Of a DNA stretch of 64,000 bases, positions 1 through 64,000 are shown piece after piece; position 1 is the first letter of the stretch, and each line of letters opens with the position of its first letter. The notes below the pieces were generated by a model, which saw nothing but the letters and a program-made list of their open reading frames with translations, had not been told where the DNA came from and ran no database searches. The DNA comes from Lysinibacillus irui (GTDB taxonomy: Bacteria; Bacillota; Bacilli; Bacillales_A; Planococcaceae): assembly GCF_028877475.1 (NCBI RefSeq), contig NZ_CP113527.1:3031501-3095500 (forward strand). The letters are read 5' to 3'. A program made the translations under genes and the position numbers.

Positions 1-81
1 GTCAAAAGCATTCAGCTTGAAGTCCATTACTTCAACCAACATATGATAAGAATGGGGGAGCAGCGCTTTAGCCTAAACATT

Positions 82-501
82 TTAAATATAGAACATATAG
101 CCTTCTGCTACATTTTCTTCTGTATATTGTGCTAAATCTTCAATTGTTGTTGTATCTAATACATTTTTTACCGCATCACGAATACGAAGCCATAGCTCTC
201 GTTGTGGTGCTTCCTCATTTTCGATACCCTCTACAGGTTGAATCGGCCCTTCTAGTACACTAATAACATGGGCAGCTGAAATTTCGCTAGGTGGATTCGC
301 TAGCATATAACCACCATAAGCACCACGTACACTTTTTACTAAGCCTGAATTACGAAGCGGGGACACTAATTGCTCTAAATATGCTTCAGAAAGCTCTTTT
401 TCCGCAGCAATTTTACGCAATGGAATAGGTCCTTCCCCATAATGCTTTGCTAATTCAATCATAATCGTAAGCCCATAACGGCCCTTTGTTGAAATTTTCA
501 T
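82..501 (-). CDS. cymR: Rrf2-family regulator CymR (cysteine metabolism repressor)
   Basis: Predicted 139-aa DNA-binding repressor of sulfur/cysteine uptake and synthesis genes. The N-terminal winged helix begins MKISTKGRYGL, and the recognition and wing region (IAAEKELSEAYLEQL, VRGAYGGYML) lies at about residues 30-70. This is the usual Rrf2 layout and CymR length. No cysteine is present, so it is not an Fe-S IscR-type sensor; CymR proteins instead act together with CysK. The start at 501 is chosen because a GAGGGTG site precedes it; an in-frame upstream start would add a poor N-terminal tail. It is divergent from rarA across a 205-bp gap, as in other Bacillales. Bases 1-81 hold nothing I can identify. 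Confidence 0.88.
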   Translation of the reverse strand: MKISTKGRYGLTIMIELAKHYGEGPIPLRKIAAEKELSEAYLEQLVSPLRNSGLVKSVRGAYGGYMLANPPSEISAAHVISVLEGPIQPVEGIENEEAPQRELWLRIRDAVKNVLDTTTIEDLAQYTEENVAEGYMFYI

Positions 502-706
502 TTTATCACCCTCAATTAGTCTAGTCAAAAATACTACCAACAGTATATCATAATCTCCTCTTGAAGAACTCGGAAATACACCTAGAAGGATATGATATAC
601 TAATAAATGCGATTCTTACTCGTTCAAAAATGACCATCAGCGCTTTATTTTAACGTAAAAACATGGTCGAAGCAAAACATGACAACGACTGAAAGGGGGA
701 ATTATT

Positions 707-1987
707 ATGCACAATGAACCACTCGCTTTTCGAATGCGTCCTTTAACCCTTGATGAGATTGTTGGTCATCAGGATTTCATTGGTCCCAACACAGCCCTTT
801 ATAAAATGATTCAAAACGAACATGTACCTTCGATGTTGCTATACGGAGAGCCCGGCATTGGTAAAACATCTATCGCGAATGCTATTGCAGGAAGCTCAAA
901 GCTCCCTTTCTTTGCACTGAATGCAACTCGTGCTGGTAAAAAAGATGTGGAAGATATTGTACAAGAAGCTAGAATTTCCGGAAAAGTACTCCTTTTTTTA
1001 GATGAGATTCATCGTTTCAATAAATTACAGCAGGATACTTTATTACCACATGTTGAAAACGGCTCCATTGTATTGATTGGTGCTACAACGGAAAATCCTT
1101 ACCATGATGTGAATCCAGCTATCCGTTCACGTTGTGGGGAGATTTATCAACTAAAACGGCTAACAAAAGATCATTTAATTGAGCTTATAAAAAAAGCTCT
1201 AGCGGATGAAAAACGAGGCCTTGGTAAATATCATTTTGCATTAACTGATGCTCAAATCGAACAAATTGCTGGAGCAGCTAATGGAGATGCACGAAAGGCA
1301 TTGACTTTACTTGAATCTATTTACTATGCAAGCGATGAGGTGGATGGGCAAGCCATTGCAGCTGACCACATCATTGAGCACCTCATTAGCCGCATTGGTG
1401 TTTATGGCGATAAAAAAGGTTCTCATTTTTATAATTTACTATCTGCCTTGCAAAAATCTGTACGAGGTAGTGACACAAATGCCGCTTTATATTATTTAGC
1501 GCATTTATTAGAAACAGGTGATTTAGTAGCTGTCTGCAGACGACTCCTTGTTATGGCCTACGAAGACATAGGTTTAGCCAATCCTGAAGTCGGCCCTCAT
1601 ATGTTGGCAGCAGTCCAAGCAGCAGAACGACTCGGATTACCAGAAGCGCGAATACCACTTGCAAGTGCTGTTATTGAAATGTGTTTATCATCCAAATCCA
1701 ATTCCGCTATTGCTGCAATTGATGCTGCCATAACGGCCATTCATGAAGGGAGAACAGGTGATATTCCACACCATTTACGCGATGCTCATTATGAAGGTGC
1801 GAAAGATTTAGGGCATGTCGGCTACCAATACCCACATAACACGCCGATTGGCACTTTTGGCGGTTGGGTGGATCAGCAATATTTACCCGATGAGCTTGTA
1901 GGAACAGAATTTTATAAACCGGTGATTGCTGGTGAAGAAAAACGAATGGCAGGCATTTACGAAAAGCTCAAATCATTTCATCAATAA
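707..1987 (+). CDS. rarA: Replication-associated recombination protein A (RarA/MgsA), AAA+ ATPase
   Basis: 426-aa clamp-loader-like AAA+ ATPase that acts at stalled replication forks. Walker A is GEPGIGKT at residues 47-54 and Walker B is LLFLDEIHR at about 95-102. Sensor 1 follows as IGATTENPY, and the C-terminal tetramerisation region typical of MgsA/RarA is present (LPEARIPLASAVIEMCLSSKSN). Length matches the family. The start has a good AAGGGGGA site seven bases upstream. It is transcribed alone, divergently from cymR, and ends in a strong hairpin terminator. Confidence 0.93.
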   Translation: MHNEPLAFRMRPLTLDEIVGHQDFIGPNTALYKMIQNEHVPSMLLYGEPGIGKTSIANAIAGSSKLPFFALNATRAGKKDVEDIVQEARISGKVLLFLDEIHRFNKLQQDTLLPHVENGSIVLIGATTENPYHDVNPAIRSRCGEIYQLKRLTKDHLIELIKKALADEKRGLGKYHFALTDAQIEQIAGAANGDARKALTLLESIYYASDEVDGQAIAADHIIEHLISRIGVYGDKKGSHFYNLLSALQKSVRGSDTNAALYYLAHLLETGDLVAVCRRLLVMAYEDIGLANPEVGPHMLAAVQAAERLGLPEARIPLASAVIEMCLSSKSNSAIAAIDAAITAIHEGRTGDIPHHLRDAHYEGAKDLGHVGYQYPHNTPIGTFGGWVDQQYLPDELVGTEFYKPVIAGEEKRMAGIYEKLKSFHQ

Positions 1988-1993
1988 AAGCAC

Positions 1994-2032
1994 AAAAGCA
2001 AAGTCACGATTGCTAGTGACTTTGCTTTTTTT
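1994..2032 (+). terminator. Rho-independent terminator after rarA
   Basis: The hairpin arms are AAAAGCAAAGTCAC (1994-2007) and GTGACTTTGCTTTT (2016-2029), with an 8-nt loop and a following T run. It sits between the convergent rarA and the 238-aa gene and may serve both strands. Confidence 0.9.
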
Positions 2033-2054
2033 ATAATGAAGACTACACTGGCAA

Positions 2055-2771
2055 TCATCCTGTAAAGCTCGGGTTATTAGTTGTGTAACGTTCCTTGTAA
2101 AATTGTTTTAAAGGTTCAGCTATATGGCGAAGCGATGGCAAAATGGATTCTTCTCCATCTTCTTCATTTGCCTTACTATGCAAAAAAACAATTAAATTAT
2201 ACGATTGATACAATAAACTTGCGAACTCTTGATTGTTTTCTCTTACTTCAAAGCGAATGGCTTTTACAGCAACTGCTTCTGCAATTTTTTGTTCCCTTGT
2301 TTCAAAAAACTCCTCATCAAGTACTTCATCATCTGACACCCGATATAATAGTTTTAATGAACCATATACTTCTTGATTGTTACTAAAACGATCCTTTAAC
2401 CACTGCAAGACAAATTGTAAAAGAATAACGGCATAAATAAGGGAAAGACATTCATCATCTCGTGACTTTTCAGCTAAACGTTGAAAGTATTCTGCTTGTG
2501 TAACTAACTCAAAAAGAATTAAACGGATTGGAAATAGCATGGCATGACCGCTATTGACGTATAATTTATCTCGATCCCTATACAGCGCCAACCAAATATC
2601 TTTGACTAATGAAATCGATTTTCTTGTAGAAAGAGCTAATTGACATTGAATCAACTCATGCTCAATCGTTGAGTGGATAAGTCGTTGAAATAGATGCTCA
2701 TCTTCCTCGCTGATTAGTAATAGTGGTTTTTCCAAATTCGCCAGATCTATTTCTATTCCGTTTACTATCAT
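2055..2771 (-). CDS. Hypothetical cytosolic protein, 238 aa
   Basis: I do not recognise this family. The product is acidic and looks mainly alpha-helical, with no signal peptide or membrane segment. Heptad-like hydrophobic helices occur around residues 90-125 (YAVILLQFVLQWLKDRF), followed by a charged segment near 145-175. A GGGGG-rich ribosome site precedes the ATG. It is convergent with rarA and upstream of no co-directional gene within 270 bp, so it is probably monocistronic. It forms a block of three unknown minus-strand genes with those at 3047 and 3775, but I see no obvious sequence similarity between the three. Confidence 0.65.
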   Translation of the reverse strand: MIVNGIEIDLANLEKPLLLISEEDEHLFQRLIHSTIEHELIQCQLALSTRKSISLVKDIWLALYRDRDKLYVNSGHAMLFPIRLILFELVTQAEYFQRLAEKSRDDECLSLIYAVILLQFVLQWLKDRFSNNQEVYGSLKLLYRVSDDEVLDEEFFETREQKIAEAVAVKAIRFEVRENNQEFASLLYQSYNLIVFLHSKANEEDGEESILPSLRHIAEPLKQFYKERYTTNNPSFTG

Positions 2772-2905
2772 TGCCTAGCCCCCTTCCAATAAGTTTGACA
2801 ACATCAAATAGAGTGAGCATATGTACTACCAATTTTTTAACTAATTCGACAAAAATTCATAAATACCTTTTAAAAAAACATGTCTTTTTTATGCTTGTAT
2901 AAAAA

Positions 2906-3004
2906 AAGAATCTACAAGACTTAATAAGCAAGTAAATCGATTATCTTCTACACCGTACACTGTAGAAAAAGCTAGAATTAATTGAATAAGTTATGTAGAT
3001 TCTT
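2906..3004. repeat. Nested inverted repeats in a 275-bp intergenic region
   Basis: An outer perfect 11-bp inverted repeat (AAGAATCTACA at 2906-2916, TGTAGATTCTT at 2994-3004) encloses an inner hairpin with 7-bp arms (TTCTACA 2946-2952, TGTAGAA 2961-2967). Both share the core TCTACA. No T run follows the inner stem. It may be an operator pair or a structured leader of the 238-aa gene downstream on the minus strand; the remainder of 2772-3046 is AT-rich with nothing else seen. Confidence 0.4.
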
Positions 3005-3046
3005 GTCTAATATGCTATTTTCTGAAAATAGATGGTCTAGTCTTGT

Positions 3047-3565
3047 CTATGCTGACAGTTCTTGATCAACAAATAATTTAAACTGTTTTAGACAGCTCTT
3101 CACATCACCTTTTTGGGACAACACTTCATCGCGTATTATTGTCGTTTTTTCTTCATCCTCTAGCACTTCCGCTAAAAGGGCCAAGATATCTGTTAATAAT
3201 TGTTCATTCTCTTCCTGTTCGATACTTGGTAAAGAATAGGCAGCTATTGTTAATAAACGCTCCACTTTTTCAGGTGTTTTTTGTAAAGCATTTGAGGAAT
3301 AATAAGTCGATGCTGCTAAAAAGTAACATAATTTTGCACAGCAATCGATAAATAAATGCCAATACGTATTCGCACTTGGTAATTCTCCAGCACGCTGATC
3401 AATATACGCCTTATAATATGTTGTTACTTGTGTATATAAAGGATTTAATTCTCTCATGGCTTTCGGATAATTGTTGGAGGTATCCAAATAGTCAAATACA
3501 ATGGCATTCATTTTCTCTTGAAGTTTAACAATATCTAAATGATCACGAATTACTTGAATTTCCAT
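3047..3565 (-). CDS. Hypothetical cytosolic protein, 172 aa
   Basis: Not recognised. It is a soluble, helix-rich protein with two adjacent cysteines in FIDCCAKLCYFLAAS (about residues 73-87) and an acidic segment EEDEEKT-like near residue 137. No signal peptide or transmembrane segment is convincing. A possible weak ribosome site (GGGAGAGTGGG region) lies before the ATG. It stands alone between two AT-rich gaps beside two other unknown genes of similar type. Role unknown. Confidence 0.6.
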   Translation of the reverse strand: MEIQVIRDHLDIVKLQEKMNAIVFDYLDTSNNYPKAMRELNPLYTQVTTYYKAYIDQRAGELPSANTYWHLFIDCCAKLCYFLAASTYYSSNALQKTPEKVERLLTIAAYSLPSIEQEENEQLLTDILALLAEVLEDEEKTTIIRDEVLSQKGDVKSCLKQFKLFVDQELSA

Positions 3566-3624
3566 TTTCCCACTCTCCCATATGTCATTTGTTGTTTTCG
3601 CATTTTGCTATTCATTGAGTAGCA

Positions 3625-3702
3625 ATGAGCAACCCAAACAAACTGATCGATTATCTTATGGATGATTCAAATTATAGCAATAAACCATATGAAGAAGTGT
3701 AG
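3625..3702 (+). CDS. Candidate 25-codon small ORF (low support)
   Basis: An ATG-to-TAG frame on the plus strand encodes a hydrophilic 25-residue peptide beginning MSNPNKLIDYLMDD and ending NKPYEEV. The composition looks protein-like rather than random AT-rich sequence, and it falls in the 209-bp gap between two minus-strand unknown genes. There is no convincing Shine-Dalgarno site (only GAGTAGCA just upstream), so it may be a gene remnant or chance. Confidence 0.18.
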   Translation: MSNPNKLIDYLMDDSNYSNKPYEEV

Positions 3703-3774
3703 ACATGAAAAAAATAAGACAATTTCGTGAATTAATAGCATTTTATGTACATAAGAGGAACTATTTTGGTAAAA

Positions 3775-4161
3775 TTATACCCTTTGTACATATTCATCAA
3801 ATAACCATTGTTCCTGTGCTTGATCAACAATTTCGAGAATACTACCCTGCATATATTTTTTAATGCGCTTTTTTGGTGTATAAAAATAAGCATTATTCCT
3901 AATTAACCACTCACTTAATGTTAAATCACCCTCTACATATTGATCTGTTAATATTTTCTTATGGCGCAGAACATCCGCCATTTTATAAAAACCATCTGAT
4001 AATTCATAAGCCGATACATCGAAATTAAAAATGGGGCTGACAACCTGTCCAACGTCAAAAATATGGATGGTTTGCTTTTCTTCATCTATAGCTAACTCTA
4101 CTGTGCTAATTTCATCGAAAAGATTTAAACCTCTATATTCCATTTGATAAATTTTTTCCAT
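3775..4161 (-). CDS. Hypothetical protein, 128 aa
   Basis: Not recognised. Soluble, tyrosine/aspartate-rich, with a predicted strand-rich N-terminal half (VELAIDEEKQTIHIFDVGQ) and a helical C-terminus (SILEIVDQAQEQWLFDEYV). The ATG is preceded by an AAGGAGG-type site (AAAAAGGAGGCG). It is separated from tcdA by a terminator hairpin, so it is a separate transcription unit. No domain that suggests a role. Confidence 0.6.
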   Translation of the reverse strand: MEKIYQMEYRGLNLFDEISTVELAIDEEKQTIHIFDVGQVVSPIFNFDVSAYELSDGFYKMADVLRHKKILTDQYVEGDLTLSEWLIRNNAYFYTPKKRIKKYMQGSILEIVDQAQEQWLFDEYVQRV

Positions 4162-4203
4162 CTGTTTACGCCTCCTTTTTAGAACGGTCTAATTGTAACA
4201 CAG

Positions 4204-4240
4204 AAAAAGTAGCTACCTCTAAAAATTGAAGGTAGCTACT
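4204..4240 (-). terminator. Terminator after tcdA
   Basis: Perfect 11-bp arms AGTAGCTACCT (4208-4218) and AGGTAGCTACT (4230-4240). Read on the minus strand, the stem is followed by a T run, 45 bp past the tcdA stop. Confidence 0.88.
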
Positions 4241-4284
4241 TCTACAAAAATAATCCATGATATTGTTTGTTGCAATGTATGGCT

Positions 4285-5046
4285 TTAACCTTGTACACGA
4301 GTAATTTTAACATCTTTTAAGATGGTATTGACTACCCAACTAGCAGCAATTAAACCTGCAACTGACGGCACAAAAGCATTGGACGATGGCGGCATCTTTG
4401 CTTTGCGGATCGCCGCATCTGGCTTCCCAACATGTTCTACAACATCTGGTCGAACGACAATCGGGCTCTCATCCGAAAATACAACGGTTACCCCTTTATG
4501 AATTCCGTCTTTTCGTAGCTTTGTACGTATGATTTTAGCTAGAGGGTCTGTGTGTGTTTTTGATATATCAGCAATTTGGAAGCGAGTAGGATCCATTTTA
4601 TTTGCTGCACCCATACTTGATATAATAGGAATATTACGCTTTAAACATTCCTTCATTAAATGAATTTTGTACATAACTGTATCACTTGCATCGATTACAT
4701 AATCAATGTTTTGTGCAAAAAATTCCTCATATGTTTCTTCCGTGTAAAACATATGCATATCAATCACTTCACATGCTGGATTAATATCTGCTATGCGCTC
4801 TTTCATTACAGCTGATTTAGATTTGCCCACAGTAGATAGATATGCCACTAATTGTCTGTTGACATTTGTAATATCTACATTATCTTTATCAACTAAAATG
4901 ATGCGGCCGATCCCACTGCGTGCACATGCCTCAGCAGCGAATGATCCCACACCACCCACACCAAGAATGGCAACCGTTGTTTTTTTTAATTTTTCGAGAC
5001 CCTCTGTTCCTATTGCGAGCTCGTTACGTGAAAATTGATGTAACAT
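4285..5046 (-). CDS. tcdA: tRNA threonylcarbamoyladenosine dehydratase TcdA
   Basis: 253-aa E1/ThiF-fold enzyme (YrvM/CsdL family) that cyclises t6A37 of tRNA to ct6A in an ATP-dependent reaction. The nucleotide-binding loop GVGGVG is at residues 29-34, followed by the ThiF-type segment VDKDNVDITNVNRQ and a second Rossmann element VIDASDTVMYK. Start 5046 (MLHQFSRNELAIG) is preferred over 5061: it has GGAGAG nine bases upstream and matches the Bacillus protein N-terminus, whereas 5061 has no ribosome site. The product lies in the cytosol. Bacillus subtilis also keeps this gene in the aspS/6S RNA neighbourhood; here a sugar locus separates them. Confidence 0.92.
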   Translation of the reverse strand: MLHQFSRNELAIGTEGLEKLKKTTVAILGVGGVGSFAAEACARSGIGRIILVDKDNVDITNVNRQLVAYLSTVGKSKSAVMKERIADINPACEVIDMHMFYTEETYEEFFAQNIDYVIDASDTVMYKIHLMKECLKRNIPIISSMGAANKMDPTRFQIADISKTHTDPLAKIIRTKLRKDGIHKGVTVVFSDESPIVVRPDVVEHVGKPDAAIRKAKMPPSSNAFVPSVAGLIAASWVVNTILKDVKITRVQG

Positions 5047-5159
5047 CCTGACACTCTCCATCTATGAAATTTTATTAGTAAACCTAGTTATATACTAAGA
5101 TAAAAAACACAACCTATCTTACATTTTATCATGTTATTCATCAAGTGAAAATTATAAAG

Positions 5160-5222
5160 AAAAAAATAGTTGCCTACTTATAGTCATACTATAAAGAGCA
5201 ATTGAATCACTTCAACTACTCT
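5160..5222 (-). terminator. Probable terminator of the amino-sugar operon
   Basis: On the minus strand, directly after the kinase stop, TAGTTG (5213-5218) can pair with CAACTA (5167-5172), which is followed by a run of seven T. Internal stems, including TATAGT/ACTATA, lie between. The structure is branched rather than a simple hairpin, hence moderate confidence. Confidence 0.5.
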
Positions 5223-5229
5223 TTGATTA

Positions 5230-6198
5230 CTACATATAATTTTTTTGAAATGCTTCAACAAAAGACATATGAGGCTGAACGTTAAGCTGTTGAAATGCTG
5301 CTATTACTGCCCCACCAATTGGTGGTAAAGCTGGTGTCTTAAAGCTAAAAGGTAATGCTTCCTCTAGTGCCATAGCTTGAAGTCTTGGAACAAAATGAGC
5401 TTCATTGGTAAACACCCCACCTACTAAGACGACTGGTACTTCGTCTTGCTCCCACTGCATATCCAAATAGCAAGCCCTAATCGCCTTATAATAGTTTTGA
5501 CAAGCATTTTCTATTATTTGCTTAGCTACAAGATCCCCATTGTCAGCTGCTTCAAAAATATACACACTCAATGGGGCGACGACCGTACGTGGATGTTCCT
5601 CGCCATAAATATGGGCTATTAATTGTGGCACAGTTTTTACAGAAAAATGATGCAGCACAGCTTCGGTTAAGAGTGTAGCTGTTGCTCTTCCATCATAACT
5701 TTGAAATACGGCTTTTAGCAGCTGAACACCTAAATCATAGCCGCTACCTTCATCATCAAAAAGATAGCCCCAGCCACCTACTCGATGAAAGCGTTGGTGA
5801 CAATCGTACCCCATCGTAATGGCCCCTGTTCCAGCAATTTGAACAATCCCTGCTTTGCCAAGTGTACCTGCATAAAGAGCAATTAATGCATCATTATCCA
5901 CCCTAATTGTTGCGGCTTTGGAAACATAGTGTCGTAAAACAGCTTCAACCATGCCTCCTGCTTGTAGCTCCTGAACTCCTGCCATACCAGCAAAACAGCT
6001 AGCAACTTCTGCAAGTGCTTGTGGATTTTGCTGCTGTAAATTTTGCATGATTGTATGCAAAATTGCCTCAAAATAGGTTCTATCCATCGCTGTTGGATTA
6101 CTTCTTGTCGTCACCACTTGAGCATAAATATTCCCCTTTTCATCACAAATAACTGCTGACGTTTTCGTTCCACCACCATCAATTGCTAATACATACAT
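5230..6198 (-). CDS. BadF/BadG-family sugar kinase, probable N-acetylglucosamine/N-acetylmuramic acid kinase
   Basis: 322-aa ASKHA-fold kinase, expected to phosphorylate a free amino sugar released in the cytosol. The phosphate-1 loop is DGGGTKT (residues 7-13), the phosphate-2/adenosine region includes IAGTGAITMG, and a C-terminal VLVGGVFTN segment completes the family pattern. Length fits NagK/MurK. Start 6198 follows GGGGGGAAA by seven bases; 6216 would place that purine run inside the gene. It is last in the PTS operon, 61 bp after the MupG-type gene, which suggests it captures the GlcNAc that such an enzyme would release. The precise sugar is inferred from context. Confidence 0.8.
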   Translation of the reverse strand: MYVLAIDGGGTKTSAVICDEKGNIYAQVVTTRSNPTAMDRTYFEAILHTIMQNLQQQNPQALAEVASCFAGMAGVQELQAGGMVEAVLRHYVSKAATIRVDNDALIALYAGTLGKAGIVQIAGTGAITMGYDCHQRFHRVGGWGYLFDDEGSGYDLGVQLLKAVFQSYDGRATATLLTEAVLHHFSVKTVPQLIAHIYGEEHPRTVVAPLSVYIFEAADNGDLVAKQIIENACQNYYKAIRACYLDMQWEQDEVPVVLVGGVFTNEAHFVPRLQAMALEEALPFSFKTPALPPIGGAVIAAFQQLNVQPHMSFVEAFQKNYM

Positions 6199-6259
6199 AA
6201 CAATGTTTCCCCCCATAAAGAAAAAGAGATTGATAACTCAATCCCTTCCTCTCCATTCT

Positions 6260-7342
6260 TTACTTTGTAAACCCAAATGATGCCCATGGTTGAATATATG
6301 GTAATAAAAATCGCTCTTCCTCGACAATGCTAGCAACGACATTGCTGGAACCAGCATTTGGAATGTCCTTCAGAACAATTTGGAGCTCACCTTTATAACG
6401 AACATCAAGATTATTATCAATCGTAACATCACCTAGTTTAAGTGGACGTGTATCATGGATAGGAAAATCCTCATTTTTATATTTAACTCGAGATTGAGTA
6501 CTCCGAATGACATAATCAGAAACATCACCACGATTAAAATGAGGCTCCTGAAAAAGAATGGTCTCCTCTAAACTACTAGTATCTGAGGACTGGCTCACCT
6601 TTAATTCAAGCTTATAGCGATTTAATTGACCTAATGCTCGTATTTCTTCCTCTGAAGCATACATATTGCCAATAATACAATCATCAATTAGCCCCGTGTG
6701 CCATAAATCTTTTGCCTGTACAGTAACTGGTAGTTGACGGTGCTCCTCTAGTGTTGGTAAACCATGTTCCGTTTGCTCCCAAGGTCCAAATTTACCATGC
6801 TGTGAGGAAATCATCGCTGCCGTTCTTATATTGTGTTCCTTAAAGCATTGTGATGTTTGTAAAAAATGCTGACGAGATAAACCAGTAAAGCGTCTTGGAT
6901 AAAAATTATGACAGCCAATAATATTCTCTTTATTTGCCTGGTAAGATAACACATTATCGACATACTTCGTACCATTACTAATATTTAATTCTATCTTCAG
7001 ATTACTTGCGTCAAATGACATCAGCGCTTCTTCCTGACCTGAAAATCCCATGTCTAAACGTATAGCTGCCAAAGAAAAATGTTCTTTTAAATAGCCAATA
7101 TCCCTATAGGTATAGCCTAAATCATCAAAAACGGCTGGTGCGATATCAGCTGAAATGTCAAAACCTAACTGTTGAGCAAATTGGTTAATTTGCTGTAATT
7201 TCTGGCGTTCTTCCTTCTGCTTTAATGACATCAGACATGTAAAAATACGGTCAAAGCCATTGTCATGGGCAAGCTGAACATAGCGCTTCATTTCGTCAAG
7301 TGTAGTATGCTGCGGATAGAGCGAAATTCCTAATCTTCTCAC
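6260..7342 (-). CDS. mupG: MupG-family (DUF871) TIM-barrel protein, putative 6-phospho-glycosidase
   Basis: 360-aa cytosolic protein of the DUF871 family. It has an N-terminal TIM barrel (MRRLGISLYPQHTTLDEM; TCLMSLK; LDMGFSG; HNFYPRRFTGL) and a C-terminal beta-rich cyclophilin-like domain from about residue 245. In Staphylococcus aureus MupG hydrolyses MurNAc-6-phosphate-GlcNAc. The HNFYPR motif and N-terminal signature are typical. It lies 24 bp downstream of the PTS IIC gene and upstream of a sugar kinase, so the imported phosphorylated disaccharide would be split here. The substrate is not proven: many DUF871 genes sit beside Lac-family PTS systems of unknown specificity. Confidence 0.82.
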   Translation of the reverse strand: MRRLGISLYPQHTTLDEMKRYVQLAHDNGFDRIFTCLMSLKQKEERQKLQQINQFAQQLGFDISADIAPAVFDDLGYTYRDIGYLKEHFSLAAIRLDMGFSGQEEALMSFDASNLKIELNISNGTKYVDNVLSYQANKENIIGCHNFYPRRFTGLSRQHFLQTSQCFKEHNIRTAAMISSQHGKFGPWEQTEHGLPTLEEHRQLPVTVQAKDLWHTGLIDDCIIGNMYASEEEIRALGQLNRYKLELKVSQSSDTSSLEETILFQEPHFNRGDVSDYVIRSTQSRVKYKNEDFPIHDTRPLKLGDVTIDNNLDVRYKGELQIVLKDIPNAGSSNVVASIVEEERFLLPYIQPWASFGFTK

Positions 7343-7366
7343 TTTAAACCCTCCATTAGTTCACGC

Positions 7367-8695
7367 TTAAACTTCTACTTTTTGCCCTTCTGCTTGGACA
7401 ACAGCTTGTTGTTCATTTTGTGCTGCTAAAGCAGCTTTTTGCTCATTCTGCCTTGCCATACGGTTTGCCATCGAAATAAATGGCAAATAAATACAAACGG
7501 CAATGACAATTAACACAATACTTAAGACTGCCCCACGCCAAGATTGAGTTGCTAGGAATCCGTTAATAATCGGAGGTGTTGTCCATGGTGGTGCTACAGT
7601 AGCTGCTGGCACCCAGCCCAACTTCGTTGCAAAGAAGGCAATCGTTACGTTTACCATTGGTGTCAAAATGAAAGGTACGAATAAAACCGGGTTTAATACA
7701 ATTGGCAGTCCGAAAAGTAATGGCTCATTAATATTGAAAATCCCAGGAGCTGCGGATAATTTTCCAACTGTATTATATTGCTTATTCTTTCTTGCAAATA
7801 GGAATATCGCAATAATAAGTGCTATTGTCGTACCAGAGCCTCCCATGTTAATAAATGCATCAAAGAATGGTTTATTTACAATGTAAGGCGCTACTTTACC
7901 AGCAGAGATAGCAGCAACGTTTTCGTTAATAGCTGGTAAATTAATCGTTTGCATAAATGGTTCAATGATATTTGCTCCATGAACGCCAAGTGTCCATAAA
8001 AATGTAGGGATAAATGCCAAAATTAAAGCCGCAAGCCATGTATTTGTTAGACCCATAAATGGCTCCTGAATCGCCGTGTAGAAGGAACCCACAATATCTG
8101 GTATATCAAAACCTGCCGAAATAATTGTTCGAACTAGAGCAAATAATCCAATAGTTATTATGGCAGGTAGTAACGCTGCAAATGATTTCGCAACAGCTGG
8201 TGGTACACCATTTGGCATTTTAATTAGTAACTTGGGATTGCCAGACAATTTACAAAACAATTCTGTAGAAAGTAGTGCAATGATCAGAGCAATGAATATA
8301 CCACCTGTACCTGTAGTTAATCCTGTTAATCCACCTTCACCAAACGTACCAAATGTCATATAGCTAGCAAGCCCTATTACTCCACCAGATAATGCATCTT
8401 TGTCATAGCTTTTCGTCAAATGATAGGCAACACAAAAGGCTAGTAATAGTGAAATAATTCCAAATGTAGCTCCCCAAATATTGCCACCAAACTGTGTCCA
8501 TGTCTCATGCTTCCAAATGGCATCGAGTGCATTTTGATAAAATTTGATAGGCAAATTGTTAATAAGTACAGCCAGAGATCCCACAATCGTTAAAGGCATA
8601 ATCGTAATAAATCCATCACGAATGGCAACTAAATGACGCTGATTTCCAACCCTTGCAGCAACCGGTACAAATTTCTCTTCTAAAAAACGGAACAT
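7367..8695 (-). CDS. PTS system IIC component, lactose/cellobiose/chitobiose (Lac) family
   Basis: 442-aa integral membrane permease, CelB/ChbC type, with about ten hydrophobic segments. Family signatures include the N-terminal RHLVAIRDGF and the loop LFGLPIVLNPVLF, in the region that carries the conserved NEP motif (FNINEPLLFG, about residue 320). It transports and helps phosphorylate a beta-linked disaccharide with the IIA and IIB encoded just upstream. Start 8695 (MFRFLEEKF) is chosen because AAAGGGAG lies nine bases before it; 8701 is only three bases away. The C-terminal 35 residues are hydrophilic and Ala/Gln-rich. Confidence 0.9.
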   Translation of the reverse strand: MFRFLEEKFVPVAARVGNQRHLVAIRDGFITIMPLTIVGSLAVLINNLPIKFYQNALDAIWKHETWTQFGGNIWGATFGIISLLLAFCVAYHLTKSYDKDALSGGVIGLASYMTFGTFGEGGLTGLTTGTGGIFIALIIALLSTELFCKLSGNPKLLIKMPNGVPPAVAKSFAALLPAIITIGLFALVRTIISAGFDIPDIVGSFYTAIQEPFMGLTNTWLAALILAFIPTFLWTLGVHGANIIEPFMQTINLPAINENVAAISAGKVAPYIVNKPFFDAFINMGGSGTTIALIIAIFLFARKNKQYNTVGKLSAAPGIFNINEPLLFGLPIVLNPVLFVPFILTPMVNVTIAFFATKLGWVPAATVAPPWTTPPIINGFLATQSWRGAVLSIVLIVIAVCIYLPFISMANRMARQNEQKAALAAQNEQQAVVQAEGQKVEV

Positions 8696-8741
8696 CCCCA
8701 TACACTCCCTTTGCTTTTTATTGTGACATCAAAATTTGATG

Positions 8742-9062
8742 TTACTCCCCTTTGATTCGTTCATATAGCTCAATCATTTCCTGTGCTAAATCACGAAATG
8801 TAATAGCATTCATTAAATGATCTTGTGCATGAATTAATAACATAGAAACCTCTACTTTTTCTCCCCTTGCTTCTTGAGACAGTAACCCCGTTTGAGCGTG
8901 ATGTGCATCAATTAGAGATTCATTCGCTAATTTGATTTTCTCCTTCGCCGCCTCAATTTCCCCTTTTTTTGCTAGCTGAATAGCTTCCATACACTCACTT
9001 TTCGTATTACCACTATGCACAATAAGACCCATAATCGATTCCATTAATGCTACTTCTCCCAT
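8742..9062 (-). CDS. PTS system IIA component, lactose/cellobiose family
   Basis: 106-aa cytosolic phosphocarrier. The all-helical IIA-Lac signature is clear: IVHSGNTKSECMEAI near the N-terminus and HAQDHLMNAITFRDLA near residue 80, the segment that carries the phosphorylated histidine, which receives phosphate from HPr. Nineteen bases separate it from the IIB gene and forty from IIC, so the three are co-transcribed. Start could also be the in-frame ATG seven codons later (MESIMGL), which has a GGAG ten bases upstream. Confidence 0.9.
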   Translation of the reverse strand: MGEVALMESIMGLIVHSGNTKSECMEAIQLAKKGEIEAAKEKIKLANESLIDAHHAQTGLLSQEARGEKVEVSMLLIHAQDHLMNAITFRDLAQEMIELYERIKGE

Positions 9063-9080
9063 TTCCCGTTGTCCCCTCTT

Positions 9081-9392
9081 TCATCCTATTAATTGCAGGG
9101 CTTGCTTCAAGACATTCTCCCCATTCATCATGCCGTAATCCGCCATATTAATAACATCAATAGGAAAACCCATATCCTTGTATTTTGATTCAAACGTGCC
9201 CTTTAAGTAGCGTACCTGAGGGCCTAGTAAAAGCACATCCGCCTTTTTCGCAGCTAATACTTTTTCAACCTCTCCTTCTGCAATAGCATAAATATCAGCT
9301 TCAATATTTTTCTCCTGTGCGGCTTTTTGCATCTTCGATACTAATAAGCTAGTACTCATGCCTGCTACACACACTAACATGATGTTTTTCAT
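9081..9392 (-). CDS. PTS system IIB component, lactose/cellobiose family
   Basis: 103-aa cytosolic phosphotransfer subunit. The active cysteine is Cys8 in MLVCVAGMSTSLL, and the fold signature LLGPQVRYL follows. Start 9392 has AAAGGAG nine bases upstream; the longer frame to 9470 would run through the cre and operator sites. It is the first gene of the five-gene operon IIB-IIA-IIC-mupG-kinase. A cre-like site and two dre-like palindromes lie in its upstream region. Confidence 0.9.
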   Translation of the reverse strand: MKNIMLVCVAGMSTSLLVSKMQKAAQEKNIEADIYAIAEGEVEKVLAAKKADVLLLGPQVRYLKGTFESKYKDMGFPIDVINMADYGMMNGENVLKQALQLIG

Positions 9393-9420
9393 TCGAAACA
9401 CTCCTTTAATGTTTTTATTT

Positions 9421-9434
9421 TGTAATCGCTTACT
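9421..9434. promoter_or_regulatory. CcpA catabolite-responsive element (cre)
   Basis: TGTAATCGCTTACT matches the cre consensus TGWNANCGNTNWCA at 13 of 14 positions. It lies 29 bp upstream of the PTS IIB start codon, between the dre-like operators and the gene, where CcpA binding would block transcription during growth on preferred carbon. Confidence 0.7.
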
Positions 9435-9453
9435 TATGTTGAGAATAGCACCT

Positions 9454-9469
9454 ATTGGTATATACCACA
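9454..9469. promoter_or_regulatory. dre-like operator 1 for the NagR/DasR-type repressor
   Basis: ATTGGTATATACCACA contains the perfect palindrome TGGTATATACCA and resembles DasR/NagR operators (ACTGGTCTAGACCAGT type). It lies 62 bp upstream of the PTS IIB start. Confidence 0.65.
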
Positions 9470-9557
9470 ATACAATTTTTACATTAAATATATGCTAAGC
9501 TAATAAATTACAAAATTGGGCTATTGCAGTTGTATAGCATAATTAACGATTCTTTTT

Positions 9558-9575
9558 AACTGGTATAGTCCAGAA
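9558..9575. promoter_or_regulatory. dre-like operator 2
   Basis: The core ACTGGTATAGTCCAGA (9559-9574) matches the DasR consensus ACTGGTCTAGACCAGT at 13 of 16 positions. It is in the 224-bp gap between the acetyltransferase gene and the PTS operon, about 104 bp from operator 1, so looping or two promoters are possible. Confidence 0.62.
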
Positions 9576-9616
9576 AAAAGTTCAAAAAATTTTTATATTT
9601 CCATCAAATTTAATGC

Positions 9617-10792
9617 CTAAAAATACTCATAAAAAGCAGGTTTTTCTGAAGGTAACGCCCTTTGCCAATGATCAATTATCTTTTTCTCTATAGGCTGATT
9701 AGCATAGATAACTGCTTCTTTTACAGAAAGATAGCCCACCATCATTGCAGAAAAAAGATTAATTGGTAGTGTTAACATATGCATGGTATCGGTTGAATTT
9801 GTCTCAATTATTGAGACATGACCATTTTTATTTATTTGATAGACATGCTCATTCCAATGACAAAAAGAATCTTCAATACGAATAGTCAAAATGTCATTAA
9901 TCTCTCCCCATGGATACTGCTGCATGAATGCATAAACGTCCACCACCCTAATCATGACATCCTGAACGACTTCCTTTTTGAATTGTGGCTCTTTGAAATA
10001 AAAGCCAAATGGATAATGATTGCTAGTAACTCCTGTAATGTTACTAACACTTGCTGCGTGCGACGTAATATAACGCCATATTGCTTGTTCCGCTAAATGA
10101 TTGGCTACAATAAAATCTTGAACTTCAAATGTCTCCTGCCTTATTGCATAACGAATATACCCCTCTAGATGCCCATCTAGAAAATAAGCTGCAAAATGAC
10201 TATCAGGGCTCCTTCTCTCAATTCGTTTCCACCAAGCATCATCACGTACCATGCCACCATGTTGTACGATTGCCATTGCATTATGAAATTCCTTAATACC
10301 CTGAAAAAGATCGGGATCTAACCATTCAAAGCTCATCCTTTTAACGACATCTAGTTGTTTACCTAAATCTGGAAAATTCGCTTGTGGAATCGTATAATGA
10401 AGCTTCTCAAAAAATAGTTCCCACCCAAAATATCGATAGAATGACACGGAATAAGGTGCTAAAACAGAAATCGTCTGCCCATTGTTCCGCATTTTTTGCA
10501 GTGCTTCCGTCATGAGCCTTTTCACAATTCCCTGTTGCCGATACTCTGGATATGTAGCGACAAATCCTATCCCCCCCATTTTGTACTGGACGCCATGCAC
10601 CGTCATGTTTAATGGTAATATTAGAAGCTGCCCAACGACTTTTTTATCATCATAAGCCCCTAGTGTTGTGCTATGCTCAATCCAATAGTGAAAATCGTCT
10701 CGACGAGCCTTTGTATATTTATTTGAAAAACAATAATCCCTCAATTGATGTATTTGCCAATAATCGTTAGGTGAGACAATGTTAATGTTCAT
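9617..10792 (-). CDS. GNAT-family N-acetyltransferase, Eis-like with sterol-carrier-type C-terminal domain
   Basis: 391-aa cytosolic acyltransferase. The N-terminal GNAT core carries an acetyl-CoA-binding motif GFVATYPEYRQQGIVKRLM at about residues 75-95 and VLAPYSVSFYRYFGWE, as in Eis-type proteins. A second degenerate GNAT domain and a C-terminal SCP2-like domain follow. Start 10792 (MNINIVSPNDY) has AGAGGTGG upstream; the longer frame crosses an inverted repeat. It sits inside the amino-sugar locus, between the SIS gene and the PTS operon, so an amino-sugar or aminoglycoside-like substrate is possible but not shown. Confidence 0.82.
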   Translation of the reverse strand: MNINIVSPNDYWQIHQLRDYCFSNKYTKARRDDFHYWIEHSTTLGAYDDKKVVGQLLILPLNMTVHGVQYKMGGIGFVATYPEYRQQGIVKRLMTEALQKMRNNGQTISVLAPYSVSFYRYFGWELFFEKLHYTIPQANFPDLGKQLDVVKRMSFEWLDPDLFQGIKEFHNAMAIVQHGGMVRDDAWWKRIERRSPDSHFAAYFLDGHLEGYIRYAIRQETFEVQDFIVANHLAEQAIWRYITSHAASVSNITGVTSNHYPFGFYFKEPQFKKEVVQDVMIRVVDVYAFMQQYPWGEINDILTIRIEDSFCHWNEHVYQINKNGHVSIIETNSTDTMHMLTLPINLFSAMMVGYLSVKEAVIYANQPIEKKIIDHWQRALPSEKPAFYEYF

Positions 10793-10860
10793 ACTTAACC
10801 ACCTCTGTTTAATGAATATTCTGATAAATATTGATAAATAAATGCTTTTTCCAAGGGCTC

Positions 10861-10893
10861 TTTTGCAGTGGTATAACAACAACCACTGCAAAA
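10861..10893. repeat. Perfect 11-bp inverted repeat upstream of the acetyltransferase gene
   Basis: TTTTGCAGTGG (10861-10871) and CCACTGCAAAA (10883-10893) flank an 11-nt loop. Neither strand has a T run after the stem, so it is not a standard terminator. The left arm and loop include TGGTATAACAAC, close to a dre half-site plus the ACAAC seen in NagR operators. Confidence 0.55.
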
Positions 10894-10994
10894 TCCCTTA
10901 ACACTCTTCTCCAAAATTCCCTTAACATCTTTGTTATTCCTAGTGACGAACCGCACTTAACCCATTTTCAACGTAAATTTCCTTTTGCTATTGC

Positions 10995-11714
10995 TCATGT
11001 AAAATCTATACGATGCTGGTATTTTGCAATCATTGTTTCATTATGTGACCAATCTGAATCCACATTATTACTAACAAAAATAGGTAATTCAGTTGAGTTC
11101 TTTGCTATCTCCTCAATGATTTCGCTAAATAACGCATTTAATAGTAGTGAACCAATAACAGTAGATGCTGGCGCATATTGCATTTCATGTTTATGCAAAA
11201 CGCCATCACCAATAGGTATATGTGTGTTGATGATGAAATCTACCACTTCTTCTAGTCTTTGCCCGCTATGATGACGTGTAGGCTGCTCTTTATAGAAGAG
11301 CGATTGTAGGGATAGAACAAAAACACCTCTAGCCTTTGCTAATAAAGCGGCGTCAATAGGTGCTGAATTTCTCCCGGAAGTCGAAATCACAATGCACACG
11401 TCATTTTCACGAAAATCAAACTGTTCCTTATGTTGTTCAATAATAGTCGGGTCCTTCTCATTACTTGAGGAAGCTAAAGCCCCCGCATGTAATGCTAACG
11501 GTTCAATAAAAATAGGACGCACAGGAACTAAACCACCTGCTCGGTAAAATGCCTCCTGAGCTAATAACTGCGAATGTCCACAACCAAAAAGTTGGATAAT
11601 GCCACCTCGCTGAAGGCGCTGCACAATGATACGAGCAGCTTCATTAATCCGTACAGCTTCCTGCTCTTTTACAACTTGGATTAGCTTTTCGATTTCAGAA
11701 AAATATGCATGCAT
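10995..11714 (-). CDS. UPF0309 family SIS-domain protein (putative sugar-phosphate isomerase/etherase)
   Basis: 239-aa cytosolic protein with one SIS domain: GGIIQLFGCGHSQLLAQEAFYR-type phosphosugar-binding loop at about residues 35-56 and VCIVISTSGRNSAPIDAALLAK at about 100-122. The family is UPF0309; a member is recorded in the nagA region of Lysinibacillus sphaericus (from memory). MurQ and GmhA share the fold, so a role in isomerising or cleaving a MurNAc- or GlcNAc-phosphate is plausible but inferred. Start 11714 has AAGGTG just upstream and lies four bases after the repressor stop; the longer frame to 11735 would overlap the repressor gene. Confidence 0.8.
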   Translation of the reverse strand: MHAYFSEIEKLIQVVKEQEAVRINEAARIIVQRLQRGGIIQLFGCGHSQLLAQEAFYRAGGLVPVRPIFIEPLALHAGALASSSNEKDPTIIEQHKEQFDFRENDVCIVISTSGRNSAPIDAALLAKARGVFVLSLQSLFYKEQPTRHHSGQRLEEVVDFIINTHIPIGDGVLHKHEMQYAPASTVIGSLLLNALFSEIIEEIAKNSTELPIFVSNNVDSDWSHNETMIAKYQHRIDFT

Positions 11715-11718
11715 ATGA

Positions 11719-12441
11719 TCACCTTTTAATTTCACTTATAAATTTGTAGCGATCCGCTCGATAAGTACTACGTACAAGCTCAAACGGCTTACCATCCGAT
11801 AAATAACTTGTTCGTTTAATAATTAAAACTGGTGCTGTTTGATTAATCTGCAAAAACTTACTATCTTCTTTTGATACAATGGCTGCCTCCATTTGCTGAA
11901 CAGCATTTCCAATTTTTTGATGGAATTTTGCTTCAATTAAGGCATAAAGCGAGCCCATAATTTGCTTTTCATCCAATTCAGGATATATTTTCACAGGGAT
12001 ATACGTTCTTTCAATCGCCATTGGCTGAGAATCCGCATTTCTAATCCGAACTACAAAGAATACCTCTTCTCCTGACTCAATCATTAAGTCTCTGGCGATA
12101 TCCATCGGCGGTACGATTTTCTCAAATCGTAAAACTTTACTGCTCGGTTCCATGCCTCGTGCGCGCATATCCTCAGTAAAACTCGTTAATCCCTTTAATG
12201 GCTGCTCTAATTTTGGATTGGCAACATAAGTACCTCTCCCTTTTTCTCGATAAAGAAGACCACTATTTACTAGATTGGTAATGGATTGACGTACAGTCAT
12301 TCTACTAACGTCAAATTGCGCGGAAAGCTCTCGTTCTGAAGGAATTGTTTCACCAATTTTGTATTCTTCTAAATAAATTCGTTGTTTAATAATCTCTTCT
12401 ATTTGTATATAAATAGGAATATGGGAATTTTTCTCTAACAA
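11719..12441 (-). CDS. nagR: GntR/HutC-family transcriptional regulator, NagR (YvoA)-like
   Basis: About 240-aa repressor. The N-terminal winged helix (IPIYIQIEEIIKQRI; IPSERELSAQFDVSRMTVRQSI; GLLYREKGRGTYV) is followed by a UTRA effector domain (from about residue 85) that in NagR binds GlcN-6-P or GlcNAc-6-P. Start is uncertain: a GTG at 12450 has its purine site directly abutting, whereas TTG at 12441 has AAGGAAGG eight bases upstream and gives the usual short N-terminus; I use 12441. It forms an operon with the SIS gene. A dre-like site overlapping a TATAAT box 370 bp upstream suggests autoregulation. Confidence 0.85.
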   Translation of the reverse strand: MLEKNSHIPIYIQIEEIIKQRIYLEEYKIGETIPSERELSAQFDVSRMTVRQSITNLVNSGLLYREKGRGTYVANPKLEQPLKGLTSFTEDMRARGMEPSSKVLRFEKIVPPMDIARDLMIESGEEVFFVVRIRNADSQPMAIERTYIPVKIYPELDEKQIMGSLYALIEAKFHQKIGNAVQQMEAAIVSKEDSKFLQINQTAPVLIIKRTSYLSDGKPFELVRSTYRADRYKFISEIKR

Positions 12442-12800
12442 ATCTTGCACCTTCCTTATGCCTCATTTATGATATTCCAAATACAACTTTACCTGACAAA
12501 TCGTTTTTTGCCCATGCAAATGTTGAGTAAGCAATACACAATTCACATGAAAACCATCCTTAGCTTTCTTGGTAAGTCGTAATTTTTTAACATTGGCTTA
12601 CACTATTTTTTGTATTGACTACTTTGTCATGGCATCTCTATTTCTACTGTCTACTCCATCATTAATTGAATGCCTTTTTATGCATCGTTTGCTAATGGAG
12701 ACTTTTTTGCTTCCAACTCATGTTCATCATATTACTAGCCAATTACGAAGATAATGTTTGCCTGAGCATTTTTTCTGTAAGGCTAACTTTGCCATTGATG
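12442..12800 (-). other. Long untranslated region upstream of the NagR-like gene
   Basis: About 360 bp between the repressor start and its likely operator/promoter. I see no RNA family, no terminator and no convincing gene in it. It may be an unusually long leader or hide a second promoter. A 61-codon plus-strand frame (12569-12754) starts at TTG without a ribosome site and was not accepted. Confidence 0.4.
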
Positions 12801-12802
12801 AA

Positions 12803-12826
12803 GGTATAGTTGTCTATACCAATTAT
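12803..12826 (-). promoter_or_regulatory. dre-like operator 3 overlapping a -10 box upstream of nagR
   Basis: On the minus strand ATTGGTATAGACAACT (12808-12823) closely resembles the NagR operators of Bacillus as I recall them. GGTATAG (12803-12809) and CTATACC (12814-12820) also form an inverted repeat. A TATAAT hexamer occupies 12821-12826, so repressor binding would cover the promoter. Confidence 0.65.
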
Positions 12827-12912
12827 ATGCTGATTAACCAAAAATAAAAAGTAATTCTTTCATATTTTCAAAATTTTCCTATTTTTCAATAGCTATGTCC
12901 CTTTTTCAACAT

Positions 12913-12942
12913 AAAAAAAGGAGCTATACTCAAGCTCCTTTT
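12913..12942 (-). terminator. Terminator following 6S RNA
   Basis: Arms AAAAGGAGCT (12916-12925) and AGCTCCTTTT (12932-12941); on the minus strand a run of T follows the stem. It ends the 6S RNA transcription unit. Confidence 0.88.
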
Positions 12943-12954
12943 AATCCTATGTAT

Positions 12955-13160
12955 AGGACGAATCCCAATTGTGCCGTAATGCCAAGAAACATTCGTTTTG
13001 AACCCGCAATTTGCAGGGGGGTGCCCGCTTTGCAGCTTTAAACGTCCCGCTCCGCTAGGGGCATGTTTGCGACTACAAAATGAAGGCTCCCGATTCGATA
13101 ATGTTCGGTCAAAACTGTGAAGTAGAGTTAGCAGTTAGACAAACACATCAGGATTCGTAT
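12955..13160 (-). ncRNA. ssrS: 6S RNA (BsrA/SsrS)
   Basis: About 206 nt. The RNA binds sigma-A RNA polymerase by mimicking an open promoter. The closing stem pairs ACGAATCC at the 5' end with GGATTCGT at the 3' end (plus-strand positions about 13150-13158 and 12958-12966). Hallmark segments on the minus strand are CCTGATGTGT near the 5' end, TTTTGACCGAACAT, and ATCGGGAGCC, matching the Bacillus 6S-1 sequence as I recall it. Its place next to aspS is also conserved in Bacillus subtilis. A consensus promoter and a terminator bracket it. Confidence 0.95.
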
Positions 13161-13167
13161 TACAGAT

Positions 13168-13196
13168 ATCATACCACCACTTTTCTGATAATTCAA
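13168..13196 (-). promoter_or_regulatory. Sigma-A promoter of 6S RNA
   Basis: TTGAAT (13191-13196) and TATGAT (13168-13173) on the minus strand with a 17-bp spacer; predicted start near 13161, matching the closing-stem 5' end. Confidence 0.85.
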
Positions 13197-13235
13197 ACGA
13201 TTTTCTCTAACAATCTATAATTTCATAAGAAAACG

Positions 13236-13284
13236 CAAAAAATACCTAGGTTCCCAACAATATTTGCTAGGAAACCTAGGTATT
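13236..13284 (-). terminator. Terminator of the hisS-aspS operon
   Basis: Arms AATACCTAGGTT (13241-13252) and AACCTAGGTATT (13273-13284), with T residues following on the minus strand. It lies 13 bp past the aspS stop. Confidence 0.88.
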
Positions 13285-13296
13285 CTGTATTATTGT

Positions 13297-15066
13297 TTAT
13301 TTTCTAAATGGTTTAATTGCTAAACTTAATTCGCTTAGTTGCTCTGGTGATACTTCACTTGGTGCTTCTGTCATTAAGCAGCTAGCACTTGCTGTTTTCG
13401 GGAATGCAATCGTATCCCGTAAATTGTTACGTCCCGCTAATAACATAACAAAGCGATCAAGACCAAAGGCAAGACCAGCATGTGGTGGTACACCATATTC
13501 AAATGCTTCTAATAAGAAACCAAATTGCGCCTGAGCCTCTTCTTCTGTAAAGCCAAGTAATTCAAACATTTTTTCTTGTAGATCACGTTCATAAATACGT
13601 AATGAACCACCACCAAGTTCGTAGCCATTTAATACAATATCATATGCTTGAGCACGAACTGCTGAAGGATCTGTGTCCATTAACGGGATATCTTCATCAA
13701 ACGGACGTGTGAATGGATGGTGTGCTGCATAGTAACGTCCATCTTCCTCAGAGTATTCAAATAATGGCCAGTCAGTAATCCATAGGAAGGCAAATTGAGA
13801 TTCGTCAATTAAATTTAGATCCTGCCCTAATTTTGTGCGAAGTGCCCCTAAAGATGCGGCTACTACAGCTGCTGTATCTGCTACGAATACTAGAATATCG
13901 CCCACTTCTGCACCCATACGTTCTATTAATGCAGCTGCTAATGCTTCATCAAAGAACTTCGCGATTGGACCATTTAAGCCTTCTTCTGTAACCTTTAACC
14001 AAGCAAGACCTTTTGCCCCATAGATACCAACAAACTTTGTTAATTCATCCATGTCTTTACGTGAATATTTGTCGGCTGCCCCTTTAATATTGATACTTTT
14101 TACTTGCTTCCCTTGTGCCACTGTATCTGCAAACACTTTAAAATTACAACCTTCAAAAACATCATTTAATGCTACTAATTCTAAGCCAAAACGAACATCT
14201 GGTTTATCTGAACCATAACGATCCATTGCTTCTTGGTATTTCATGCGTTGGAATGGTGCAGGGATATCAAGCCCTTTCACTTCTTTCATTACGGCTTGGA
14301 TTAAACGCTCATTCATTTCTAATACTTCTTCTTGTGTTAAGAAACTTGTTTCAATGTCTACCTGTGTAAACTCTGGTTGACGGTCAGCACGTAAATCTTC
14401 ATCACGGAAACAACGTGCAATTTGGAAATACTTTTCAAAGCCAGCAACCATTAATAACTGTTTAAATAACTGTGGTGATTGTGGTAAAGCATAAAATTCA
14501 CCTTCATGTACACGTGATGGCACTAAATAATCACGAGCACCTTCTGGCGTTGACTTTGTTAAAATTGGTGTTTCAACTTCTAAGAAGCCTTCATTTTGTA
14601 GGAAGTTACGAATTGTACGTGTAACATCAGAGCGCATTTTAAAGGTATCGAACATCACTGGACGACGTAAGTCCAAATAGCGATATTTTAAACGTAGATC
14701 TTCTGACACGTCTGTACGATCTTCAATTTGGAATGGCGTTGTTTTGGCCGTATTAATGACAACCAATTTTGTAGCTTCTACTTCAATTTTACCGTTCGGC
14801 ACATTTGGATTGATTTGGTCCTCTGTACGAAGGATAACCGTTCCTTCTACTTCAATTACATATTCACTACGCACTTTATCCGCTAAAGCATGTGCTTCTG
14901 CAACGTCTGGACTAAAAACAACCTGAGTAATACCTGTACGGTCACGTAAATCAATAAAGATTAAACCACCAAGGTCGCGACGACGCTGTACCCAACCTTT
15001 TAATACGACTTTTTCGCCTTGTAACGCTTCTGAAAGTTCGTTACTAGCATGTGTTCTTGTAGCCAT
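13297..15066 (-). CDS. aspS: Aspartyl-tRNA synthetase
   Basis: 589-aa class IIb synthetase that charges tRNA-Asp, and in many Bacillales also tRNA-Asn. The N-terminal OB-fold anticodon domain includes [20 protein letters not shown] (about residues 25-45). Motif 2 is [16 protein letters not shown], the bacterial GAD insertion follows, and motif 3 is [13 protein letters not shown] near the C-terminus. Start 15066 ([11 protein letters not shown]) has GGAGG nine bases upstream; the longer frame begins without a site. It is 61 bp downstream of hisS in one operon under the T-box leader. Confidence 0.96.
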
Positions 15067-15127
15067 TGTTAAATTCCTCCAAAATATCTTCTTTTTATGT
15101 AGCATTTAACGAGAAATGCCATGTCTT

Positions 15128-16396
15128 TTAGGATTGTTGAGATAAATAGTTCACTAATTCTGAAAATGCAACCTTATGCTGCTCACCAGATTCCATATGC
15201 TTCACTGCTGCTGCTTGCTCTTCCAGCTCCGTTTCACCAAGGACAATCGTAAACTTCGCCCCTAGGCGGTCCGCTGATTTCATTTGTGCCTTCATTTTTC
15301 GATCTAAATAATCCATTTCTGTGGCAAGGCCTTTTGCGCGGAACGTACTAGTTAACTCTACAGCCTTTTGTTTCGCCTCATTGCCCATTGCAATAATATA
15401 AACATCTAGTCCAGAAGCCGTATCTAATTCCACACCTTCTGCCTCAAGCGCTAATAATAAGCGTTCAATACTTAGTGCGAATCCAATACCTGGCACATCT
15501 GGCCCTCCTATTTCTTGTACGAGACCATTGTAGCGTCCACCACCACAAAGTGTTGTAATAGCACCAAAGCCAGAAGCAGTCGACATAATTTCGAATGTCG
15601 TATGATTGTAATAATCAAGTCCACGCACAAGATTTGGATCAACTTCATACGTAATGCCCAATGTATCCAAATACGCTTTCACTTGAGCAAAATAGGCAGC
15701 TGAGTCCTTAGTTAGGAAATCTGTCAATGCTGGAGCCGTTTGCATTAATGGATGCTCGCGATCTACCTTGCAATCTAAGATTCGCAATGGATTTTTTTGT
15801 AAACGATTTTGACAATCGGAGCAAAACTCCTCTATATGTGGCTCAAAATGTTGTAATAATGCTGTACGATGCGTATCACGAGTTTCTTTGTCACCAAGTG
15901 AATTGATGACCAATTTCAAATCCTTTAAGCCCGCTGATTCATAAACATCCATCGCAAGAGCGATAACTTCTGCATCAATGGCAGGATCTGCTGAACCGAT
16001 TGCCTCTACACCGAATTGCACGAATTGACGGTAGCGACCGGCTTGTTGGCGCTCATAGCGGAACATAGGTCCTAAATAAGAAAGTTTAACAGGTTGGTCT
16101 GGGGCACCAAACATTTTATGTTCTACATACGCACGGACAACTCCAGCTGTATTTTCAGGACGCAATGTTAACGAACGCCCCCCGCGATCTTCAAATGTAT
16201 ACATTTCCTTTTGCACAACATCCGTTGTTTCACCAACACCACGTGCAAATAAATCTGTCTGTTCGAAAATCGGTGTACGAATTTCGTTATAGCGATACAC
16301 ACGGCAAATATCACGAATAATCGCTTCAACCTTTTGCCATTTTTCAGATTGACCTGGCAAAATATCTTGTGTTCCTCGTGGCACTTTAAAACTCAT
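15128..16396 (-). CDS. hisS: Histidyl-tRNA synthetase
   Basis: 422-aa class IIa synthetase. Motif 2 is [20 protein letters not shown] (about residues 110-130). The HisRS signatures [14 protein letters not shown] and CGGGRYNGL follow, motif 3 is [15 protein letters not shown], and a C-terminal anticodon-binding domain starts near residue 330. AGGAGGGAA precedes the ATG. First gene of hisS-aspS; expression is controlled by the T-box leader, and unusual tandem repeats lie between that leader and the ribosome site. Confidence 0.96.
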
Positions 16397-16443
16397 GTAA
16401 TTTCCCTCCTATATTGATTGCTTATGATTGAGCAGCTGTCATT

Positions 16444-16590
16444 CCACTTGGAGCGGCTTCGAGCTTTCTTTGAGCGCTTTCCTCTCCACTTGGAGCGGCT
16501 TCGGTCCTTCTTTGAGCGCTTTCCTCTCCATTTGGAGCGGCTTCCACCCTTGATTAAGCACTCCGCTCACCAGTTGGAGCTATTTTTCTT
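16444..16590. repeat. 42-bp tandem repeats in the hisS 5' untranslated region
   Basis: Two near-identical 42-bp units (16444-16485, 16486-16527) begin CCACTTGGAGCGGCTTCG; a diverged third (16528-16567) and a partial fourth (to about 16590) follow. Each unit is made of two similar 21-bp halves (TTGGAGCGGCTTCG and TTTGAGCGCTTTCC). They are richer in G+C than the surroundings and lie after the T-box terminator and before the hisS ribosome site. Confidence 0.85.
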
Positions 16591-16665
16591 GCTGTTCAGT
16601 GAAGCATCTTCCACATAGCGCAGAATTCACCCCATTTTCAGCAGGGTCGATTGCTTTTTAGACAA

Positions 16666-16954
16666 CAAAAAAGCCCTCGTCTCCTTGCCATTGCAAGGGA
16701 CGAGAGCTGTATAAGCTTCCGCGGTTCCACCCTAGTTGACACAAAATATAAATCTGTGTCCTCCTCATAATCGGATAACGGCCGATTCCGTTTTTTCCTA
16801 GTAGGCATTGCTGCTTTTCAGAAAAAAGCCTCTCAAGTGTTATTCGCATCATACATATTTGTAGGAAAGATTGCAGCCTAAGTCTTCCCCTCTCTTTTCC
16901 AATAGAGGTACACGCTACTTGCTTGGTCATAAGCGATTAATCATTTTTCGATTA
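16666..16954 (-). promoter_or_regulatory. T-box riboswitch of hisS-aspS
   Basis: The conserved T-box AGGGTGGAACCGCG is at 16720-16733 (minus strand). The terminator stem pairs CTCGTCCCTTGC with GCAAGGAGACGAG (16674-16705) and ends in a T run at 16667-16672; the T-box segment can form the competing antiterminator. Stem I lies at about 16830-16925. Its basal helix CAAG/CTTG places the triplet AAC (16839-16841), followed by A, in the specifier position; CAC overlaps it at 16837-16839. Uncharged tRNA binding would permit read-through into hisS. Confidence 0.93.
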
Positions 16955-16960
16955 CCCTTT

Positions 16961-16989
16961 ATGTTAGTCACTAGCCAAGCCAATGTCAA
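16961..16989 (-). promoter_or_regulatory. Sigma-A promoter of hisS-aspS
   Basis: TTGACA (16984-16989) and TAACAT (16961-16966) on the minus strand, 17-bp spacer, just upstream of the T-box leader. Confidence 0.8.
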
Positions 16990-17103
16990 CTATTTTTATA
17001 TTTTTCATCAAACAGCAATGAAAATGACAAATTCCATTACCTTTTTACCACGAATTTTTATACAAAAGCATGGTAAAATAGCACAAGGAATAGGAGGAAT
17101 CTG

Positions 17104-18687
17104 ATGAGGACAAAAATTTTACATAGTATAATGATCTTCATACTAATGGTAACTATTGCGATGCCAAATAAGAACTTTGTTCAAAAAGCTTCCGCAGACA
17201 CTAGTGATCTAAAAGTCGCTGGAACAATTCTTCATTTACGTGAGGGTCCTGGTTTGTCTTATCCTATCATTACAACATTAGAAGAAGGTGATCCTTTATC
17301 CTCAATTGGTCGTGAAGGTGATTGGATTCAAGTAAAAACAGGTAACTACGAAGGATGGGTTGCCTCTTGGCTGACAGCTCCTACAAATGCTAAACAAGCC
17401 TTAGATAAAACTGTCATCGCACAAGTTGACCGTTTAAATATTCGAACAGAGCCAGATATCTCATCAGCAGTGCTTGGGCAACTTTCGACGGGCAACCAAG
17501 CAAACCTCATTGAAGAAAATAGTGAATGGGCCAAAATTGATTGGAATGGACAAACTGGATGGGTTTCAAAGGATTATGTCACGATAAACGATAATCCTAA
17601 AAAAGAAATAGAACCAAAAGAAGATGCAGTAGAAGTAACTACTACTACAACACCAGTAAACAAGGATACTACTTTTACAATCTTAGTGGACGTTCTAAAT
17701 GTCCGTAAAAAACCTGATTTAAATACTAAAAAAGTTGGTACTGTGACAAAAGGGCAAGCCTTTAAAGTACTGGCTCAAGAGCATAATTGGGTACAAATAC
17801 AGTACAATGATAAAAAAACAGGATGGGTCTATAGTTTTTACGGTACATTCTCTAATAAAGTGAAGAGTACTTCCAAAACTTCCTCTTCTAAAGAGTTGGA
17901 GTCTGTTACGATTATTTATAATGGGACAAACCTACGAACAGATGCGTCAACAGATGCTGAAGTTGTTGAACGTGTCGATGCTGGCATTAATTACCCGATT
18001 GTCGGCGTGAAGAATGATTTTTATGAAATACAATTAGATGATGAAAAAACGGCATTTGTCGCGAACTGGGTAGTAACAACAAGTTCAAATAAAGCAACAA
18101 TACCTCAAAAGGATAAAGAAGAACCTCGTAAAAAAGGAACTTTAAATGGACTGACGATTGTTGTGGATGCAGGACATGGTGGGAATGATCATGGAACAAC
18201 AGGGCAGCGTGGTACAGAGGAAAAAGGCATTACTTTGAAAACAGCTACTCTACTTGCTTCTAAATTAAGTGCTGCTGGTGCAAATGTGGTCATGACGAGG
18301 GAATCAGATGAATATGTAGCTCTACGTAAGCGTGTATCAATTGCCCATCAATATGAGGCAGATGCCTTTATTAGTCTTCATTATGATGCAACAGACGACA
18401 GCTCTATTAACGGCTTCACATCCTATTATATGAATAGTAATCAAAAAGGACTTGCTGAAGCGATCCATGATGGCCTTTCAGGTAAATTAGAATTGAGAGA
18501 TCGTGGGACACAGCAAGGTAACTATTTAGTACTTCGAGAAAATCGTCAAAAGGCTGTACTTATTGAGTTAGGCTTCTTGAGTAATTCAAGCGAGGAGCGA
18601 GTCATCACGACAGCAAAGTTCCGTGAGCAGGCCACTCTCGGTATTTATCAAGGTATACTCAACTATTTTAATAAGCAAGAGGAATAA
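17104..18687 (+). CDS. N-acetylmuramoyl-L-alanine amidase with four SH3b domains
   Basis: 527-aa secreted peptidoglycan hydrolase. A signal peptide spans about residues 1-31 (ends KASA). Four bacterial SH3 repeats follow at about 37-95, 103-165, 190-250 and 263-325, each with the NxR or LRxxP pattern (LHLREGPG, LNIRTEPD, LNVRKKPD, TNLRTDAS). The Amidase_3 domain starts near residue 349: VVDAGHGGNDHGT holds the first zinc histidine, GTEEKGI the glutamate, ISLHYDA the second histidine and IELGFLSN the catalytic glutamate, so it looks active. AGGAGG precedes the ATG. It is divergent from the hisS leader and has its own terminator. It resembles LytC/YrvJ-type enzymes; YrvJ is found near hisS in Bacillus subtilis. 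Confidence 0.93.
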   Translation: MRTKILHSIMIFILMVTIAMPNKNFVQKASADTSDLKVAGTILHLREGPGLSYPIITTLEEGDPLSSIGREGDWIQVKTGNYEGWVASWLTAPTNAKQALDKTVIAQVDRLNIRTEPDISSAVLGQLSTGNQANLIEENSEWAKIDWNGQTGWVSKDYVTINDNPKKEIEPKEDAVEVTTTTTPVNKDTTFTILVDVLNVRKKPDLNTKKVGTVTKGQAFKVLAQEHNWVQIQYNDKKTGWVYSFYGTFSNKVKSTSKTSSSKELESVTIIYNGTNLRTDASTDAEVVERVDAGINYPIVGVKNDFYEIQLDDEKTAFVANWVVTTSSNKATIPQKDKEEPRKKGTLNGLTIVVDAGHGGNDHGTTGQRGTEEKGITLKTATLLASKLSAAGANVVMTRESDEYVALRKRVSIAHQYEADAFISLHYDATDDSSINGFTSYYMNSNQKGLAEAIHDGLSGKLELRDRGTQQGNYLVLRENRQKAVLIELGFLSNSSEERVITTAKFREQATLGIYQGILNYFNKQEE

Positions 18688-18689
18688 AC

Positions 18690-18727
18690 AAAAAGCTGTG
18701 GAAAGAATAATCTTCCACAGCTTTTTT
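18690..18727. terminator. Bidirectional terminator between amidase and YfcC genes
   Basis: Arms AAAAGCTGTGGAA (18691-18703) and TTCCACAGCTTTT (18713-18725) with T run on the plus strand and A-rich flank serving the minus strand. Confidence 0.9.
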
Positions 18728-18733
18728 CACGTT

Positions 18734-20140
18734 TTAAGTGATCCCTATTGCTACTGCAGCAATCAATGCAAGACATGCAATCACTGCCCAACCAAGTATC
18801 ATCTTCCAAATAAATTTGATCCACTTTTCATATGGGATACCTGCTACAGCTAAATACGCCATTAGCGCAGATGAAGTAGGAATGATAGAATTTGTTAAGG
18901 AATCCCCATATTGAAAGGCTAACACAGCCACTTGACGTTCCAATCCTAATAAATCAGTAATTGGAATCATAATTGGCATTGTTGCTGCTGCCTGTCCACT
19001 ACCTGATGAAATAAATAAATTCAAAAGTGCTTGGATAAATAACATGCCAATTGCGCTAATAGCATGTGGCAAATGGCCAATGGTTTCTGATGCTGCATAA
19101 ACAATCGTATCAATAATTTTTCCTTGCTCTAACACAACAGTGATTGCACGGGCAAAGCCTACAATTAAGGCACCGAACGTTACAGCTTTTGCCCCATCAA
19201 TAAAGGAATCAAAAATAGTCGCAGGTTTTAAACCGCCAATTAGCCCCGCAATTAACCCCATAATTAAAAAGGATGCTGTTAATTGTGTTAGGAACCAGCC
19301 CCAATTAAAGACACCATAAATATTAAAGCCAATTCCGCAAGCCATCACAATAAATACAAATTTATGCTTACCTGTTAATGTAGGAATGTCAATTTCGGAT
19401 ACAGTAGATTTAGCCTTTTGCTCAATGTCATAAATAACACTTGCTTGTGGATTCTTTTTTACTTTAAAAGCATAGCGAGACACATAAAATATGGCAAAAC
19501 CTAGAACAAAAATATAGACAACTGCACGGAAACCTATTCCAGAAAATAGCGGTACATCTGCTAATGATTGCGCAACACCTACTGTAAAGGGATTAAGCAT
19601 ACCTCCAAAAAATCCACTGGCTGCACCAAGAGTAATCATAGCTGTCCCTGTTACAGCATCAAAGCCCATTGCACGAGCAATCGCTACACCAATCGGTACG
19701 AAAATAATTGTTTCTTCTGCCATCCCCATTGTAAAACCGCCAACAGAGAACAAGATCATCGATAATGGAATGAGTAATTTTTCTCTTCCCTCTAGCGCTT
19801 TTACACCTTTATAGACACCAGCTTCAATTGCACCTGTTGAACGGATAATGCCAAAAACACCGCTGACTAAGAAAATGTAGAAAATAATTTGAGCTCCTTT
19901 TTCAAGCCCCATTGGAATCGCTGTAAACATTTCGAAAAATGAAACTGGATCACTCTCAATATGATGATAGCTTCCATCTACAACGAGCATTCGCCCTTCC
20001 TCATCCTCTACACGGTCAAACTCACCCGCCGGAATAATATAGCTTGCAATACCTGCTAAAAAAATAATAGCAAAAATAATGGTATATGTATGAGGTACTT
20101 TGAGCCAACTTCTCTTTTTAACATTCTGTTCATTTTCCAT
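18734..20140 (-). CDS. YfcC-family (DcuC-like) membrane transporter
   Basis: 468-aa inner-membrane carrier with about 12 hydrophobic helices. Signatures of the YfcC family are PHTYTIIFAIIFLAGIASYIIPAGEF near the N-terminus (helix 1), GGFTMGMAEETIIFVPIG, and SSGSGQAAATMPIMIPITDLLG near residue 375, a predicted re-entrant loop. Proposed substrates in this family are basic amino acids or C4-dicarboxylates; the sequence does not decide. AAAGGAGAG precedes the ATG. It lies 119 bp downstream of a regulator gene on the same strand, with a direct-repeat operator candidate in the gap. Confidence 0.85.
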   Translation of the reverse strand: MENEQNVKKRSWLKVPHTYTIIFAIIFLAGIASYIIPAGEFDRVEDEEGRMLVVDGSYHHIESDPVSFFEMFTAIPMGLEKGAQIIFYIFLVSGVFGIIRSTGAIEAGVYKGVKALEGREKLLIPLSMILFSVGGFTMGMAEETIIFVPIGVAIARAMGFDAVTGTAMITLGAASGFFGGMLNPFTVGVAQSLADVPLFSGIGFRAVVYIFVLGFAIFYVSRYAFKVKKNPQASVIYDIEQKAKSTVSEIDIPTLTGKHKFVFIVMACGIGFNIYGVFNWGWFLTQLTASFLIMGLIAGLIGGLKPATIFDSFIDGAKAVTFGALIVGFARAITVVLEQGKIIDTIVYAASETIGHLPHAISAIGMLFIQALLNLFISSGSGQAAATMPIMIPITDLLGLERQVAVLAFQYGDSLTNSIIPTSSALMAYLAVAGIPYEKWIKFIWKMILGWAVIACLALIAAVAIGIT

Positions 20141-20183
20141 AAATTCACTCTCCTTTTCATAGATTTAGACATCGGAACAATGT

Positions 20184-20201
20184 TGTCGTTATATGTCGTT
20201 A
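20184..20201. promoter_or_regulatory. Candidate operator: two TGTCGTTA direct repeats
   Basis: TGTCGTTA occurs at 20184-20191 and 20194-20201, so the copies are spaced ten bases apart, one helical turn. They lie 44-61 bp upstream of the transporter start. A tandem-site DNA-binding protein, probably the adjacent regulator, is the likely ligand. Confidence 0.5.
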
Positions 20202-20259
20202 ATTGAGAATAAATATACATGAGTTCAAATTTATTGTAAAGTATTAATTTTCTATTATT

Positions 20260-21567
20260 TCAGAATGTCCAATAGTTTGTTGCCTTATAAAGCTTTCGCG
20301 GACGGCCTTGATGATAAGGTTGCTCCTCTCCTACTAACTTAAAGTAATCATGCTCGATTAATCGATTAATAATGCGTTCAGCAGATCGACGTGACAGATT
20401 CATATATTGCGCTAATTCCGTAGCTGAAAATGGGCGATTATTAGTAACTGTGATAAATTGCTTCATAACATTTAAATTTTTAGCACTCATTTTCACCTTT
20501 TCAGCCATCTCTAAAATGGCTTTATGATGGCTACTTAATGCAATTTGATTATTATGTTCAAATAATTGTTCATGTAACTTATTCTCTGCATCTACTAAAC
20601 AAATGACGGTCGATGCATCTCTCCATTTGGACGTGAAAAATAAAGCTTGGGAAGAATGAGTTTCTGCTTCATGTAATGAATATCCATAGCCAATGCCAAT
20701 CGTAAAAGTGGTTTTAAATTGTCGTTCACACTGTTCAATTAATGATCTTAAATAAGCAGGTTCAAGTTGTTCAATTACCCCTCTAGTAGAAATGATTAAA
20801 TAAGGCTCCTGTTGGGCTTGCGTGATCCTTGCCTGAAAACGCTTGCAAATATTTTCTAACGACTTTACAAATAGTTGTTGTTCATCCATCAACTTTTGTT
20901 TACTACAAATAGAAACGACAGCTATTTGCGACGAAGTCAACATTGTATGCTGATAAGCTTCAAGCGCTGAATTAATTGTCATTATGAATGTTTGTTTGCT
21001 TTCAACCATGTACTTCGAAGGTATACCTAATCTTTGTAACTCAACAAAAACTGCGTGTAAACTAGTAAGCGCTAAAGTGGTTTTCCCTGCTTTATATAAT
21101 TCCTTATGAAAGTAAATAAAATCATTCACATTGAGCTTTGTGATTTTTTCTGGTTGATCATAAACCCATTCGTAATCTTTTACATAGACGTCAGTAGATG
21201 GAATACCGGCTTCCATCATTACCTGATGAAGACTATTCTGCTTAGGTACATCGATCGATAGCTGGGATAAATCCACCTTTTCATGATGTTGTAAGGATAA
21301 TAACGATAGTGCTAGTGTCAATTCATCAAAAGGGATAAACACTGCTTGGATGTGAGATGCTTTTATTTTTTCATAGCAGTAATAATAGGGAATCGATCCA
21401 GCAAATAGTAATATATCCGAACAAGATGCAGCTTCATCAAAAAGATTTACACATTGATCTGGTGAAGTATAGGGAAAATGAATAAATTGTACTTGTGGAA
21501 ACAACGTGAAATGTTCTTTTATATTATTCCAGAAAAATAATGAACCTAGAATCCCTATTGTTTTCAA
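20260..21567 (-). CDS. Transcriptional regulator with GGDEF-like middle region and C-terminal winged helix
   Basis: 435-aa cytosolic protein. The N-terminal 130 residues look like a ligand-sensing alpha/beta domain (IGILGSLFFWNN; ILLFAGSIPYY). A middle region contains ERQFKTTFTIGIGYGYS and HEAETHSSQALFF, which resembles the degenerate GGDEF-like domain of CdaR/PucR-type regulators. The C-terminus (about residues 385-430) is a helix-turn-helix: ATELAQYMNLSRRSAERII. Start is TTG at 21567, with AAAGGAG eight bases upstream; the upstream ATG at 21615 has none. Context suggests control of the YfcC transporter. I do not recognise a named family. Confidence 0.72.
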   Translation of the reverse strand: MKTIGILGSLFFWNNIKEHFTLFPQVQFIHFPYTSPDQCVNLFDEAASCSDILLFAGSIPYYYCYEKIKASHIQAVFIPFDELTLALSLLSLQHHEKVDLSQLSIDVPKQNSLHQVMMEAGIPSTDVYVKDYEWVYDQPEKITKLNVNDFIYFHKELYKAGKTTLALTSLHAVFVELQRLGIPSKYMVESKQTFIMTINSALEAYQHTMLTSSQIAVVSICSKQKLMDEQQLFVKSLENICKRFQARITQAQQEPYLIISTRGVIEQLEPAYLRSLIEQCERQFKTTFTIGIGYGYSLHEAETHSSQALFFTSKWRDASTVICLVDAENKLHEQLFEHNNQIALSSHHKAILEMAEKVKMSAKNLNVMKQFITVTNNRPFSATELAQYMNLSRRSAERIINRLIEHDYFKLVGEEQPYHQGRPRKLYKATNYWTF

Positions 21568-21628
21568 AATGCTCAGCTCCTTTAATACGCACAATATTCC
21601 GATAATTTTAATCATTATACCGTAAATA

Positions 21629-21673
21629 TATAAAAAAAGAACCTTCTATCAACTATTATGTTGAGAAGGTTCA
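21629..21673 (-). terminator. Terminator after the DUF2642 gene
   Basis: GAACCTTCTATCAAC and GTTGAGAAGGTTC form a long stem (about 21638-21672) with a run of T following on the minus strand. Confidence 0.87.
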
Positions 21674-21680
21674 TACATAC

Positions 21681-21896
21681 TTATTTTCTTGTAGCTTCCA
21701 GCGTTACCCATACAATCTCCTCCATTGGAATGAAGTAAGGCGTACGACTAATCTCTAGGATTAAATGGTCAGGTAGTATGGATAATAAAATACCTTGCTG
21801 AATATTTTTTTCTGTTTGCACGACAACTGCCTGACCAATCATCATTTTAAAAGTTTCGTATAAATATGGATTGGATATACTCCCCATCTGTGCCAT
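21681..21896 (-). CDS. DUF2642 (YuzF-like) small protein
   Basis: 71 aa. The segment GQAVVVQTEKNIQQGILLSI, followed by PDHLILE and an aromatic-rich end (YFIPMEEIVWVTL), matches the DUF2642 pattern, an Sm-like small beta fold found in Bacillales, some members linked to spores. Function unknown. A GGAAGGGG ribosome site lies before the ATG. It is a separate small unit between dtd and the regulator, ended by a hairpin. Confidence 0.7.
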   Translation of the reverse strand: MAQMGSISNPYLYETFKMMIGQAVVVQTEKNIQQGILLSILPDHLILEISRTPYFIPMEEIVWVTLEATRK

Positions 21897-21966
21897 GTGT
21901 AGACACCCCTTCCTATAAAACTAACCATACTCTTTAGTATATGAAGGAATTATAGGAAATGTACCA

Positions 21967-22407
21967 TTATTTTGATTCTAGAAGTATTGTGACTGGACCA
22001 TCATTAATTAGTGCAACATCCATCATCGCACCAAAAACACCTGTTTCCACATGTAAGCCATGCTCTCGCAGTGCTTGATTAAAAGCTTCCCACAACGGTT
22101 CGGCTACTTCTGGTCTAGCTGCACTTGTGAAACTTGGTCGATTCCCTTTTTTGGCATCCCCATATAACGTAAATTGTGAGACGGACAAAATAGCACCTCC
22201 ATGCTCTAAAATGGAATGGTTCATTTTGCCATCAGCATCTTCCCAAAGGCGTAAATTGGCTATTTTTTTCGCTAAATAAAGGACATCCTCCTGTGAATCT
22301 TCATGTGTAATACCCACTAGAAGAACGTAGCCACTATCAATTGCTCCTGTGACAGCTCCGTCTACTGTTACAGAGGCAGCTTTACTGCGCTGTAATACTA
22401 CTTTCAT
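21967..22407 (-). CDS. dtd: D-aminoacyl-tRNA deacylase
   Basis: 146-aa enzyme that hydrolyses D-amino acids from mischarged tRNA. N-terminal [17 protein letters not shown], the catalytic segment [17 protein letters not shown] (about residues 78-95) and the cross-subunit Gly-cisPro motif NDGPVTI near the C-terminus are intact. Length is typical. It follows the rel gene by 35 bp and is probably co-transcribed, the same order as in Bacillus subtilis. Confidence 0.95.
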
Positions 22408-22442
22408 GCATTAAAACCCCAATTCTATGTTGTTGCTTACCA

Positions 22443-24638
22443 TTAATTAATGACCCGTTGCACCGAATAAATATCAGGTGTTTGTTTAATTCGTTCCACA
22501 ACTTTATGCAAATGAGAAATATTTGAGATCGAAATAGTTAAATGAATTGTCGCCATCTTATCGCGATCAGCACGACCACTGACTGCTAAAATATTCGTTT
22601 TTGTTTCACTAACAATTTGCATGATCTCATTTAAAATACCTGGTCTATCGAAAGCTGATACTTCGATATCGACTGGATATTCTTTTTTCTCTGGAATGAC
22701 ACCATGCTCCCATTCCACCTCAATTAAGCGCTCCTGCTCATCCTCGATTTGAATATTTGGACAGTCCGCACGGTGCACAGACACACCTCTCCCCTTTGTG
22801 ATAAAGCCTACAATTTCATCTCCAGGAACAGGTGTACAACAACGTGAAAGTCGAATAAGCATATTATCAATGCCCTTTACAATGACACCAGATTCCGTAC
22901 GTTTTTGCGGAATTGGATTTTTCATTTTTTGTTCGATTTTCTCTAAAGCTTCTTCCTGCTCACGCTCTTTACGGCGTTTTTCCGCTAAACGATTGACTAC
23001 TTGCTGTGCTGTTATACCGTTTACACCAACTGCCGCATACAAGTCTTCTTCGTTCGTATAATTAAATTTATCACACACTCGTTTGAGGTTTTCTGATGAC
23101 ATTGTTTCCTTTAAATCGAAATCCTGTGCACGGATTTCTTTTTCGATCATCTCTTTACCTTTGATAATATTCTCTTCACGTAGATGTCGTTTAAAGAATT
23201 GCTTAATCTTATTTTTCGCCTGGGAGGATTGCGCTATCTTTAACCAATCGCGGCTCGGGCCAAAGGATTGCTTAGAAGTTAAAATTTCAATGATATCTCC
23301 CGTTTTTAGTGGTGTATCAAGAGGTACCATTTTCCCATTAATTTTGGCTCCAATCGTACGATTTCCGACTTCAGAATGGACACGATACGCGAAATCGATC
23401 GGCACAGAACCAGCTGGCAATTCAATGACATCGCCCTCAGGTGTAAAGACGTACACCATATCGGAAAATAAATCAAACTTTAAGGATTCCATAAACTCTT
23501 CTGCGTTGGAAGATTCATTTTGGAATTCTAAAATTTCACGGAACCATGTTAGCTTTTGGTCGACATTTTGCTTTTGATGGTCGACCTTTTTGCCTTCTTT
23601 ATACGCCCAGTGTGCAGCAATCCCGTACTCTGCAATCTTGTGCATTTCCTTTGTGCGAATCTGCACCTCTAGTGGATCACCATAGGGTCCAATAACAGTT
23701 GTATGCAAAGATTGATACAGGTTTTGTTTTGGCATGGCAATATAATCTTTAAAACGGCCTGGCATCGGTTTCCATAATGTATGCACAATACCTAAGACGG
23801 CATAGCAATCTTTAATACTATCTACAAGTACACGAATGGCTAGCAAATCATAAATTTCATTAAATTGTTTCTTTTGTAGCACCATTTTTCGATAAATACT
23901 ATATATGTGCTTTGGACGACCATAGACATCTGCTTCGATTTCTACCTCATTCAGCTGTGACTTCATCTCAGCCATGACATTCTCTAAATAAGCCTCACGT
24001 TCATCACGCTTTTTCTTCATCAAACTGACAATACGATAATATTGCTGTGGGTTTAAATAGCGAAGTGCTGTATCTTCAAGCTCCCATTTGACTGTTGAAA
24101 TTCCTAGGCGATGTGCGAGTGGTGCAAAGATCTCTAATGTCTCTTTGGAAATACGTCGTTGCTTTTCAGCAGGTAAATGCTTAAGTGTACGCATATTATG
24201 AAGACGGTCTGCTAGCTTGATTAAGATGACACGGATATCCTGTGCCATCGCTACAAACATTTTCCGATGATTCTCTGCTTGCTGCGCCTCTTTAGATAAA
24301 TATTTAATTTTCCCCAGTTTAGTAACACCATCAACTAGCACTGCTACTTCCTCGCCAAATTCCCGTACCAAATCATCCCGCGTAAAATCTGTATCTTCGA
24401 CAACATCATGTAAAAAACCTGCCGCTACAGTTTCCGGGTCCATTTGTAATTCAGCTAAAATACCTGCTACTTGTACTGGGTGAATAATATACGGTTCACC
24501 AGAGCTACGGAATTGCTCAATATGAGCATCCCTTGCTAATTCATATGCTTTTTTCACGAATGCGACATTTTCATCATTCATGTAGGATTTGACTAACTCA
24601 AAAACGTCCTCAGGAGTCAAAATTTGCTCTTTCGCCAT
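22443..24638 (-). CDS. relA: Bifunctional (p)ppGpp synthetase/hydrolase (Rel/RSH)
   Basis: 731-aa long RSH protein, the stringent-response switch. The HD hydrolase domain holds HPVQVAGIL and [11 protein letters not shown] (residues about 50-80). The synthetase domain follows with RVKDYIA-like [21 protein letters not shown] and EVQIRT (about 300-340). A TGS domain begins near 395 ([17 protein letters not shown]), then a zinc-finger/RIS region with adjacent cysteines ([10 protein letters not shown]) and a C-terminal ACT domain. Both catalytic sites look intact. AGGTGG precedes the ATG. It heads a unit with dtd. Confidence 0.96.
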
Positions 24639-24688
24639 AACATGTCCACCTTGCTCGTCAAATTTTTCAGATTAGATATAAACTTAAT

Positions 24689-24716
24689 TGTATAAAATAT
24701 TATGGTCTATTGTAAA
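24689..24716 (-). promoter_or_regulatory. Probable promoter of relA-dtd
   Basis: TTTACA (24711-24716) and TATACA (24689-24694) on the minus strand with a 16-bp spacer, about 50 bp before the start codon. Confidence 0.5.
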
Positions 24717-24787
24717 GAGACTGTATCATTTAGTTTAGTTAATCTCGTGAACAGCTTGAAAAATGGAAAAAATAATCTCTTTTTTAA

Positions 24788-24826
24788 TAAAAAAGACCCT
24801 TGTGACGATATGCGCCACAAAGGGTC
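24788..24826 (-). terminator. Terminator of the psuK-psuG operon
   Basis: GACCCTTTGTGGCG and CGTCACAAGGGTC form a stem at about 24795-24826 with one bulge; a T run follows on the minus strand. Confidence 0.87.
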
Positions 24827-24844
24827 CTTGTTTCGACAAGAGGA

Positions 24845-25759
24845 TTAGTGTAATTGGTTGTAAGCTACAGCAATTTTCGCGCCTACTACTGCATTGTTTT
24901 TCACTAATGCAATGTTGGCATCAAGACTTTTACCTTCTGTCAATTCTTTCACTTTACCTAGTAAGAATGGTGTAACGTTTTTACCTTGAATACCATTTTC
25001 TTCAGCTTCTACTAAAGCTTTTTCAATAATGTTAGTAATAAATGTATGCTCTAATGCTTCAGCTTGAGGAATTGGATTTGCAATAACAGCGCCGCCTTTT
25101 AATCCTAATTGCCATTTCGCAGATAGCATTGCAGCAATTTCTTCTGGCGTATCCAATTGGAAGTTTACATCAAAGCCACTTTGACGTGTATAGAATGCTG
25201 GCAGTTCATCTGTTCCGTAACCTACAACAGGCACACCTTTTGTTTCAAGGTATTCTAGTGTAAGACCGATATCTAAAATAGATTTTGCTCCTGCACAGAT
25301 AACAGCAACATTTGTTTGTGCTAATTCCTCTAAGTCTGCAGAGATATCCATTGTTGTTTCAGCACCACGGTGAACACCGCCAATACCTCCAGTAACAAAG
25401 ATTTCAATGCCTGCAAGCTCTGCACAGATCATCGTAGCTGCAACTGTAGTAGCACCTAATTTTTTCGTTGCAAGTAGGTAACCTAAATCACGGCGAGATG
25501 CTTTTGCAACACCTTGTGCATTCCCGAACATTTCAAGTTCTTCATCAGATAGACCAATTTTAATTTTTCCATCAATTAACGCAATTGTTGCAGGTACTGC
25601 TCCGTTATCACGAATAATTTGCTCTACCTCACGCGCAGTTTGCACGTTTTGTGGGTATGGCATACCGTGTGAAATAATTGTTGATTCTAATGCAACGATT
25701 GGTAGACCTTTTGCTTGTCCTGCTTTTACTTCTTCTGATAATACGATGAATTCTTTCAT
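24845..25759 (-). CDS. psuG: Pseudouridine-5'-phosphate glycosidase
   Basis: 304-aa cytosolic enzyme that splits pseudouridine 5'-phosphate into uracil and ribose 5-phosphate. Family signatures are [17 protein letters not shown] (about residues 20-37), [29 protein letters not shown] and [11 protein letters not shown], which include metal-site residues and the catalytic lysine. Start 25759 has GGAGG ten bases upstream; an upstream in-frame ATG lies inside psuK. It begins four bases past the psuK stop, so translation is coupled. Confidence 0.95.
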
Positions 25760-25763
25760 GTTG

Positions 25764-26855
25764 TTATTCCTCCATTTCACTTGTTAACAAATCTACGGAT
25801 AATTCTGGTCTTACTGTATAGGGAGATGCCAAAGTATTTTTAGCATTTGTTAAGCCAGCATCAATGCTTGTCGCAAAGGATTGTCCTGTCAACCAGCTAT
25901 GTATGACTGCGCTGACAAAGGCATCTCCTGCTCCTGTAACATCTTCAATTTTTTCTATCACTTTGGCAGCAAAATGACTTGGAGCAATGGTAGTAGATGC
26001 TGCATATACACCCTTGCTGCCTGCTGTAATAATGACATGTTCGGCACCTAGCTGCAGGAGCTGTTGTAAAGCTTTTTCATAATGGGTAGCGTTTTCAATT
26101 TTATGTCCAACAATTGTTTCCGCTTCATCCGTGTTACAAATAAACCATGTTACTCCTTGTAATGTTTCAGGTAGTCGATTCATTTTCGGTGAAGATACCG
26201 GCACAATGACAAGTGGGATATTACGAGCAACGGCTACTTGTTGGATATAGGCTACTGTTTCTTTTGGACAATTTAAATCCAGAATAAAGCAGCCTGCGTT
26301 GACTAACATTGTTTCATGCTTTTTCAATAAGCTAGGTACTAGTAGATCATACACTTCCATATTGGCTACAGCTAATGCTAGCTCCCCTTGCTCATCCATA
26401 ATGGCTGTATAAGAACCCGTTGAAGCCTCTGCTAGCTGCTCCACATAACGTAGGTTCATAAAGGATTCCGAAGCTTCTTGGATGACTTGCCAATCAGCAT
26501 CTTTCCCAGCCGTTGTCAGCAATGTCACTTGATGGTTTAATCTGCCTAAATTTTCAGCAATGTTTCTACCAACACCACCAACACTAAAAGAAGAGCTAGC
26601 AGGGTTAGATGTCCCAAATTGAACATTGCCTTTCACGTGGAATTTTCGGTCTAAATTGGCTCCCCCGATGCAAATAATTTCATTTTCCTCGGGTAAAATA
26701 TATGCACGACCTACAATTTTTCCTTGCTTTGTTAAACTAGACACTAAATTAGCAAGCACTGGACGTGAAAGATTCATTGCATCTGCCATCTCTTGCTGAG
26801 ACATAAACGGATTTTGGCGAATTAAAGCAAGCACCGCCTGTTCTCTTTCATTCAT
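25764..26855 (-). CDS. psuK: Pseudouridine kinase fused to an N-terminal helix-turn-helix
   Basis: 363-aa PfkB-family kinase that makes pseudouridine 5'-phosphate for PsuG. Residues 1-55 form a winged helix ([38 protein letters not shown]). The kinase domain begins near 60 with [10 protein letters not shown], has [13 protein letters not shown] (the PfkB glycine motif), and ends with the catalytic [12 protein letters not shown] near residue 315. AAGGTGATG precedes the ATG. The fused DNA-binding domain suggests autoregulation at the promoter just upstream. First gene of psuK-psuG. Confidence 0.93.
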
Positions 26856-26883
26856 AGCATCACCTTTTATTATATTTGTTTAC

Positions 26884-26912
26884 ATTATAAACTTTTGTTT
26901 GATTCATGTCAA
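26884..26912 (-). promoter_or_regulatory. Fully consensus sigma-A promoter of psuK-psuG with overlapping palindrome
   Basis: TTGACA (26907-26912), 17-bp spacer, TATAAT (26884-26889) on the minus strand. GTTTA (26878-26882) and TAAAC (26888-26892) form an imperfect palindrome across the -10 box, a likely operator. Confidence 0.82.
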
Positions 26913-26921
26913 AGGATTTTA

Positions 26922-26960
26922 AAAAAAGTTGAACCTGTTATGTTGAGGTTCAACTTTTTT
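26922..26960. terminator. Terminator between MFS gene and psuK
   Basis: Stem AAAAAGTTGAACCT (to 26935) with AGGTTCAACTTTTT (from 26946); long A and T runs on both sides make it functional on either strand. It separates the MFS unit from psuK-psuG. Confidence 0.88.
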
Positions 26961-26966
26961 CGTTTA

Positions 26967-28217
26967 TTATACATGCTGTGGTGTTTGTTTTTTGACAATG
27001 ATAACGAACAGGCTAGCCATGGCACAGAATATACCCGCAAGGAAAAAAGCCCATGTATAGGAATTAAAAAATTGATAGATCAATCCACCACCATATGCAG
27101 CAACAGCAGCTCCTGCTTGATGTGAGGCAAATATCCATCCGTAAATAATACTACTTTTTTGCATACCAAAAATTTGTCGTGTAATACTGATCGTTGGTGG
27201 TACTGTGGCAATCCAATCGAGTCCATAAAAGATAGTGAATATCGTCAGTAAAATAACAGAACCTTGTGATAATGCATAAGGGAGTAATAATAAGGAAGCT
27301 CCCCGTAACAAGTAATACCAAAATAACAGCCAACGATTATCGAAGCGATCTGATAGCCAGCCTGAGGCAGTCGTCCCTAGTAAGTTAAACACACCCATAA
27401 ATGATAAGAGTGATGCAGCGGTGACTAAAGGAACGCCAAAACTAATACAATACGAAACAAAATGAGTCCCGATCAAGCCGCTCGTTGAAAGTCCACATAT
27501 AAAGAAGCTTCCTGCTAATAGCCAAAAGGCTTTAATCTTAACCGCCTCTAGTAAACCGTTAAACGCAATATGAATCGGATTTTTCTTCTGCTGCACTGTC
27601 TGTTCTTCAATAAACTCCTCTTGTCCATATGGGTTTAGCCCCACATCCTGAGGCTTATTTTTAATAAAAATAGCAATCAAGGTGAACATCAACGTACTTA
27701 GAAGAAGAATTAACCCCATTGCCCAGCGCCAAGAATAATGTTCAATGATCATGGCTAGCACTGGTAGTAGAATTAATTGTCCTGTAGCTGTACTAGCCGT
27801 TAATATACCAACTGCTAACCCCCTGCGTTTGACAAACCAATGATTAGCTACATAGGGACTAAGGACCGTTAAAAAAAGGCTTGCACCAAGGCCGATGATG
27901 CCACCCCAAATCACAATTAACTGCCATGATTGATTCATCAAAAATGTCAAAGTGATCCCTACAATTAACGTAGCCATCGCGCTTAGCATCATTTTCTTTA
28001 AGCCAATAACTTCAAGCAATGCCGCCATAAATGGCCCTGATATACCATATAAAAATAGACTTATGGCGAAGGCTAGGGCAATAGTTGACCGCTCCCATTG
28101 AAATTCCTTTTCAAGAGGATTGATAAAAACGCCAGAGGATGACAATGTAATACCTGCCACAATAATCGAGAAAAATGTGACAACTAAAATAAACCAGCTA
28201 TAATGAACACGCTTCAT
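26967..28217 (-). CDS. MFS transporter
   Basis: 416-aa inner-membrane secondary transporter with twelve predicted helices. The N-terminal helix is SWFILVVTFFSIIVAGITLS. The loop 2-3 region (ALLEVIGLKKMMLSA) and the loop 8-9 motif ASGWLSDRFDNRW are as expected for the major facilitator superfamily. It looks closest to oxalate:formate-antiporter-like or monocarboxylate-type carriers (SSSGVFINPLEKEFQWERS), but the substrate cannot be told. It is divergent from a MarR-type regulator, with paired palindromes in the gap, so its expression is probably derepressed by a ligand of that regulator. Confidence 0.85.
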   Translation of the reverse strand: MKRVHYSWFILVVTFFSIIVAGITLSSSGVFINPLEKEFQWERSTIALAFAISLFLYGISGPFMAALLEVIGLKKMMLSAMATLIVGITLTFLMNQSWQLIVIWGGIIGLGASLFLTVLSPYVANHWFVKRRGLAVGILTASTATGQLILLPVLAMIIEHYSWRWAMGLILLLSTLMFTLIAIFIKNKPQDVGLNPYGQEEFIEEQTVQQKKNPIHIAFNGLLEAVKIKAFWLLAGSFFICGLSTSGLIGTHFVSYCISFGVPLVTAASLLSFMGVFNLLGTTASGWLSDRFDNRWLLFWYYLLRGASLLLLPYALSQGSVILLTIFTIFYGLDWIATVPPTISITRQIFGMQKSSIIYGWIFASHQAGAAVAAYGGGLIYQFFNSYTWAFFLAGIFCAMASLFVIIVKKQTPQHV

Positions 28218-28247
28218 CCAAACACCTACTTTTCATATGAGTGGCAC

Positions 28248-28273
28248 TAAAAACATGTATATACATGTTTTTA
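28248..28273. promoter_or_regulatory. Perfect 26-bp palindromic operator over the MFS promoter
   Basis: Core ACATGTATATACATGT, extended by A/T tracts to a perfect 26-bp palindrome. On the minus strand a TTTACT box (28278-28283) and TATACA (28256-28261), 16 bp apart, place it over the -10 box, 31 bp before the MFS start. Likely MarR-family binding site. Confidence 0.75.
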
Positions 28274-28317
28274 TGGTAGTAAAAAAATAACATTCTCTAA
28301 TGGGATAGGTGAAAAAA

Positions 28318-28470
28318 GGCTTTCCATTCTATGCTACTTACTTGCCGCTTCAGCCCGCTAGTTGGAAAGCTAAAGAAAACCCTTGTGAACTAGCGTTAGA
28401 CATAAGGTACATCGTAGGCTCCATGAAAAGGACGCAGCCCCCCTTGCCATAGGTTCTTTTTCATGTCCTA
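28318..28470. other. Intergenic element rich in inverted repeats
   Basis: Between the two operators lies sequence with more G+C than its flanks and several pairings: GCTTTCCA (28319-28326) with TGGAAAGC (28363-28370), CGCTAGTT (28356-28363) with AACTAGCG (28388-28395), and CATGAAAAGGAC with a near-complement GTTCTTTTTCATG further right. It could be a degenerate mobile repeat or a structured RNA; no gene is visible in it. Confidence 0.4.
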
Positions 28471-28476
28471 CCAATT

Positions 28477-28492
28477 ATATGTATATACATGT
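28477..28492. promoter_or_regulatory. Second palindromic operator, marR side
   Basis: ATATGTATATACATGT matches the core of the MFS-side palindrome at 15 of 16 positions. It lies about 100 bp before the marR-type gene, which suggests autoregulation. Confidence 0.65.
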
Positions 28493-28593
28493 ACAATGAT
28501 AATAACTGCCGCTCATATAGCTGTCAAGAAGTAATTTCCACCTCTAAGGTGTATACTTACAATTAGTAGAATCCCTTAAAAGGAGTACTGACC

Positions 28594-29052
28594 ATGAAGA
28601 ACCAACTAAAAAATATTGATTATACGCAAATATGTGTTTGTGCGAACCTTCGAAAAAAAACGAGGGCTGTCACACAATTATATGATAAGCTGCTACAGCC
28701 TACTGGATTAAAGGTAACACAATATTCAATGCTTGCACACATTGACCTTCAGCAAGCTGTCTCGATTAGCCGTCTAGGTGAAATTTTACAACTCGATCAA
28801 ACTACGGTGACACGTAACATAAATCTCTTAAAGCAACATGGCTATGTGGAATTAAAGCGAGACACAAACGATGCCCGTACGAAACAGATTACACTTACTG
28901 AAAAAGGGTTAGAAAAGTTGCATGAAGCTGCTCCCATTTGGCAAGCAATTCAAGATAGAATTATTGAGGATATCGGGATTGAAAAATATGCAGATTTCTA
29001 CGATACATTGCGAACAATGCAAAAAATCATCCAATCCTATGAGGAGGAATAA
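28594..29052 (+). CDS. MarR-family transcriptional regulator
   Basis: 152-aa winged-helix repressor. The DNA-binding core is at about residues 50-110: ISRLGEILQLDQTTVTRNINLL as recognition region, then the wing LKRDTNDARTKQITLTEKG with the conserved Asp-x-Arg. A Cys pair near the N-terminus (YTQICVCANLRKKTRAV) could be an oxidant-sensing site, as in OhrR-like MarR proteins, but that is inference. AAAAGGAG precedes the ATG. It is divergent from the MFS gene, sharing matched palindromes. Confidence 0.9.
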   Translation: MKNQLKNIDYTQICVCANLRKKTRAVTQLYDKLLQPTGLKVTQYSMLAHIDLQQAVSISRLGEILQLDQTTVTRNINLLKQHGYVELKRDTNDARTKQITLTEKGLEKLHEAAPIWQAIQDRIIEDIGIEKYADFYDTLRTMQKIIQSYEEE

Positions 29053-29054
29053 AA

Positions 29055-29083
29055 AAAGCGCCCCATTGTTTTTAGGGCGCTTT
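29055..29083. terminator. Terminator between marR-type gene and apt
   Basis: AAAGCGCCC and GGGCGCTTT arms around an 11-nt loop (29057-29082), with A run on the left and T-rich sequence on the right; probably serves both convergent genes. Confidence 0.85.
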
Positions 29084-29093
29084 CTTCTTGCTC

Positions 29094-29606
29094 TTAGTAT
29101 TGAATAAGTGTCTTAATATTTAAATCGCCAAGTTTAGCACGACCATTTAATTCTAAAAGTTCGATTAAAAATGCACAACCTACTACCTGACCACCTAATT
29201 GTTCTACTAAGCGAACTGTTGCTTCCACAGTACCACCAGTTGCTAGTAAGTCATCACAGATTAAAACTTTTTGACCCGGCTTAATCGCATCATGATGCAT
29301 TGTTAATGTATCTTTGCCATATTCAAGACCATAGTCAGCACTAATGACCTCACGCGGTAATTTACCAGGTTTACGAACAGGGGCAAAGCCGATTTCAAGT
29401 GCATAGGCAACTGGGCAACCGATAATAAAACCACGAGCCTCAGGACCTACTACAATTTCAGCTCCTACTTCTTTGGCGTATTCTACAATTTGATCTGTTG
29501 CATATTTGTATGCAGCTCCATTGTCCATAATTGTCGTAATATCTCTGAAGATAATGCCCTCTTTCGGCCAGTTTTCAACCGTAGTGACGTATTGCTTTAA
29601 ATCCAT
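29094..29606 (-). CDS. apt: Adenine phosphoribosyltransferase
   Basis: 170-aa purine salvage enzyme: adenine + PRPP to AMP. The PRPP loop [17 protein letters not shown] is at about residues 118-134, with the purine-binding segment [17 protein letters not shown] near 60. Start 29606 ([14 protein letters not shown]) has GGAGGAG upstream and gives the exact family length; the longer frame overlaps recJ signals. It lies 31 bp after recJ, and the recJ-apt-rel order is that of Bacillus subtilis. Confidence 0.96.
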
Positions 29607-29637
29607 GTTATTGCTCCTCCTACGAAACATTTTTCGT

Positions 29638-31959
29638 CTAGTCATGTATTCGTTCATCAAACCATTGTTTTAATTCTATATAAGGAGCGTAGACAAGCTT
29701 TTGCTCCATTTCAATCTGTTCTGAACGTTGTTTGTAAGACGGTGCCTCTGTTAGTGCCTGTTTTGGGGCATTCACGTTGACAGTCGTCAGTCCACTCTCC
29801 ATTTTAACAAAACCAAGCTCAAAAAACACCTGTGTCATAAATTTTAATGCATCTAATGGCCATCCTGTATGCTTCGCTAAATCAGCTATGTGCATATCAA
29901 GCGGAAATGCTGGTCGATTTTTCAGGAATTTATAAAACCAAGCAAATTGCTCTCGTGTAGGTAAACCACTGAAATATTGTGAATCTGGCATATAAAAGTG
30001 CGCATAAATTCGTGAAGGCTTCGTTTTCTGTAATACTTCTTCTAATCTTTGAACATTTTGTGGCAAATCTAAAAGCACAATATAATCACTTTGATCAACA
30101 TTTGAAAGTGTAGGGTCCACTACTGTAATAGGTACACCAATCAATGACTGATAATAGGTCATCGTTTCAGGACGAAAGGCTATAAACATCGCCTCATCCT
30201 TCGGCACTGTATTAAGCCAACGAGCTGTTTGACGGATTCCACGGATATCAAATAGCTGCCATTCTGTTGTTTGGACATCTTCAATCATAAATTGAGCTTT
30301 TTTTCGCCCTTGCCATTCGTTAATTTGTAAATCACCTATAAAGGAAACTTTGATGCCATACGTTAGCTCATCATGTAAATGACCTTTATTAAAACCGACA
30401 CTATCTAATTTGTCATAGCCATTCGTTAATTCCATTTTAATATGATTTTCTGCTGCACCAATTTTACGCATGGATGAAATTTCTACATCCTCCAGTACAT
30501 AAATAGGCTTTGGAAAATCAGTTCCAAATGGGCCAAGTGCTGAAATTTCTTCGATAGCATCTGCTGAAATTTCATCAATACTTAGTGGTATATCAATATG
30601 GACAATAGGGGTTAAGTGCTCCTCTGTTAAACAGGCCCTTGCTTGAGCATCTAAACGTCTACGTAGTTCATCAACATGCTCTAACGATAAGGTCATTCCT
30701 GCTGCCATGGGATGTCCACCAAAGTGAGGCAAAATATCCCGATTTTTTGCTAGTTCGTTATATAAATGGAAGCCTTCAATGCTTCGGGCGGAACCTTTAG
30801 CTATCCCTTTATCAGGATCGAGTGAAAGGACAATGGTTGGACGGTAATATAACTCCACAAGACGAGAAGCAACGATGCCCACAACCCCTGCATTCCAGCC
30901 TTCCCCTGCCACAACAAGAACTAAGGAATTGCCAATCGTTTCATCGGCTTCGATAAGGGCGATAGCTTCATCTGTAATGCTTTTCACAATATCTTTTCGT
31001 TCTGTATTGCAAGCATTTAACTGTTTTGCCAGCGCAGCTGCCTTGGCATTGTCCTCAGCCATTAATAACTCGACTCCTGGAGCTGCTTCTCCGAGTCGAC
31101 CAACAGCATTTAATCGAGGGCCAAAATAAAAGCCAATCGTTTCTTCAGAAATTTTTGCCTGCTCTGTACTCGCTATGTCACACATTGCTTGTACCCACGG
31201 ACTAAGGGAGCGACGCATTTCCTGAATACCCCGTTTGACCAGATAGCGATTTTCATCTACTAGCGGCACTAAATCTGCTACAGTGCCAATCGCAACAAAT
31301 TCAATTAAGTGGATGGGTAGCTCTCCATATAGAGCATGTGCTAGCTTAAAGGCTACACCTACTCCAGCTAACTCTCCGAACGGATAATGCCCTTCTGGTA
31401 ATCGCGGGTGAAGAATAATATCTGCTGGCGGTAGCTCCTCCCCAGGTTCATGGTGATCAGTCACAATAACATCCATGCCAAGCTCTTTCGCTACTCGGAT
31501 AGGTTCAATTCCTGAGATCCCATTATCCACTGTAATGATTAATTGTACCCCTTCTTCATAGGCTTCTCGAAATAGAGCCTCATGTGGTCCATACCCATGG
31601 ATAAAACGATTTGGGATTTTAAAAGATACATCGGCACCAAGATCCAATAACACATTTAGCATGACAGTCGTACTTGTCACACCATCCGCATCGTAATCGC
31701 CATAGACTAATATTTTCTCACCATTTTCTAGTGCTTGCTCAATTCGCGCCACCGCTTCAGCCATGCCATGCATGAGAAATGGATCATGAATATTTGCTTC
31801 GGTCATATTTAATAAGCTTTCTGCGTCAGCGGTTGTTTCACAGCCACGTGCTGCTAAAATTTTTGCTGCAATCGCAGAAAGTTGTAAGTCATTTTGTAAT
31901 GTTTGGACAAGTGTGGCATCTGGACGCTCCACCTGCCATCTTTTTTTCGATAGGATCAT
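29638..31959 (-). CDS. recJ: Single-stranded-DNA-specific exonuclease RecJ
   Basis: 773-aa 5'-3' exonuclease of the DHH superfamily, acting in recombination and repair. DHH motifs are [13 protein letters not shown] (about residues 82-94), TVDNG, and [15 protein letters not shown] (about 160). The DHHA1 motif GGHPMAAGM follows near residue 415, then an OB fold, and the C-terminal Firmicutes-specific extension brings it to the usual length. GGAAG precedes the ATG. All metal-binding motifs look intact. Confidence 0.95.
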
Positions 31960-32104
31960 CTTCTCACTTCCTTACGAAAGCTATTATACCGAAATTCGAT
32001 TGGTTACGCACTATCCATTAGATTGATAGTTTTACCATCCATTCGAGATGTATATCCATCACTTTTCCTTAACTATGCTTCAAATTAAATATTCACTCCC
32101 AAGC

Positions 32105-32130
32105 AAAAAGCCTACTCTTTTAAAGAGTAG
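32105..32130 (-). terminator. Terminator of the trp operon
   Basis: CTACTCTTT (32112-32120) and AAAGAGTAG (32122-32130) form a compact hairpin; TTTTT follows on the minus strand. The stem overlaps the trpA stop codon. Confidence 0.85.
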
Positions 32131-32911
32131 ACTTCGCTAGTATACCTTTAGAAGCAGCTATTAATGCTTCCACTGTTGCTATATCTCCATCATGCAGGGC
32201 CGTTACAATGGCGCTCCCGACAATAACCCCATCCCCTAATGCCCCCATCTTTTTGACGTGCTCAGGTGTCGAAATACCAAAGCCCGCCAGCACTGGGATT
32301 GGACTTGCCTGACGTAGACCTGCAAAATGATGTTCTAAATTATTAGCAAAATGAGACCTTGCTCCCGTAATACCATTAACGGTTACTGCATAAACAAAGC
32401 CCTGACTAGCAGCTGCAATACGGGCAATTCGATCTGGAGGGCTAGTTAAAGAAACGAGTTGAATCACATCAATACGATGAGGGTTTAATGTTTCACGTAG
32501 CAGTGCACTTTCTTCTAATGGGACATCTGGTACAATTAACCCTTTTACTCCTGCTGCTACACAGTCTTTGGCAAAGGTCTCTAAGCCATAAGCTAACACT
32601 GGATTGAAATAAGTCATGACCACTAGAGGCACCGTTATCTCCTCTCTAAATGAAGCGAGCGTTTGCAACACTTTCTTTAATGTCACACCAGCTGCCAGTG
32701 CGCGTTCTCCTGCACGCTCAATCGCCGTTCCATCCGCTACAGGATCTGTAAAGGGAATACCTACTTCAATCGCTGTCACACCGAGCTGTTGAAAAGTTAA
32801 AATCGTCGGCTTGATTGTTTCTAGCCCCCCATCACCTGCCATCATATAGGGGATAAAAGCTTTATTTCCTGTAGCCTTTGCTTGTTCAATTGCTTGTTTT
32901 AGTGTCGTCAT
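32120..32911 (-). CDS. trpA: Tryptophan synthase alpha subunit
   Basis: 263-aa TIM-barrel lyase that cleaves indole-3-glycerol phosphate and passes indole to TrpB. The catalytic aspartate lies in [19 protein letters not shown] (about residues 47-66) and the catalytic glutamate near residue 47 (AIEVG). The phosphate site ends with [13 protein letters not shown] and GVIVGSAIV. Its ATG overlaps the trpB TGA by four bases. Last gene of the operon. Confidence 0.96.
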
Positions 32912-34119
32912 TTAGCATCCCCTCCTAGTACCGCTCGAACTGTGTGAACATCTTTATCTCCACGACCAGATAAGCATACAACTATAATAGAATCCTTCGG
33001 CATTGTCTTAGCAAGCTTTGCTGTATAAGCAATGGCGTGGGAACTTTCAAGTGCAGGAAGAATGCCCTCTGTTCGACTTAACAATTGCAAGCCCTCTAGT
33101 GCCTCATCATCTGTAATGGAGTCAAATTGAGCTCGGCCAATATCATGTAAATAACAATGTTCGGGCCCTTTCCCTGGATAATCCAATCCGGCTGAAATAG
33201 AATGTGCTTCTTGAACAAAGCCATTTTCATCCTGTAATAAATACATATAAGCACCATGTAACACCCCTTGCTGTCCACCGGCAATGGCCGCTGCATGCTT
33301 TCCAGTATCAAGACCACTCCCTGCCGCCTCAACACCATATAGGGCTACTGATTCATCATCAACGAATGGATGAAACATACCTATAGCATTACTGCCACCG
33401 CCAATACAAGCAACTACTACATCTGGTAAACGTCCCTCTTTTTGCAAAATTTGCTTTCTTGTTTCAACGCCGATTACACGCTGGAAATCCCGAACAATTT
33501 TAGGAAATGGATGAGGGCCTAATGCAGAACCTAAAATATAATGCGTATCCTCAACATTTGTCACCCAATAGCGCAATGCTGCATTCACCGCATCCTTTAA
33601 GGTTTTAGAACCACTTTCCACCGACTCGACCTTCGTGCCAAGAAGCTCCATGCGAAACACATTTAGCTGTTGGCGTTTGATATCCTCTGCCCCCATAAAA
33701 ACAACACATTCTAGATTTAGTAAGGCACAAGCAGTAGCAGTTGCCACCCCATGCTGTCCTGCACCTGTTTCGGCAACAATTTTCTTTTTACCCATACGTT
33801 TAGCAAGTAGCGCTTGCCCTATGGCATTGTTTATTTTATGAGCCCCTGTATGGTTTAAATCTTCACGCTTTAAATAGACCTTTGCGCCACCTAGCTCCTT
33901 CGTTAAATTTTCAGCATAATAGAGAGGGGTTTCTCGTCCAACATACTCCTGTAAATAATAGGTAAGCTCCTCTGTAAAAGTTGCATCTTTTAATGCATCA
34001 TCATAGGCGGTTTCTAATTCTAGTAATGCGGTCATTAAAGTTTCTGGCACAAACTGACCACCAAATCGGCCGAAACGTCCTTCCTTTGTCGGTACACTAT
34101 TTGCAATTGAAATCCCCAT
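32908..34119 (-). CDS. trpB: Tryptophan synthase beta subunit
   Basis: 403-aa PLP enzyme that joins indole with serine. The PLP lysine sits in [17 protein letters not shown] (about residues 90-106). The [12 protein letters not shown] segment and the phosphate-cup GGGSNAIG (about 235) are intact, and the C-terminal SGRGDKD is present. Length is typical of TrpB1. The start codon overlaps the trpF stop by one base (TAATG). Confidence 0.97.
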
Positions 34120-34733
34120 TAGATGATCCCCCTCTTTACTGTCTTTAAAAATTCCTGTATTTTTGCAGAATTCTTCATTCCATCTGTTTCCACACCACTC
34201 GAAACATCCACCATAAAAGGGGCTACCGTTGTGATGGCCTCTTCAATATTGTCCACGTTGAGACCACCAGCTAATAGTAATTTTTCTCGTGGGATACCTA
34301 CCTCCTCCAGTAGGCTCCAGTCAAAAGTATGGCCACTGCCACCTTTAAAATCTGTCCCAGGTGCATCGAATAAATAATAATCTACCTGATAATCAGCTGC
34401 AGCTTGAATATCCTCTTTGCCTCGTACCGACAATGCCTTAATAGCTGGATAACCTTGTTCTTGAATAAATGCGGGCGTTTCTTCTCCATGATATTGCACA
34501 TAGTCTAATGGCACACGTTCTACCGCTTCCTTTAGTTCAGCTGCAGACGGATTGACAAAGACACCAATTTTTAATACCCCTTGAGGTACTTCGTTCGCTA
34601 AAAGCTGAGCTTGCTCAATAGTTACGCGACGTTTGCTCGGTGCGAAAACAAAACCAATGGCATCTGCACCAGCCTGAATAGCTGTTATGACATGTTCTTG
34701 TTTTTGAAATCCACAGATTTTAACTTTTGTCAT
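34119..34733 (-). CDS. trpF: Phosphoribosylanthranilate isomerase
   Basis: 204-aa TIM barrel. The catalytic cysteine is in VKICGFQ (residues 3-9), the catalytic aspartate in [19 protein letters not shown] (about 125-143), and the phosphate site is [10 protein letters not shown]. Start 34733 (MTKVKICGF) has AAAGGAGG upstream and overlaps the trpC end by 14 bases; the longer frame into trpC has no homology. Confidence 0.95.
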
Positions 34734-35520
34734 ACAGAAGCCCCTCCTTTCGTACTTGAAAACATTGTAGTGCCTGCCCAGCATCTCCACTGCGCATTAA
34801 TGCCTCCCCTACAAGAATTCCACTAGCCCCCATGGCTGCAACTTGTTGTGCATCTTCCTGTGACCAAATACCGCTTTCACTTATTAATACACGGTTTTCA
34901 TTAAATGGAAAAGCGTCAGCAATTTCTTGTGTACGTTGTAAACTGACCTCAAACGTGCGTAAATCTCGATTATTAACACCAATCAACTTTGCATCTACTG
35001 CAAGTGCACGGTCGAGCTCCTCTCTATCGTGCACTTCCACTAAAACCTCTAAGCCTAACCCAGTTGCGTAGCTATATAAATCTCGTAAAGATTCGTCTGT
35101 CAAAGCAGCTACAATTAATAAAATAATGGATGCTCCTGCTGCCTTCGCAAATCGAATCTGCACCCTATCAATCATGAAATCCTTACATAGTAGAGGGATA
35201 TTCACAACACTAGCAACCGCTGCTAAATCGTCAAAAGAGCCTTTGAAAAATTCTTTATCGGTTAAGACAGAAATGGCGGCTGCTCCTGCTTGTGCATAGA
35301 TTTGTCCTTGGGCAACTGGATTTGCCCCTTCTGCAATTAGCCCCTTGGAAGGAGAAGCACGTTTCATTTCAGCAATGACTTGTAACGTATTCGCCTGTCG
35401 TAGCGAATCAAATAACGATGGACGTGTCTTTTCTGTATAACTTGCTAGAGGATCAGGTTGCTCTAATAAAGCATCTACTTCTATCCTCTTTTGCTGTAGA
35501 ATTTTGTTAAGTATATTCAT
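34720..35520 (-). CDS. trpC: Indole-3-glycerol phosphate synthase
   Basis: 266-aa TIM-barrel enzyme. The N-terminal helix and catalytic lysine region VIAEMKRASPSKGLI (about residues 48-62), the second lysine region LLCKDFMIDRVQI and the general-base region LIGVNNRDLRTFEV are conserved, with phosphate binding at ISESGIW and ILVGEALM. Its start overlaps the trpD stop by four bases (ATGA). Confidence 0.96.
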   Translation of the reverse strand: MNILNKILQQKRIEVDALLEQPDPLASYTEKTRPSLFDSLRQANTLQVIAEMKRASPSKGLIAEGANPVAQGQIYAQAGAAAISVLTDKEFFKGSFDDLAAVASVVNIPLLCKDFMIDRVQIRFAKAAGASIILLIVAALTDESLRDLYSYATGLGLEVLVEVHDREELDRALAVDAKLIGVNNRDLRTFEVSLQRTQEIADAFPFNENRVLISESGIWSQEDAQQVAAMGASGILVGEALMRSGDAGQALQCFQVRKEGLLYDKS

Positions 35521-36548
35521 AAACCTACCTCCACTTTTTTTATTTGCTCGCTAAAGGTAACTACCGCTTCCAATTTTTGAAGTGCTCGCCCACTAAAAAT
35601 ACTTTCCTTTGCCATGGCTACCCCTTCTTTAATCGTTTCTGCTTGACCATAGCCAAATAAGCCAATACCTGTATTGAATAACACAGTATCTAAATAGGCA
35701 CTCTGCTCCCCAGCTAATAGTTTTCTCATGAGTACAGCATTTTCATCTGCATTGCCACCTCTGATTGCCTCTAACGGTGCAAATGGGAGACCAACATCTT
35801 CTGCTGTTAAGGAAAAAGGAATTAAATCCCCTTTATCTACTAAAACTAGCGTATTTTGACCCGCTAACGAAGCTTCATCTAAGCCTTGTGGTCCTGATAC
35901 GACAATGGCTCGTTCACGCCCAAGCATTTGTAAAACAGAAGCATATTCCATTACAAAATTAGGTCGGTTAATTCCCGTGAACTGTGTTGACAATGGGACT
36001 GGATTTGTTAAAGGTCCAACAAGATTAAAGATTGTTGGTTTCCCTATTGAACGGCGAACCTCCCCAATCCGCTTTAATTTTGGATGAACATTTGGCGCAT
36101 AGAGAAAGGCGATTCCTTCTTTCTCCAATAACTCAATAGTTTGCGGAATAGAAATAGCTGTATGAATACCTAATGCCTCCAATACATCGGAACTGCCCGA
36201 GGAAGATGATATTTTGCGGTTTCCATGCTTGGCTATTTTGACGCCTGCTCCAGCTAGTACAAAAGCGGAAGCTGTACTGATATTAAAAGTATGAAGTCCA
36301 TCACCGCCAGTACCGCAATTATCCATATAGCCACTAGCTTGTATGGCTACCTCACGTGCAAAAGACCGCATAATTGTTGCTAATGCTGCTACCTCATGCG
36401 CCGTTTCTCCCTTTACTGATAAAGCTGTTAAAAAGCATGCCATTTGGTCTTTAGGTGTCTGATCATCAAATAACCATTGTGCCGCCTTCAGCATTTCCTC
36501 ATACATTAAGTGTTCGCCTTGCAACACTTTTTGTTGTAATTGTTCCAT
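35517..36548 (-). CDS. trpD: Anthranilate phosphoribosyltransferase
   Basis: 343-aa enzyme joining anthranilate to PRPP. The PRPP-binding CGTGGDGLHTFNIST (about residues 79-93), the KHGNR motif and the following SSSSGSSDVLEALG are present; the usual Ala of GSADVLE is Ser. The anthranilate-site RRSIGKPTIFNLVGPLTNP is intact. It looks fully functional, in contrast to the upstream TrpE-like protein. ATG overlaps the trpE-like stop by one base. Confidence 0.95.
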   Translation of the reverse strand: MEQLQQKVLQGEHLMYEEMLKAAQWLFDDQTPKDQMACFLTALSVKGETAHEVAALATIMRSFAREVAIQASGYMDNCGTGGDGLHTFNISTASAFVLAGAGVKIAKHGNRKISSSSGSSDVLEALGIHTAISIPQTIELLEKEGIAFLYAPNVHPKLKRIGEVRRSIGKPTIFNLVGPLTNPVPLSTQFTGINRPNFVMEYASVLQMLGRERAIVVSGPQGLDEASLAGQNTLVLVDKGDLIPFSLTAEDVGLPFAPLEAIRGGNADENAVLMRKLLAGEQSAYLDTVLFNTGIGLFGYGQAETIKEGVAMAKESIFSGRALQKLEAVVTFSEQIKKVEVGL

Positions 36549-37903
36549 TAATCCTGCCCTCCATTGTTCGTCAGTAACTGTAAAAATGCCTCTTGTTCCT
36601 CTTTCACTCGATCTAATACTTTCTGCACGTCTGTATATTTCGTCACGGTGATGGTCGTTTGCATATTCATGGATTCATGATCAGCTACAATGGACTGTCC
36701 TGTTAAGGCAAAATCTAAATGTCCATTAAATCCAATAAAGCCTAGAGCTCCACCAAAATTGGACCTTTTTTTAATAGATCGTGCTATCTGTTCATTTGGA
36801 AATCCCACAGTCGAAAATGTTGGCAATGTTGCTGCTAATACGTCAAGCGCATGAAGCATAGGTAAAAGCTGCCCCTCCACCGTTGATGTCATATGCAATG
36901 CCTGTTTCGATTCCTCAATACGCATGGCATCAATAATTTGAACAGAGTCTCTGAAGCAAACAGACTGTAAATCTTGTTGAACTGTACGAACAAGAAGCGC
37001 ATGTGATTTTCTAATGGCCGAATGATCGTATAATTTGCGCTCATTTTCTAGGTCTTCACTTTTTGTCTCCCCTCCTGGATATGTCCCCTCCATAGGTGTT
37101 GCAATGACTTTATCTCCTTTGACACGTATCAGACTTTCAGGGGAAGTTCCTAATACAACATAATCATCGAATTCTATATAATACATATAGGCTGCTGGCT
37201 TCATTTTACGTAGCTGTCGGTATAAGGTAAACGCATGCCCCTGAAAGTTTGCTACATATTGCTTGGGCAGTACAACCCGTGAGATATCATTAGTTAAACT
37301 TTCTTGTATTGTCTGTAAATCTTTTGCGAATTGTACATAGGACATCCTCTCGAGTCCATGATACCGAGAAGTTGCTTCATCACTTACATGTCCGTTTAAC
37401 AATTGTTGTGCCAATTCTTCTAAACTAGGTTGTTGTTTTTCCGCATCAATATTTGTATGAATTAATGTCACTTCATCGGTTAGATGATCAAACACAATAA
37501 TTGTTTCATACACATGAAAATGGGCCTCAAGCATTTCTACTTGATTGTCGTTGAACACCTTTGTTCCACTATGACCTATAAAACCAACAGCCCCTCCAGA
37601 GAATGGAAATTGTGTCGTATTGGTAATGCGTGGCATTAGTCGTTTAAGTAGGACAAAGAGGTTTCCTTTATGCACATATGTTTTTCCAGTTTCATGGGAA
37701 ATCTCCTGAATTTCTTGGCCCATTCCTTTATAAGTCTTTCTTGGATTCGCTCCAATAAATGAAAATCTTCCTGCTCCCTCATGCTGGGAGGAGCTCTCCA
37801 GCAAAAATTTATGTGTACCCTGTAACCGTCTAAAAATCAAAATAGGTGTTAAAGAATCGCCATTAATGGTTTTCATTTTTGTCCTAGAACTCATTGTTTG
37901 CAT
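36548..37903 (-). CDS. trpE: TrpE-like (chorismate-utilising fold) protein lacking catalytic residues
   Basis: 451-aa open frame at the TrpE position. The N-terminal half is recognisable: LTPILIFRRLQGTHKFLLES contains the tryptophan-binding LLES motif, followed by FSFIGANP and GGAVGF. In the C-terminal half only traces remain: SPESLIRV is kept, but the metal/chorismate block usually written AEHxMLVDLxRNDxGRV reads KSHALLVRTVQQDLQSV (about residues 300-316), GTxxGAPK reads STVGFPNEQ, the IRT motif after the glycine-rich strand reads LTGQS, and the GAGIVADSxPxxEYEE block is gone. Hydrophobic spacing is preserved without stops or shifts. It is either a recent non-functional paralogue or a pseudoenzyme, for example a tryptophan or chorismate sensor. 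AAAGGAG precedes the ATG. Confidence 0.85.
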   Translation of the reverse strand: MQTMSSRTKMKTINGDSLTPILIFRRLQGTHKFLLESSSQHEGAGRFSFIGANPRKTYKGMGQEIQEISHETGKTYVHKGNLFVLLKRLMPRITNTTQFPFSGGAVGFIGHSGTKVFNDNQVEMLEAHFHVYETIIVFDHLTDEVTLIHTNIDAEKQQPSLEELAQQLLNGHVSDEATSRYHGLERMSYVQFAKDLQTIQESLTNDISRVVLPKQYVANFQGHAFTLYRQLRKMKPAAYMYYIEFDDYVVLGTSPESLIRVKGDKVIATPMEGTYPGGETKSEDLENERKLYDHSAIRKSHALLVRTVQQDLQSVCFRDSVQIIDAMRIEESKQALHMTSTVEGQLLPMLHALDVLAATLPTFSTVGFPNEQIARSIKKRSNFGGALGFIGFNGHLDFALTGQSIVADHESMNMQTTITVTKYTDVQKVLDRVKEEQEAFLQLLTNNGGQD

Positions 37904-37963
37904 AGCTATTAAACTCCTTTTTAAAGATTCTTTTTCACTGTTTAGTCGAATGCTGAATCAAAT

Positions 37964-38317
37964 AAAAAAGCCCTCTGCAAAAAGGATTAATCCTAATTGC
38001 AGAGGACGATCATGACCGCGTTGCCACCTCATATTAGAGCATTTGCTCTCACCTTTGTGCTTTCCAGCTCTGTTTTACATATGGAAAAGCACCCCTATAA
38101 CGTGGGGAATCACGTTCGCTGTTTATTAGCGACTCTCATAAGTCCATTCACATAAGCTGTAAATCAGTTTACACCAACCACTGACTCTCTACATTACAGG
38201 ACTTATGTTACTACTCTTATTCAACAATTTCTCAGCTATTCTCATCTAAACTCAGCTCATCTGTTCTTAGGCTGACCTCGCTCCCGAAGCCTTCTACCTG
38301 ATCCGAACAAAAAGTTA
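37964..38317 (-). promoter_or_regulatory. Tryptophan-specific T-box riboswitch of the trp operon
   Basis: The T-box AGGTGGCAACGCGG is at 38016-38029 on the minus strand. The terminator pairs CCTCTGCAA with TTGCAGAGG (37972-38003), with a T run at 37965-37970. Stem I carries the classical AGAGAGTCAGTGGTTGG segment, and the specifier loop GTGAATGGA places the Trp codon TGG just before the closing helix (about 38143). Transcription of the biosynthetic genes would rise when tRNA-Trp is uncharged. Bacillus subtilis uses the TRAP protein here instead. Confidence 0.93.
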
Positions 38318-38323
38318 GCCTTA

Positions 38324-38352
38324 ATTCTATGCCAAAGCAATATAATTGTCAA
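38324..38352 (-). promoter_or_regulatory. Sigma-A promoter of the trp operon
   Basis: TTGACA (38347-38352) and TAGAAT (38324-38329) on the minus strand, 17-bp spacer, at the 5' end of the T-box leader. Confidence 0.83.
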
Positions 38353-38554
38353 TAAATTCTGAAGAAAAAGTGGTGATACATGCTTTTTGAGTAGACCTTT
38401 ATAGTGGGTATATTCTCCTTTTAAATACCCTTTAATAGGGAAGTTGATTTCCTACTATTGAATATTTTCTTAGTATTGACCATGTAAATATATCAAGTTA
38501 TAGTAATTTCAGAACATTATTTTTTCCATATAATTAAAGAAAGTAGGAACGTAT

Positions 38555-40243
38555 ATGACCGTTCGCAAAAAACTAAATCTTGGCTTTATTTCTTTAACAT
38601 GTTTACTTTTCATTTCAAGCATCCTATCATTTCTTCAATTTAAAACAACACAAAATGATTTAGAGGAAGTCTTGAATCATCGTATTGTTCAAATTCAATT
38701 AACCGAGAAAATACAGCAAGAACTTGCATCTCAAGGATTGTTTTTACGGTCTTATATTTTAAATAATAAGGATGAAACTGCTAAAGCCAACTTAGAGCGC
38801 TATGAAAAGCTATTACCTGAAACCGTAAAAGAACTATCTACCATTGTCCGCTCTGATTATACGAAAAACATTATGCAGCAAATCACAGAATTGCAAAATG
38901 AATTATTAGCAAATTCAGCAAAAGCACAGCAAGCGTTTAATAACGGTAAAACGGATTTGGCACTTACATACATAAATGTCGATGTTACAAAATACAATAA
39001 GGAAATTTTTAAGCTAACGAAAGACTTATTAGAATATCATGATCAACAGCTTCAAAAGGTTGATCGTGATGTTAATCAAACCGTTTCTAGCGCAATAATT
39101 ATTGCCATTAGCCTCCTCATTGCTAGTGTAGTAATCGGTTTATATTTTATGTACTTTATTAAAAATAGCATTGTTATGCCACTTCGGAAGGTCATAAATG
39201 CAGCAGATACATTAGCGCAAGGAGATTTAACGATTGCTGAGCTTAACCATCAAGCAAAGGATGAGATTGGCACACTAGCAAATGCAGTCAATTCATTAAA
39301 ACAAAATCTCGCTGGATTGATGACAAACATTCAAGATAGTGCATCCCATCTATCAGCTGTCTCTGAAGAGCTTTCAGCTAGTACAGAGGAAGTGACGGCA
39401 ACATCGGATGATATTGCCCAAAGAATTCAAGAAAACGCAACACATATCAATTCATCTGCTAGTGCTTCACAGCAAAGTGCGGTAGCTATGGATGAAACGG
39501 CCGCTGGTGTCCAACGCATTGCGGAAGCAACGCAAAGCCTCCATCAAAATGCAGAAAGTATGACGAAACTTGCCCATACAGGTGGAGCAACTATTTCAAC
39601 AGCGAAAGACCAAATGGATAGGATTTCAGAGGCTACTACAGAGATTGCTCAATTAACTCAAAAATTAAGTAAGCAATCTGAAGAAATCGGTCAAATTACA
39701 ACAGTCATCACAGCCATATCAGAACAAACCAATTTACTAGCACTCAATGCTGCTATTGAAGCTGCAAGAGCTGGTGAGCATGGTAAAGGGTTTGCAGTGG
39801 TAGCTGATGAAGTGCGTAAACTGGCTGAGGAATCGAATCAATCTGCCAATCAAATCGTTGCTATTACAAAAGAAATTCTGACAGATACACGCAATGTTGC
39901 AGCTGCGGTTGATAACGGCTTAGCATCTGTAAAGGATGGCGTAGTTAAAATTCATGAGGCTGGAGATGCATTTTACTCTATTACTTCAGCCGTTGCAGCC
40001 TTTACCGAGCAAATTGAAGAAATTTCTGCTACATCAGAAGAAATTTCAGCAAGTGCCGAGCAGGTCTCGGCGTCTGTCACGGAAATAGCCAATGTCTCGA
40101 ATCTGTCAGCAAGCAATTCACAATTGATTGCAGAATCTGTAGACGAGCAGGTTGCAACAATGCAGCAAGTAAATGCTGTTGCGGAGGAATTAAGCCAAAA
40201 TGCGCAACAGCTCCAAGAATTACTTCAACAATTTAAATTATAA
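38555..40243 (+). CDS. Methyl-accepting chemotaxis protein
   Basis: 562-aa membrane chemoreceptor. Transmembrane helix 1 is at about residues 8-28, an extracytoplasmic four-helix-bundle sensor spans about 30-182, helix 2 is at about 183-203, and a HAMP domain follows ([19 protein letters not shown]). The signalling hairpin tip [36 protein letters not shown] (near residues 388-423) is perfectly conserved, so it should couple to CheA/CheW. The ligand is unknown; it does not look like a Cache domain. No sigma-D promoter was found. A weak AGGAA ribosome site precedes the ATG. Confidence 0.92.
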
Positions 40244-40252
40244 ACATATACG

Positions 40253-40290
40253 AAAATCTGCTACCTTTTAAAAAGGTAGCAGATTTTTTT
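40253..40290 (+). terminator. Terminator after the chemoreceptor gene
   Basis: AAAATCTGCTACCTTT (40253-40268) and AAAGGTAGCAGATTTT (40272-40287) arms, then T run. Confidence 0.9.
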
Positions 40291-40345
40291 GCATAGAAAA
40301 AGCAGAGAATAGAAACTAAATTGTTTTCTATTCCCTGCTCACTAC

Positions 40346-42613
40346 TTATACAACAGGTTCGTCTGTACCCCATTGTTTTTTCTCTTTTTTGTGTAGCTGT
40401 CCATCTGATTTTTTCATTTCACGAATTTTTAATGAATACCAAATTTGAGCTGCAATACAGATTGATGAATACATACCTGTAATTAAACCGATTAATAACG
40501 CGATAGAGAAGTTTTGAATAGATGGTGCACCAAAAATTAATAGGGACACAACGACGATAATAACTGTTAACACAGTATTAACAGAACGTCCCATTGTTTG
40601 ACGGAGCGATTTATTCACAATATTCGCCAATACTTCACGGTCAGTAATCGTGTCATATTGATCTAAGTTTTCACGCATACGGTCAAAGGTAACGATCGTA
40701 TCATTAATGGAGTAACCAACAATCGTTAACACAGCCGCAATGAACGTTATATCCACTTCTAAACGCATGAAGCTAAAGACAGCAACGATGAGGAATACGT
40801 CATGCAGTAGTGACACAATTGCGCCAATACCCATGCGCCATTCAAAGCGAATTGCCACATAAATAATAATCCCTATTGCTGCAAGGGCTAATGCTTTAAT
40901 GGCATTTTTCACAAGTTCCTTACCTACTGTAGGTGAAACAGTACTTACAGTTGGTTTATGGCCATATTTCTCCGTTGTTTCTTTTTGGAATTTCAAAATA
41001 TCCGCTTGTGATAAATCAGTTTTATATCGTACAACTGCAGAATTGCTCTTTTCTCCTGAAAGAACAATATCGTCAGAAGGAAAACCGATACTATCTACAT
41101 ATTTTTCAACTTCCTCTTTTGTCAACGATTGTTCTGCCTCAATTTGAACACGTGTTCCGCTCGAGAAATCGATACCTAGGTTTAGACGGAAAATACCCAG
41201 AACGACTAGACCTGCCACTAAAATAGCTAATGAGAATGTATAGAATTTCTTACGGTTGTGAACAAAGTCAAAGCGATCAAATTTCGTTGATAAATCTAAT
41301 GTACCAATGTTTTCATCCAGACTATGCTGTTTGGACTTCGCAATTCCAAACCATGCTGAACTGTTGAAATAGCCACTGTTAACAAGTAGACCTAATAGGA
41401 CACGTGAGCCCCATACCGCTGTTAAGAAGCTTAACAAGATACTAATGATTAATGTTGTTGCAAATCCTTTTACAGAGCTTGTCCCGAAATAGAAAAGAAC
41501 ACCTGCTGCTAATAATGTAGTCAACTGTGCATCGACAATGGCCGATAATGATTGTTTAGAACCAAGCTGGAAGGCTTGTTTCACAGAATAACCTACACGC
41601 AGCTCTTCCCGAATACGTTCTGCCGCTAAAATATTAGCGTCTACTGCCATCCCGATCCCAAGGACAATGGCTGCAATACCTGGCAGCGTTAATACTGCAT
41701 TAATCCAATCAAATACCACCAATACTAGGAATGTGAAAATAGCTAATGTGATGATGGAAATAAAGCCAGGTAAACGATAGTAGAATAACATGAACAAGAA
41801 GATGATTACTACCCCGATAATACCTGCTAAAATAGTACTTTTCAGTGCTTCATCACCGAATTGTGCACCAACAGATGTTGAATAAATTTCATCAAGCTTC
41901 ACAGGTAATGCCCCTGCATTTAAAATACCTGCTAAATTTTTTGTTTCATCAACAGAGAAGTTACCGCTAATCATAACGTCTGTTGTATTTAATGTTTGAT
42001 TAACTGTTGCAGCCGATGCATAGCGAGGCTTCGCTTTTTGTGACTCAGCTTTATAGGAGTCAACACCCTCTTCAAAGTCTAACCATACAACCAGTAAATT
42101 TTGGCCTGCAGGTTTCGCCGCAATTTTACTTGTGATATCAGCAAATTTTTTCGCATCTTTTAATTTAAGCGATACAATTGGACGATTTTGTTGGTCAAAG
42201 GAAGCACTTGCTCCATTTTCCTTTAAATCATCTCCATCTAGTAATAAATTGTCATCCACATCGCGGAATGTTAAATTCGCAGACGTAGACAATAACTTAC
42301 GTGCAGACTCTTGGTCCTCAACACCTGCTAACTGCACACGAATACGATTTTCTCCCTCAACCTGAATGCTTGGTTCACTTACCCCAATCGCATTGACACG
42401 GTTGCCTAGAGCTGTTGCCGTAGCTGTTACAATTTCCGGTGTGATTTTTTGTCCTTCTTTTAATTCATTCACCTCATAAAGCACCTCAAACCCGCCCTGT
42501 AAATCAAGACCAAGCTTAATGTCCTTTAAGACGCCGTTTACAGTCGTACTAATACCTGCTGCCAATAGCACGATAATCAGTAGGAATGCAACTATACGAC
42601 TTTTTAGTTTCAT
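40346..42613 (-). CDS. secDF: Fused protein-export membrane protein SecDF
   Basis: 755-aa RND-type protein with twelve membrane segments, fusing SecD (residues 1 to about 425) and SecF. It uses the proton gradient to help SecYEG release exported proteins. SecD signatures are LGLDLQGGFEVLYEV near residue 36 and AVDANILAAERIREELR; SecF signatures are LGIDFSSGTRVQIEA and SINDTIVTFDRMREN. Start is ATG 42613 with GGAGG eight bases upstream. The leader contains a hairpin and a possible very short ORF. Confidence 0.95.
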   Translation of the reverse strand: MKLKSRIVAFLLIIVLLAAGISTTVNGVLKDIKLGLDLQGGFEVLYEVNELKEGQKITPEIVTATATALGNRVNAIGVSEPSIQVEGENRIRVQLAGVEDQESARKLLSTSANLTFRDVDDNLLLDGDDLKENGASASFDQQNRPIVSLKLKDAKKFADITSKIAAKPAGQNLLVVWLDFEEGVDSYKAESQKAKPRYASAATVNQTLNTTDVMISGNFSVDETKNLAGILNAGALPVKLDEIYSTSVGAQFGDEALKSTILAGIIGVVIIFLFMLFYYRLPGFISIITLAIFTFLVLVVFDWINAVLTLPGIAAIVLGIGMAVDANILAAERIREELRVGYSVKQAFQLGSKQSLSAIVDAQLTTLLAAGVLFYFGTSSVKGFATTLIISILLSFLTAVWGSRVLLGLLVNSGYFNSSAWFGIAKSKQHSLDENIGTLDLSTKFDRFDFVHNRKKFYTFSLAILVAGLVVLGIFRLNLGIDFSSGTRVQIEAEQSLTKEEVEKYVDSIGFPSDDIVLSGEKSNSAVVRYKTDLSQADILKFQKETTEKYGHKPTVSTVSPTVGKELVKNAIKALALAAIGIIIYVAIRFEWRMGIGAIVSLLHDVFLIVAVFSFMRLEVDITFIAAVLTIVGYSINDTIVTFDRMRENLDQYDTITDREVLANIVNKSLRQTMGRSVNTVLTVIIVVVSLLIFGAPSIQNFSIALLIGLITGMYSSICIAAQIWYSLKIREMKKSDGQLHKKEKKQWGTDEPVV

Positions 42614-42634
42614 CAATAAATCCTCCTCGAATTG

Positions 42635-42655
42635 GTGTAAGGGCTGTCCTTACAC
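42635..42655 (-). promoter_or_regulatory. Hairpin just upstream of the secDF ribosome site
   Basis: GTGTAAGG (42635-42642) and CCTTACAC (42648-42655), 5-nt loop, extendable by a TTGG/CCAA pairing with a bulge. No T run follows, so it is not a standard terminator. It ends about seven bases from the Shine-Dalgarno sequence. Confidence 0.5.
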
Positions 42656-42706
42656 GCCAAACAAGTAACTTGCAAACCTTTTGAAACGTTTAATCCTCCT
42701 TTTCAT
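42650..42706 (-). CDS. Possible 18-codon leader ORF upstream of secDF (low support)
   Basis: An ATG-to-TAA frame encodes a very basic 18-residue peptide (begins MKRRIKRFKRF, ends YLFGV). Its stop codon lies within the hairpin that precedes secDF. There is no Shine-Dalgarno site before the ATG, although a strong AAGGAGG lies inside the frame. It may be a translated leader or chance. The rest of 42617-42853 shows nothing else. Confidence 0.2.
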   Translation of the reverse strand: MKRRIKRFKRFASYLFGV

Positions 42707-42853
42707 CTAGAATTGTGTTACCTTGCTTCAAAAAGGTTGCATACTTATTTCAATCGTTCATAACGCGCAAGTTTTTCTTTGTATTATTAGGTACTAGCCT
42801 CCAAGCTTAAGTAAAGCTAAAAAAGACTTATGTAAGTAAGAACTTATTCAAAA

Positions 42854-42896
42854 TAAAAAAAGCGCAACACACTTATTATGAAACAGGTTGCGCTTG
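42854..42896 (-). terminator. Terminator after comN
   Basis: AAGCGCAAC (42860-42868) and GTTGCGCTT (42887-42895) arms; long T run on the minus strand. Confidence 0.87.
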
Positions 42897-42955
42897 GTGT
42901 CAATTCAACACATTAAGGATTCTATGAATTGTTGTAAAATTTGACACATCATTGA

Positions 42956-43264
42956 TTACGTTTTGACTGGACCAAGCAGTAATTGCAATTCTTCATTATT
43001 GACTTCTTCAAACCAATTATTACTTTGTAAAAACTCTACTTGATTAAATGAGACGATATCAGATGGTGATACCGCAAAAATAGTAGAAATAACTTCATGT
43101 AACCGTAGCTGTTCAACCTTCTTTTTACGCCATTTTTTTTCAACACAGTAACGCCAAAGTTCTTCCGCTGTAATGGCATCATATTGATAATACTTAAACT
43201 CTGCTATCTTACTATCAATTGCCGGACGAATTTTTTCAAATAGCTGCTCATACTGCATACTCAT
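42956..43264 (-). CDS. comN: Post-transcriptional regulator ComN
   Basis: 102-aa small cytosolic protein. In Bacillus subtilis ComN acts post-transcriptionally on the comE competence operon. The core ITAEELWRYCVEKKWRKKK and the ISTIFAVSPSDIVSFNQVEFL segment match the family, and the position between secDF and spoVB is conserved. GGAGATG lies ten bases before the ATG. It is divergent from spoVB and has its own terminator. Confidence 0.85.
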   Translation of the reverse strand: MSMQYEQLFEKIRPAIDSKIAEFKYYQYDAITAEELWRYCVEKKWRKKKVEQLRLHEVISTIFAVSPSDIVSFNQVEFLQSNNWFEEVNNEELQLLLGPVKT

Positions 43265-43357
43265 TTTGAATCATCTCCAATCAAAGTCGTAACGTAAGAC
43301 ATGCTTGCATACAAATAGTGTAAATGAATTTTTGCGGCTTGAGAAGGGACGGATGGC

Positions 43358-44875
43358 ATGAGTTCTTTTGTACGGGGTACATTATTTTTAATGTTTGTCA
43401 TTTTTTTATCTAAACTTTTTGGCTTCTTTTATAGAATGCAATTTATGCGTATTGCTGGTGAAGAGGCAGTCGGCATTTATATGACCGTCTATCCTGCATT
43501 TATTTTCTTCATCTCACTCATTCAACTTGGACTACCTATTGCAGTTGCTAAAATCGTAGCAGAATTACTAGCAAAAAATAAACGTGAAAGCATATTTGGT
43601 GTCATGCGTACTGCCATTCTTTGGTCATTTATTGGCATGATTGTATTTATGCCACTCGTTGCACTCACAATACCATATATTTCGACGACGCTATTACATA
43701 ATGAACAGACTACATTTACGCTATGGATTGCTCTCTTTGCAGTACCTGTATCAGTTGGATCTGGTTTATTACGTGCTTATTTACAAGGTGTAGCTAAAAT
43801 TACCCCAACAGCTTGGGCACAAATGATTGAGCAAGTTGTTCGTATTAGCTTTATTACACTAATGCTTCCTTATGTGGCCAACTTTAATAATGCTGCTGTG
43901 ACAGCTGCGGCAGCAATGGGGATTACTCTTCTTGCGGAAGTTGTAGCCTTCCTTTATTTATGGCTGCATTATATCGTCTCCAAAAAGAGATTATTAACAC
44001 GTAAAACTAAAATCGAAGGGTATCCTGCGTCTCCAATGCTTCGGATAGCGCTACCCTCCGCAGGCAGTAAGCTGTTTGGATCGTTCACTTGGTTTTTGGA
44101 ACCGATTATCTTTTTAAAAGCTTTAACTGTGGCCGGCCTAACAGCATCGGCAGCCACAATTCTTTACGGTGTCATCTCAGGTGTTTTGGTGCCATTACTG
44201 CTATTCCCTGCGTTTGTGTCAACAGCATTATCGATTGTCCTCATTCCTGCTGTTAGTGATGCTGTTGCTCGTCAACATATACCACTACTACAGGAGCGAA
44301 TTTCGGTCTCACTAAGATTATCTTCCTTAGTAGGCTGCTTTGCAGCTACGTATTTCTTTGTCCATGGTGATGAATTGGCTATGAAGCTCTTCCATTTAGA
44401 AGAAAATCGTGGGTACGTAAAAATTTTAGCACCTATTTTTTATTTTTATTATATTCAAAGCCCACTGCATTCCATTTTGCAGGCGATTGGAGAAGCTCGA
44501 GCGGCTATGATGAACTCCATCTATGGTGGACTGGGTAAACTATTTGTAATGTTTGTACTTGCCTCACAACCTGGTATACAGGAAAAAGGCGCCGTTGTAG
44601 CAATTGGCTTTGGTGTTTTATTAACATCCTTCTTGCACATCGCAACTGTTAGACAAAGAAAAAATTTACGTGCTGGCTTTAGGATGTTCATCGTACCATA
44701 TAGTTGCTTTATTGCCGTATGCGTAGCACAGTATTTCCTTATCCCAATATTGTCCTTACCATTTATTTTGAGTAGCTGTGTTACATTATTTTTACTTTTT
44801 ACTTTTTTATTAGTGAGCAACCAGCTACGGATAACAGATTTCCGCTACATCCGAAAATTAGCAAAAAAAGTTTAA
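43358..44875 (+). CDS. spoVB: Stage V sporulation protein B-type polysaccharide flippase
   Basis: 505-aa multidrug/oligosaccharidyl-lipid/polysaccharide-superfamily membrane protein with about 14 helices, needed for spore cortex formation; SpoVB is thought to flip lipid II-type precursors in the mother cell. The N-terminus FVRGTLFLMFVIFLSKLFGFFYRM and the segment PSAGSKLFGSFTWFLEPIIF match SpoVB. AAGGG lies about nine bases before the ATG. Its stop overlaps that of the convergent yrbG by four bases. Close paralogues (Ytg/YkvU type) exist, but the neighbourhood favours SpoVB. Confidence 0.9.
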   Translation: MSSFVRGTLFLMFVIFLSKLFGFFYRMQFMRIAGEEAVGIYMTVYPAFIFFISLIQLGLPIAVAKIVAELLAKNKRESIFGVMRTAILWSFIGMIVFMPLVALTIPYISTTLLHNEQTTFTLWIALFAVPVSVGSGLLRAYLQGVAKITPTAWAQMIEQVVRISFITLMLPYVANFNNAAVTAAAAMGITLLAEVVAFLYLWLHYIVSKKRLLTRKTKIEGYPASPMLRIALPSAGSKLFGSFTWFLEPIIFLKALTVAGLTASAATILYGVISGVLVPLLLFPAFVSTALSIVLIPAVSDAVARQHIPLLQERISVSLRLSSLVGCFAATYFFVHGDELAMKLFHLEENRGYVKILAPIFYFYYIQSPLHSILQAIGEARAAMMNSIYGGLGKLFVMFVLASQPGIQEKGAVVAIGFGVLLTSFLHIATVRQRKNLRAGFRMFIVPYSCFIAVCVAQYFLIPILSLPFILSSCVTLFLLFTFLLVSNQLRITDFRYIRKLAKKV

Positions 44876-45507
44876 GTTTCTTTTAATTGGATGTGTAACT
44901 TATTGTCTTCCCAAATACAAAAAAATACAGTTTCACTATCTGTAATATTATTTTTAGCTAGCTCACCCTTTAACCATTCAACATCTTTATGCATAGTGAA
45001 TAAATGTCTTTCCTGAATATCACCGTCAATTATCAGTGGATACACGAATGATTTTTCATCTTTTTTGTAGACCGAAAGATTGCCTGAAGGCTCTAAATAC
45101 GCAAATGCAACATCTGTCACAGAGGCAATTCCATTTTCTCGTAATTGCTGACATAAATCATCTAAATTATAGCGGTGTTTTCGCATTTCACTCTCTAAAA
45201 TAACACCGTCCTTTATTAATAAAGCTGGATCACCATCGACTAAGTCACGAATTCTCTTGAACTTTAACGATAAAAAGGCACTTAATATTTGAATAAAAAG
45301 CAAGATGATAATAGGTAGAATGGCATTAAAAAGAGGATTTTTATAATCATCTAGCGCAAAAGCAGCCACCTCTGCAATTAAAACAAAGACAACCAAATCA
45401 ATGACTGATAATTCTCCTACTTCTCGTTTGCCCATCAATCGAAAAACAATGATGATAAACACATATAAAAAACAAGTTCTAAAAATAATATGGAAATACT
45501 CTTCCAT
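44872..45507 (-). CDS. yrbG: DUF421/DUF1657-type membrane protein YrbG (YetF family)
   Basis: 211-aa protein with three N-terminal helices (about residues 5-80: CFLYVFIIIVFRLMGKREVGELSVIDLVVFVLIAEVA region) and a cytosolic domain that carries PALLIKDGVIL and the DLCQQLRENGIASVTDVAFAYLEPSG signature. YetF-type proteins are associated with spores and germination in Bacilli; the molecular role is unknown. It lies next to spoVB as in Bacillus subtilis. GGGGGTG precedes the ATG. Confidence 0.88.
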   Translation of the reverse strand: MEEYFHIIFRTCFLYVFIIIVFRLMGKREVGELSVIDLVVFVLIAEVAAFALDDYKNPLFNAILPIIILLFIQILSAFLSLKFKRIRDLVDGDPALLIKDGVILESEMRKHRYNLDDLCQQLRENGIASVTDVAFAYLEPSGNLSVYKKDEKSFVYPLIIDGDIQERHLFTMHKDVEWLKGELAKNNITDSETVFFCIWEDNKLHIQLKET

Positions 45508-45663
45508 AGAAACACCCCCATACTATCAAGGTGACCTTACTCATTGTTTTTTATACAGGTTTATAGTCCGATGTCACTGAAAAAAGTGATTTGCAACGAA
45601 TAGTCCTTAAAAGAAGGTAAACAATATAAAGAGCCAAATACTTAAAACAAACAAGGTGAGAAC

Positions 45664-46494
45664 ATGACAAGGAAAATAATTGTTGTCGTTTTTGTTTATA
45701 TAGTTCTGTTCACTTATCCTTTTCCCATCCATGGATACCAAGAACAGAAAATACCCGTTCTTATGTACCACCATTTAGCGGAGAATATAAACAACAATAC
45801 AGTTATTTCACCCAATAATTTTGAAAATCAAATAAAAGCACTTAAAGCAGAGGGTTATCATGCTATTTCAGTGCAAGAATTGTACGATTACTTCAATAAT
45901 CACATAAAACTACCTGAAAAGCCTATATTGATTACATTCGATGATGGCTATCTCAGCAATTACGAAAAAGCCTATCCTATTTTGAAAAAGTATGACATGC
46001 ATGCAGAAATCTTTGTGATTGCAAGCCGGATTGTTCATACAAAGAATGACTACCCAAAGGAAATTGCCAAGATGAATTGGGATCAATTAAATGAAATGCA
46101 AGATTATATAACCATTCAAAGCCATACATGGGACTCTCATTATAAATTAACTTCAAAAAATGGAAGAGTATATGGGGCAATTTACGGTCCAAGCTATATA
46201 AATGGACAACTAGAAAGTCAGCAACAATTCGAAGAAAGAGTTCGTCATGATTTACTTTACTCAAGACAAATAATTAAAGAAAAATTAGGCTATGAGCCTA
46301 TCGCTATTAGCTATCCGTACGGTAATCAATCTCCAGCTACCATTCAAATAGTAAAGGAGGCTGGTTTTAAAATGGGCTTTGTGATTCAAAATAAAAGTGT
46401 CAGAATGGGCGATGATTTATTTACGCTAAGTAGAATAACTGTAAATGGACATGATACAGGTCCTGAGTTAATTCATAAATTAACTACGCAATGA
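45664..46494 (+). CDS. Secreted polysaccharide deacetylase
   Basis: 276-aa NodB-homology enzyme. A signal peptide covers about residues 1-24. Conserved motifs are VLMYHHLAEN, TFDDGYLSNY (catalytic and metal aspartates, about residue 92), IQSHTWDSHYKL (metal histidines, about 154-165) and SYPYGNQS. The layout resembles IcaB/PgaB-type poly-N-acetylglucosamine deacetylases and other extracellular deacetylases; the substrate (peptidoglycan or exopolysaccharide) is not settled. The plus-strand gene stands alone with a terminator shared with yajC. It breaks the Bacillus order, so it may be an insertion. Confidence 0.88.
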   Translation: MTRKIIVVVFVYIVLFTYPFPIHGYQEQKIPVLMYHHLAENINNNTVISPNNFENQIKALKAEGYHAISVQELYDYFNNHIKLPEKPILITFDDGYLSNYEKAYPILKKYDMHAEIFVIASRIVHTKNDYPKEIAKMNWDQLNEMQDYITIQSHTWDSHYKLTSKNGRVYGAIYGPSYINGQLESQQQFEERVRHDLLYSRQIIKEKLGYEPIAISYPYGNQSPATIQIVKEAGFKMGFVIQNKSVRMGDDLFTLSRITVNGHDTGPELIHKLTTQ

Positions 46495-46549
46495 AATAAT
46501 ACGAAGAAAGCAGGAAGGTTCGGCGTCCCTTCTGCTTTCCAATTATAAG

Positions 46550-46593
46550 AAAAGGCTTACAACATAGCTATTGCCTATTGTAAGCCTTTTTCT
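46550..46593. terminator. Terminator between deacetylase and yajC
   Basis: AAAAGGCTTACAA (46551-46563) and TTGTAAGCCTTTTT (46578-46591) arms with a T run on the plus strand. A second stem GAAAGCAGGAAGG/CCCTTCTGCTTTC lies just before it (46505-46539). Confidence 0.85.
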
Positions 46594-46607
46594 TTAATTA
46601 CTTATTG

Positions 46608-46874
46608 TCATTGATTTTCATTGACAACTCGTCCAATTGCCTGACGGTCAAATTTCACACGTACATTGTCAGCAATTTTTAATGTCACTGCAGTGTCCTC
46701 AATTGCATCGATGACACCATGTAGACCACCAATTGTAATGACTTTATCTCCACGTTGCAAACTATTTTGCATATTTTGAGTTTGCTGCTGTCTTTTTTTA
46801 GCTGGACGGATTAAGATAAACCACATTGCAACGAACATTAATAATATTGGTGCTAATCCTATTAATTGATCCAT
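46608..46874 (-). CDS. yajC: Preprotein translocase subunit YajC
   Basis: 88-aa single-pass membrane protein of the SecDF-YajC complex. The N-terminal helix is LAPILLMFVAMWFILIRP (about residues 6-23), followed by the cytosolic RPAKKRQQQTQ and GDKVITIGGLHG signature. Start 46874 (MDQLIGLAP) is the family start; the longer frame adds an unrelated tail. It is first in the minus-strand run leading to tgt-queA-ruvBA in mirrored order, as in Bacillus subtilis. Confidence 0.93.
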   Translation of the reverse strand: MDQLIGLAPILLMFVAMWFILIRPAKKRQQQTQNMQNSLQRGDKVITIGGLHGVIDAIEDTAVTLKIADNVRVKFDRQAIGRVVNENQ

Positions 46875-47086
46875 ACTACATCTTGCCCCCTTTCTAAATC
46901 TCACTTTTTTAGTATAGACTATTCCACCTGCAAAAAGCGATGGACATGCCCAAAAATTTTCTCAATTACTAATATTTTTTCTATGATTGACAATATTTTG
47001 CTAGAAATATTCACTTTTTACAAAGTTTTGAATAACTTTTCCTAACTATAGCTCTTAGTTGACGTTATTACGCCAAAGCGAATTAC

Positions 47087-48250
<1,164 letters not shown>

Positions 48251-48289
48251 TTATCTGAAGTAAAAACAGTACTTCGATTTAATCCCCGA

Positions 48290-49330
48290 TTATTTTTTCG
48301 GACGTATAAACATCGCATCCCCAAAACTGAAGAAGCGATATTTTTCCTCTACAGCTTGTTGATAGGCGCTTAAAATGGTTTCGCGTGTGGCTAGTGTACT
48401 AACAAGCATGACAAGCGTTGATTTTGGTAAATGGAAATTGGTAATTAACCCATCTACCACCGTGAAGTTGTAGCCCGGATAAATGAAAATTGATGTCCAA
48501 CCCTGTTCAGCCCGCACTTCGCCATCGTATTTAGAGCCAATCGTTTCTAATGTTCGTGTAGAGGTTGTCCCAACAGCTATTACCTTACCACCGTTACGCT
48601 TTACACGATTAATTGTGTCTGCTGCTTGTTCGGTAACACTATAAAATTCAGCATGCATTTCATGGTTTTCAATTGAATCTACACTCACTGGACGGAAAGT
48701 ACCAAGTCCTACATGTAATGTGATAAAGACTACTTCTACACCTTTAGCTTTCACTTGCTCTAATAATTGCTCTGTCCAATGCAGTCCTGCTGTAGGCGCT
48801 GCAGCTGAGCCACGTTCTTTGGCATAAACTGTTTGGTAACGATCCTTGTCCCCTAGTTTTTCACGAATATATGGAGGCAACGGCATCTCACCAAGCTGTT
48901 CTAATATTTCATAAAAGATTCCATCGTAATGAAATTCAAATGTACGTCCGCCATGTTCAAGCTCACCCGTACAAGTCGCTGACAATAAACCATCTCCAAA
49001 TGTGATAGTTGTCCCTACCTTTACACGCTTCGCTGGTTTTACAAGTGTTTCCCACTCATCTGTACCAGCTAATTGCTTCAATAGCAATACTTCTATATGT
49101 GCACCTGTTTCTTCTTTGACGCCCATTAAGCGAGCAGGTAAGACTCTTGTATCATTTAATACAAGACAGTCTCCTGCATGTAGCTCATCTAAAATATGAG
49201 CAAAATGGTGGTGCTCTACTTTATTGGAACCAGGTGTTACGACCATTAATCGACTTGCTGTACGATCGGCTAATGGTGTTTGGGCAATGAGCTCCTCTGG
49301 TAATTCAAAATCAAAATCTTCTACACGCAT
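48290..49330 (-). CDS. queA: S-adenosylmethionine:tRNA ribosyltransferase-isomerase
   Basis: 346-aa enzyme that adds the ribosyl unit of SAM to preQ1-tRNA, giving epoxyqueuosine. The N-terminus [19 protein letters not shown], the [14 protein letters not shown] segment, the [14 protein letters not shown] motif and the C-terminal FSFGDAMFI are all typical. It follows ruvB by 18 bp and precedes tgt. Confidence 0.97.
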
Positions 49331-49348
49331 GAAAAAAACTTCCTTCTA

Positions 49349-50353
49349 TTATGTTTGTTGGGGATATTCATATCCAAAATGTTCGTAAGCTAAATGTGTG
49401 GCTACTCTTCCACGTGGTGTACGCTGAATTAGGCCAATTTGCATCAAATAGGGCTCATATACATCCTCTATCGTAACCCTTTCCTCACCAATTGATGCAG
49501 CAAGTGTATCTAAGCCCACTGGACCTCCTCGGAAGCGCTCAATCATGTTCGTGACAAGTTTATGATCAATATGATCAAGACCCCTAGGATCGACTTGTAA
49601 CAGTTCTAGCGCTTGCTGTGCAAGTCCCTCCGTTATCATACCATCTCCAAGCACTTGTGCATAATCTCGCACTCGTTTCAATAGACGATTGGCTATTCGG
49701 GGGGTTCCACGTGAACGCCTCGCCATTTCCATTGCCGCTACTTGCTCAATTTCCACTTCAAATAAATGAGCACTGCGCACCACAATTTCTGCAAGAGAAC
49801 GATCATCGTAATATTCTAATCGTAGTAAAACTCCAAAACGGTCTCTTAGAGGGGCAGATAAGGCGCCAGCTCTTGTTGTAGCACCTACAAGGGTAAAGGG
49901 AGGTAAATCAAGTCGAACTGAACGTGCTTCTGGACCTTTCCCAACCACAATATCTAAACAGAAGTCCTCCATTGCTGGATATAACACTTCTTCAATGGCA
50001 CGGGGGAGTCGATGAATTTCATCAATAAATAAAACGTCCCCAGGCTCTAGTGAACTTAAAATAGCTGCTAAATCTCCTGGACGCTCAATCGCTGGTCCAC
50101 TTGTCATACGGACATTGACATTCATCTCATTCGCGATAACAGCAGCTAATGTCGTTTTCCCAAGTCCTGGAGGCCCATATAACAGCACATGATCTAAACT
50201 TTCTTGGCGAAGCTTTGCTGCTTCAATGAATATTTGTAAATTTTCCTTTACTTTATGCTGCCCAATATACTGTGCTAGTCTTTGTGGGCGTAAAGATAAT
50301 TCAAATTGCTCATCATAGCTTCCTGCCTCACTTGCCATCATACGTTCAGACAT
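49349..50353 (-). CDS. ruvB: Holliday junction branch-migration ATPase RuvB
   Basis: 334-aa AAA+ motor. Walker [12 protein letters not shown] is at about residues 61-71, Walker [11 protein letters not shown] follows near 108, sensor ATTRAG near 155, and a C-terminal winged helix contains [13 protein letters not shown]. It forms hexamers driven by RuvA. It lies 18 bp after ruvA. Confidence 0.97.
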
Positions 50354-50371
50354 GTACCTTCCCTCCTTTTC

Positions 50372-50992
50372 TTATTTTAATTTTAACAGTAGTTGCAGTG
50401 CTTGTTTCATAAAGGCATCTGTCGTCTCAAGCTTGTCATTATCCTCAAGCTGTGGTCGAATTTTTTCGAGCTCCTTTTCAGAATAACCAAGTGCCATTAA
50501 GGCAAGTATGGCTTCTTCTAGTTCATGTTTATAAGGATTGACACCAAATAACGGTAGCTCATCTTCTGTACTAGGTAACTCTATTGTATCTAATAGAGAG
50601 CCTAGCTTACCTTTTAAATCTAGTATCATTTGACGAGCTGTTTTCTTCCCTACTCCAGGGAACTTTACTAAAAACGCCTCGTCTTCCCGTTCAATCGCAC
50701 TAATAACCTGTTGCGGGTTGCCTGTAGCTAGAATAGCTAGAGCCCCCTTTGGTCCTATACCAGATACTAAAATTAGCTTTCTAAACAGTTCTCGTTGATC
50801 TAGATTAGGGAAACCATATAAAACCTGTGCATCTTCTCGAACATGCAAATGAACGTATATCTGTTGTTCAAGAGCAGATGCTCGAAACGCAAACGGGTTA
50901 GGGGTATTAAGTTGCCAGCCAATACCCTGTTGTTCAAGTACAATATATTCTGGTGTAATACGAGTAATTTGTCCTTTTAAATAATCATACAT
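50372..50992 (-). CDS. ruvA: Holliday junction DNA helicase subunit RuvA
   Basis: 206-aa junction-binding subunit. The N-terminal OB fold starts MYDYLKGQITRITPEYIVLE. Tandem helix-hairpin-helix motifs (VSGIGPKGALAIL; FPGVGKKTARQMILDLK) lie at about residues 72-125, and the C-terminal RuvB-binding domain ends ALQLLLKLK. Start 50992 has GAGGG seven bases upstream; an extended frame adds a non-homologous tail. Confidence 0.95.
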   Translation of the reverse strand: MYDYLKGQITRITPEYIVLEQQGIGWQLNTPNPFAFRASALEQQIYVHLHVREDAQVLYGFPNLDQRELFRKLILVSGIGPKGALAILATGNPQQVISAIEREDEAFLVKFPGVGKKTARQMILDLKGKLGSLLDTIELPSTEDELPLFGVNPYKHELEEAILALMALGYSEKELEKIRPQLEDNDKLETTDAFMKQALQLLLKLK

Positions 50993-51081
50993 CCATAATC
51001 CCTCACAATCATCGTCTTCGATTATAGCATATAGCGAACGAATGCTCGACAAAAAGTAGTATGAAAAGCGTTGCTCTCAGA

Positions 51082-51111
51082 CAAAAATGACCGCCAAATG
51101 ACGGTCATTTC
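51082..51111 (-). terminator. Terminator of safA/CotS-like unit
   Basis: AAATGACCG (51085-51093) and CGGTCATTT (51102-51110) with TTTTT on the minus strand; the stem overlaps the stop codon of the CotS-like gene. Confidence 0.85.
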
Positions 51112-51884
51112 TTGACAAATCTATCAATATCGTACCACAGTTTTGGCCAATAGGTGAGGGCTCGTTTTGTAAATGGCACTAAATAATCTAAAAATACTAG
51201 CTGTTGCTCTAATGGTAAATCCACTGCAAAAAGCCATTCACGTAATAATTCATTCGGATATTTCAAACGATGGAGCTTTCTTTTATCCAATCGCTTCAGC
51301 TCCGGTAATTCAGCAAAAACCTTTGCAAGGTCATAATCGACAGCTGGTAATACCCGATGCAACCATAAAATATATTCATCATCCGCTTCTCCAAGATGTG
51401 CTAAATCAAAATCAATTAAACGCAATTGTCCATCAGAGCACCATAAAAAATTATGATGGACAACATCCCCATGTAAGAGTGTGATGTCTTTTTCTGGTAC
51501 ATCCTCTAGTGCAATCAATTGTAGCGATTTATCGCTGTAGTGCAAAATTTGATCTATTTCTTCTTTTGTTAGAAATGCTCGAAACTCATTTCTTCTACTT
51601 TTAAAACGCATATGACGCATTTGCCACTTTAAAAGTTGTGAGTAGGTATGCAAGCCTGGCACTCGCTGCCAAGCAATTTTTTTATGTGTATCATGTAAAG
51701 CAATTAATAATTTAAGAGATTCCTTACGATCCTTTTTATGTGCAAAGTTAGCGCCATGACTTCCCTCTTGCCAAACTTGCACAATTAATTGCTCATCATC
51801 GCTTTGGACTATTGGTAAAATGAGAGAAGGCTCCAATCTTCCTAACTGGCGATGAATAGCTCTCACCTTCTCCGCAATTTCCAC
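51105..51884 (-). CDS. CotS/YsxE-like kinase-fold spore protein with disrupted 5' end
   Basis: From the first canonical start (GTG at 51884, no ribosome site) this is 259 aa of an aminoglycoside-phosphotransferase/CotS-type fold. The C-lobe has LLHGDVVHHNFLW (catalytic loop, about residues 133-145) and LRLIDFDLAHLGEADDEY (metal aspartate). The N-lobe is short, yet the open frame continues upstream to 51989 and encodes what looks like its missing start (VEEVKPNIWKYKY, FVKRAKQ) without any ATG, GTG or TTG. An ATG at 51979, overlapping the safA stop, would read into this frame if the A5 tract at 51970 had one more A. So it is frameshifted, slippage-dependent or mis-sequenced. It follows safA and probably belongs to the spore coat. 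Confidence 0.7.
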   Translation of the reverse strand: MEIAEKVRAIHRQLGRLEPSLILPIVQSDDEQLIVQVWQEGSHGANFAHKKDRKESLKLLIALHDTHKKIAWQRVPGLHTYSQLLKWQMRHMRFKSRRNEFRAFLTKEEIDQILHYSDKSLQLIALEDVPEKDITLLHGDVVHHNFLWCSDGQLRLIDFDLAHLGEADDEYILWLHRVLPAVDYDLAKVFAELPELKRLDKRKLHRLKYPNELLREWLFAVDLPLEQQLVFLDYLVPFTKRALTYWPKLWYDIDRFVKK

Positions 51885-51972
51885 TTGCTTTGCTCGTTTA
51901 ACAAAATAATTATTCGATTGATACTTATATTTCCAAATATTTGGCTTTACCTCTTCTACTATATACGCTTTT

Positions 51973-53070
51973 TCACCATCGATAAGGCGTCATCCCGCCT
52001 GGGAAATAGTGCGGTGACATCCATGGTCCTGCTCCTGATGGGCACGGCGGTTGACATTGGCAAGGATCCATTTGCCAATTAGGCATCATCATTGGTTGGT
52101 TATGACAACCACAGTCTGGCATTGGCATTGGTTTTGTACCACAGCCACAAGATTGACCCATATTCATGTCTGGCATTGGCATTGGCATCGGCATTGGTTG
52201 GCTACCACAACCACAAGATTGGCCCATATTCATATCAGGCATCCCCATATTCATATTAGGCATCATATCAAATTGTGGTTTCATTTGCTCATTATGAGTA
52301 GGGAAAAACGGTGACGTAGATTCTAAAAAGTCTTCCATCCCCCCAACCTTATGATCTGGCATATCATAGGACATCGGTGGCTGTGGCATCGCATAATGCT
52401 CTACCTGTGGCTGCATCTGCATTGGCCACCACATTTGATGATGATAAATCGGCTGGTGACAACTTGAGCAATGTGGTACAACAGGCATTTGTGGCATGAT
52501 ATGCATTGGTGGCTGTGGTGCTGGTTGTGGCACGGGCATTGGCTTTGGTTTTGCTACTGGTGGTGGTGGCGGTGTAGGTGCTGGCGGCGGAGGTGGCTGT
52601 ATTTGTACGGGTGGTGGAGTAACAGTTTGTTCTACTTGTGGCATTACCACTTGTTGGTGCCAATTCATTTCCACAGGCTGCGGTACCCACATCGGTTGTT
52701 GGGGCATCTGCATTGGCATTGGCATTGGTATTGGTATTGGAATCATTTGTGGTTCTGGCATTGGCATAGGAGCTGGTGGTGGTGGTACAATCGGCGGTGG
52801 CGGTGGCATCGGTCGTTGTACCTCCTTTTTAGGGCTTTCCTTTGTCGGTGTCTCCTTATGCACTTGTGTTTCCTTTTTCGGCATTTCTTTATGTGAATCT
52901 CTATGCGGCTCTTTGTTTATTTTTTCAGGCAATATAATCTCCATGCCTGGAACAATATAGTCTGGGTTGGCAAGATGGACATTGAGCCGCTTCAAATCTT
53001 CAAACGAAATGCCGTACTCTTTCGCAATCTTCCACAATGTGTCTCCCTTTTGAACAATATGAATACGCAA
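51973..53070 (-). CDS. safA: SafA-like LysM spore morphogenetic protein
   Basis: 365-aa spore coat/cortex interface protein. One LysM domain is at residues 1-50 (RIHIVQKGDTLWKIAKEYG; NPDYIVPGMEIILP), which would bind cortex peptidoglycan. A charged linker (about 52-85) leads to a long Pro/Met/Gln-rich region, then repeated MPDMNMGQSCGCG units near residues 280-330 and a Cys-rich end. Start is TTG at 53070, with GGGAGG six bases upstream and the RIHIVQKGD start seen in SafA; the longer frame adds a lysine-rich tail. It is divergent from niaR, as in Bacillus subtilis where safA lies in the nad region. Confidence 0.88.
   Translation of the reverse strand: MRIHIVQKGDTLWKIAKEYGISFEDLKRLNVHLANPDYIVPGMEIILPEKINKEPHRDSHKEMPKKETQVHKETPTKESPKKEVQRPMPPPPPIVPPPPAPMPMPEPQMIPIPIPMPMPMQMPQQPMWVPQPVEMNWHQQVVMPQVEQTVTPPPVQIQPPPPPAPTPPPPPVAKPKPMPVPQPAPQPPMHIMPQMPVVPHCSSCHQPIYHHQMWWPMQMQPQVEHYAMPQPPMSYDMPDHKVGGMEDFLESTSPFFPTHNEQMKPQFDMMPNMNMGMPDMNMGQSCGCGSQPMPMPMPMPDMNMGQSCGCGTKPMPMPDCGCHNQPMMMPNWQMDPCQCQPPCPSGAGPWMSPHYFPGGMTPYRW
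52137..52241. repeat. Tandem coding repeats in safA (MPDMNMGQSCGCG units)
   Basis: Two copies of a segment encoding MPDMNMGQSCGCG (about 52141-52178 and 52202-52241) are separated by a GGCATTGGCATTGG-type PM repeat. Related Met-Pro hexanucleotide repeats recur near 52700-52760. Such simple repeats can change length by slippage. Confidence 0.8.
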
Positions 53071-53211
53071 TTTTTTCCTCCCTTCCTCTCTACGTATCAT
53101 ATGTTCAATGTTTCATTTGGATACAAAAATTTCAGCAAGTTAGAAATGCTTCATGGTACACTTAATCATAAGGAATGCGGATTCCTTTACTATGAGCAGA
53201 GGTGAACTCTT

Positions 53212-53745
53212 ATGAAAAAAATGTTAGGCGAAGAACGCCGACTGCAACTATTAACACAATTAAAAAAAAGTAAAACTCCTATAACTGGGACAGACTTGGC
53301 TAAGTTTGCTAATGTTTCTAGACAAGTGATCGTCAATGATATGACTTTATTAAAGGCAAGAAATGAGCCCATTATTGCAACGAGTCAGGGCTACCTTTAT
53401 ATGCATCAGGAACATTTACAGCAAACTGTTGAACGCACTCTCCCTTGTTTGCATACCTCTGATCAAACAGAAGATGAATTAATGACGATTGTTGATTGTG
53501 GTGGTACAGTGAAAAATGTCATTGTCGAGCACCCAATATACGGAGAACTCATAGCATCGATTATGGTATCTAACCGTCATGAAGTGAAACAATTTATAGA
53601 ACGTGTTAACGAAACACAGGCAAATTATTTATCAGCTCTCACAGGCGGCATTCATTTGCATGTTATTACTGCACCTTCTGTTGAGGTATTAACTTTGATT
53701 GAACAAGCTCTAGAAAAAAAGGGATACTTAGTGCAAGATCAATAA
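53212..53745 (+). CDS. niaR: Niacin-responsive transcriptional repressor NiaR (YrxA)
   Basis: 177-aa repressor of NAD biosynthesis and niacin uptake genes. An N-terminal HTH_11 winged helix (RLQLLTQLKKSKTPITGTDLA; VSRQVIVNDMTLLKARN) is followed by the 3H domain with its three conserved histidines in VEHPIYGEL, VSNRHEV and GGIHLHVI, which bind metal and nicotinic acid. AGAGGTGA precedes the ATG. Divergent from safA; the nadABC genes usually nearby are absent from this window. Confidence 0.92.
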   Translation: MKKMLGEERRLQLLTQLKKSKTPITGTDLAKFANVSRQVIVNDMTLLKARNEPIIATSQGYLYMHQEHLQQTVERTLPCLHTSDQTEDELMTIVDCGGTVKNVIVEHPIYGELIASIMVSNRHEVKQFIERVNETQANYLSALTGGIHLHVITAPSVEVLTLIEQALEKKGYLVQDQ

Positions 53746-53747
53746 AT

Positions 53748-53794
53748 AAAAAAGCACCGTCTGGGATATCATGTCAAACGGTGCTTTGTGTTTT
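53748..53794 (+). terminator. Terminator after niaR
   Basis: AAGCACCGT (53752-53760) and ACGGTGCTT (53778-53786) arms, followed by a T-rich stretch. Confidence 0.82.
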
Positions 53795-53840
53795 ATTGTA
53801 GGTATAGTCTAGCCTTCTCTCCGCGGGTACCCCCATCATA

Positions 53841-54233
53841 TTAGGAGAGGAATCTTTGTCGTTGAGAAGGTGTTGGCAAAAGACATTCACTTTTCTGACC
53901 GAATAAACGATAGCGATATTTGGCAAATAGGCGGTATAGCGCATTGCGTATAAATGGTGGCACGAGGATGAAAAGATACAAGCAAGGCCACAGCCTATCT
54001 AATTTCTTACATATTTTTAGAGCAGCTGTTGATTCAAAAAAAACTTGCCCATGTTCAATAAGAATCACACTATCTATATTCTTTGAAATATTGAACTGCG
54101 CTAGTAGGTTTTGGCCAAAATCACTTTGAAGTGAGGCAAATTGAAAATAGCCAGCTTGATCACGCTTAATAATAAATTGAACCGTGCTATCACAAAAATT
54201 ACAGACACCATCAAATAAAATGATCCCACCCAT
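53841..54233 (-). CDS. Thiol-disulfide oxidoreductase DCC family protein (DUF393)
   Basis: 130-aa protein with the DxxCxxC motif ILFDGVCNFCDSTV at about residues 4-17 and the family tail RNALYRLFAKYRYRLFG. Members such as YuxK have a thioredoxin-like fold; physiological substrates are unknown. Start is ATG 54233, with GGAGG eight bases upstream; the frame could also begin at the preceding GTG. It lies 19 bp after pheA on the same strand, so it may be co-transcribed. Confidence 0.88.
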   Translation of the reverse strand: MGGIILFDGVCNFCDSTVQFIIKRDQAGYFQFASLQSDFGQNLLAQFNISKNIDSVILIEHGQVFFESTAALKICKKLDRLWPCLYLFILVPPFIRNALYRLFAKYRYRLFGQKSECLLPTPSQRQRFLS

Positions 54234-54251
54234 CACATTTCCTCCTTATCG

Positions 54252-55133
54252 TTACTCTGCATCGTCTGAAGTTAAATAAGTAAAGTAGGTACCCAGTGAC
54301 TTGACCTTACAGCCTAGGGCAGCAAGCTCTTCCATTGCCCCACGCATCATCGGTTCTTTTTCATCTGCTAATACATCAATCATGAAGAAATAATCGCCTA
54401 AACCTGTTTTAAGTGGACGTGATTCAATTTTACTTAAATTCAGTTGACGCCAGGCAAAAACAGAAAGCACCTGATGTAACGCCCCTGAACGATCAGTCGG
54501 CAATGTTATCATAAATGTCGTTTTTGCTTGCCCCTCTGATAGCTCTTGTGGCAAGCGTTTATTTTGTTTAGACAATACAAAGAAGCGTGTATGGTTAAAA
54601 TGGAAATCATGGATATTCGACTCCACTATTTCAAGGCCATACTTTTCCGCTGCCGCCGCATTACCGACTGCCGCTATACATTCTTCTGGGTTTTCAGATA
54701 CATATTTTGCTGCAGCTGCAGTTGAAGTAGTTTGATGTAATGGTACATGACTGAAACGATAAAATAAATATTTATGACATTGTGCAAGCGCATGAGGATG
54801 GGAATAGACACCCTCGATCGATTGCCAATGATCCTTCTGCGCTTTATTGACCATTAAATGTTGCTGGATTTTAAGGAGTAATTCACCAGTCACATACAGT
54901 GTTGCCTCATGGAATAAGTAATCTAATGTTAACGTTACAGAACCTTCTAAGGCATTTTCTAAAGGTACGACAGCTAAATCAACCTTTCCCTCTGCGACAG
55001 CCTCAATACATTCTGGAATCGTTGCGCATGGTATAAGCCACTCATTTGGAAAAGTAGCCTTTGTTGCTAAGTATGTAAATGATGCTTCTGGTCCTAAATA
55101 GGCAATTCGATTTTCCCATTGTTGCTTTGTCAT
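54252..55133 (-). CDS. pheA: Prephenate dehydratase
   Basis: 293-aa enzyme: prephenate to phenylpyruvate, the phenylalanine-specific step. N-terminal YLGPEASFTYLAT, the catalytic stretch TTSTAAAAKYVSENPEECIAAVGN (about residues 135-160) and a C-terminal ACT regulatory domain with the Phe-binding IESRPLKTGLGDYFF motif are intact, so feedback inhibition by Phe is expected. Start 55133 has AAAGGAGG nine bases upstream. The 166-bp gap to pheB holds a strong hairpin. Confidence 0.95.
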   Translation of the reverse strand: MTKQQWENRIAYLGPEASFTYLATKATFPNEWLIPCATIPECIEAVAEGKVDLAVVPLENALEGSVTLTLDYLFHEATLYVTGELLLKIQQHLMVNKAQKDHWQSIEGVYSHPHALAQCHKYLFYRFSHVPLHQTTSTAAAAKYVSENPEECIAAVGNAAAAEKYGLEIVESNIHDFHFNHTRFFVLSKQNKRLPQELSEGQAKTTFMITLPTDRSGALHQVLSVFAWRQLNLSKIESRPLKTGLGDYFFMIDVLADEKEPMMRGAMEELAALGCKVKSLGTYFTYLTSDDAE

Positions 55134-55159
55134 TGCAAATACCTCCTTTATGGCACAAT

Positions 55160-55203
55160 AAGGAGCAGTCCCTCCTGTGCAATCACTGTTGGGACAGCTC
55201 CTT
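55160..55203 (-). promoter_or_regulatory. Strong hairpin upstream of pheA
   Basis: AAGGAGCAGTCCC (55160-55172) and GGGACAGCTCCTT (55191-55203) pair at 12 of 13 positions around an 18-nt loop. It ends about 11 bases before the pheA ribosome site, and no T run follows. It may be an attenuator, an mRNA-processing site or a pheB-end stabiliser. Confidence 0.55.
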
Positions 55204-55299
55204 ATTTGAGCTTTGTTATCGTATTTTTTACCTATAGACTTATTCAATACGATAATTGTCATTTTTATCAAAAATTAAAGGCTTTGAACACTACAATAC

Positions 55300-55755
55300 T
55301 TATAATGCACCAGAACTAATCACTTCTGCTGATTCAACAAAATCTAAGCGTTTTAATTGCTGGATGAGATCATCAAGGTCACAGGTCATGCTCGTTACAT
55401 CCAATGATAATGTAACATTAGCACGACCCTGAATAGGGATTGTTTGATGAATTGTCAATACATTACAATGTGTAATGGTCACCGTTTCTAAAAGCTTGGC
55501 AAGTGTTCCTTTTCTATCTTGAAGCTGTAAAAAGACTGTTAAAATGCGTTCCTGCACAATTGAATGAAAAGGAAAAACCGCATCACGATATTTGTAAAAC
55601 GCACTTCGCGATAAATCCACCTGCTTTACCGCATCCCAAATGGAGGATACTGAACCACTTGATAGTAGGTGTTTCGCCTCCAAAGTTTTTTGCATTGCAT
55701 CCGTTAAAACATCCTCACGAACTAAATAATATCGCTGATTCGCAACATTCTTCAT
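55300..55755 (-). CDS. pheB: ACT domain-containing protein PheB
   Basis: 151-aa protein. An N-terminal helical, DNA-binding-like region (YYLVREDVLTDAMQKTLEAKHLL; LSRSAFYKYRDAVFPF) is followed by a C-terminal ACT domain (LTVFLQLQDRKGTLAKLLE, about residue 70 onward) that should bind an amino acid. PheB lies between obg and pheA in Bacillus and is sometimes annotated as chorismate mutase, though its activity is unclear. Start 55755 has GGGGGAAG upstream and matches the usual length. It begins 25 bp after obg. Confidence 0.9.
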   Translation of the reverse strand: MKNVANQRYYLVREDVLTDAMQKTLEAKHLLSSGSVSSIWDAVKQVDLSRSAFYKYRDAVFPFHSIVQERILTVFLQLQDRKGTLAKLLETVTITHCNVLTIHQTIPIQGRANVTLSLDVTSMTCDLDDLIQQLKRLDFVESAEVISSGAL

Positions 55756-55779
55756 ACGCTTCCCCCTAAAACTCATGTC

Positions 55780-57069
55780 TTAATCGACAAATTCAAATTC
55801 AAACTCTTGTAGGCGTACTGTATCGCCATCTTGTGCTCCACGTTCTCGAAGAGCCTCGTCCACACCCATTGCACGCAATTGTCGAGCAAAACGACGAATT
55901 CCATCTTCACGGCTAAAGTCTGTCATTTTAAATAAACGTTCAATCGCATAACCACTAATAATAAAGGTACCATCATCATCACGAGTAATTTCGAAATCTT
56001 CGCCTTTTGCTTCATGCTTGTACATGACTGTTGCCTCTGATTGCTCCTCTAAGTCATCATATAGAGGGAATTCAGGCGTTACTTCTAATAGATCCGCAAT
56101 GGCAAATAGAAGCTCTTTTAACCCTTGACGTGAAATAGCAGAAATCGGGAAGATTTGTACTTCCTCTCCGACCTTTTGGCGGAATTCCGCTAAGTTTTCT
56201 TCTGCATCTGGCATATCCATTTTATTGGCAACAATAATTTGTGGACGCTCTGTTAAACGAAGATTATATTGTTTCAGTTCTTCATTGATTGTTAAATAAT
56301 CCTCATACGGATCGCGGCCTTCCATTCCTGACATATCAATGACATGAACAATAACCCGTGTACGCTCAATATGTCTTAAAAATTGATGGCCTAATCCTAC
56401 CCCTTCGTGTGCTCCTTCGATTAGCCCCGGTAAATCTGCCATCGCAAAGCTTCGGTGATCATCTGTTTCAATCATCCCTAAATTCGGTACAATGGTTGTA
56501 AAATGATAAGCACCAATTTTTGGTTTAGCTGCAGAAACAACAGATAAAAGCGTTGATTTACCAACACTTGGGAAACCTACTAACCCTACATCTGCTAAAA
56601 CTTTTAACTCTAATATAACATTTAATTCTTGTCCTGGCTCACCTTTTTCAGAAAGTTCTGGCGCTGGGTTAGCAGGTGTGGCAAATCTTGAATTCCCACG
56701 GCCACCGCGTCCTGCTTTTGCAATAATAGCTCTTTGTTGGTGCTCGACTAAATCGGCAATGACAGCGTTCGTTTCCTCATTGATAACCACTGTTCCTGGT
56801 GGCACTTTAATAATTAAATCATCAGCATTTTTACCATGCATGCCTTTACTCATCCCATGTTCACCACGAGGAGCCTTAAAATGGCGTTTGTAACGGAAGT
56901 CCATTAATGTACGGAGACCTTCGTCTACTTCAAATACTACATTACCACCATGTCCACCATCGCCACCTGCTGGACCACCATTGGGTACATATTTTTCACG
57001 ACGAAAGGCTACCATACCGTCTCCGCCGTCGCCACCTTTAACATAAATTTTTACGTGATCGACAAACAT
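55780..57069 (-). CDS. obg: GTPase Obg/CgtA
   Basis: 429-aa essential ribosome-associated GTPase that also links to sporulation initiation. The glycine-rich Obg fold has [20 protein letters not shown] (residues 8-27) and [10 protein letters not shown]. The G domain shows G1 [10 protein letters not shown] (about 165), G3 DLPGLIEGA and G4 NKMDMPDAE. The C-terminal OCT domain follows at about 345-425. It directly follows spo0B (5-bp gap), the classic Bacillus pairing. Confidence 0.97.
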
Positions 57070-57074
57070 TTAGT

Positions 57075-57602
57075 TCACTCCCTATTTGCACTCAAGACAT
57101 ATTGCCAGCGCGTATTTGACTGCTCAATTGTTTGAATGTCGAATTGTTTCAAACCTTTTTCGGTGAATGCATCAGCACTCCATAACCCATTTAGCGTGAA
57201 TGTCACGGCAAATGTATGATCGTCAACACGTACATCAAGCGTTAGGATCTGCTCTGTAAACGGATCTAATGTATCATAAACATGCAAAACTGTTTTGTTT
57301 AAATAATCTACAACTTCCTGATCAATATCATTGGTCACAGGCTTTTTTATCTCACCGCTTAGCTTCCATGCTAATGATGGATAACGCCATCCTGCTGTTT
57401 GTAGCCATTCTATTGTTTGTGGTAATTGTAGTCGATTGAGGATAGAAAACACTCTTAGTTGTTCTGAATAATGCTGAATAAGTTCCTTTGTTTCATCAAT
57501 TCTACCTAAATCTAAATTCATGCGAATCAGTTGCAGTTGATTCACATAATCATGATTTGCAAAACGTAATACTTCACTAATGGTTAGTGATTGATTGTTC
57601 AT
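57075..57602 (-). CDS. spo0B: Sporulation initiation phosphotransferase Spo0B
   Basis: 175-aa phosphorelay protein that passes phosphate from Spo0F to Spo0A. The phosphorylated histidine is His17 in RFANHDYVNQLQLIRMNLDLG, the Spo0B dimerisation helix; the C-terminal half is a degenerate ATPase-like fold. Sequence is weakly conserved in the family, but position next to obg and this helix settle the call. Start 57602 has GGAG eight bases upstream; the GTG at 57611 is only three bases from it. Confidence 0.93.
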   Translation of the reverse strand: MNNQSLTISEVLRFANHDYVNQLQLIRMNLDLGRIDETKELIQHYSEQLRVFSILNRLQLPQTIEWLQTAGWRYPSLAWKLSGEIKKPVTNDIDQEVVDYLNKTVLHVYDTLDPFTEQILTLDVRVDDHTFAVTFTLNGLWSADAFTEKGLKQFDIQTIEQSNTRWQYVLSANRE

Positions 57603-57816
57603 CCCATTCACTCCAATAAAGTTATCCTTACTAGTATAACAAGTTTTGCTGTAATTTTCCCTAATTCTTTATTCAATTATGCCTTAGCATAATATGTTTC
57701 GATTGGAAGTTAACGTGATAAACTACATTCTTCTCATCACCTATAGAAGAGGGAGACTTCTGTACCTGTTACTATGCTTTCATAAAAACATGTACTAAAA
57801 GTCATTGAAATTTAGC

Positions 57817-57850
57817 CAAAAAAAGGACTGCAATAAATGCAGTCCTCCGC
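57817..57850 (-). terminator. Terminator of rplU-prp-rpmA
   Basis: GGACTGCA (57824-57831) and TGCAGTCC (57838-57845) arms with a run of seven T on the minus strand. The 57603-57816 gap otherwise shows only AT-rich sequence, where the spo0B-obg promoter should lie. Confidence 0.88.
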
Positions 57851-57871
57851 TTTATGTTATCTTATAAAAGA

Positions 57872-58171
57872 TTAAGCTTCTTGTGTTGCTGGGTATACAG
57901 ATACTTGTTTGCGATCGCGACCTAAACGTTCGAATTTCACAACGCCGTCAACTTTAGCAAATAGTGTATCGTCACCACCACGACCTACGTTTGTACCTGG
58001 GTAAATTTTTGTACCGCGTTGACGGTAAAGAATTGAACCACCAGTTACGAATTGGCCATCAGCACGTTTAGCACCAAGTCGTTTAGACTCAGAGTCACGT
58101 CCGTTTTTAGTAGAACCAACCCCTTTTTTCGATGCGAAAAGTTGAAGGTCTAATGCTAATAATAATTTCAT
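57872..58171 (-). CDS. rpmA: Large ribosomal subunit protein bL27 with cleavable N-terminal extension
   Basis: 99-aa protein. Residues 1-12 ([12 protein letters not shown]) are a Firmicutes-type extension removed before [21 protein letters not shown]; the cut after LQLF fits the Prp recognition sequence. The mature N-terminus reaches the peptidyl-transferase centre. AGGAGG lies before the ATG. The start overlaps the prp stop by four bases, so protease and substrate are translationally coupled. Confidence 0.97.
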
Positions 58172-58524
58172 CGAGTTCCACCTCCTACTTGGTTGTAGTT
58201 GATTTGGATGTATTGTCCGTAATTTTGCACCATAGAATACACTTGGGCAGTCATTACTTGAACAATTAACTGTAGTTTTGCATCTATTTCAGGCTCTAAA
58301 TCTAATGGTAAATCTACCTTCAGATAGCCTCCACCTTCAGCTGCTTGTTCGATTTCTGGTTGAATCTGTAATAATGCATAAATAGCATTGACTGTACCAA
58401 TGGCAATAGTCGACGCTCCTGCACATACTAAATCTTTGCCAGATTCATCGTAACCAGCATGTCCTGAAAATTCGAATGCTGACACATGTCTATTTTCATC
58501 GTGATGAATCGTAACTTGTATCAT
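58168..58524 (-). CDS. prp: Ribosomal processing cysteine protease Prp
   Basis: 118-aa YsxB-family protease that trims the N-terminus of L27. The catalytic pair His22 and Cys34 is visible in [18 protein letters not shown], matching the spacing known for Staphylococcus aureus Prp. It lies between rplU and rpmA as in most Firmicutes; overlapping starts and stops keep stoichiometry close. An intact Prp fits the extended L27 present next door. Confidence 0.94.
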
Positions 58525-58540
58525 TCGCTACACCTCACAA

Positions 58541-58849
58541 TTAAGCGTTGATTGCTTCAACTACTAATTTTGTGTAAGGTTGACGGTGACCTTGTTTACG
58601 ACGGTAGTTCTTTTTAGCTTTCATTTTGAAAACAACGATTTTTTTCGCACGGCCTTCTTTCACAACTTTAGCTGTTACAGTAGCGCCTTCTACGAATGGA
58701 GCGCCAACTTTAACGTTTTCGCCACCTACGAATAAAACTTTATCAAAAGTTACAACCTCGTCAGCTTCTACGCCTAATTTTTCAACATAGATTTCTTGAC
58801 CAGCTTCTACTTTGATTTGTTTACCACCAGTTTCAATAATTGCGTACAT
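58541..58849 (-). CDS. rplU: Large ribosomal subunit protein bL21
   Basis: 102-aa protein, [25 protein letters not shown] start and the [14 protein letters not shown]-terminal signature. GAGGAGG precedes the ATG. First gene of rplU-prp-rpmA, with an L21 leader RNA and a clear promoter upstream. Confidence 0.98.
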
Positions 58850-58860
58850 TTTACTGCACC

Positions 58861-58961
58861 TCCTCTTAGACTCAGACTCGCCTGTTTAATAAAGGTGATC
58901 CTATCAGATACTTAAACCTTTCCAGAGCGGTTGTAGTAGCACGGGTGCTACAAACAATAAC
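58861..58961 (-). promoter_or_regulatory. Ribosomal protein L21 leader RNA
   Basis: The rplU 5' leader matches the Firmicutes L21 leader layout: a hairpin TGTAGCACCCGTGCTACTACA-like segment at about 58930-58955, then CCGCTCTGGAAAGG and GATAGGATCACC before the ribosome site. Such leaders are thought to give autogenous control by L21. Motif-level recognition only. Confidence 0.7.
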
Positions 58962-58967
58962 ATTAAA

Positions 58968-58996
58968 ATATTACCACATGATTTATTTTAAGTCAA
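58968..58996 (-). promoter_or_regulatory. Sigma-A promoter of rplU-prp-rpmA
   Basis: TTGACT (58991-58996) and TAATAT (58968-58973) on the minus strand, 17-bp spacer. The -35 box lies within the end of spoIVFB. Confidence 0.8.
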
Positions 58997-59599
58997 TCTA
59001 TTCATAACATATTTTTCAAAGGCTATTCGATATTTTCGATAATGCCATTCTTTCCATGCTTGAAGCCAAATAAATAAAATGATAATTGCTAAAAAAATAG
59101 ATTGTGGCAAAAAAAGCAACGTGATGAATAAAAGTATAGTCGAAACGATGAAGGATAGCCAATAATAACTTTCCACCAACTGAGCTCTTGGGTGATGTAA
59201 AAAGAGCCAGGCTAAAAATATTCTCCCCCCATCTAACGGTATGATAGGAACAATATTTACAGCCAATAACACTAGTTGCACGCTTATAAGTCTAGTAGCA
59301 AGTAGTTCAGGCATAAAAAAAGCGAGGCCAATCCCAATAATGGTAGCGATTGGTCCTCCTAATGCAATCCATAGGAGTGACGACGCTTGCACAACCGCTG
59401 GATTTTCAAATTGAATTTCTCCCCCATATGGTGTAATGACGCATGATTTCACCTTGACACCGCACAATAATGCTGCAATTAAGTGCCCTGCCTCGTGCCA
59501 TAACAATGAAAATAATATAATGGCGTAATAAGCTAATTGCCCACTCAAAATCATGACAAACACAAGAGGGATGCACAGAAGATGTAATTTAATCTTCAT
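58988..59599 (-). CDS. spoIVFB: Stage IV sporulation intramembrane metalloprotease SpoIVFB
   Basis: 203-aa site-2-type protease that cleaves pro-sigma-K in the mother cell membrane around the forespore. The zinc motif HEAGH is at residues 35-39 inside a membrane helix, and the third ligand region is IIPLDGGRIF near residue 120. No CBS domain is obvious; the C-terminus is shorter than in Bacillus subtilis (203 vs about 288 aa), so ATP sensing through CBS may be lost. It overlaps spoIVFA by 11 bases. Confidence 0.92.
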   Translation of the reverse strand: MKIKLHLLCIPLVFVMILSGQLAYYAIILFSLLWHEAGHLIAALLCGVKVKSCVITPYGGEIQFENPAVVQASSLLWIALGGPIATIIGIGLAFFMPELLATRLISVQLVLLAVNIVPIIPLDGGRIFLAWLFLHHPRAQLVESYYWLSFIVSTILLFITLLFLPQSIFLAIIILFIWLQAWKEWHYRKYRIAFEKYVMNRLT

Positions 59600-60143
59600 T
59601 GGTCTCCGTCATTTCGAGCCATTGTACAATTTGCTCTAAATCGTAATGGGTATCTCCCTTTTCAATGGAAAGATAAAGTTGACCCGCTTCTTTCATGCCA
59701 ATTAAATCATTTGCTTGAATAGATGTATAAGGTAGTTGTGCTAAACTATCTAGCATCCCATAAGATACTGTTGTACCATCTTCGTAACTAATGGTCATGG
59801 TCTTACCTGTATACTTTGTATGTCCAGTAAAAACAACTAAGCCTGTCTGACCAGCATAGACTGGCAAACCTACATCATACTGCAATAAATAGCCTTCTTT
59901 AAAAACTTGGGCGTTGGCAAATGTTAAAAGATCTGCTTGCCCTACATCACTAGATACCATGATCGTCTCTTTTTCACTTTCGAACCAGCTTTGCCCGAGC
60001 TCACTTAAATACGTTAAATCAGCAGAGGTTGTCACAAGCTTCCGAACAGGTGTATCCACTACACCCTGATCCTCTAAACGAATTACAAGCATAATTGCTG
60101 CCACAAGTAATATCGTGACGAACCATTTCCATTTTTTAAACAA
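59589..60143 (-). CDS. spoIVFA: Stage IV sporulation protein SpoIVFA
   Basis: 184-aa membrane partner that holds SpoIVFB with BofA. One N-terminal helix (about residues 7-21, FVTILLVAAIMLVIRL) is followed by a LytM/M23-like domain (KEGYLLQYDVGLPVYAGQTGLVVFTG; TMTISYEDGTTVSYGMLD) that lacks the zinc ligands. Shorter than the Bacillus subtilis protein (about 264 aa) mainly in its N-terminal cytosolic part. Assignment rests on fold plus the adjacent spoIVFB. Confidence 0.88.
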   Translation of the reverse strand: MFKKWKWFVTILLVAAIMLVIRLEDQGVVDTPVRKLVTTSADLTYLSELGQSWFESEKETIMVSSDVGQADLLTFANAQVFKEGYLLQYDVGLPVYAGQTGLVVFTGHTKYTGKTMTISYEDGTTVSYGMLDSLAQLPYTSIQANDLIGMKEAGQLYLSIEKGDTHYDLEQIVQWLEMTETNED

Positions 60144-60196
60144 GCTCTCATCCTTTTTTCCACACTATATGAGATTGCATGTCCAAACATGCACAA

Positions 60197-60232
60197 GAAA
60201 AAACCTTCTCGTACAATTGCACGAAAAGGTTT
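60197..60232 (-). terminator. Terminator after minD
   Basis: AAACCTTCTCGT (60200-60211 region) and ACGAAAAGGTTT (60221-60232) arms with one mismatch; T run on the minus strand. Confidence 0.83.
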
Positions 60233-60236
60233 TAAT

Positions 60237-61034
60237 TTATTTTGAAAATAGCGCTTTAAGTTTAGAAAACATTCCTCTTTGCTCGTCTTGAATAGCCATC
60301 AAAGGCACCGATTCACCTAAAATACGACGAGCGATATTTCGATAGCCTAATGATGCTTTATTGGATGGGTCCATGACGATTGGCTCCCCTTTATTTGAAG
60401 AAGAAATTACTCCTTCACTATCTACAATAATACCTAATAAATCAATAGATAGATGGGTTGTAATTTCATTGACATCCAATGTGTCACCGCTCTTCATCAT
60501 ATGTTGTCGTATACGGTTAATGATTAGTTTAGGTGCTGTAATTTCCTCTTGCTCAAGTAAACCGATAATTCGATCCGCATCACGAACAGCAGAAATCTCA
60601 GGTGTTGTGACAACAATCGCATGATCTGCACCAGCAACGGCATTACGATAGCCTTGTTCGATACCAGCAGGACAGTCAATTAACACATAATCATAATCTC
60701 TTTTCAATTCCTCTACTAAGCTCTTCATTTGCTCTGGGGTAACAGCATTTTTATCTGTTGTTTGAGCAGCAGGTAATAAAAATAGTTTTTCATCTACGCG
60801 CTTATCCTTAATTAATGCTTGGTGAATTTTGCAGCGTCCTTCCACCACATCAACTAGGTCATAAATAATACGATTTTCTAGGCCTAAAATTACATCTAAA
60901 TTACGCAGGCCAATATCTGTATCGACTAAACATACTTTTTTACCTTGTAGAGCCAATGCAGTCCCAAGGTTAGCCGTTGTCGTTGTTTTACCGACACCGC
61001 CTTTACCTGAAGTTATGACGATCGCTTCTCCCAC
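60237..61034 (-). CDS. minD: Septum site-determining ATPase MinD
   Basis: 265-aa deviant-Walker ATPase that recruits MinC to the membrane. The GTG start (61034) yields MGEAIVITSGKGGVGKTTT, identical in form to Bacillus subtilis; GGAGG lies six bases upstream and within the minC end. Signature parts are KGGVGKTTT, DTDIGLRNLD and the C-terminal amphipathic helix RGMFSKLKALFSK that binds membrane. Confidence 0.97.
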   Translation of the reverse strand: MGEAIVITSGKGGVGKTTTTANLGTALALQGKKVCLVDTDIGLRNLDVILGLENRIIYDLVDVVEGRCKIHQALIKDKRVDEKLFLLPAAQTTDKNAVTPEQMKSLVEELKRDYDYVLIDCPAGIEQGYRNAVAGADHAIVVTTPEISAVRDADRIIGLLEQEEITAPKLIINRIRQHMMKSGDTLDVNEITTHLSIDLLGIIVDSEGVISSSNKGEPIVMDPSNKASLGYRNIARRILGESVPLMAIQDEQRGMFSKLKALFSK

Positions 61035-61035
61035 A

Positions 61036-61704
61036 CTAGCTTCCTCCCTTAGACACATTTAACAATGGTCGAATATTTTTTAAGGCATGAATTTGATCGT
61101 ACGTAATCCGTCCATCGTAGCCAATAAAAGCACAAGTCATTTCTGCTTGATTCATCGCTTTTACATGTTCATCTGACATTGCCTGAGCTTGATCGGCAAT
61201 CATGATATGTGTGGCTTCGAATCGAGATGCCGCAATGATGGCTTCTTTATTACCATGCACGCCTGCATGTGCAATCCCTTTCAATTTACCTAGGACATAT
61301 ACATTACCACCAGCCTCTACACGACCATTCGGATTTACATTTCCAACGATGATAATGTCTCCTGACGAACGCAGAATTTGTCCTGATCTGACCACGCCAA
61401 TATATGTATCTTGTTGACTTTCAATCATTTTCTGGTTGCTTTCATGGACAGTCAGTACTTCACTTTGCACCTTTGATACAATAAGTTGCTCTGTTTCTTC
61501 GACAATTTTGATCAATTCATTAATTTGGTCATCAGTACAGTATCGATAGCCTAAGTATAATTGTACATCTACTTTACCATCGATACCGCCTTCTAAAACT
61601 TTTTTCTTTAATTCTTCCACTAACTCGCCATACGCACATTGGTCGTCTAGGCGTAGTACAAAACCGTCCTTCGTTCCCTTCATATTAACTAACTGTTTTT
61701 TCAT
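61036..61704 (-). CDS. minC: Septum site-determining protein MinC
   Basis: 222-aa FtsZ-assembly inhibitor. The N-terminal FtsZ-binding domain covers about residues 1-100, and the C-terminal beta-helix with VRSGQILRSSGDIIIVGNVNPNGRVEAGGNVYVLGKLKGIAHAG signature (in parts: GDIIIVGNVNPNGRV, LGKLKGIAHAG) binds MinD. Its stop is one base before the minD GTG. Preceded by mreD, 27 bp. Confidence 0.95.
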   Translation of the reverse strand: MKKQLVNMKGTKDGFVLRLDDQCAYGELVEELKKKVLEGGIDGKVDVQLYLGYRYCTDDQINELIKIVEETEQLIVSKVQSEVLTVHESNQKMIESQQDTYIGVVRSGQILRSSGDIIIVGNVNPNGRVEAGGNVYVLGKLKGIAHAGVHGNKEAIIAASRFEATHIMIADQAQAMSDEHVKAMNQAEMTCAFIGYDGRITYDQIHALKNIRPLLNVSKGGS

Positions 61705-61731
61705 GAATGCCTCACCTCACGTTGTTCTTTA

Positions 61732-62256
61732 TTAAGAAACTTCACGTGCTCTCTGTAAGACACGCGCATTAATTAGATATTTGAAGGCCCAACCAAGAAT
61801 CATTAAAAATAAAGCATTGGCAATGATTGTTGGCAATAGTCGTGAACGTAAGAAATCCGCTAAAGGTATTGCTGTAAAATCGATTAAGAAGAAGAATTGA
61901 TAGAGTATAAATTCTAAAATTGCTACTAGAACAACTGAAATTGTCGTTGTCACAACTAAGTGCTGATGTATAACTTTCACGATAGACCCTGCTAAAAAAC
62001 AAATAAGTGGATAAAGTACTGAATATAATCCAATAATATCAATGTAAAAGACATCATACAAGACACCAAAAAAAAGTCCATACATTACCGCACGTTGACG
62101 GCTGTAATAGATGGATATAAAAATTAAATATAAGATTAAAAAACGCGGTATCAGATAATAGACTTCCCCTTTAATTTCAATTGGGGAAAGCATGGCAAAC
62201 TCTGGTTCTACTAAGAACAGTAAAACCGCCACAGAGGGAATGAGAAATCGAACCAT
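61732..62256 (-). CDS. mreD: Rod shape-determining membrane protein MreD
   Basis: 174-aa integral membrane protein with about five helices (MVRFLIPSVAVLLFLVEP; RFLILYLIFISIYY; VVLVAILEFILYQFF). It works with MreB/MreC in cell-wall elongation. Start 62256 overlaps the mreC TGA (TGATG) with GAGGCGGAG upstream. Confidence 0.93.
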   Translation of the reverse strand: MVRFLIPSVAVLLFLVEPEFAMLSPIEIKGEVYYLIPRFLILYLIFISIYYSRQRAVMYGLFFGVLYDVFYIDIIGLYSVLYPLICFLAGSIVKVIHQHLVVTTTISVVLVAILEFILYQFFFLIDFTAIPLADFLRSRLLPTIIANALFLMILGWAFKYLINARVLQRAREVS

Positions 62257-63170
62257 CACTCCGCCTCCTCTTTATTCGCCTCTGGCGGATTCGATAAATC
62301 CTTATTTGTTGCATTGCCATCTGAGCCATCAATAGCTGTTGACGTACGCTTTGCAATCACGACATGCTCTAAAATTGAAAACTCAGCAGATGGTTTGACA
62401 TAAGCCATTTTCGTTAAGCCATGATCATCTGTACTAACTTCTGTAATTTCTCCAATCGGGACACCTTTAGGGAAAATTCCACCAAGCCCTGAAGAAACTA
62501 CTTGCTCGCCTTCCTTAACCTTCATGCTAGAATCGATTCGCTTCATAATGAGTTCATTACGTTCTTCATCAAAGCCCTCGATTAAACCGTATGCTTCTTT
62601 TTCTCCTAACACCATCGCAGATACACGATAGTTTGGATTATTTGTATATAAAAGCTCTACCTCAGATGTGAAAGGTGTTACTAGTGTAATCTTACCAACT
62701 AGTCCTTTCGCCGTCATAACTGCCATATTCTTTTGAACTCCATGAGAAGACCCTTTATCTAAAATAATTTTCTCTTCCCATTGGTCAGGATTTCTAGCAA
62801 TCACTGTTGCATGAATTGGATTAAATGCTTTTAAGCTCTCAGTTTTACCCAATAGCTCTCGAAGCTTGCTATTCTCTGATTTTAAATCCGTAGCCTCAGC
62901 TTGTACAACTGCAAAATCTTCTAAGCGTGCTTTTAAACGTTTATTTTCTTCGTACGTGTTTAAGAGGGAGTCAATATTATTAAAAATGCCATTAATATAA
63001 TTTGCCGGCTTCGCAACAATTGATTGTGCGACGCCGACAGTATCTTTAATAATTTGCTCTGGTAAAGTTGCATTCGTCCGATCACGTAATGAGAAGCTAA
63101 TCAATGCCACAAGAAATACCATGCCTACGAGCAGCAAAATTACTTTCTTATTGAAAAAAAAGTGTGGCAT
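62256..63170 (-). CDS. mreC: Rod shape-determining protein MreC
   Basis: 304-aa single-pass protein. A membrane helix at about residues 9-26 is followed by a coiled coil near 62-108 (LLNTYEENKRLKARLEDF; LKSENSKLRELLG) and the extracytoplasmic beta-domain with HATVIARNPDQWEEKIILDKGSSHGV and VSSGLGGIFPKGVPIGE. A hydrophilic Glu/Asn-rich tail ends the protein. Confidence 0.95.
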   Translation of the reverse strand: MPHFFFNKKVILLLVGMVFLVALISFSLRDRTNATLPEQIIKDTVGVAQSIVAKPANYINGIFNNIDSLLNTYEENKRLKARLEDFAVVQAEATDLKSENSKLRELLGKTESLKAFNPIHATVIARNPDQWEEKIILDKGSSHGVQKNMAVMTAKGLVGKITLVTPFTSEVELLYTNNPNYRVSAMVLGEKEAYGLIEGFDEERNELIMKRIDSSMKVKEGEQVVSSGLGGIFPKGVPIGEITEVSTDDHGLTKMAYVKPSAEFSILEHVVIAKRTSTAIDGSDGNATNKDLSNPPEANKEEAE

Positions 63171-63183
63171 TGCCTAAACCCCC

Positions 63184-64000
63184 TTACCCTTTAACTTGTT
63201 GTTGACGAATTAAGTCGATATGATCTAAAGCCTTACCTGTACCGATTGCTACACAGTCTAACGGATCTTCCGCGATAAATACTGGCATGTTTGTTTCTTG
63301 GCTAATCACTTTGTCCAAGTTAGTTAATAGCGCACCACCACCAGTTAAAACAATTCCGCGTTCCATAACGTCAGCAGACAATTCAGGAGGAGTTTGTTCT
63401 AATGTTTTTCGAACACCATCAATTATAGATGCAACAGCTTCACGTAATGATTCAGAAATTTCCTGTGAAGAAATTTCAATTGTCTTCGGTAAACCAGTTA
63501 ACAGGTCACGTCCTCTAATTTCCATTTTTTCCTCTGAACCTTCTGCTAAGGCAGTACCAATTTCCATTTTCACAGCTTCTGCTGTACGTTCACCAATTGT
63601 TAAATTATACGTTTTACGAATATATGAGATGATAGATTGGTCCATAGCATCCCCACCAACACGTACAGATTCACTTGTTACAATACCACCTAATGAAATA
63701 ACTGCAACTTCTGTTGTACCACCACCGATATCAACAACCATTGACCCAGTAGGATCCCATACAGGTAGATTAGAACCGATCGCTGCTGCAAATGGCTCTT
63801 CGATTGTGAAAGCCTCTTTTGCACCGGCTTGTCGAGCAGCATCAATAACCGCACGTTGTTCAACTGATGTAATACCGTACGGCACACAAATCATAACATT
63901 TGGTTTTTTCCAGTTACCGCCGGAGTTTTTACATGCTTCTTTTAAATAATACTCAATCATTGCTGTTGTAATATCGAAATCAGCAATAACACCATCTTTC
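63184..64000 (-). CDS. mreB: Rod shape-determining protein MreB (C-terminal part; cut by window end)
   Basis: Bacterial actin, incomplete at its 5' end. The frame runs to base 64000 without a stop: upstream of the internal Met at 63960 it reads [13 protein letters not shown], a conserved MreB segment. Visible motifs are [21 protein letters not shown], the phosphate-2 loop [15 protein letters not shown], and the C-terminal adenosine motif [13 protein letters not shown]. About 70-75 N-terminal residues lie outside the window. The mreBCD-minCD cluster order is that of Bacillus. Confidence 0.97.

Follow-up and report, generated by a model that had tools for sequence, protein, structure and literature searches.

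The trp operon in the window (the whole stretch of 64,000 nucleotides of Lysinibacillus irui DNA that was analysed) begins with a gene for a TrpE-derived protein, hereafter pseudo-TrpE, that has lost the catalytic motifs of its family and is probably a Trp-binding regulatory pseudoenzyme. We infer the binding of Trp, the regulation and the regulated protein from the comparison of sequences. In each of 60 species compared, this operon starts with a gene that resembles trpE but whose product is not expected to make anthranilate.

The features of the locus are listed in Table 1. The first-pass annotation of this DNA had described a frame of 451 codons that overlaps trpD by one base, has a good ribosome-binding site and follows a Trp T-box. 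The frame, the overlap and the ribosome-binding site (AAGGAG, 10 nt ahead of the ATG) were all confirmed in the sequence, and the T-box by an Rfam match of 116.8 bits, the UGG specifier being read by eye at the position after GAA in the alignment. The gene is not adjacent to trpG, an arrangement that is common for trpE though not universal: trpD comes next, and TrpG is paired with another TrpE.

Table 1. Features of the trp operon and of pseudo-TrpE in the window
Feature	Position	Strand	Basis
TrpE-derived protein, putative pseudoenzyme, 451 aa, operon gene 1	36548..37903	-	Pfam, NCBIfam, genus alignment
Ribosome-binding site AAGGAG, ATG 10 nt downstream	37914..37919	-	Read from sequence
T-box leader, specifier UGG (Trp)	37999..38233	-	Rfam RF00230, 116.8 bits; specifier by eye
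trpD, one-base overlap with the pseudo-trpE stop (36548)	35517..36548	-	Pfam Glycos_transf_3
trpC	34720..35520	-	Pfam IGPS
Presumably trpF	34119..34733	-	Translated sequence; start chosen inside ORF 34119-34790
Presumably trpB	32908..34119	-	Translated sequence
Presumably trpA	32120..32911	-	Translated sequence
LLES-X10-S-F allosteric Trp motif, residues 34-49, retained	37757..37804	-	60/60 related proteins; motif function PMC6437058 (in part)
AYM, residues 238-240, Trp-contacting strand; Tyr and Met kept, Pro to Ala here	37184..37192	-	Alignment
GALGFIGFNGHLD, residues 385-397, second Trp-pocket strand; Asp kept, Tyr to Phe	36713..36751	-	Alignment
IRKS, residues 297-300, site of Mg ligands equivalent to MbtI E294/E297, both lost	37004..37015	-	Alignment; ligands PMC8008425 (in part)
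Residues 429-432, site of Mg ligands equivalent to MbtI E431/E434, both lost	36608..36619	-	Alignment

Pfam recognises both domains of the TrpE family in pseudo-TrpE, Anth_synt_I_N at 91.5 bits and Chorismate_bind at 138.4 bits, each higher than its cut-off. The score with the NCBI equivalog model of TrpE (TIGR00564), however, was 253.5 against a cut-off of 517.7 bits, and the best score with the PabB equivalog models was 119.4 against 408.55 bits. Four chorismate-binding homologues were found in this genome, i.e., pseudo-TrpE, PabB (at locus L001, with PabA and PabC as neighbours), a MenF-like protein and a canonical TrpE; the names PabB, PabA, PabC and MenF-like are those which we take to fit the translations. 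The sub-cut-off scores together with the separate PabB and MenF-like genes exclude a PabB or MenF identity for pseudo-TrpE. The canonical TrpE, catalytic-looking as judged from its residues, is encoded at C1:2878604-2879986 and followed by TrpG at 2878035-2878604, and this pair also stands behind a T-box (158 bits, with UGG at the specifier). A catalytic TrpE encoded elsewhere had been supposed from the window, and the genome search located a catalytic-looking one together with TrpG. The alternative offered at the same time, that the strain needs tryptophan, is not supported: with the canonical TrpE-TrpG pair in the genome the strain should manage anthranilate synthesis, and Trp auxotrophy from a missing TrpE is rejected. 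In comparison with TrpE as defined by TIGR00564, pseudo-TrpE thus shares both Pfam domains, the LLES-X10-S motif, the position at the head of a trp operon and the Trp T-box, but is without the Mg ligands, the Arg/Gly pocket for chorismate and an adjoining trpG, and scores below the equivalog cut-off.

The list of catalytic residues was taken from the Mg and ligand contacts of MbtI (PMC8008425, in part). Residue lists were mapped through conserved motifs of canonical TrpE; the M. tuberculosis chain was also aligned to this protein, and motifs alone placed the positions from Serratia and MbtI. In a proper alignment the motif losses quoted in the first-pass annotation hold, AEH being replaced by KSH, AGT by EGT and IRT by GQS, with GAGIV...EYEE absent; no canonical catalytic set appeared, in support of the pseudoenzyme reading. 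Among 32 members of the genus, the four Mg-binding Glu are kept in 0/32, the chorismate-binding Arg in 2/32 and both Gly of GAG in 0/32. The further statement that the C-terminal half had lost nearly all conserved residues is right for the catalytic motifs but too strong for the rest, as the chorismate-site Gly (G273) is retained in 32/32 and the active-site His (H337) in 29/32, and of 80 other columns in this half that are near-invariant (95% or more across 72 catalytic rows), 32 are conserved in 29 or more of the 32 members. Among 60 proteins from six genera, 58 have none of the four Mg-binding Glu; the exceptions are genus g6 (one species), where two are kept and the C-terminal pair is lost, and one protein of genus g10 with a single aligned Glu located in its tail.

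The divergent protein was found in all 32 genus genomes searched, with 61-100% identity and always together with a separate TrpE, so that chance is no explanation for its presence. As signs of plain decay, the first-pass annotation had named stop codons in sister strains and a dN/dS near one. No frame-breaking stop was detected in the 32 copies, all of which are open frames of at least 442 aa; a lone TAA inside the match in genome G016 appears to be the gene's own end (frame of 446 aa). The separate TrpE is frameshifted in one genus genome (G021). The median Nei-Gojobori dN/dS of pseudo-TrpE, restricted to pairs with 0.02<dS<1.2, was 0.148 (113 pairs); the corresponding medians were 0.078 (separate TrpE), 0.087 (TrpG) and 0.065 (TrpD). 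By this measure pseudo-TrpE is relaxed roughly twofold relative to its neighbours, yet far from neutral and under purifying selection, and the open frames in 32/32 together with omega well below 1 rule out plain decay.

The distribution of this selection along the protein differs from that in the separate TrpE. The ML codon-model omega of the genus pseudo-TrpE was 0.082 for the N-terminal half and 0.146 for the C-terminal half, as compared with 0.120 and 0.046, respectively, for the separate TrpE in these species; for the catalytic-looking operon orthologues of genus g17 (sample of 28 of 68 genomes) the values were 0.074 and 0.054. Likewise, the median pairwise ratio of dN between the N- and C-terminal halves was 0.62 for pseudo-TrpE, 1.81 for the separate TrpE and 1.33 for the g17 orthologues. 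The selection is therefore purifying and is inverted relative to the separate TrpE, being shifted to the N-terminal half. Identity between the genus and the g17 orthologues is 53% in the N-terminal half and 35% in the C-terminal half, where the orthologues of g17 and those of g14 and g19 share 52-57%.

The Trp site was compared with the Trp motif and pocket described for M. tuberculosis TrpE, where the pocket contacts come from docking and superposition (PMC6437058, in part), and with the Trp pocket of Serratia TrpE (PMC10464499, in part). LLES, R65, S67, F68, H170, Y284 and D453 are kept in 32/32 genus members and M285 in 31/32, while Y445 is Phe in 32/32 and the Pro equivalent to Serratia Pro291 is kept in 19/32. 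Over the 60 proteins of six genera, the nine residues LLES, R65, S67, F68, H170 and D453 are kept in 60/60, Y284 in 59, M285 in 50 (the position is Leu in 5/5 g10 proteins) and Pro in 34. Near-invariant columns kept in at least 29 of the 32 genus members amount to 10/12 at the Trp site against 2/13 at the catalytic site (Fisher p 0.0012). Within the N-terminal half, Trp-site columns are kept in 7/7 and other near-invariant columns in 16/19, and within the C-terminal half in 3/5 and 32/80, respectively. Because the other N-terminal columns survive almost equally, the Fisher test separates the effector half from the catalytic half better than it separates the pocket itself, and the conservation could serve folding or dimerisation instead. 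The separate TrpE retains its own Trp site (31/31 rows, with one Leu to Phe change).

Relatives with shorter frames were uncovered in genera g3, g10 and g16 when the N-terminal half was used as the query over 261 genomes of one family (an "order" search took in the same 261); none of these genera was among the matches at a cut-off of 1e-74 when the whole protein served as the query. In g3, g10 and g16 the gene lies immediately ahead of trpD in 24/24 fetched loci, and a T-box was detected in 17/17 of these loci that were searched. In g8, catalytic blocks of 38 and 14 residues are deleted in frame in 3/3 species, the deletion ends moving by a few columns between the two alignments. Frames are 326-389 aa long in g16 and 257-310 aa in g10; the start was taken as the first ATG, GTG or TTG of each frame, so that lengths and some gaps are uncertain. 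Of 271 columns of the C-terminal half, g16 keeps 152 (119 absent) and g10 keeps 98 (173 absent). The N-domain and both strands that line the Trp pocket are retained in g10 as well as in g16. The g10 proteins keep 255 of 461 TrpE columns. These make up the N-domain, one helix and two strands, of which one contains the Tyr that contacts Trp and the other terminates in the Asp that does so; all six Trp-contact columns of the C-terminal half are present, with three residues unchanged (Tyr, Tyr, Asp), and the retained segments end one column short of the catalytic Gly and Arg positions. By Pfam, Anth_synt_I_N was above and Chorismate_bind below cut-off in one g10 and one g16 protein, while in g3, g6 and g8 the one protein scanned per genus exceeded both cut-offs. 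The omega in the shortened g10 and g16 proteins was 0.076-0.165, i.e., purifying (for g10, 0.076 in the N-terminal half and 0.129 in the rest).

In a tree of 65 rows, the operon TrpE and the separate TrpE formed two old paralogues, and the operon branch to the genus was 0.96 changes per column long. Both paralogues seem to be older than the loss of the active site, since g14 and g19 carry both copies and the operon copies there keep the four Mg-binding Glu, the Arg and the His (among other positions, T361 is Ala in 2/2 and Y385 Phe and G421 Ala in 1/2 g14 copies, and G419 is Arg in 1/3 g19 copies). In the tree of N-terminal halves (95/92), as in that of the separate TrpEs (99/99), the six dead genera group as a single clade, and E431 is kept in 0/60 and E434 in 1/60 proteins, the latter being the aligned tail residue. 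The most parsimonious course would be a single initial inactivation, at the C-terminal Mg pair, after which erosion proceeded independently. The operon copies of the living genera show a series of states: catalytic-looking in g17 and g19 and almost so in g14, half-dead in g6, dead at full length in g1, with blocks excised in g8, g3 and g16, and shortest in g10. The trees are in conflict at some branches, none of which is starred: g14 and g19 are nearest to the operon clade of g1, g6 and g8 in the 65-row tree (92/76), whereas in the N-half tree the closest neighbours of the dead clade are g17 and g13 (90/54), and g3 joins g1 in the N-half tree (93/74) but the group of g6, g8, g10 and g16 in the separate-TrpE tree (82/60). 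The placement of g17 and of g3 differs between trees at low support, and any order of events around them is tentative. The 65-row tree included 17 of the 32 genus genomes and the two other trees 11 of 32, and from g3, g10 and g16, where 23 separate TrpEs were detected, 15 entered the separate-TrpE tree; G224 (split frames) was left out of the trees and site tables, and the separate TrpE of G021 out of the alignments.

These features may be explained as follows. With the separate trpE-trpG pair in the lineage, the operon trpE would no longer have been needed for catalysis, and the chorismate/Mg site would then have been lost with the regulatory half retained. The product would fold around L-Trp through the LLES-X10-S motif of the N-domain and the two strands of the C-domain, and would pass the Trp signal on to a partner, the first candidate being TrpD and the second the separate TrpE. 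TrpD is placed first because the gene precedes and usually overlaps trpD, in 29/32 genus genomes against 1/28 in g17; the overlap is absent in 7/16 g16, 2/5 g10 and 1/3 g8 loci. In enteric bacteria, according to a review (PMC10464499, in part), feedback inhibition of TrpD is seen in the complex with anthranilate synthase. No clear co-evolution of TrpD with pseudo-TrpE was detected, clade-specific invariants being 2/343 columns in TrpD, 0/263 in TrpC and 1/205 in TrpF. A more far-reaching proposal, somewhat less likely than not, is that in the six genera a TrpE stripped towards its Trp pocket has become an allosteric subunit that gives Trp feedback to another enzyme of the pathway, most simply TrpD.

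The regulator reading is weakened by changes in the pocket (Tyr to Phe in 32/32, Pro kept in 34/60, Met in 50/60) and by the separate TrpE, which has its own Trp site and needs no borrowed sensor. The conservation of the entire N-terminal half, including 16/19 near-invariant columns outside the Trp site, and the gene overlap with trpD would also suit a scaffold or stabilising subunit without Trp sensing, on which the folding, stability or assembly of TrpD or the separate TrpE depends; for such a role the inactive TrpA of Chlamydia trachomatis, required for TrpB, is a precedent (PMC3937554, in part); the short forms in g10 and g16, however, keep both C-domain strands of the Trp pocket, which a scaffold does not require, and this role is considered unlikely. 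A subunit that pairs through its N-terminal half with the separate catalytic TrpE and modulates its activity, like a prozyme, would agree with the co-occurrence of the two proteins (32/32 in the genus, 4/4 in g6 and g8 and 23/24 in g3, g10 and g16, the one miss being a 90% complete genome). The dimer interface in M. tuberculosis TrpE includes the X10 loop and the HHEGT motif (PMC6437058, in part), and the X10 loop is similar in pseudo-TrpE and the separate TrpE. Nevertheless, such pairing is quite unlikely, as identity between the two N-terminal halves is just 36%, the two genes are unlinked, and the separate TrpE appears complete alone.

Retention of Gly273 in 32/32 and His337 in 29/32 and the purifying selection still acting on the C-terminal half in the genus are what would be expected of an enzyme whose reaction has changed and which binds, in the absence of Mg, chorismate or some related ligand; against the loss of the four Mg-binding Glu and both pocket Gly in 32/32 and of the Arg in 30/32, and with much of the catalytic region deleted in the g8, g10 and g16 relatives, this is very improbable. 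Least credible of all is a relic maintained solely by translational coupling of trpD to an upstream open frame. The trpD overlap in 29/32 genus genomes fits it, but it predicts dN/dS of about 1, against the omega of 0.082 and 0.146 in the two halves in the genus and 0.076-0.165 in g10 and g16. Ten near-invariant residues of catalytic TrpE have moreover been switched to another residue that is invariant in the genus, although some of these switches may be neutral and simply mark one genus; a set of 72 gained invariants was put aside, being confounded by the comparison of one genus with several genera. The reduction that spares the pocket and the inverted purifying selection leave decay or translational coupling alone insufficient, and a Trp-binding regulatory pseudoenzyme is the reading preferred here.

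TrpE is a classic feedback-inhibited enzyme. An enzyme-derived regulator in amino-acid biosynthesis is HisZ, the regulatory subunit of HisG, which is derived from a tRNA synthetase, whereas pseudo-TrpE stems from the first enzyme of its own pathway. The inactive TrpA of C. trachomatis is, to our knowledge, not a duplicate of an enzyme also present there in active form. It is likewise a dead subunit of the Trp pathway kept in its operon, and is reported as required for TrpB function (PMC3937554, in part). Dead paralogues that regulate an enzyme are already known (PMC12727527 and PMC5201418, both in part), and the Trp site of TrpE has been described in print (PMC6437058 and PMC10464499, both in part). 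The AdoMetDC prozyme of Trypanosoma brucei (PMC5201418, in part) is also a dead paralogue of a biosynthetic enzyme in the same genome; its partner and activation were shown by structure, whereas the partner of pseudo-TrpE is a candidate only, and the dead TrpE differs in lying in another operon than the active copy and in the centring of selection on the effector half. The TSB-like pseudoenzyme of eudicots (PMC12727527, in part), a dead Trp-pathway paralogue that allosterically activates TSA, is derived from TSB (TrpB) and has lost two key residues, whereas pseudo-TrpE is derived from TrpE and much of its catalytic domain is lost in some genera. Two marks of a regulatory pseudoenzyme, a catalytic-looking paralogue in the same genome and loss of catalytic residues under purifying selection, were found here, a third mark of the kind being the binding and modulation of an active partner, and no report of a TrpE-derived one was found in the open-access literature searched.

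For annotation, a first gene of the trp operon that resembles trpE may not encode anthranilate synthase, as in the 60 species considered here. In evolution the sensor seems to have come apart from the enzyme, living genera preserving intermediate states, and the question whether an allosteric domain can persist as an independent regulator once the active site is gone is thereby made testable. If the proposal is true, the allosteric domain would have outlived its own enzyme and changed clients.

In each genome of g14 and g19, two related genera of the same family, two copies of TrpE were identified, one located inside the trp operon and the other beside TrpG, and both retaining all four Mg-binding glutamates (loci L043, L045, L046, L055, L092, and L096–L098). 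The operon copies of g14 showed drift at a few substrate-site positions.

Within the genus under study, additional chorismate-binding homologues were detected as an open frame of 388–389 aa, presumably the size of an isochorismate synthase, in four genomes (G011, G013, G021, and G028), and as an open frame of 503 aa in three others (G012, G027, and G029). The separate canonical trpE of G021 (within locus L060, C1:2735000-2744500) is split by a frame change, either real or an assembly error, unlike the pseudo-TrpE of the same genome, which is an open frame.

In genome G224 (locus L052, C1:622300-631500), trpE and trpD each lie in two frames, which probably reflects sequence quality, the assembly being 83% complete with 9% contamination.

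The trp operon is preceded, at a distance of about 1 kb, by a preQ1 riboswitch in all loci searched of g6 (1/1), g8 (1/1), and g16 (9/9) and in 2/5 of g10, and in none of the three g3 loci searched (riboswitch loci L041, L051, L125, L129–L136, L138, and L145).

RNA elements of the window that are unrelated to the pseudo-TrpE finding
Element	Position
6S RNA	12958-13157
Second T-box	16693-16939
L21 leader	58864-58942

In the related genus g17, no TrpG/PabA homologue above the family cut-off was found in 66 of the 68 genomes, while the operon TrpE looks catalytic by sequence (28 genomes read) and a PabB-like match was present in five of the seven genomes checked. Low-scoring glutaminases were also detected, of a size that we take to be that of CarA/GuaA. 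This pattern suggests that the synthesis of both anthranilate and aminodeoxychorismate is ammonia-dependent.
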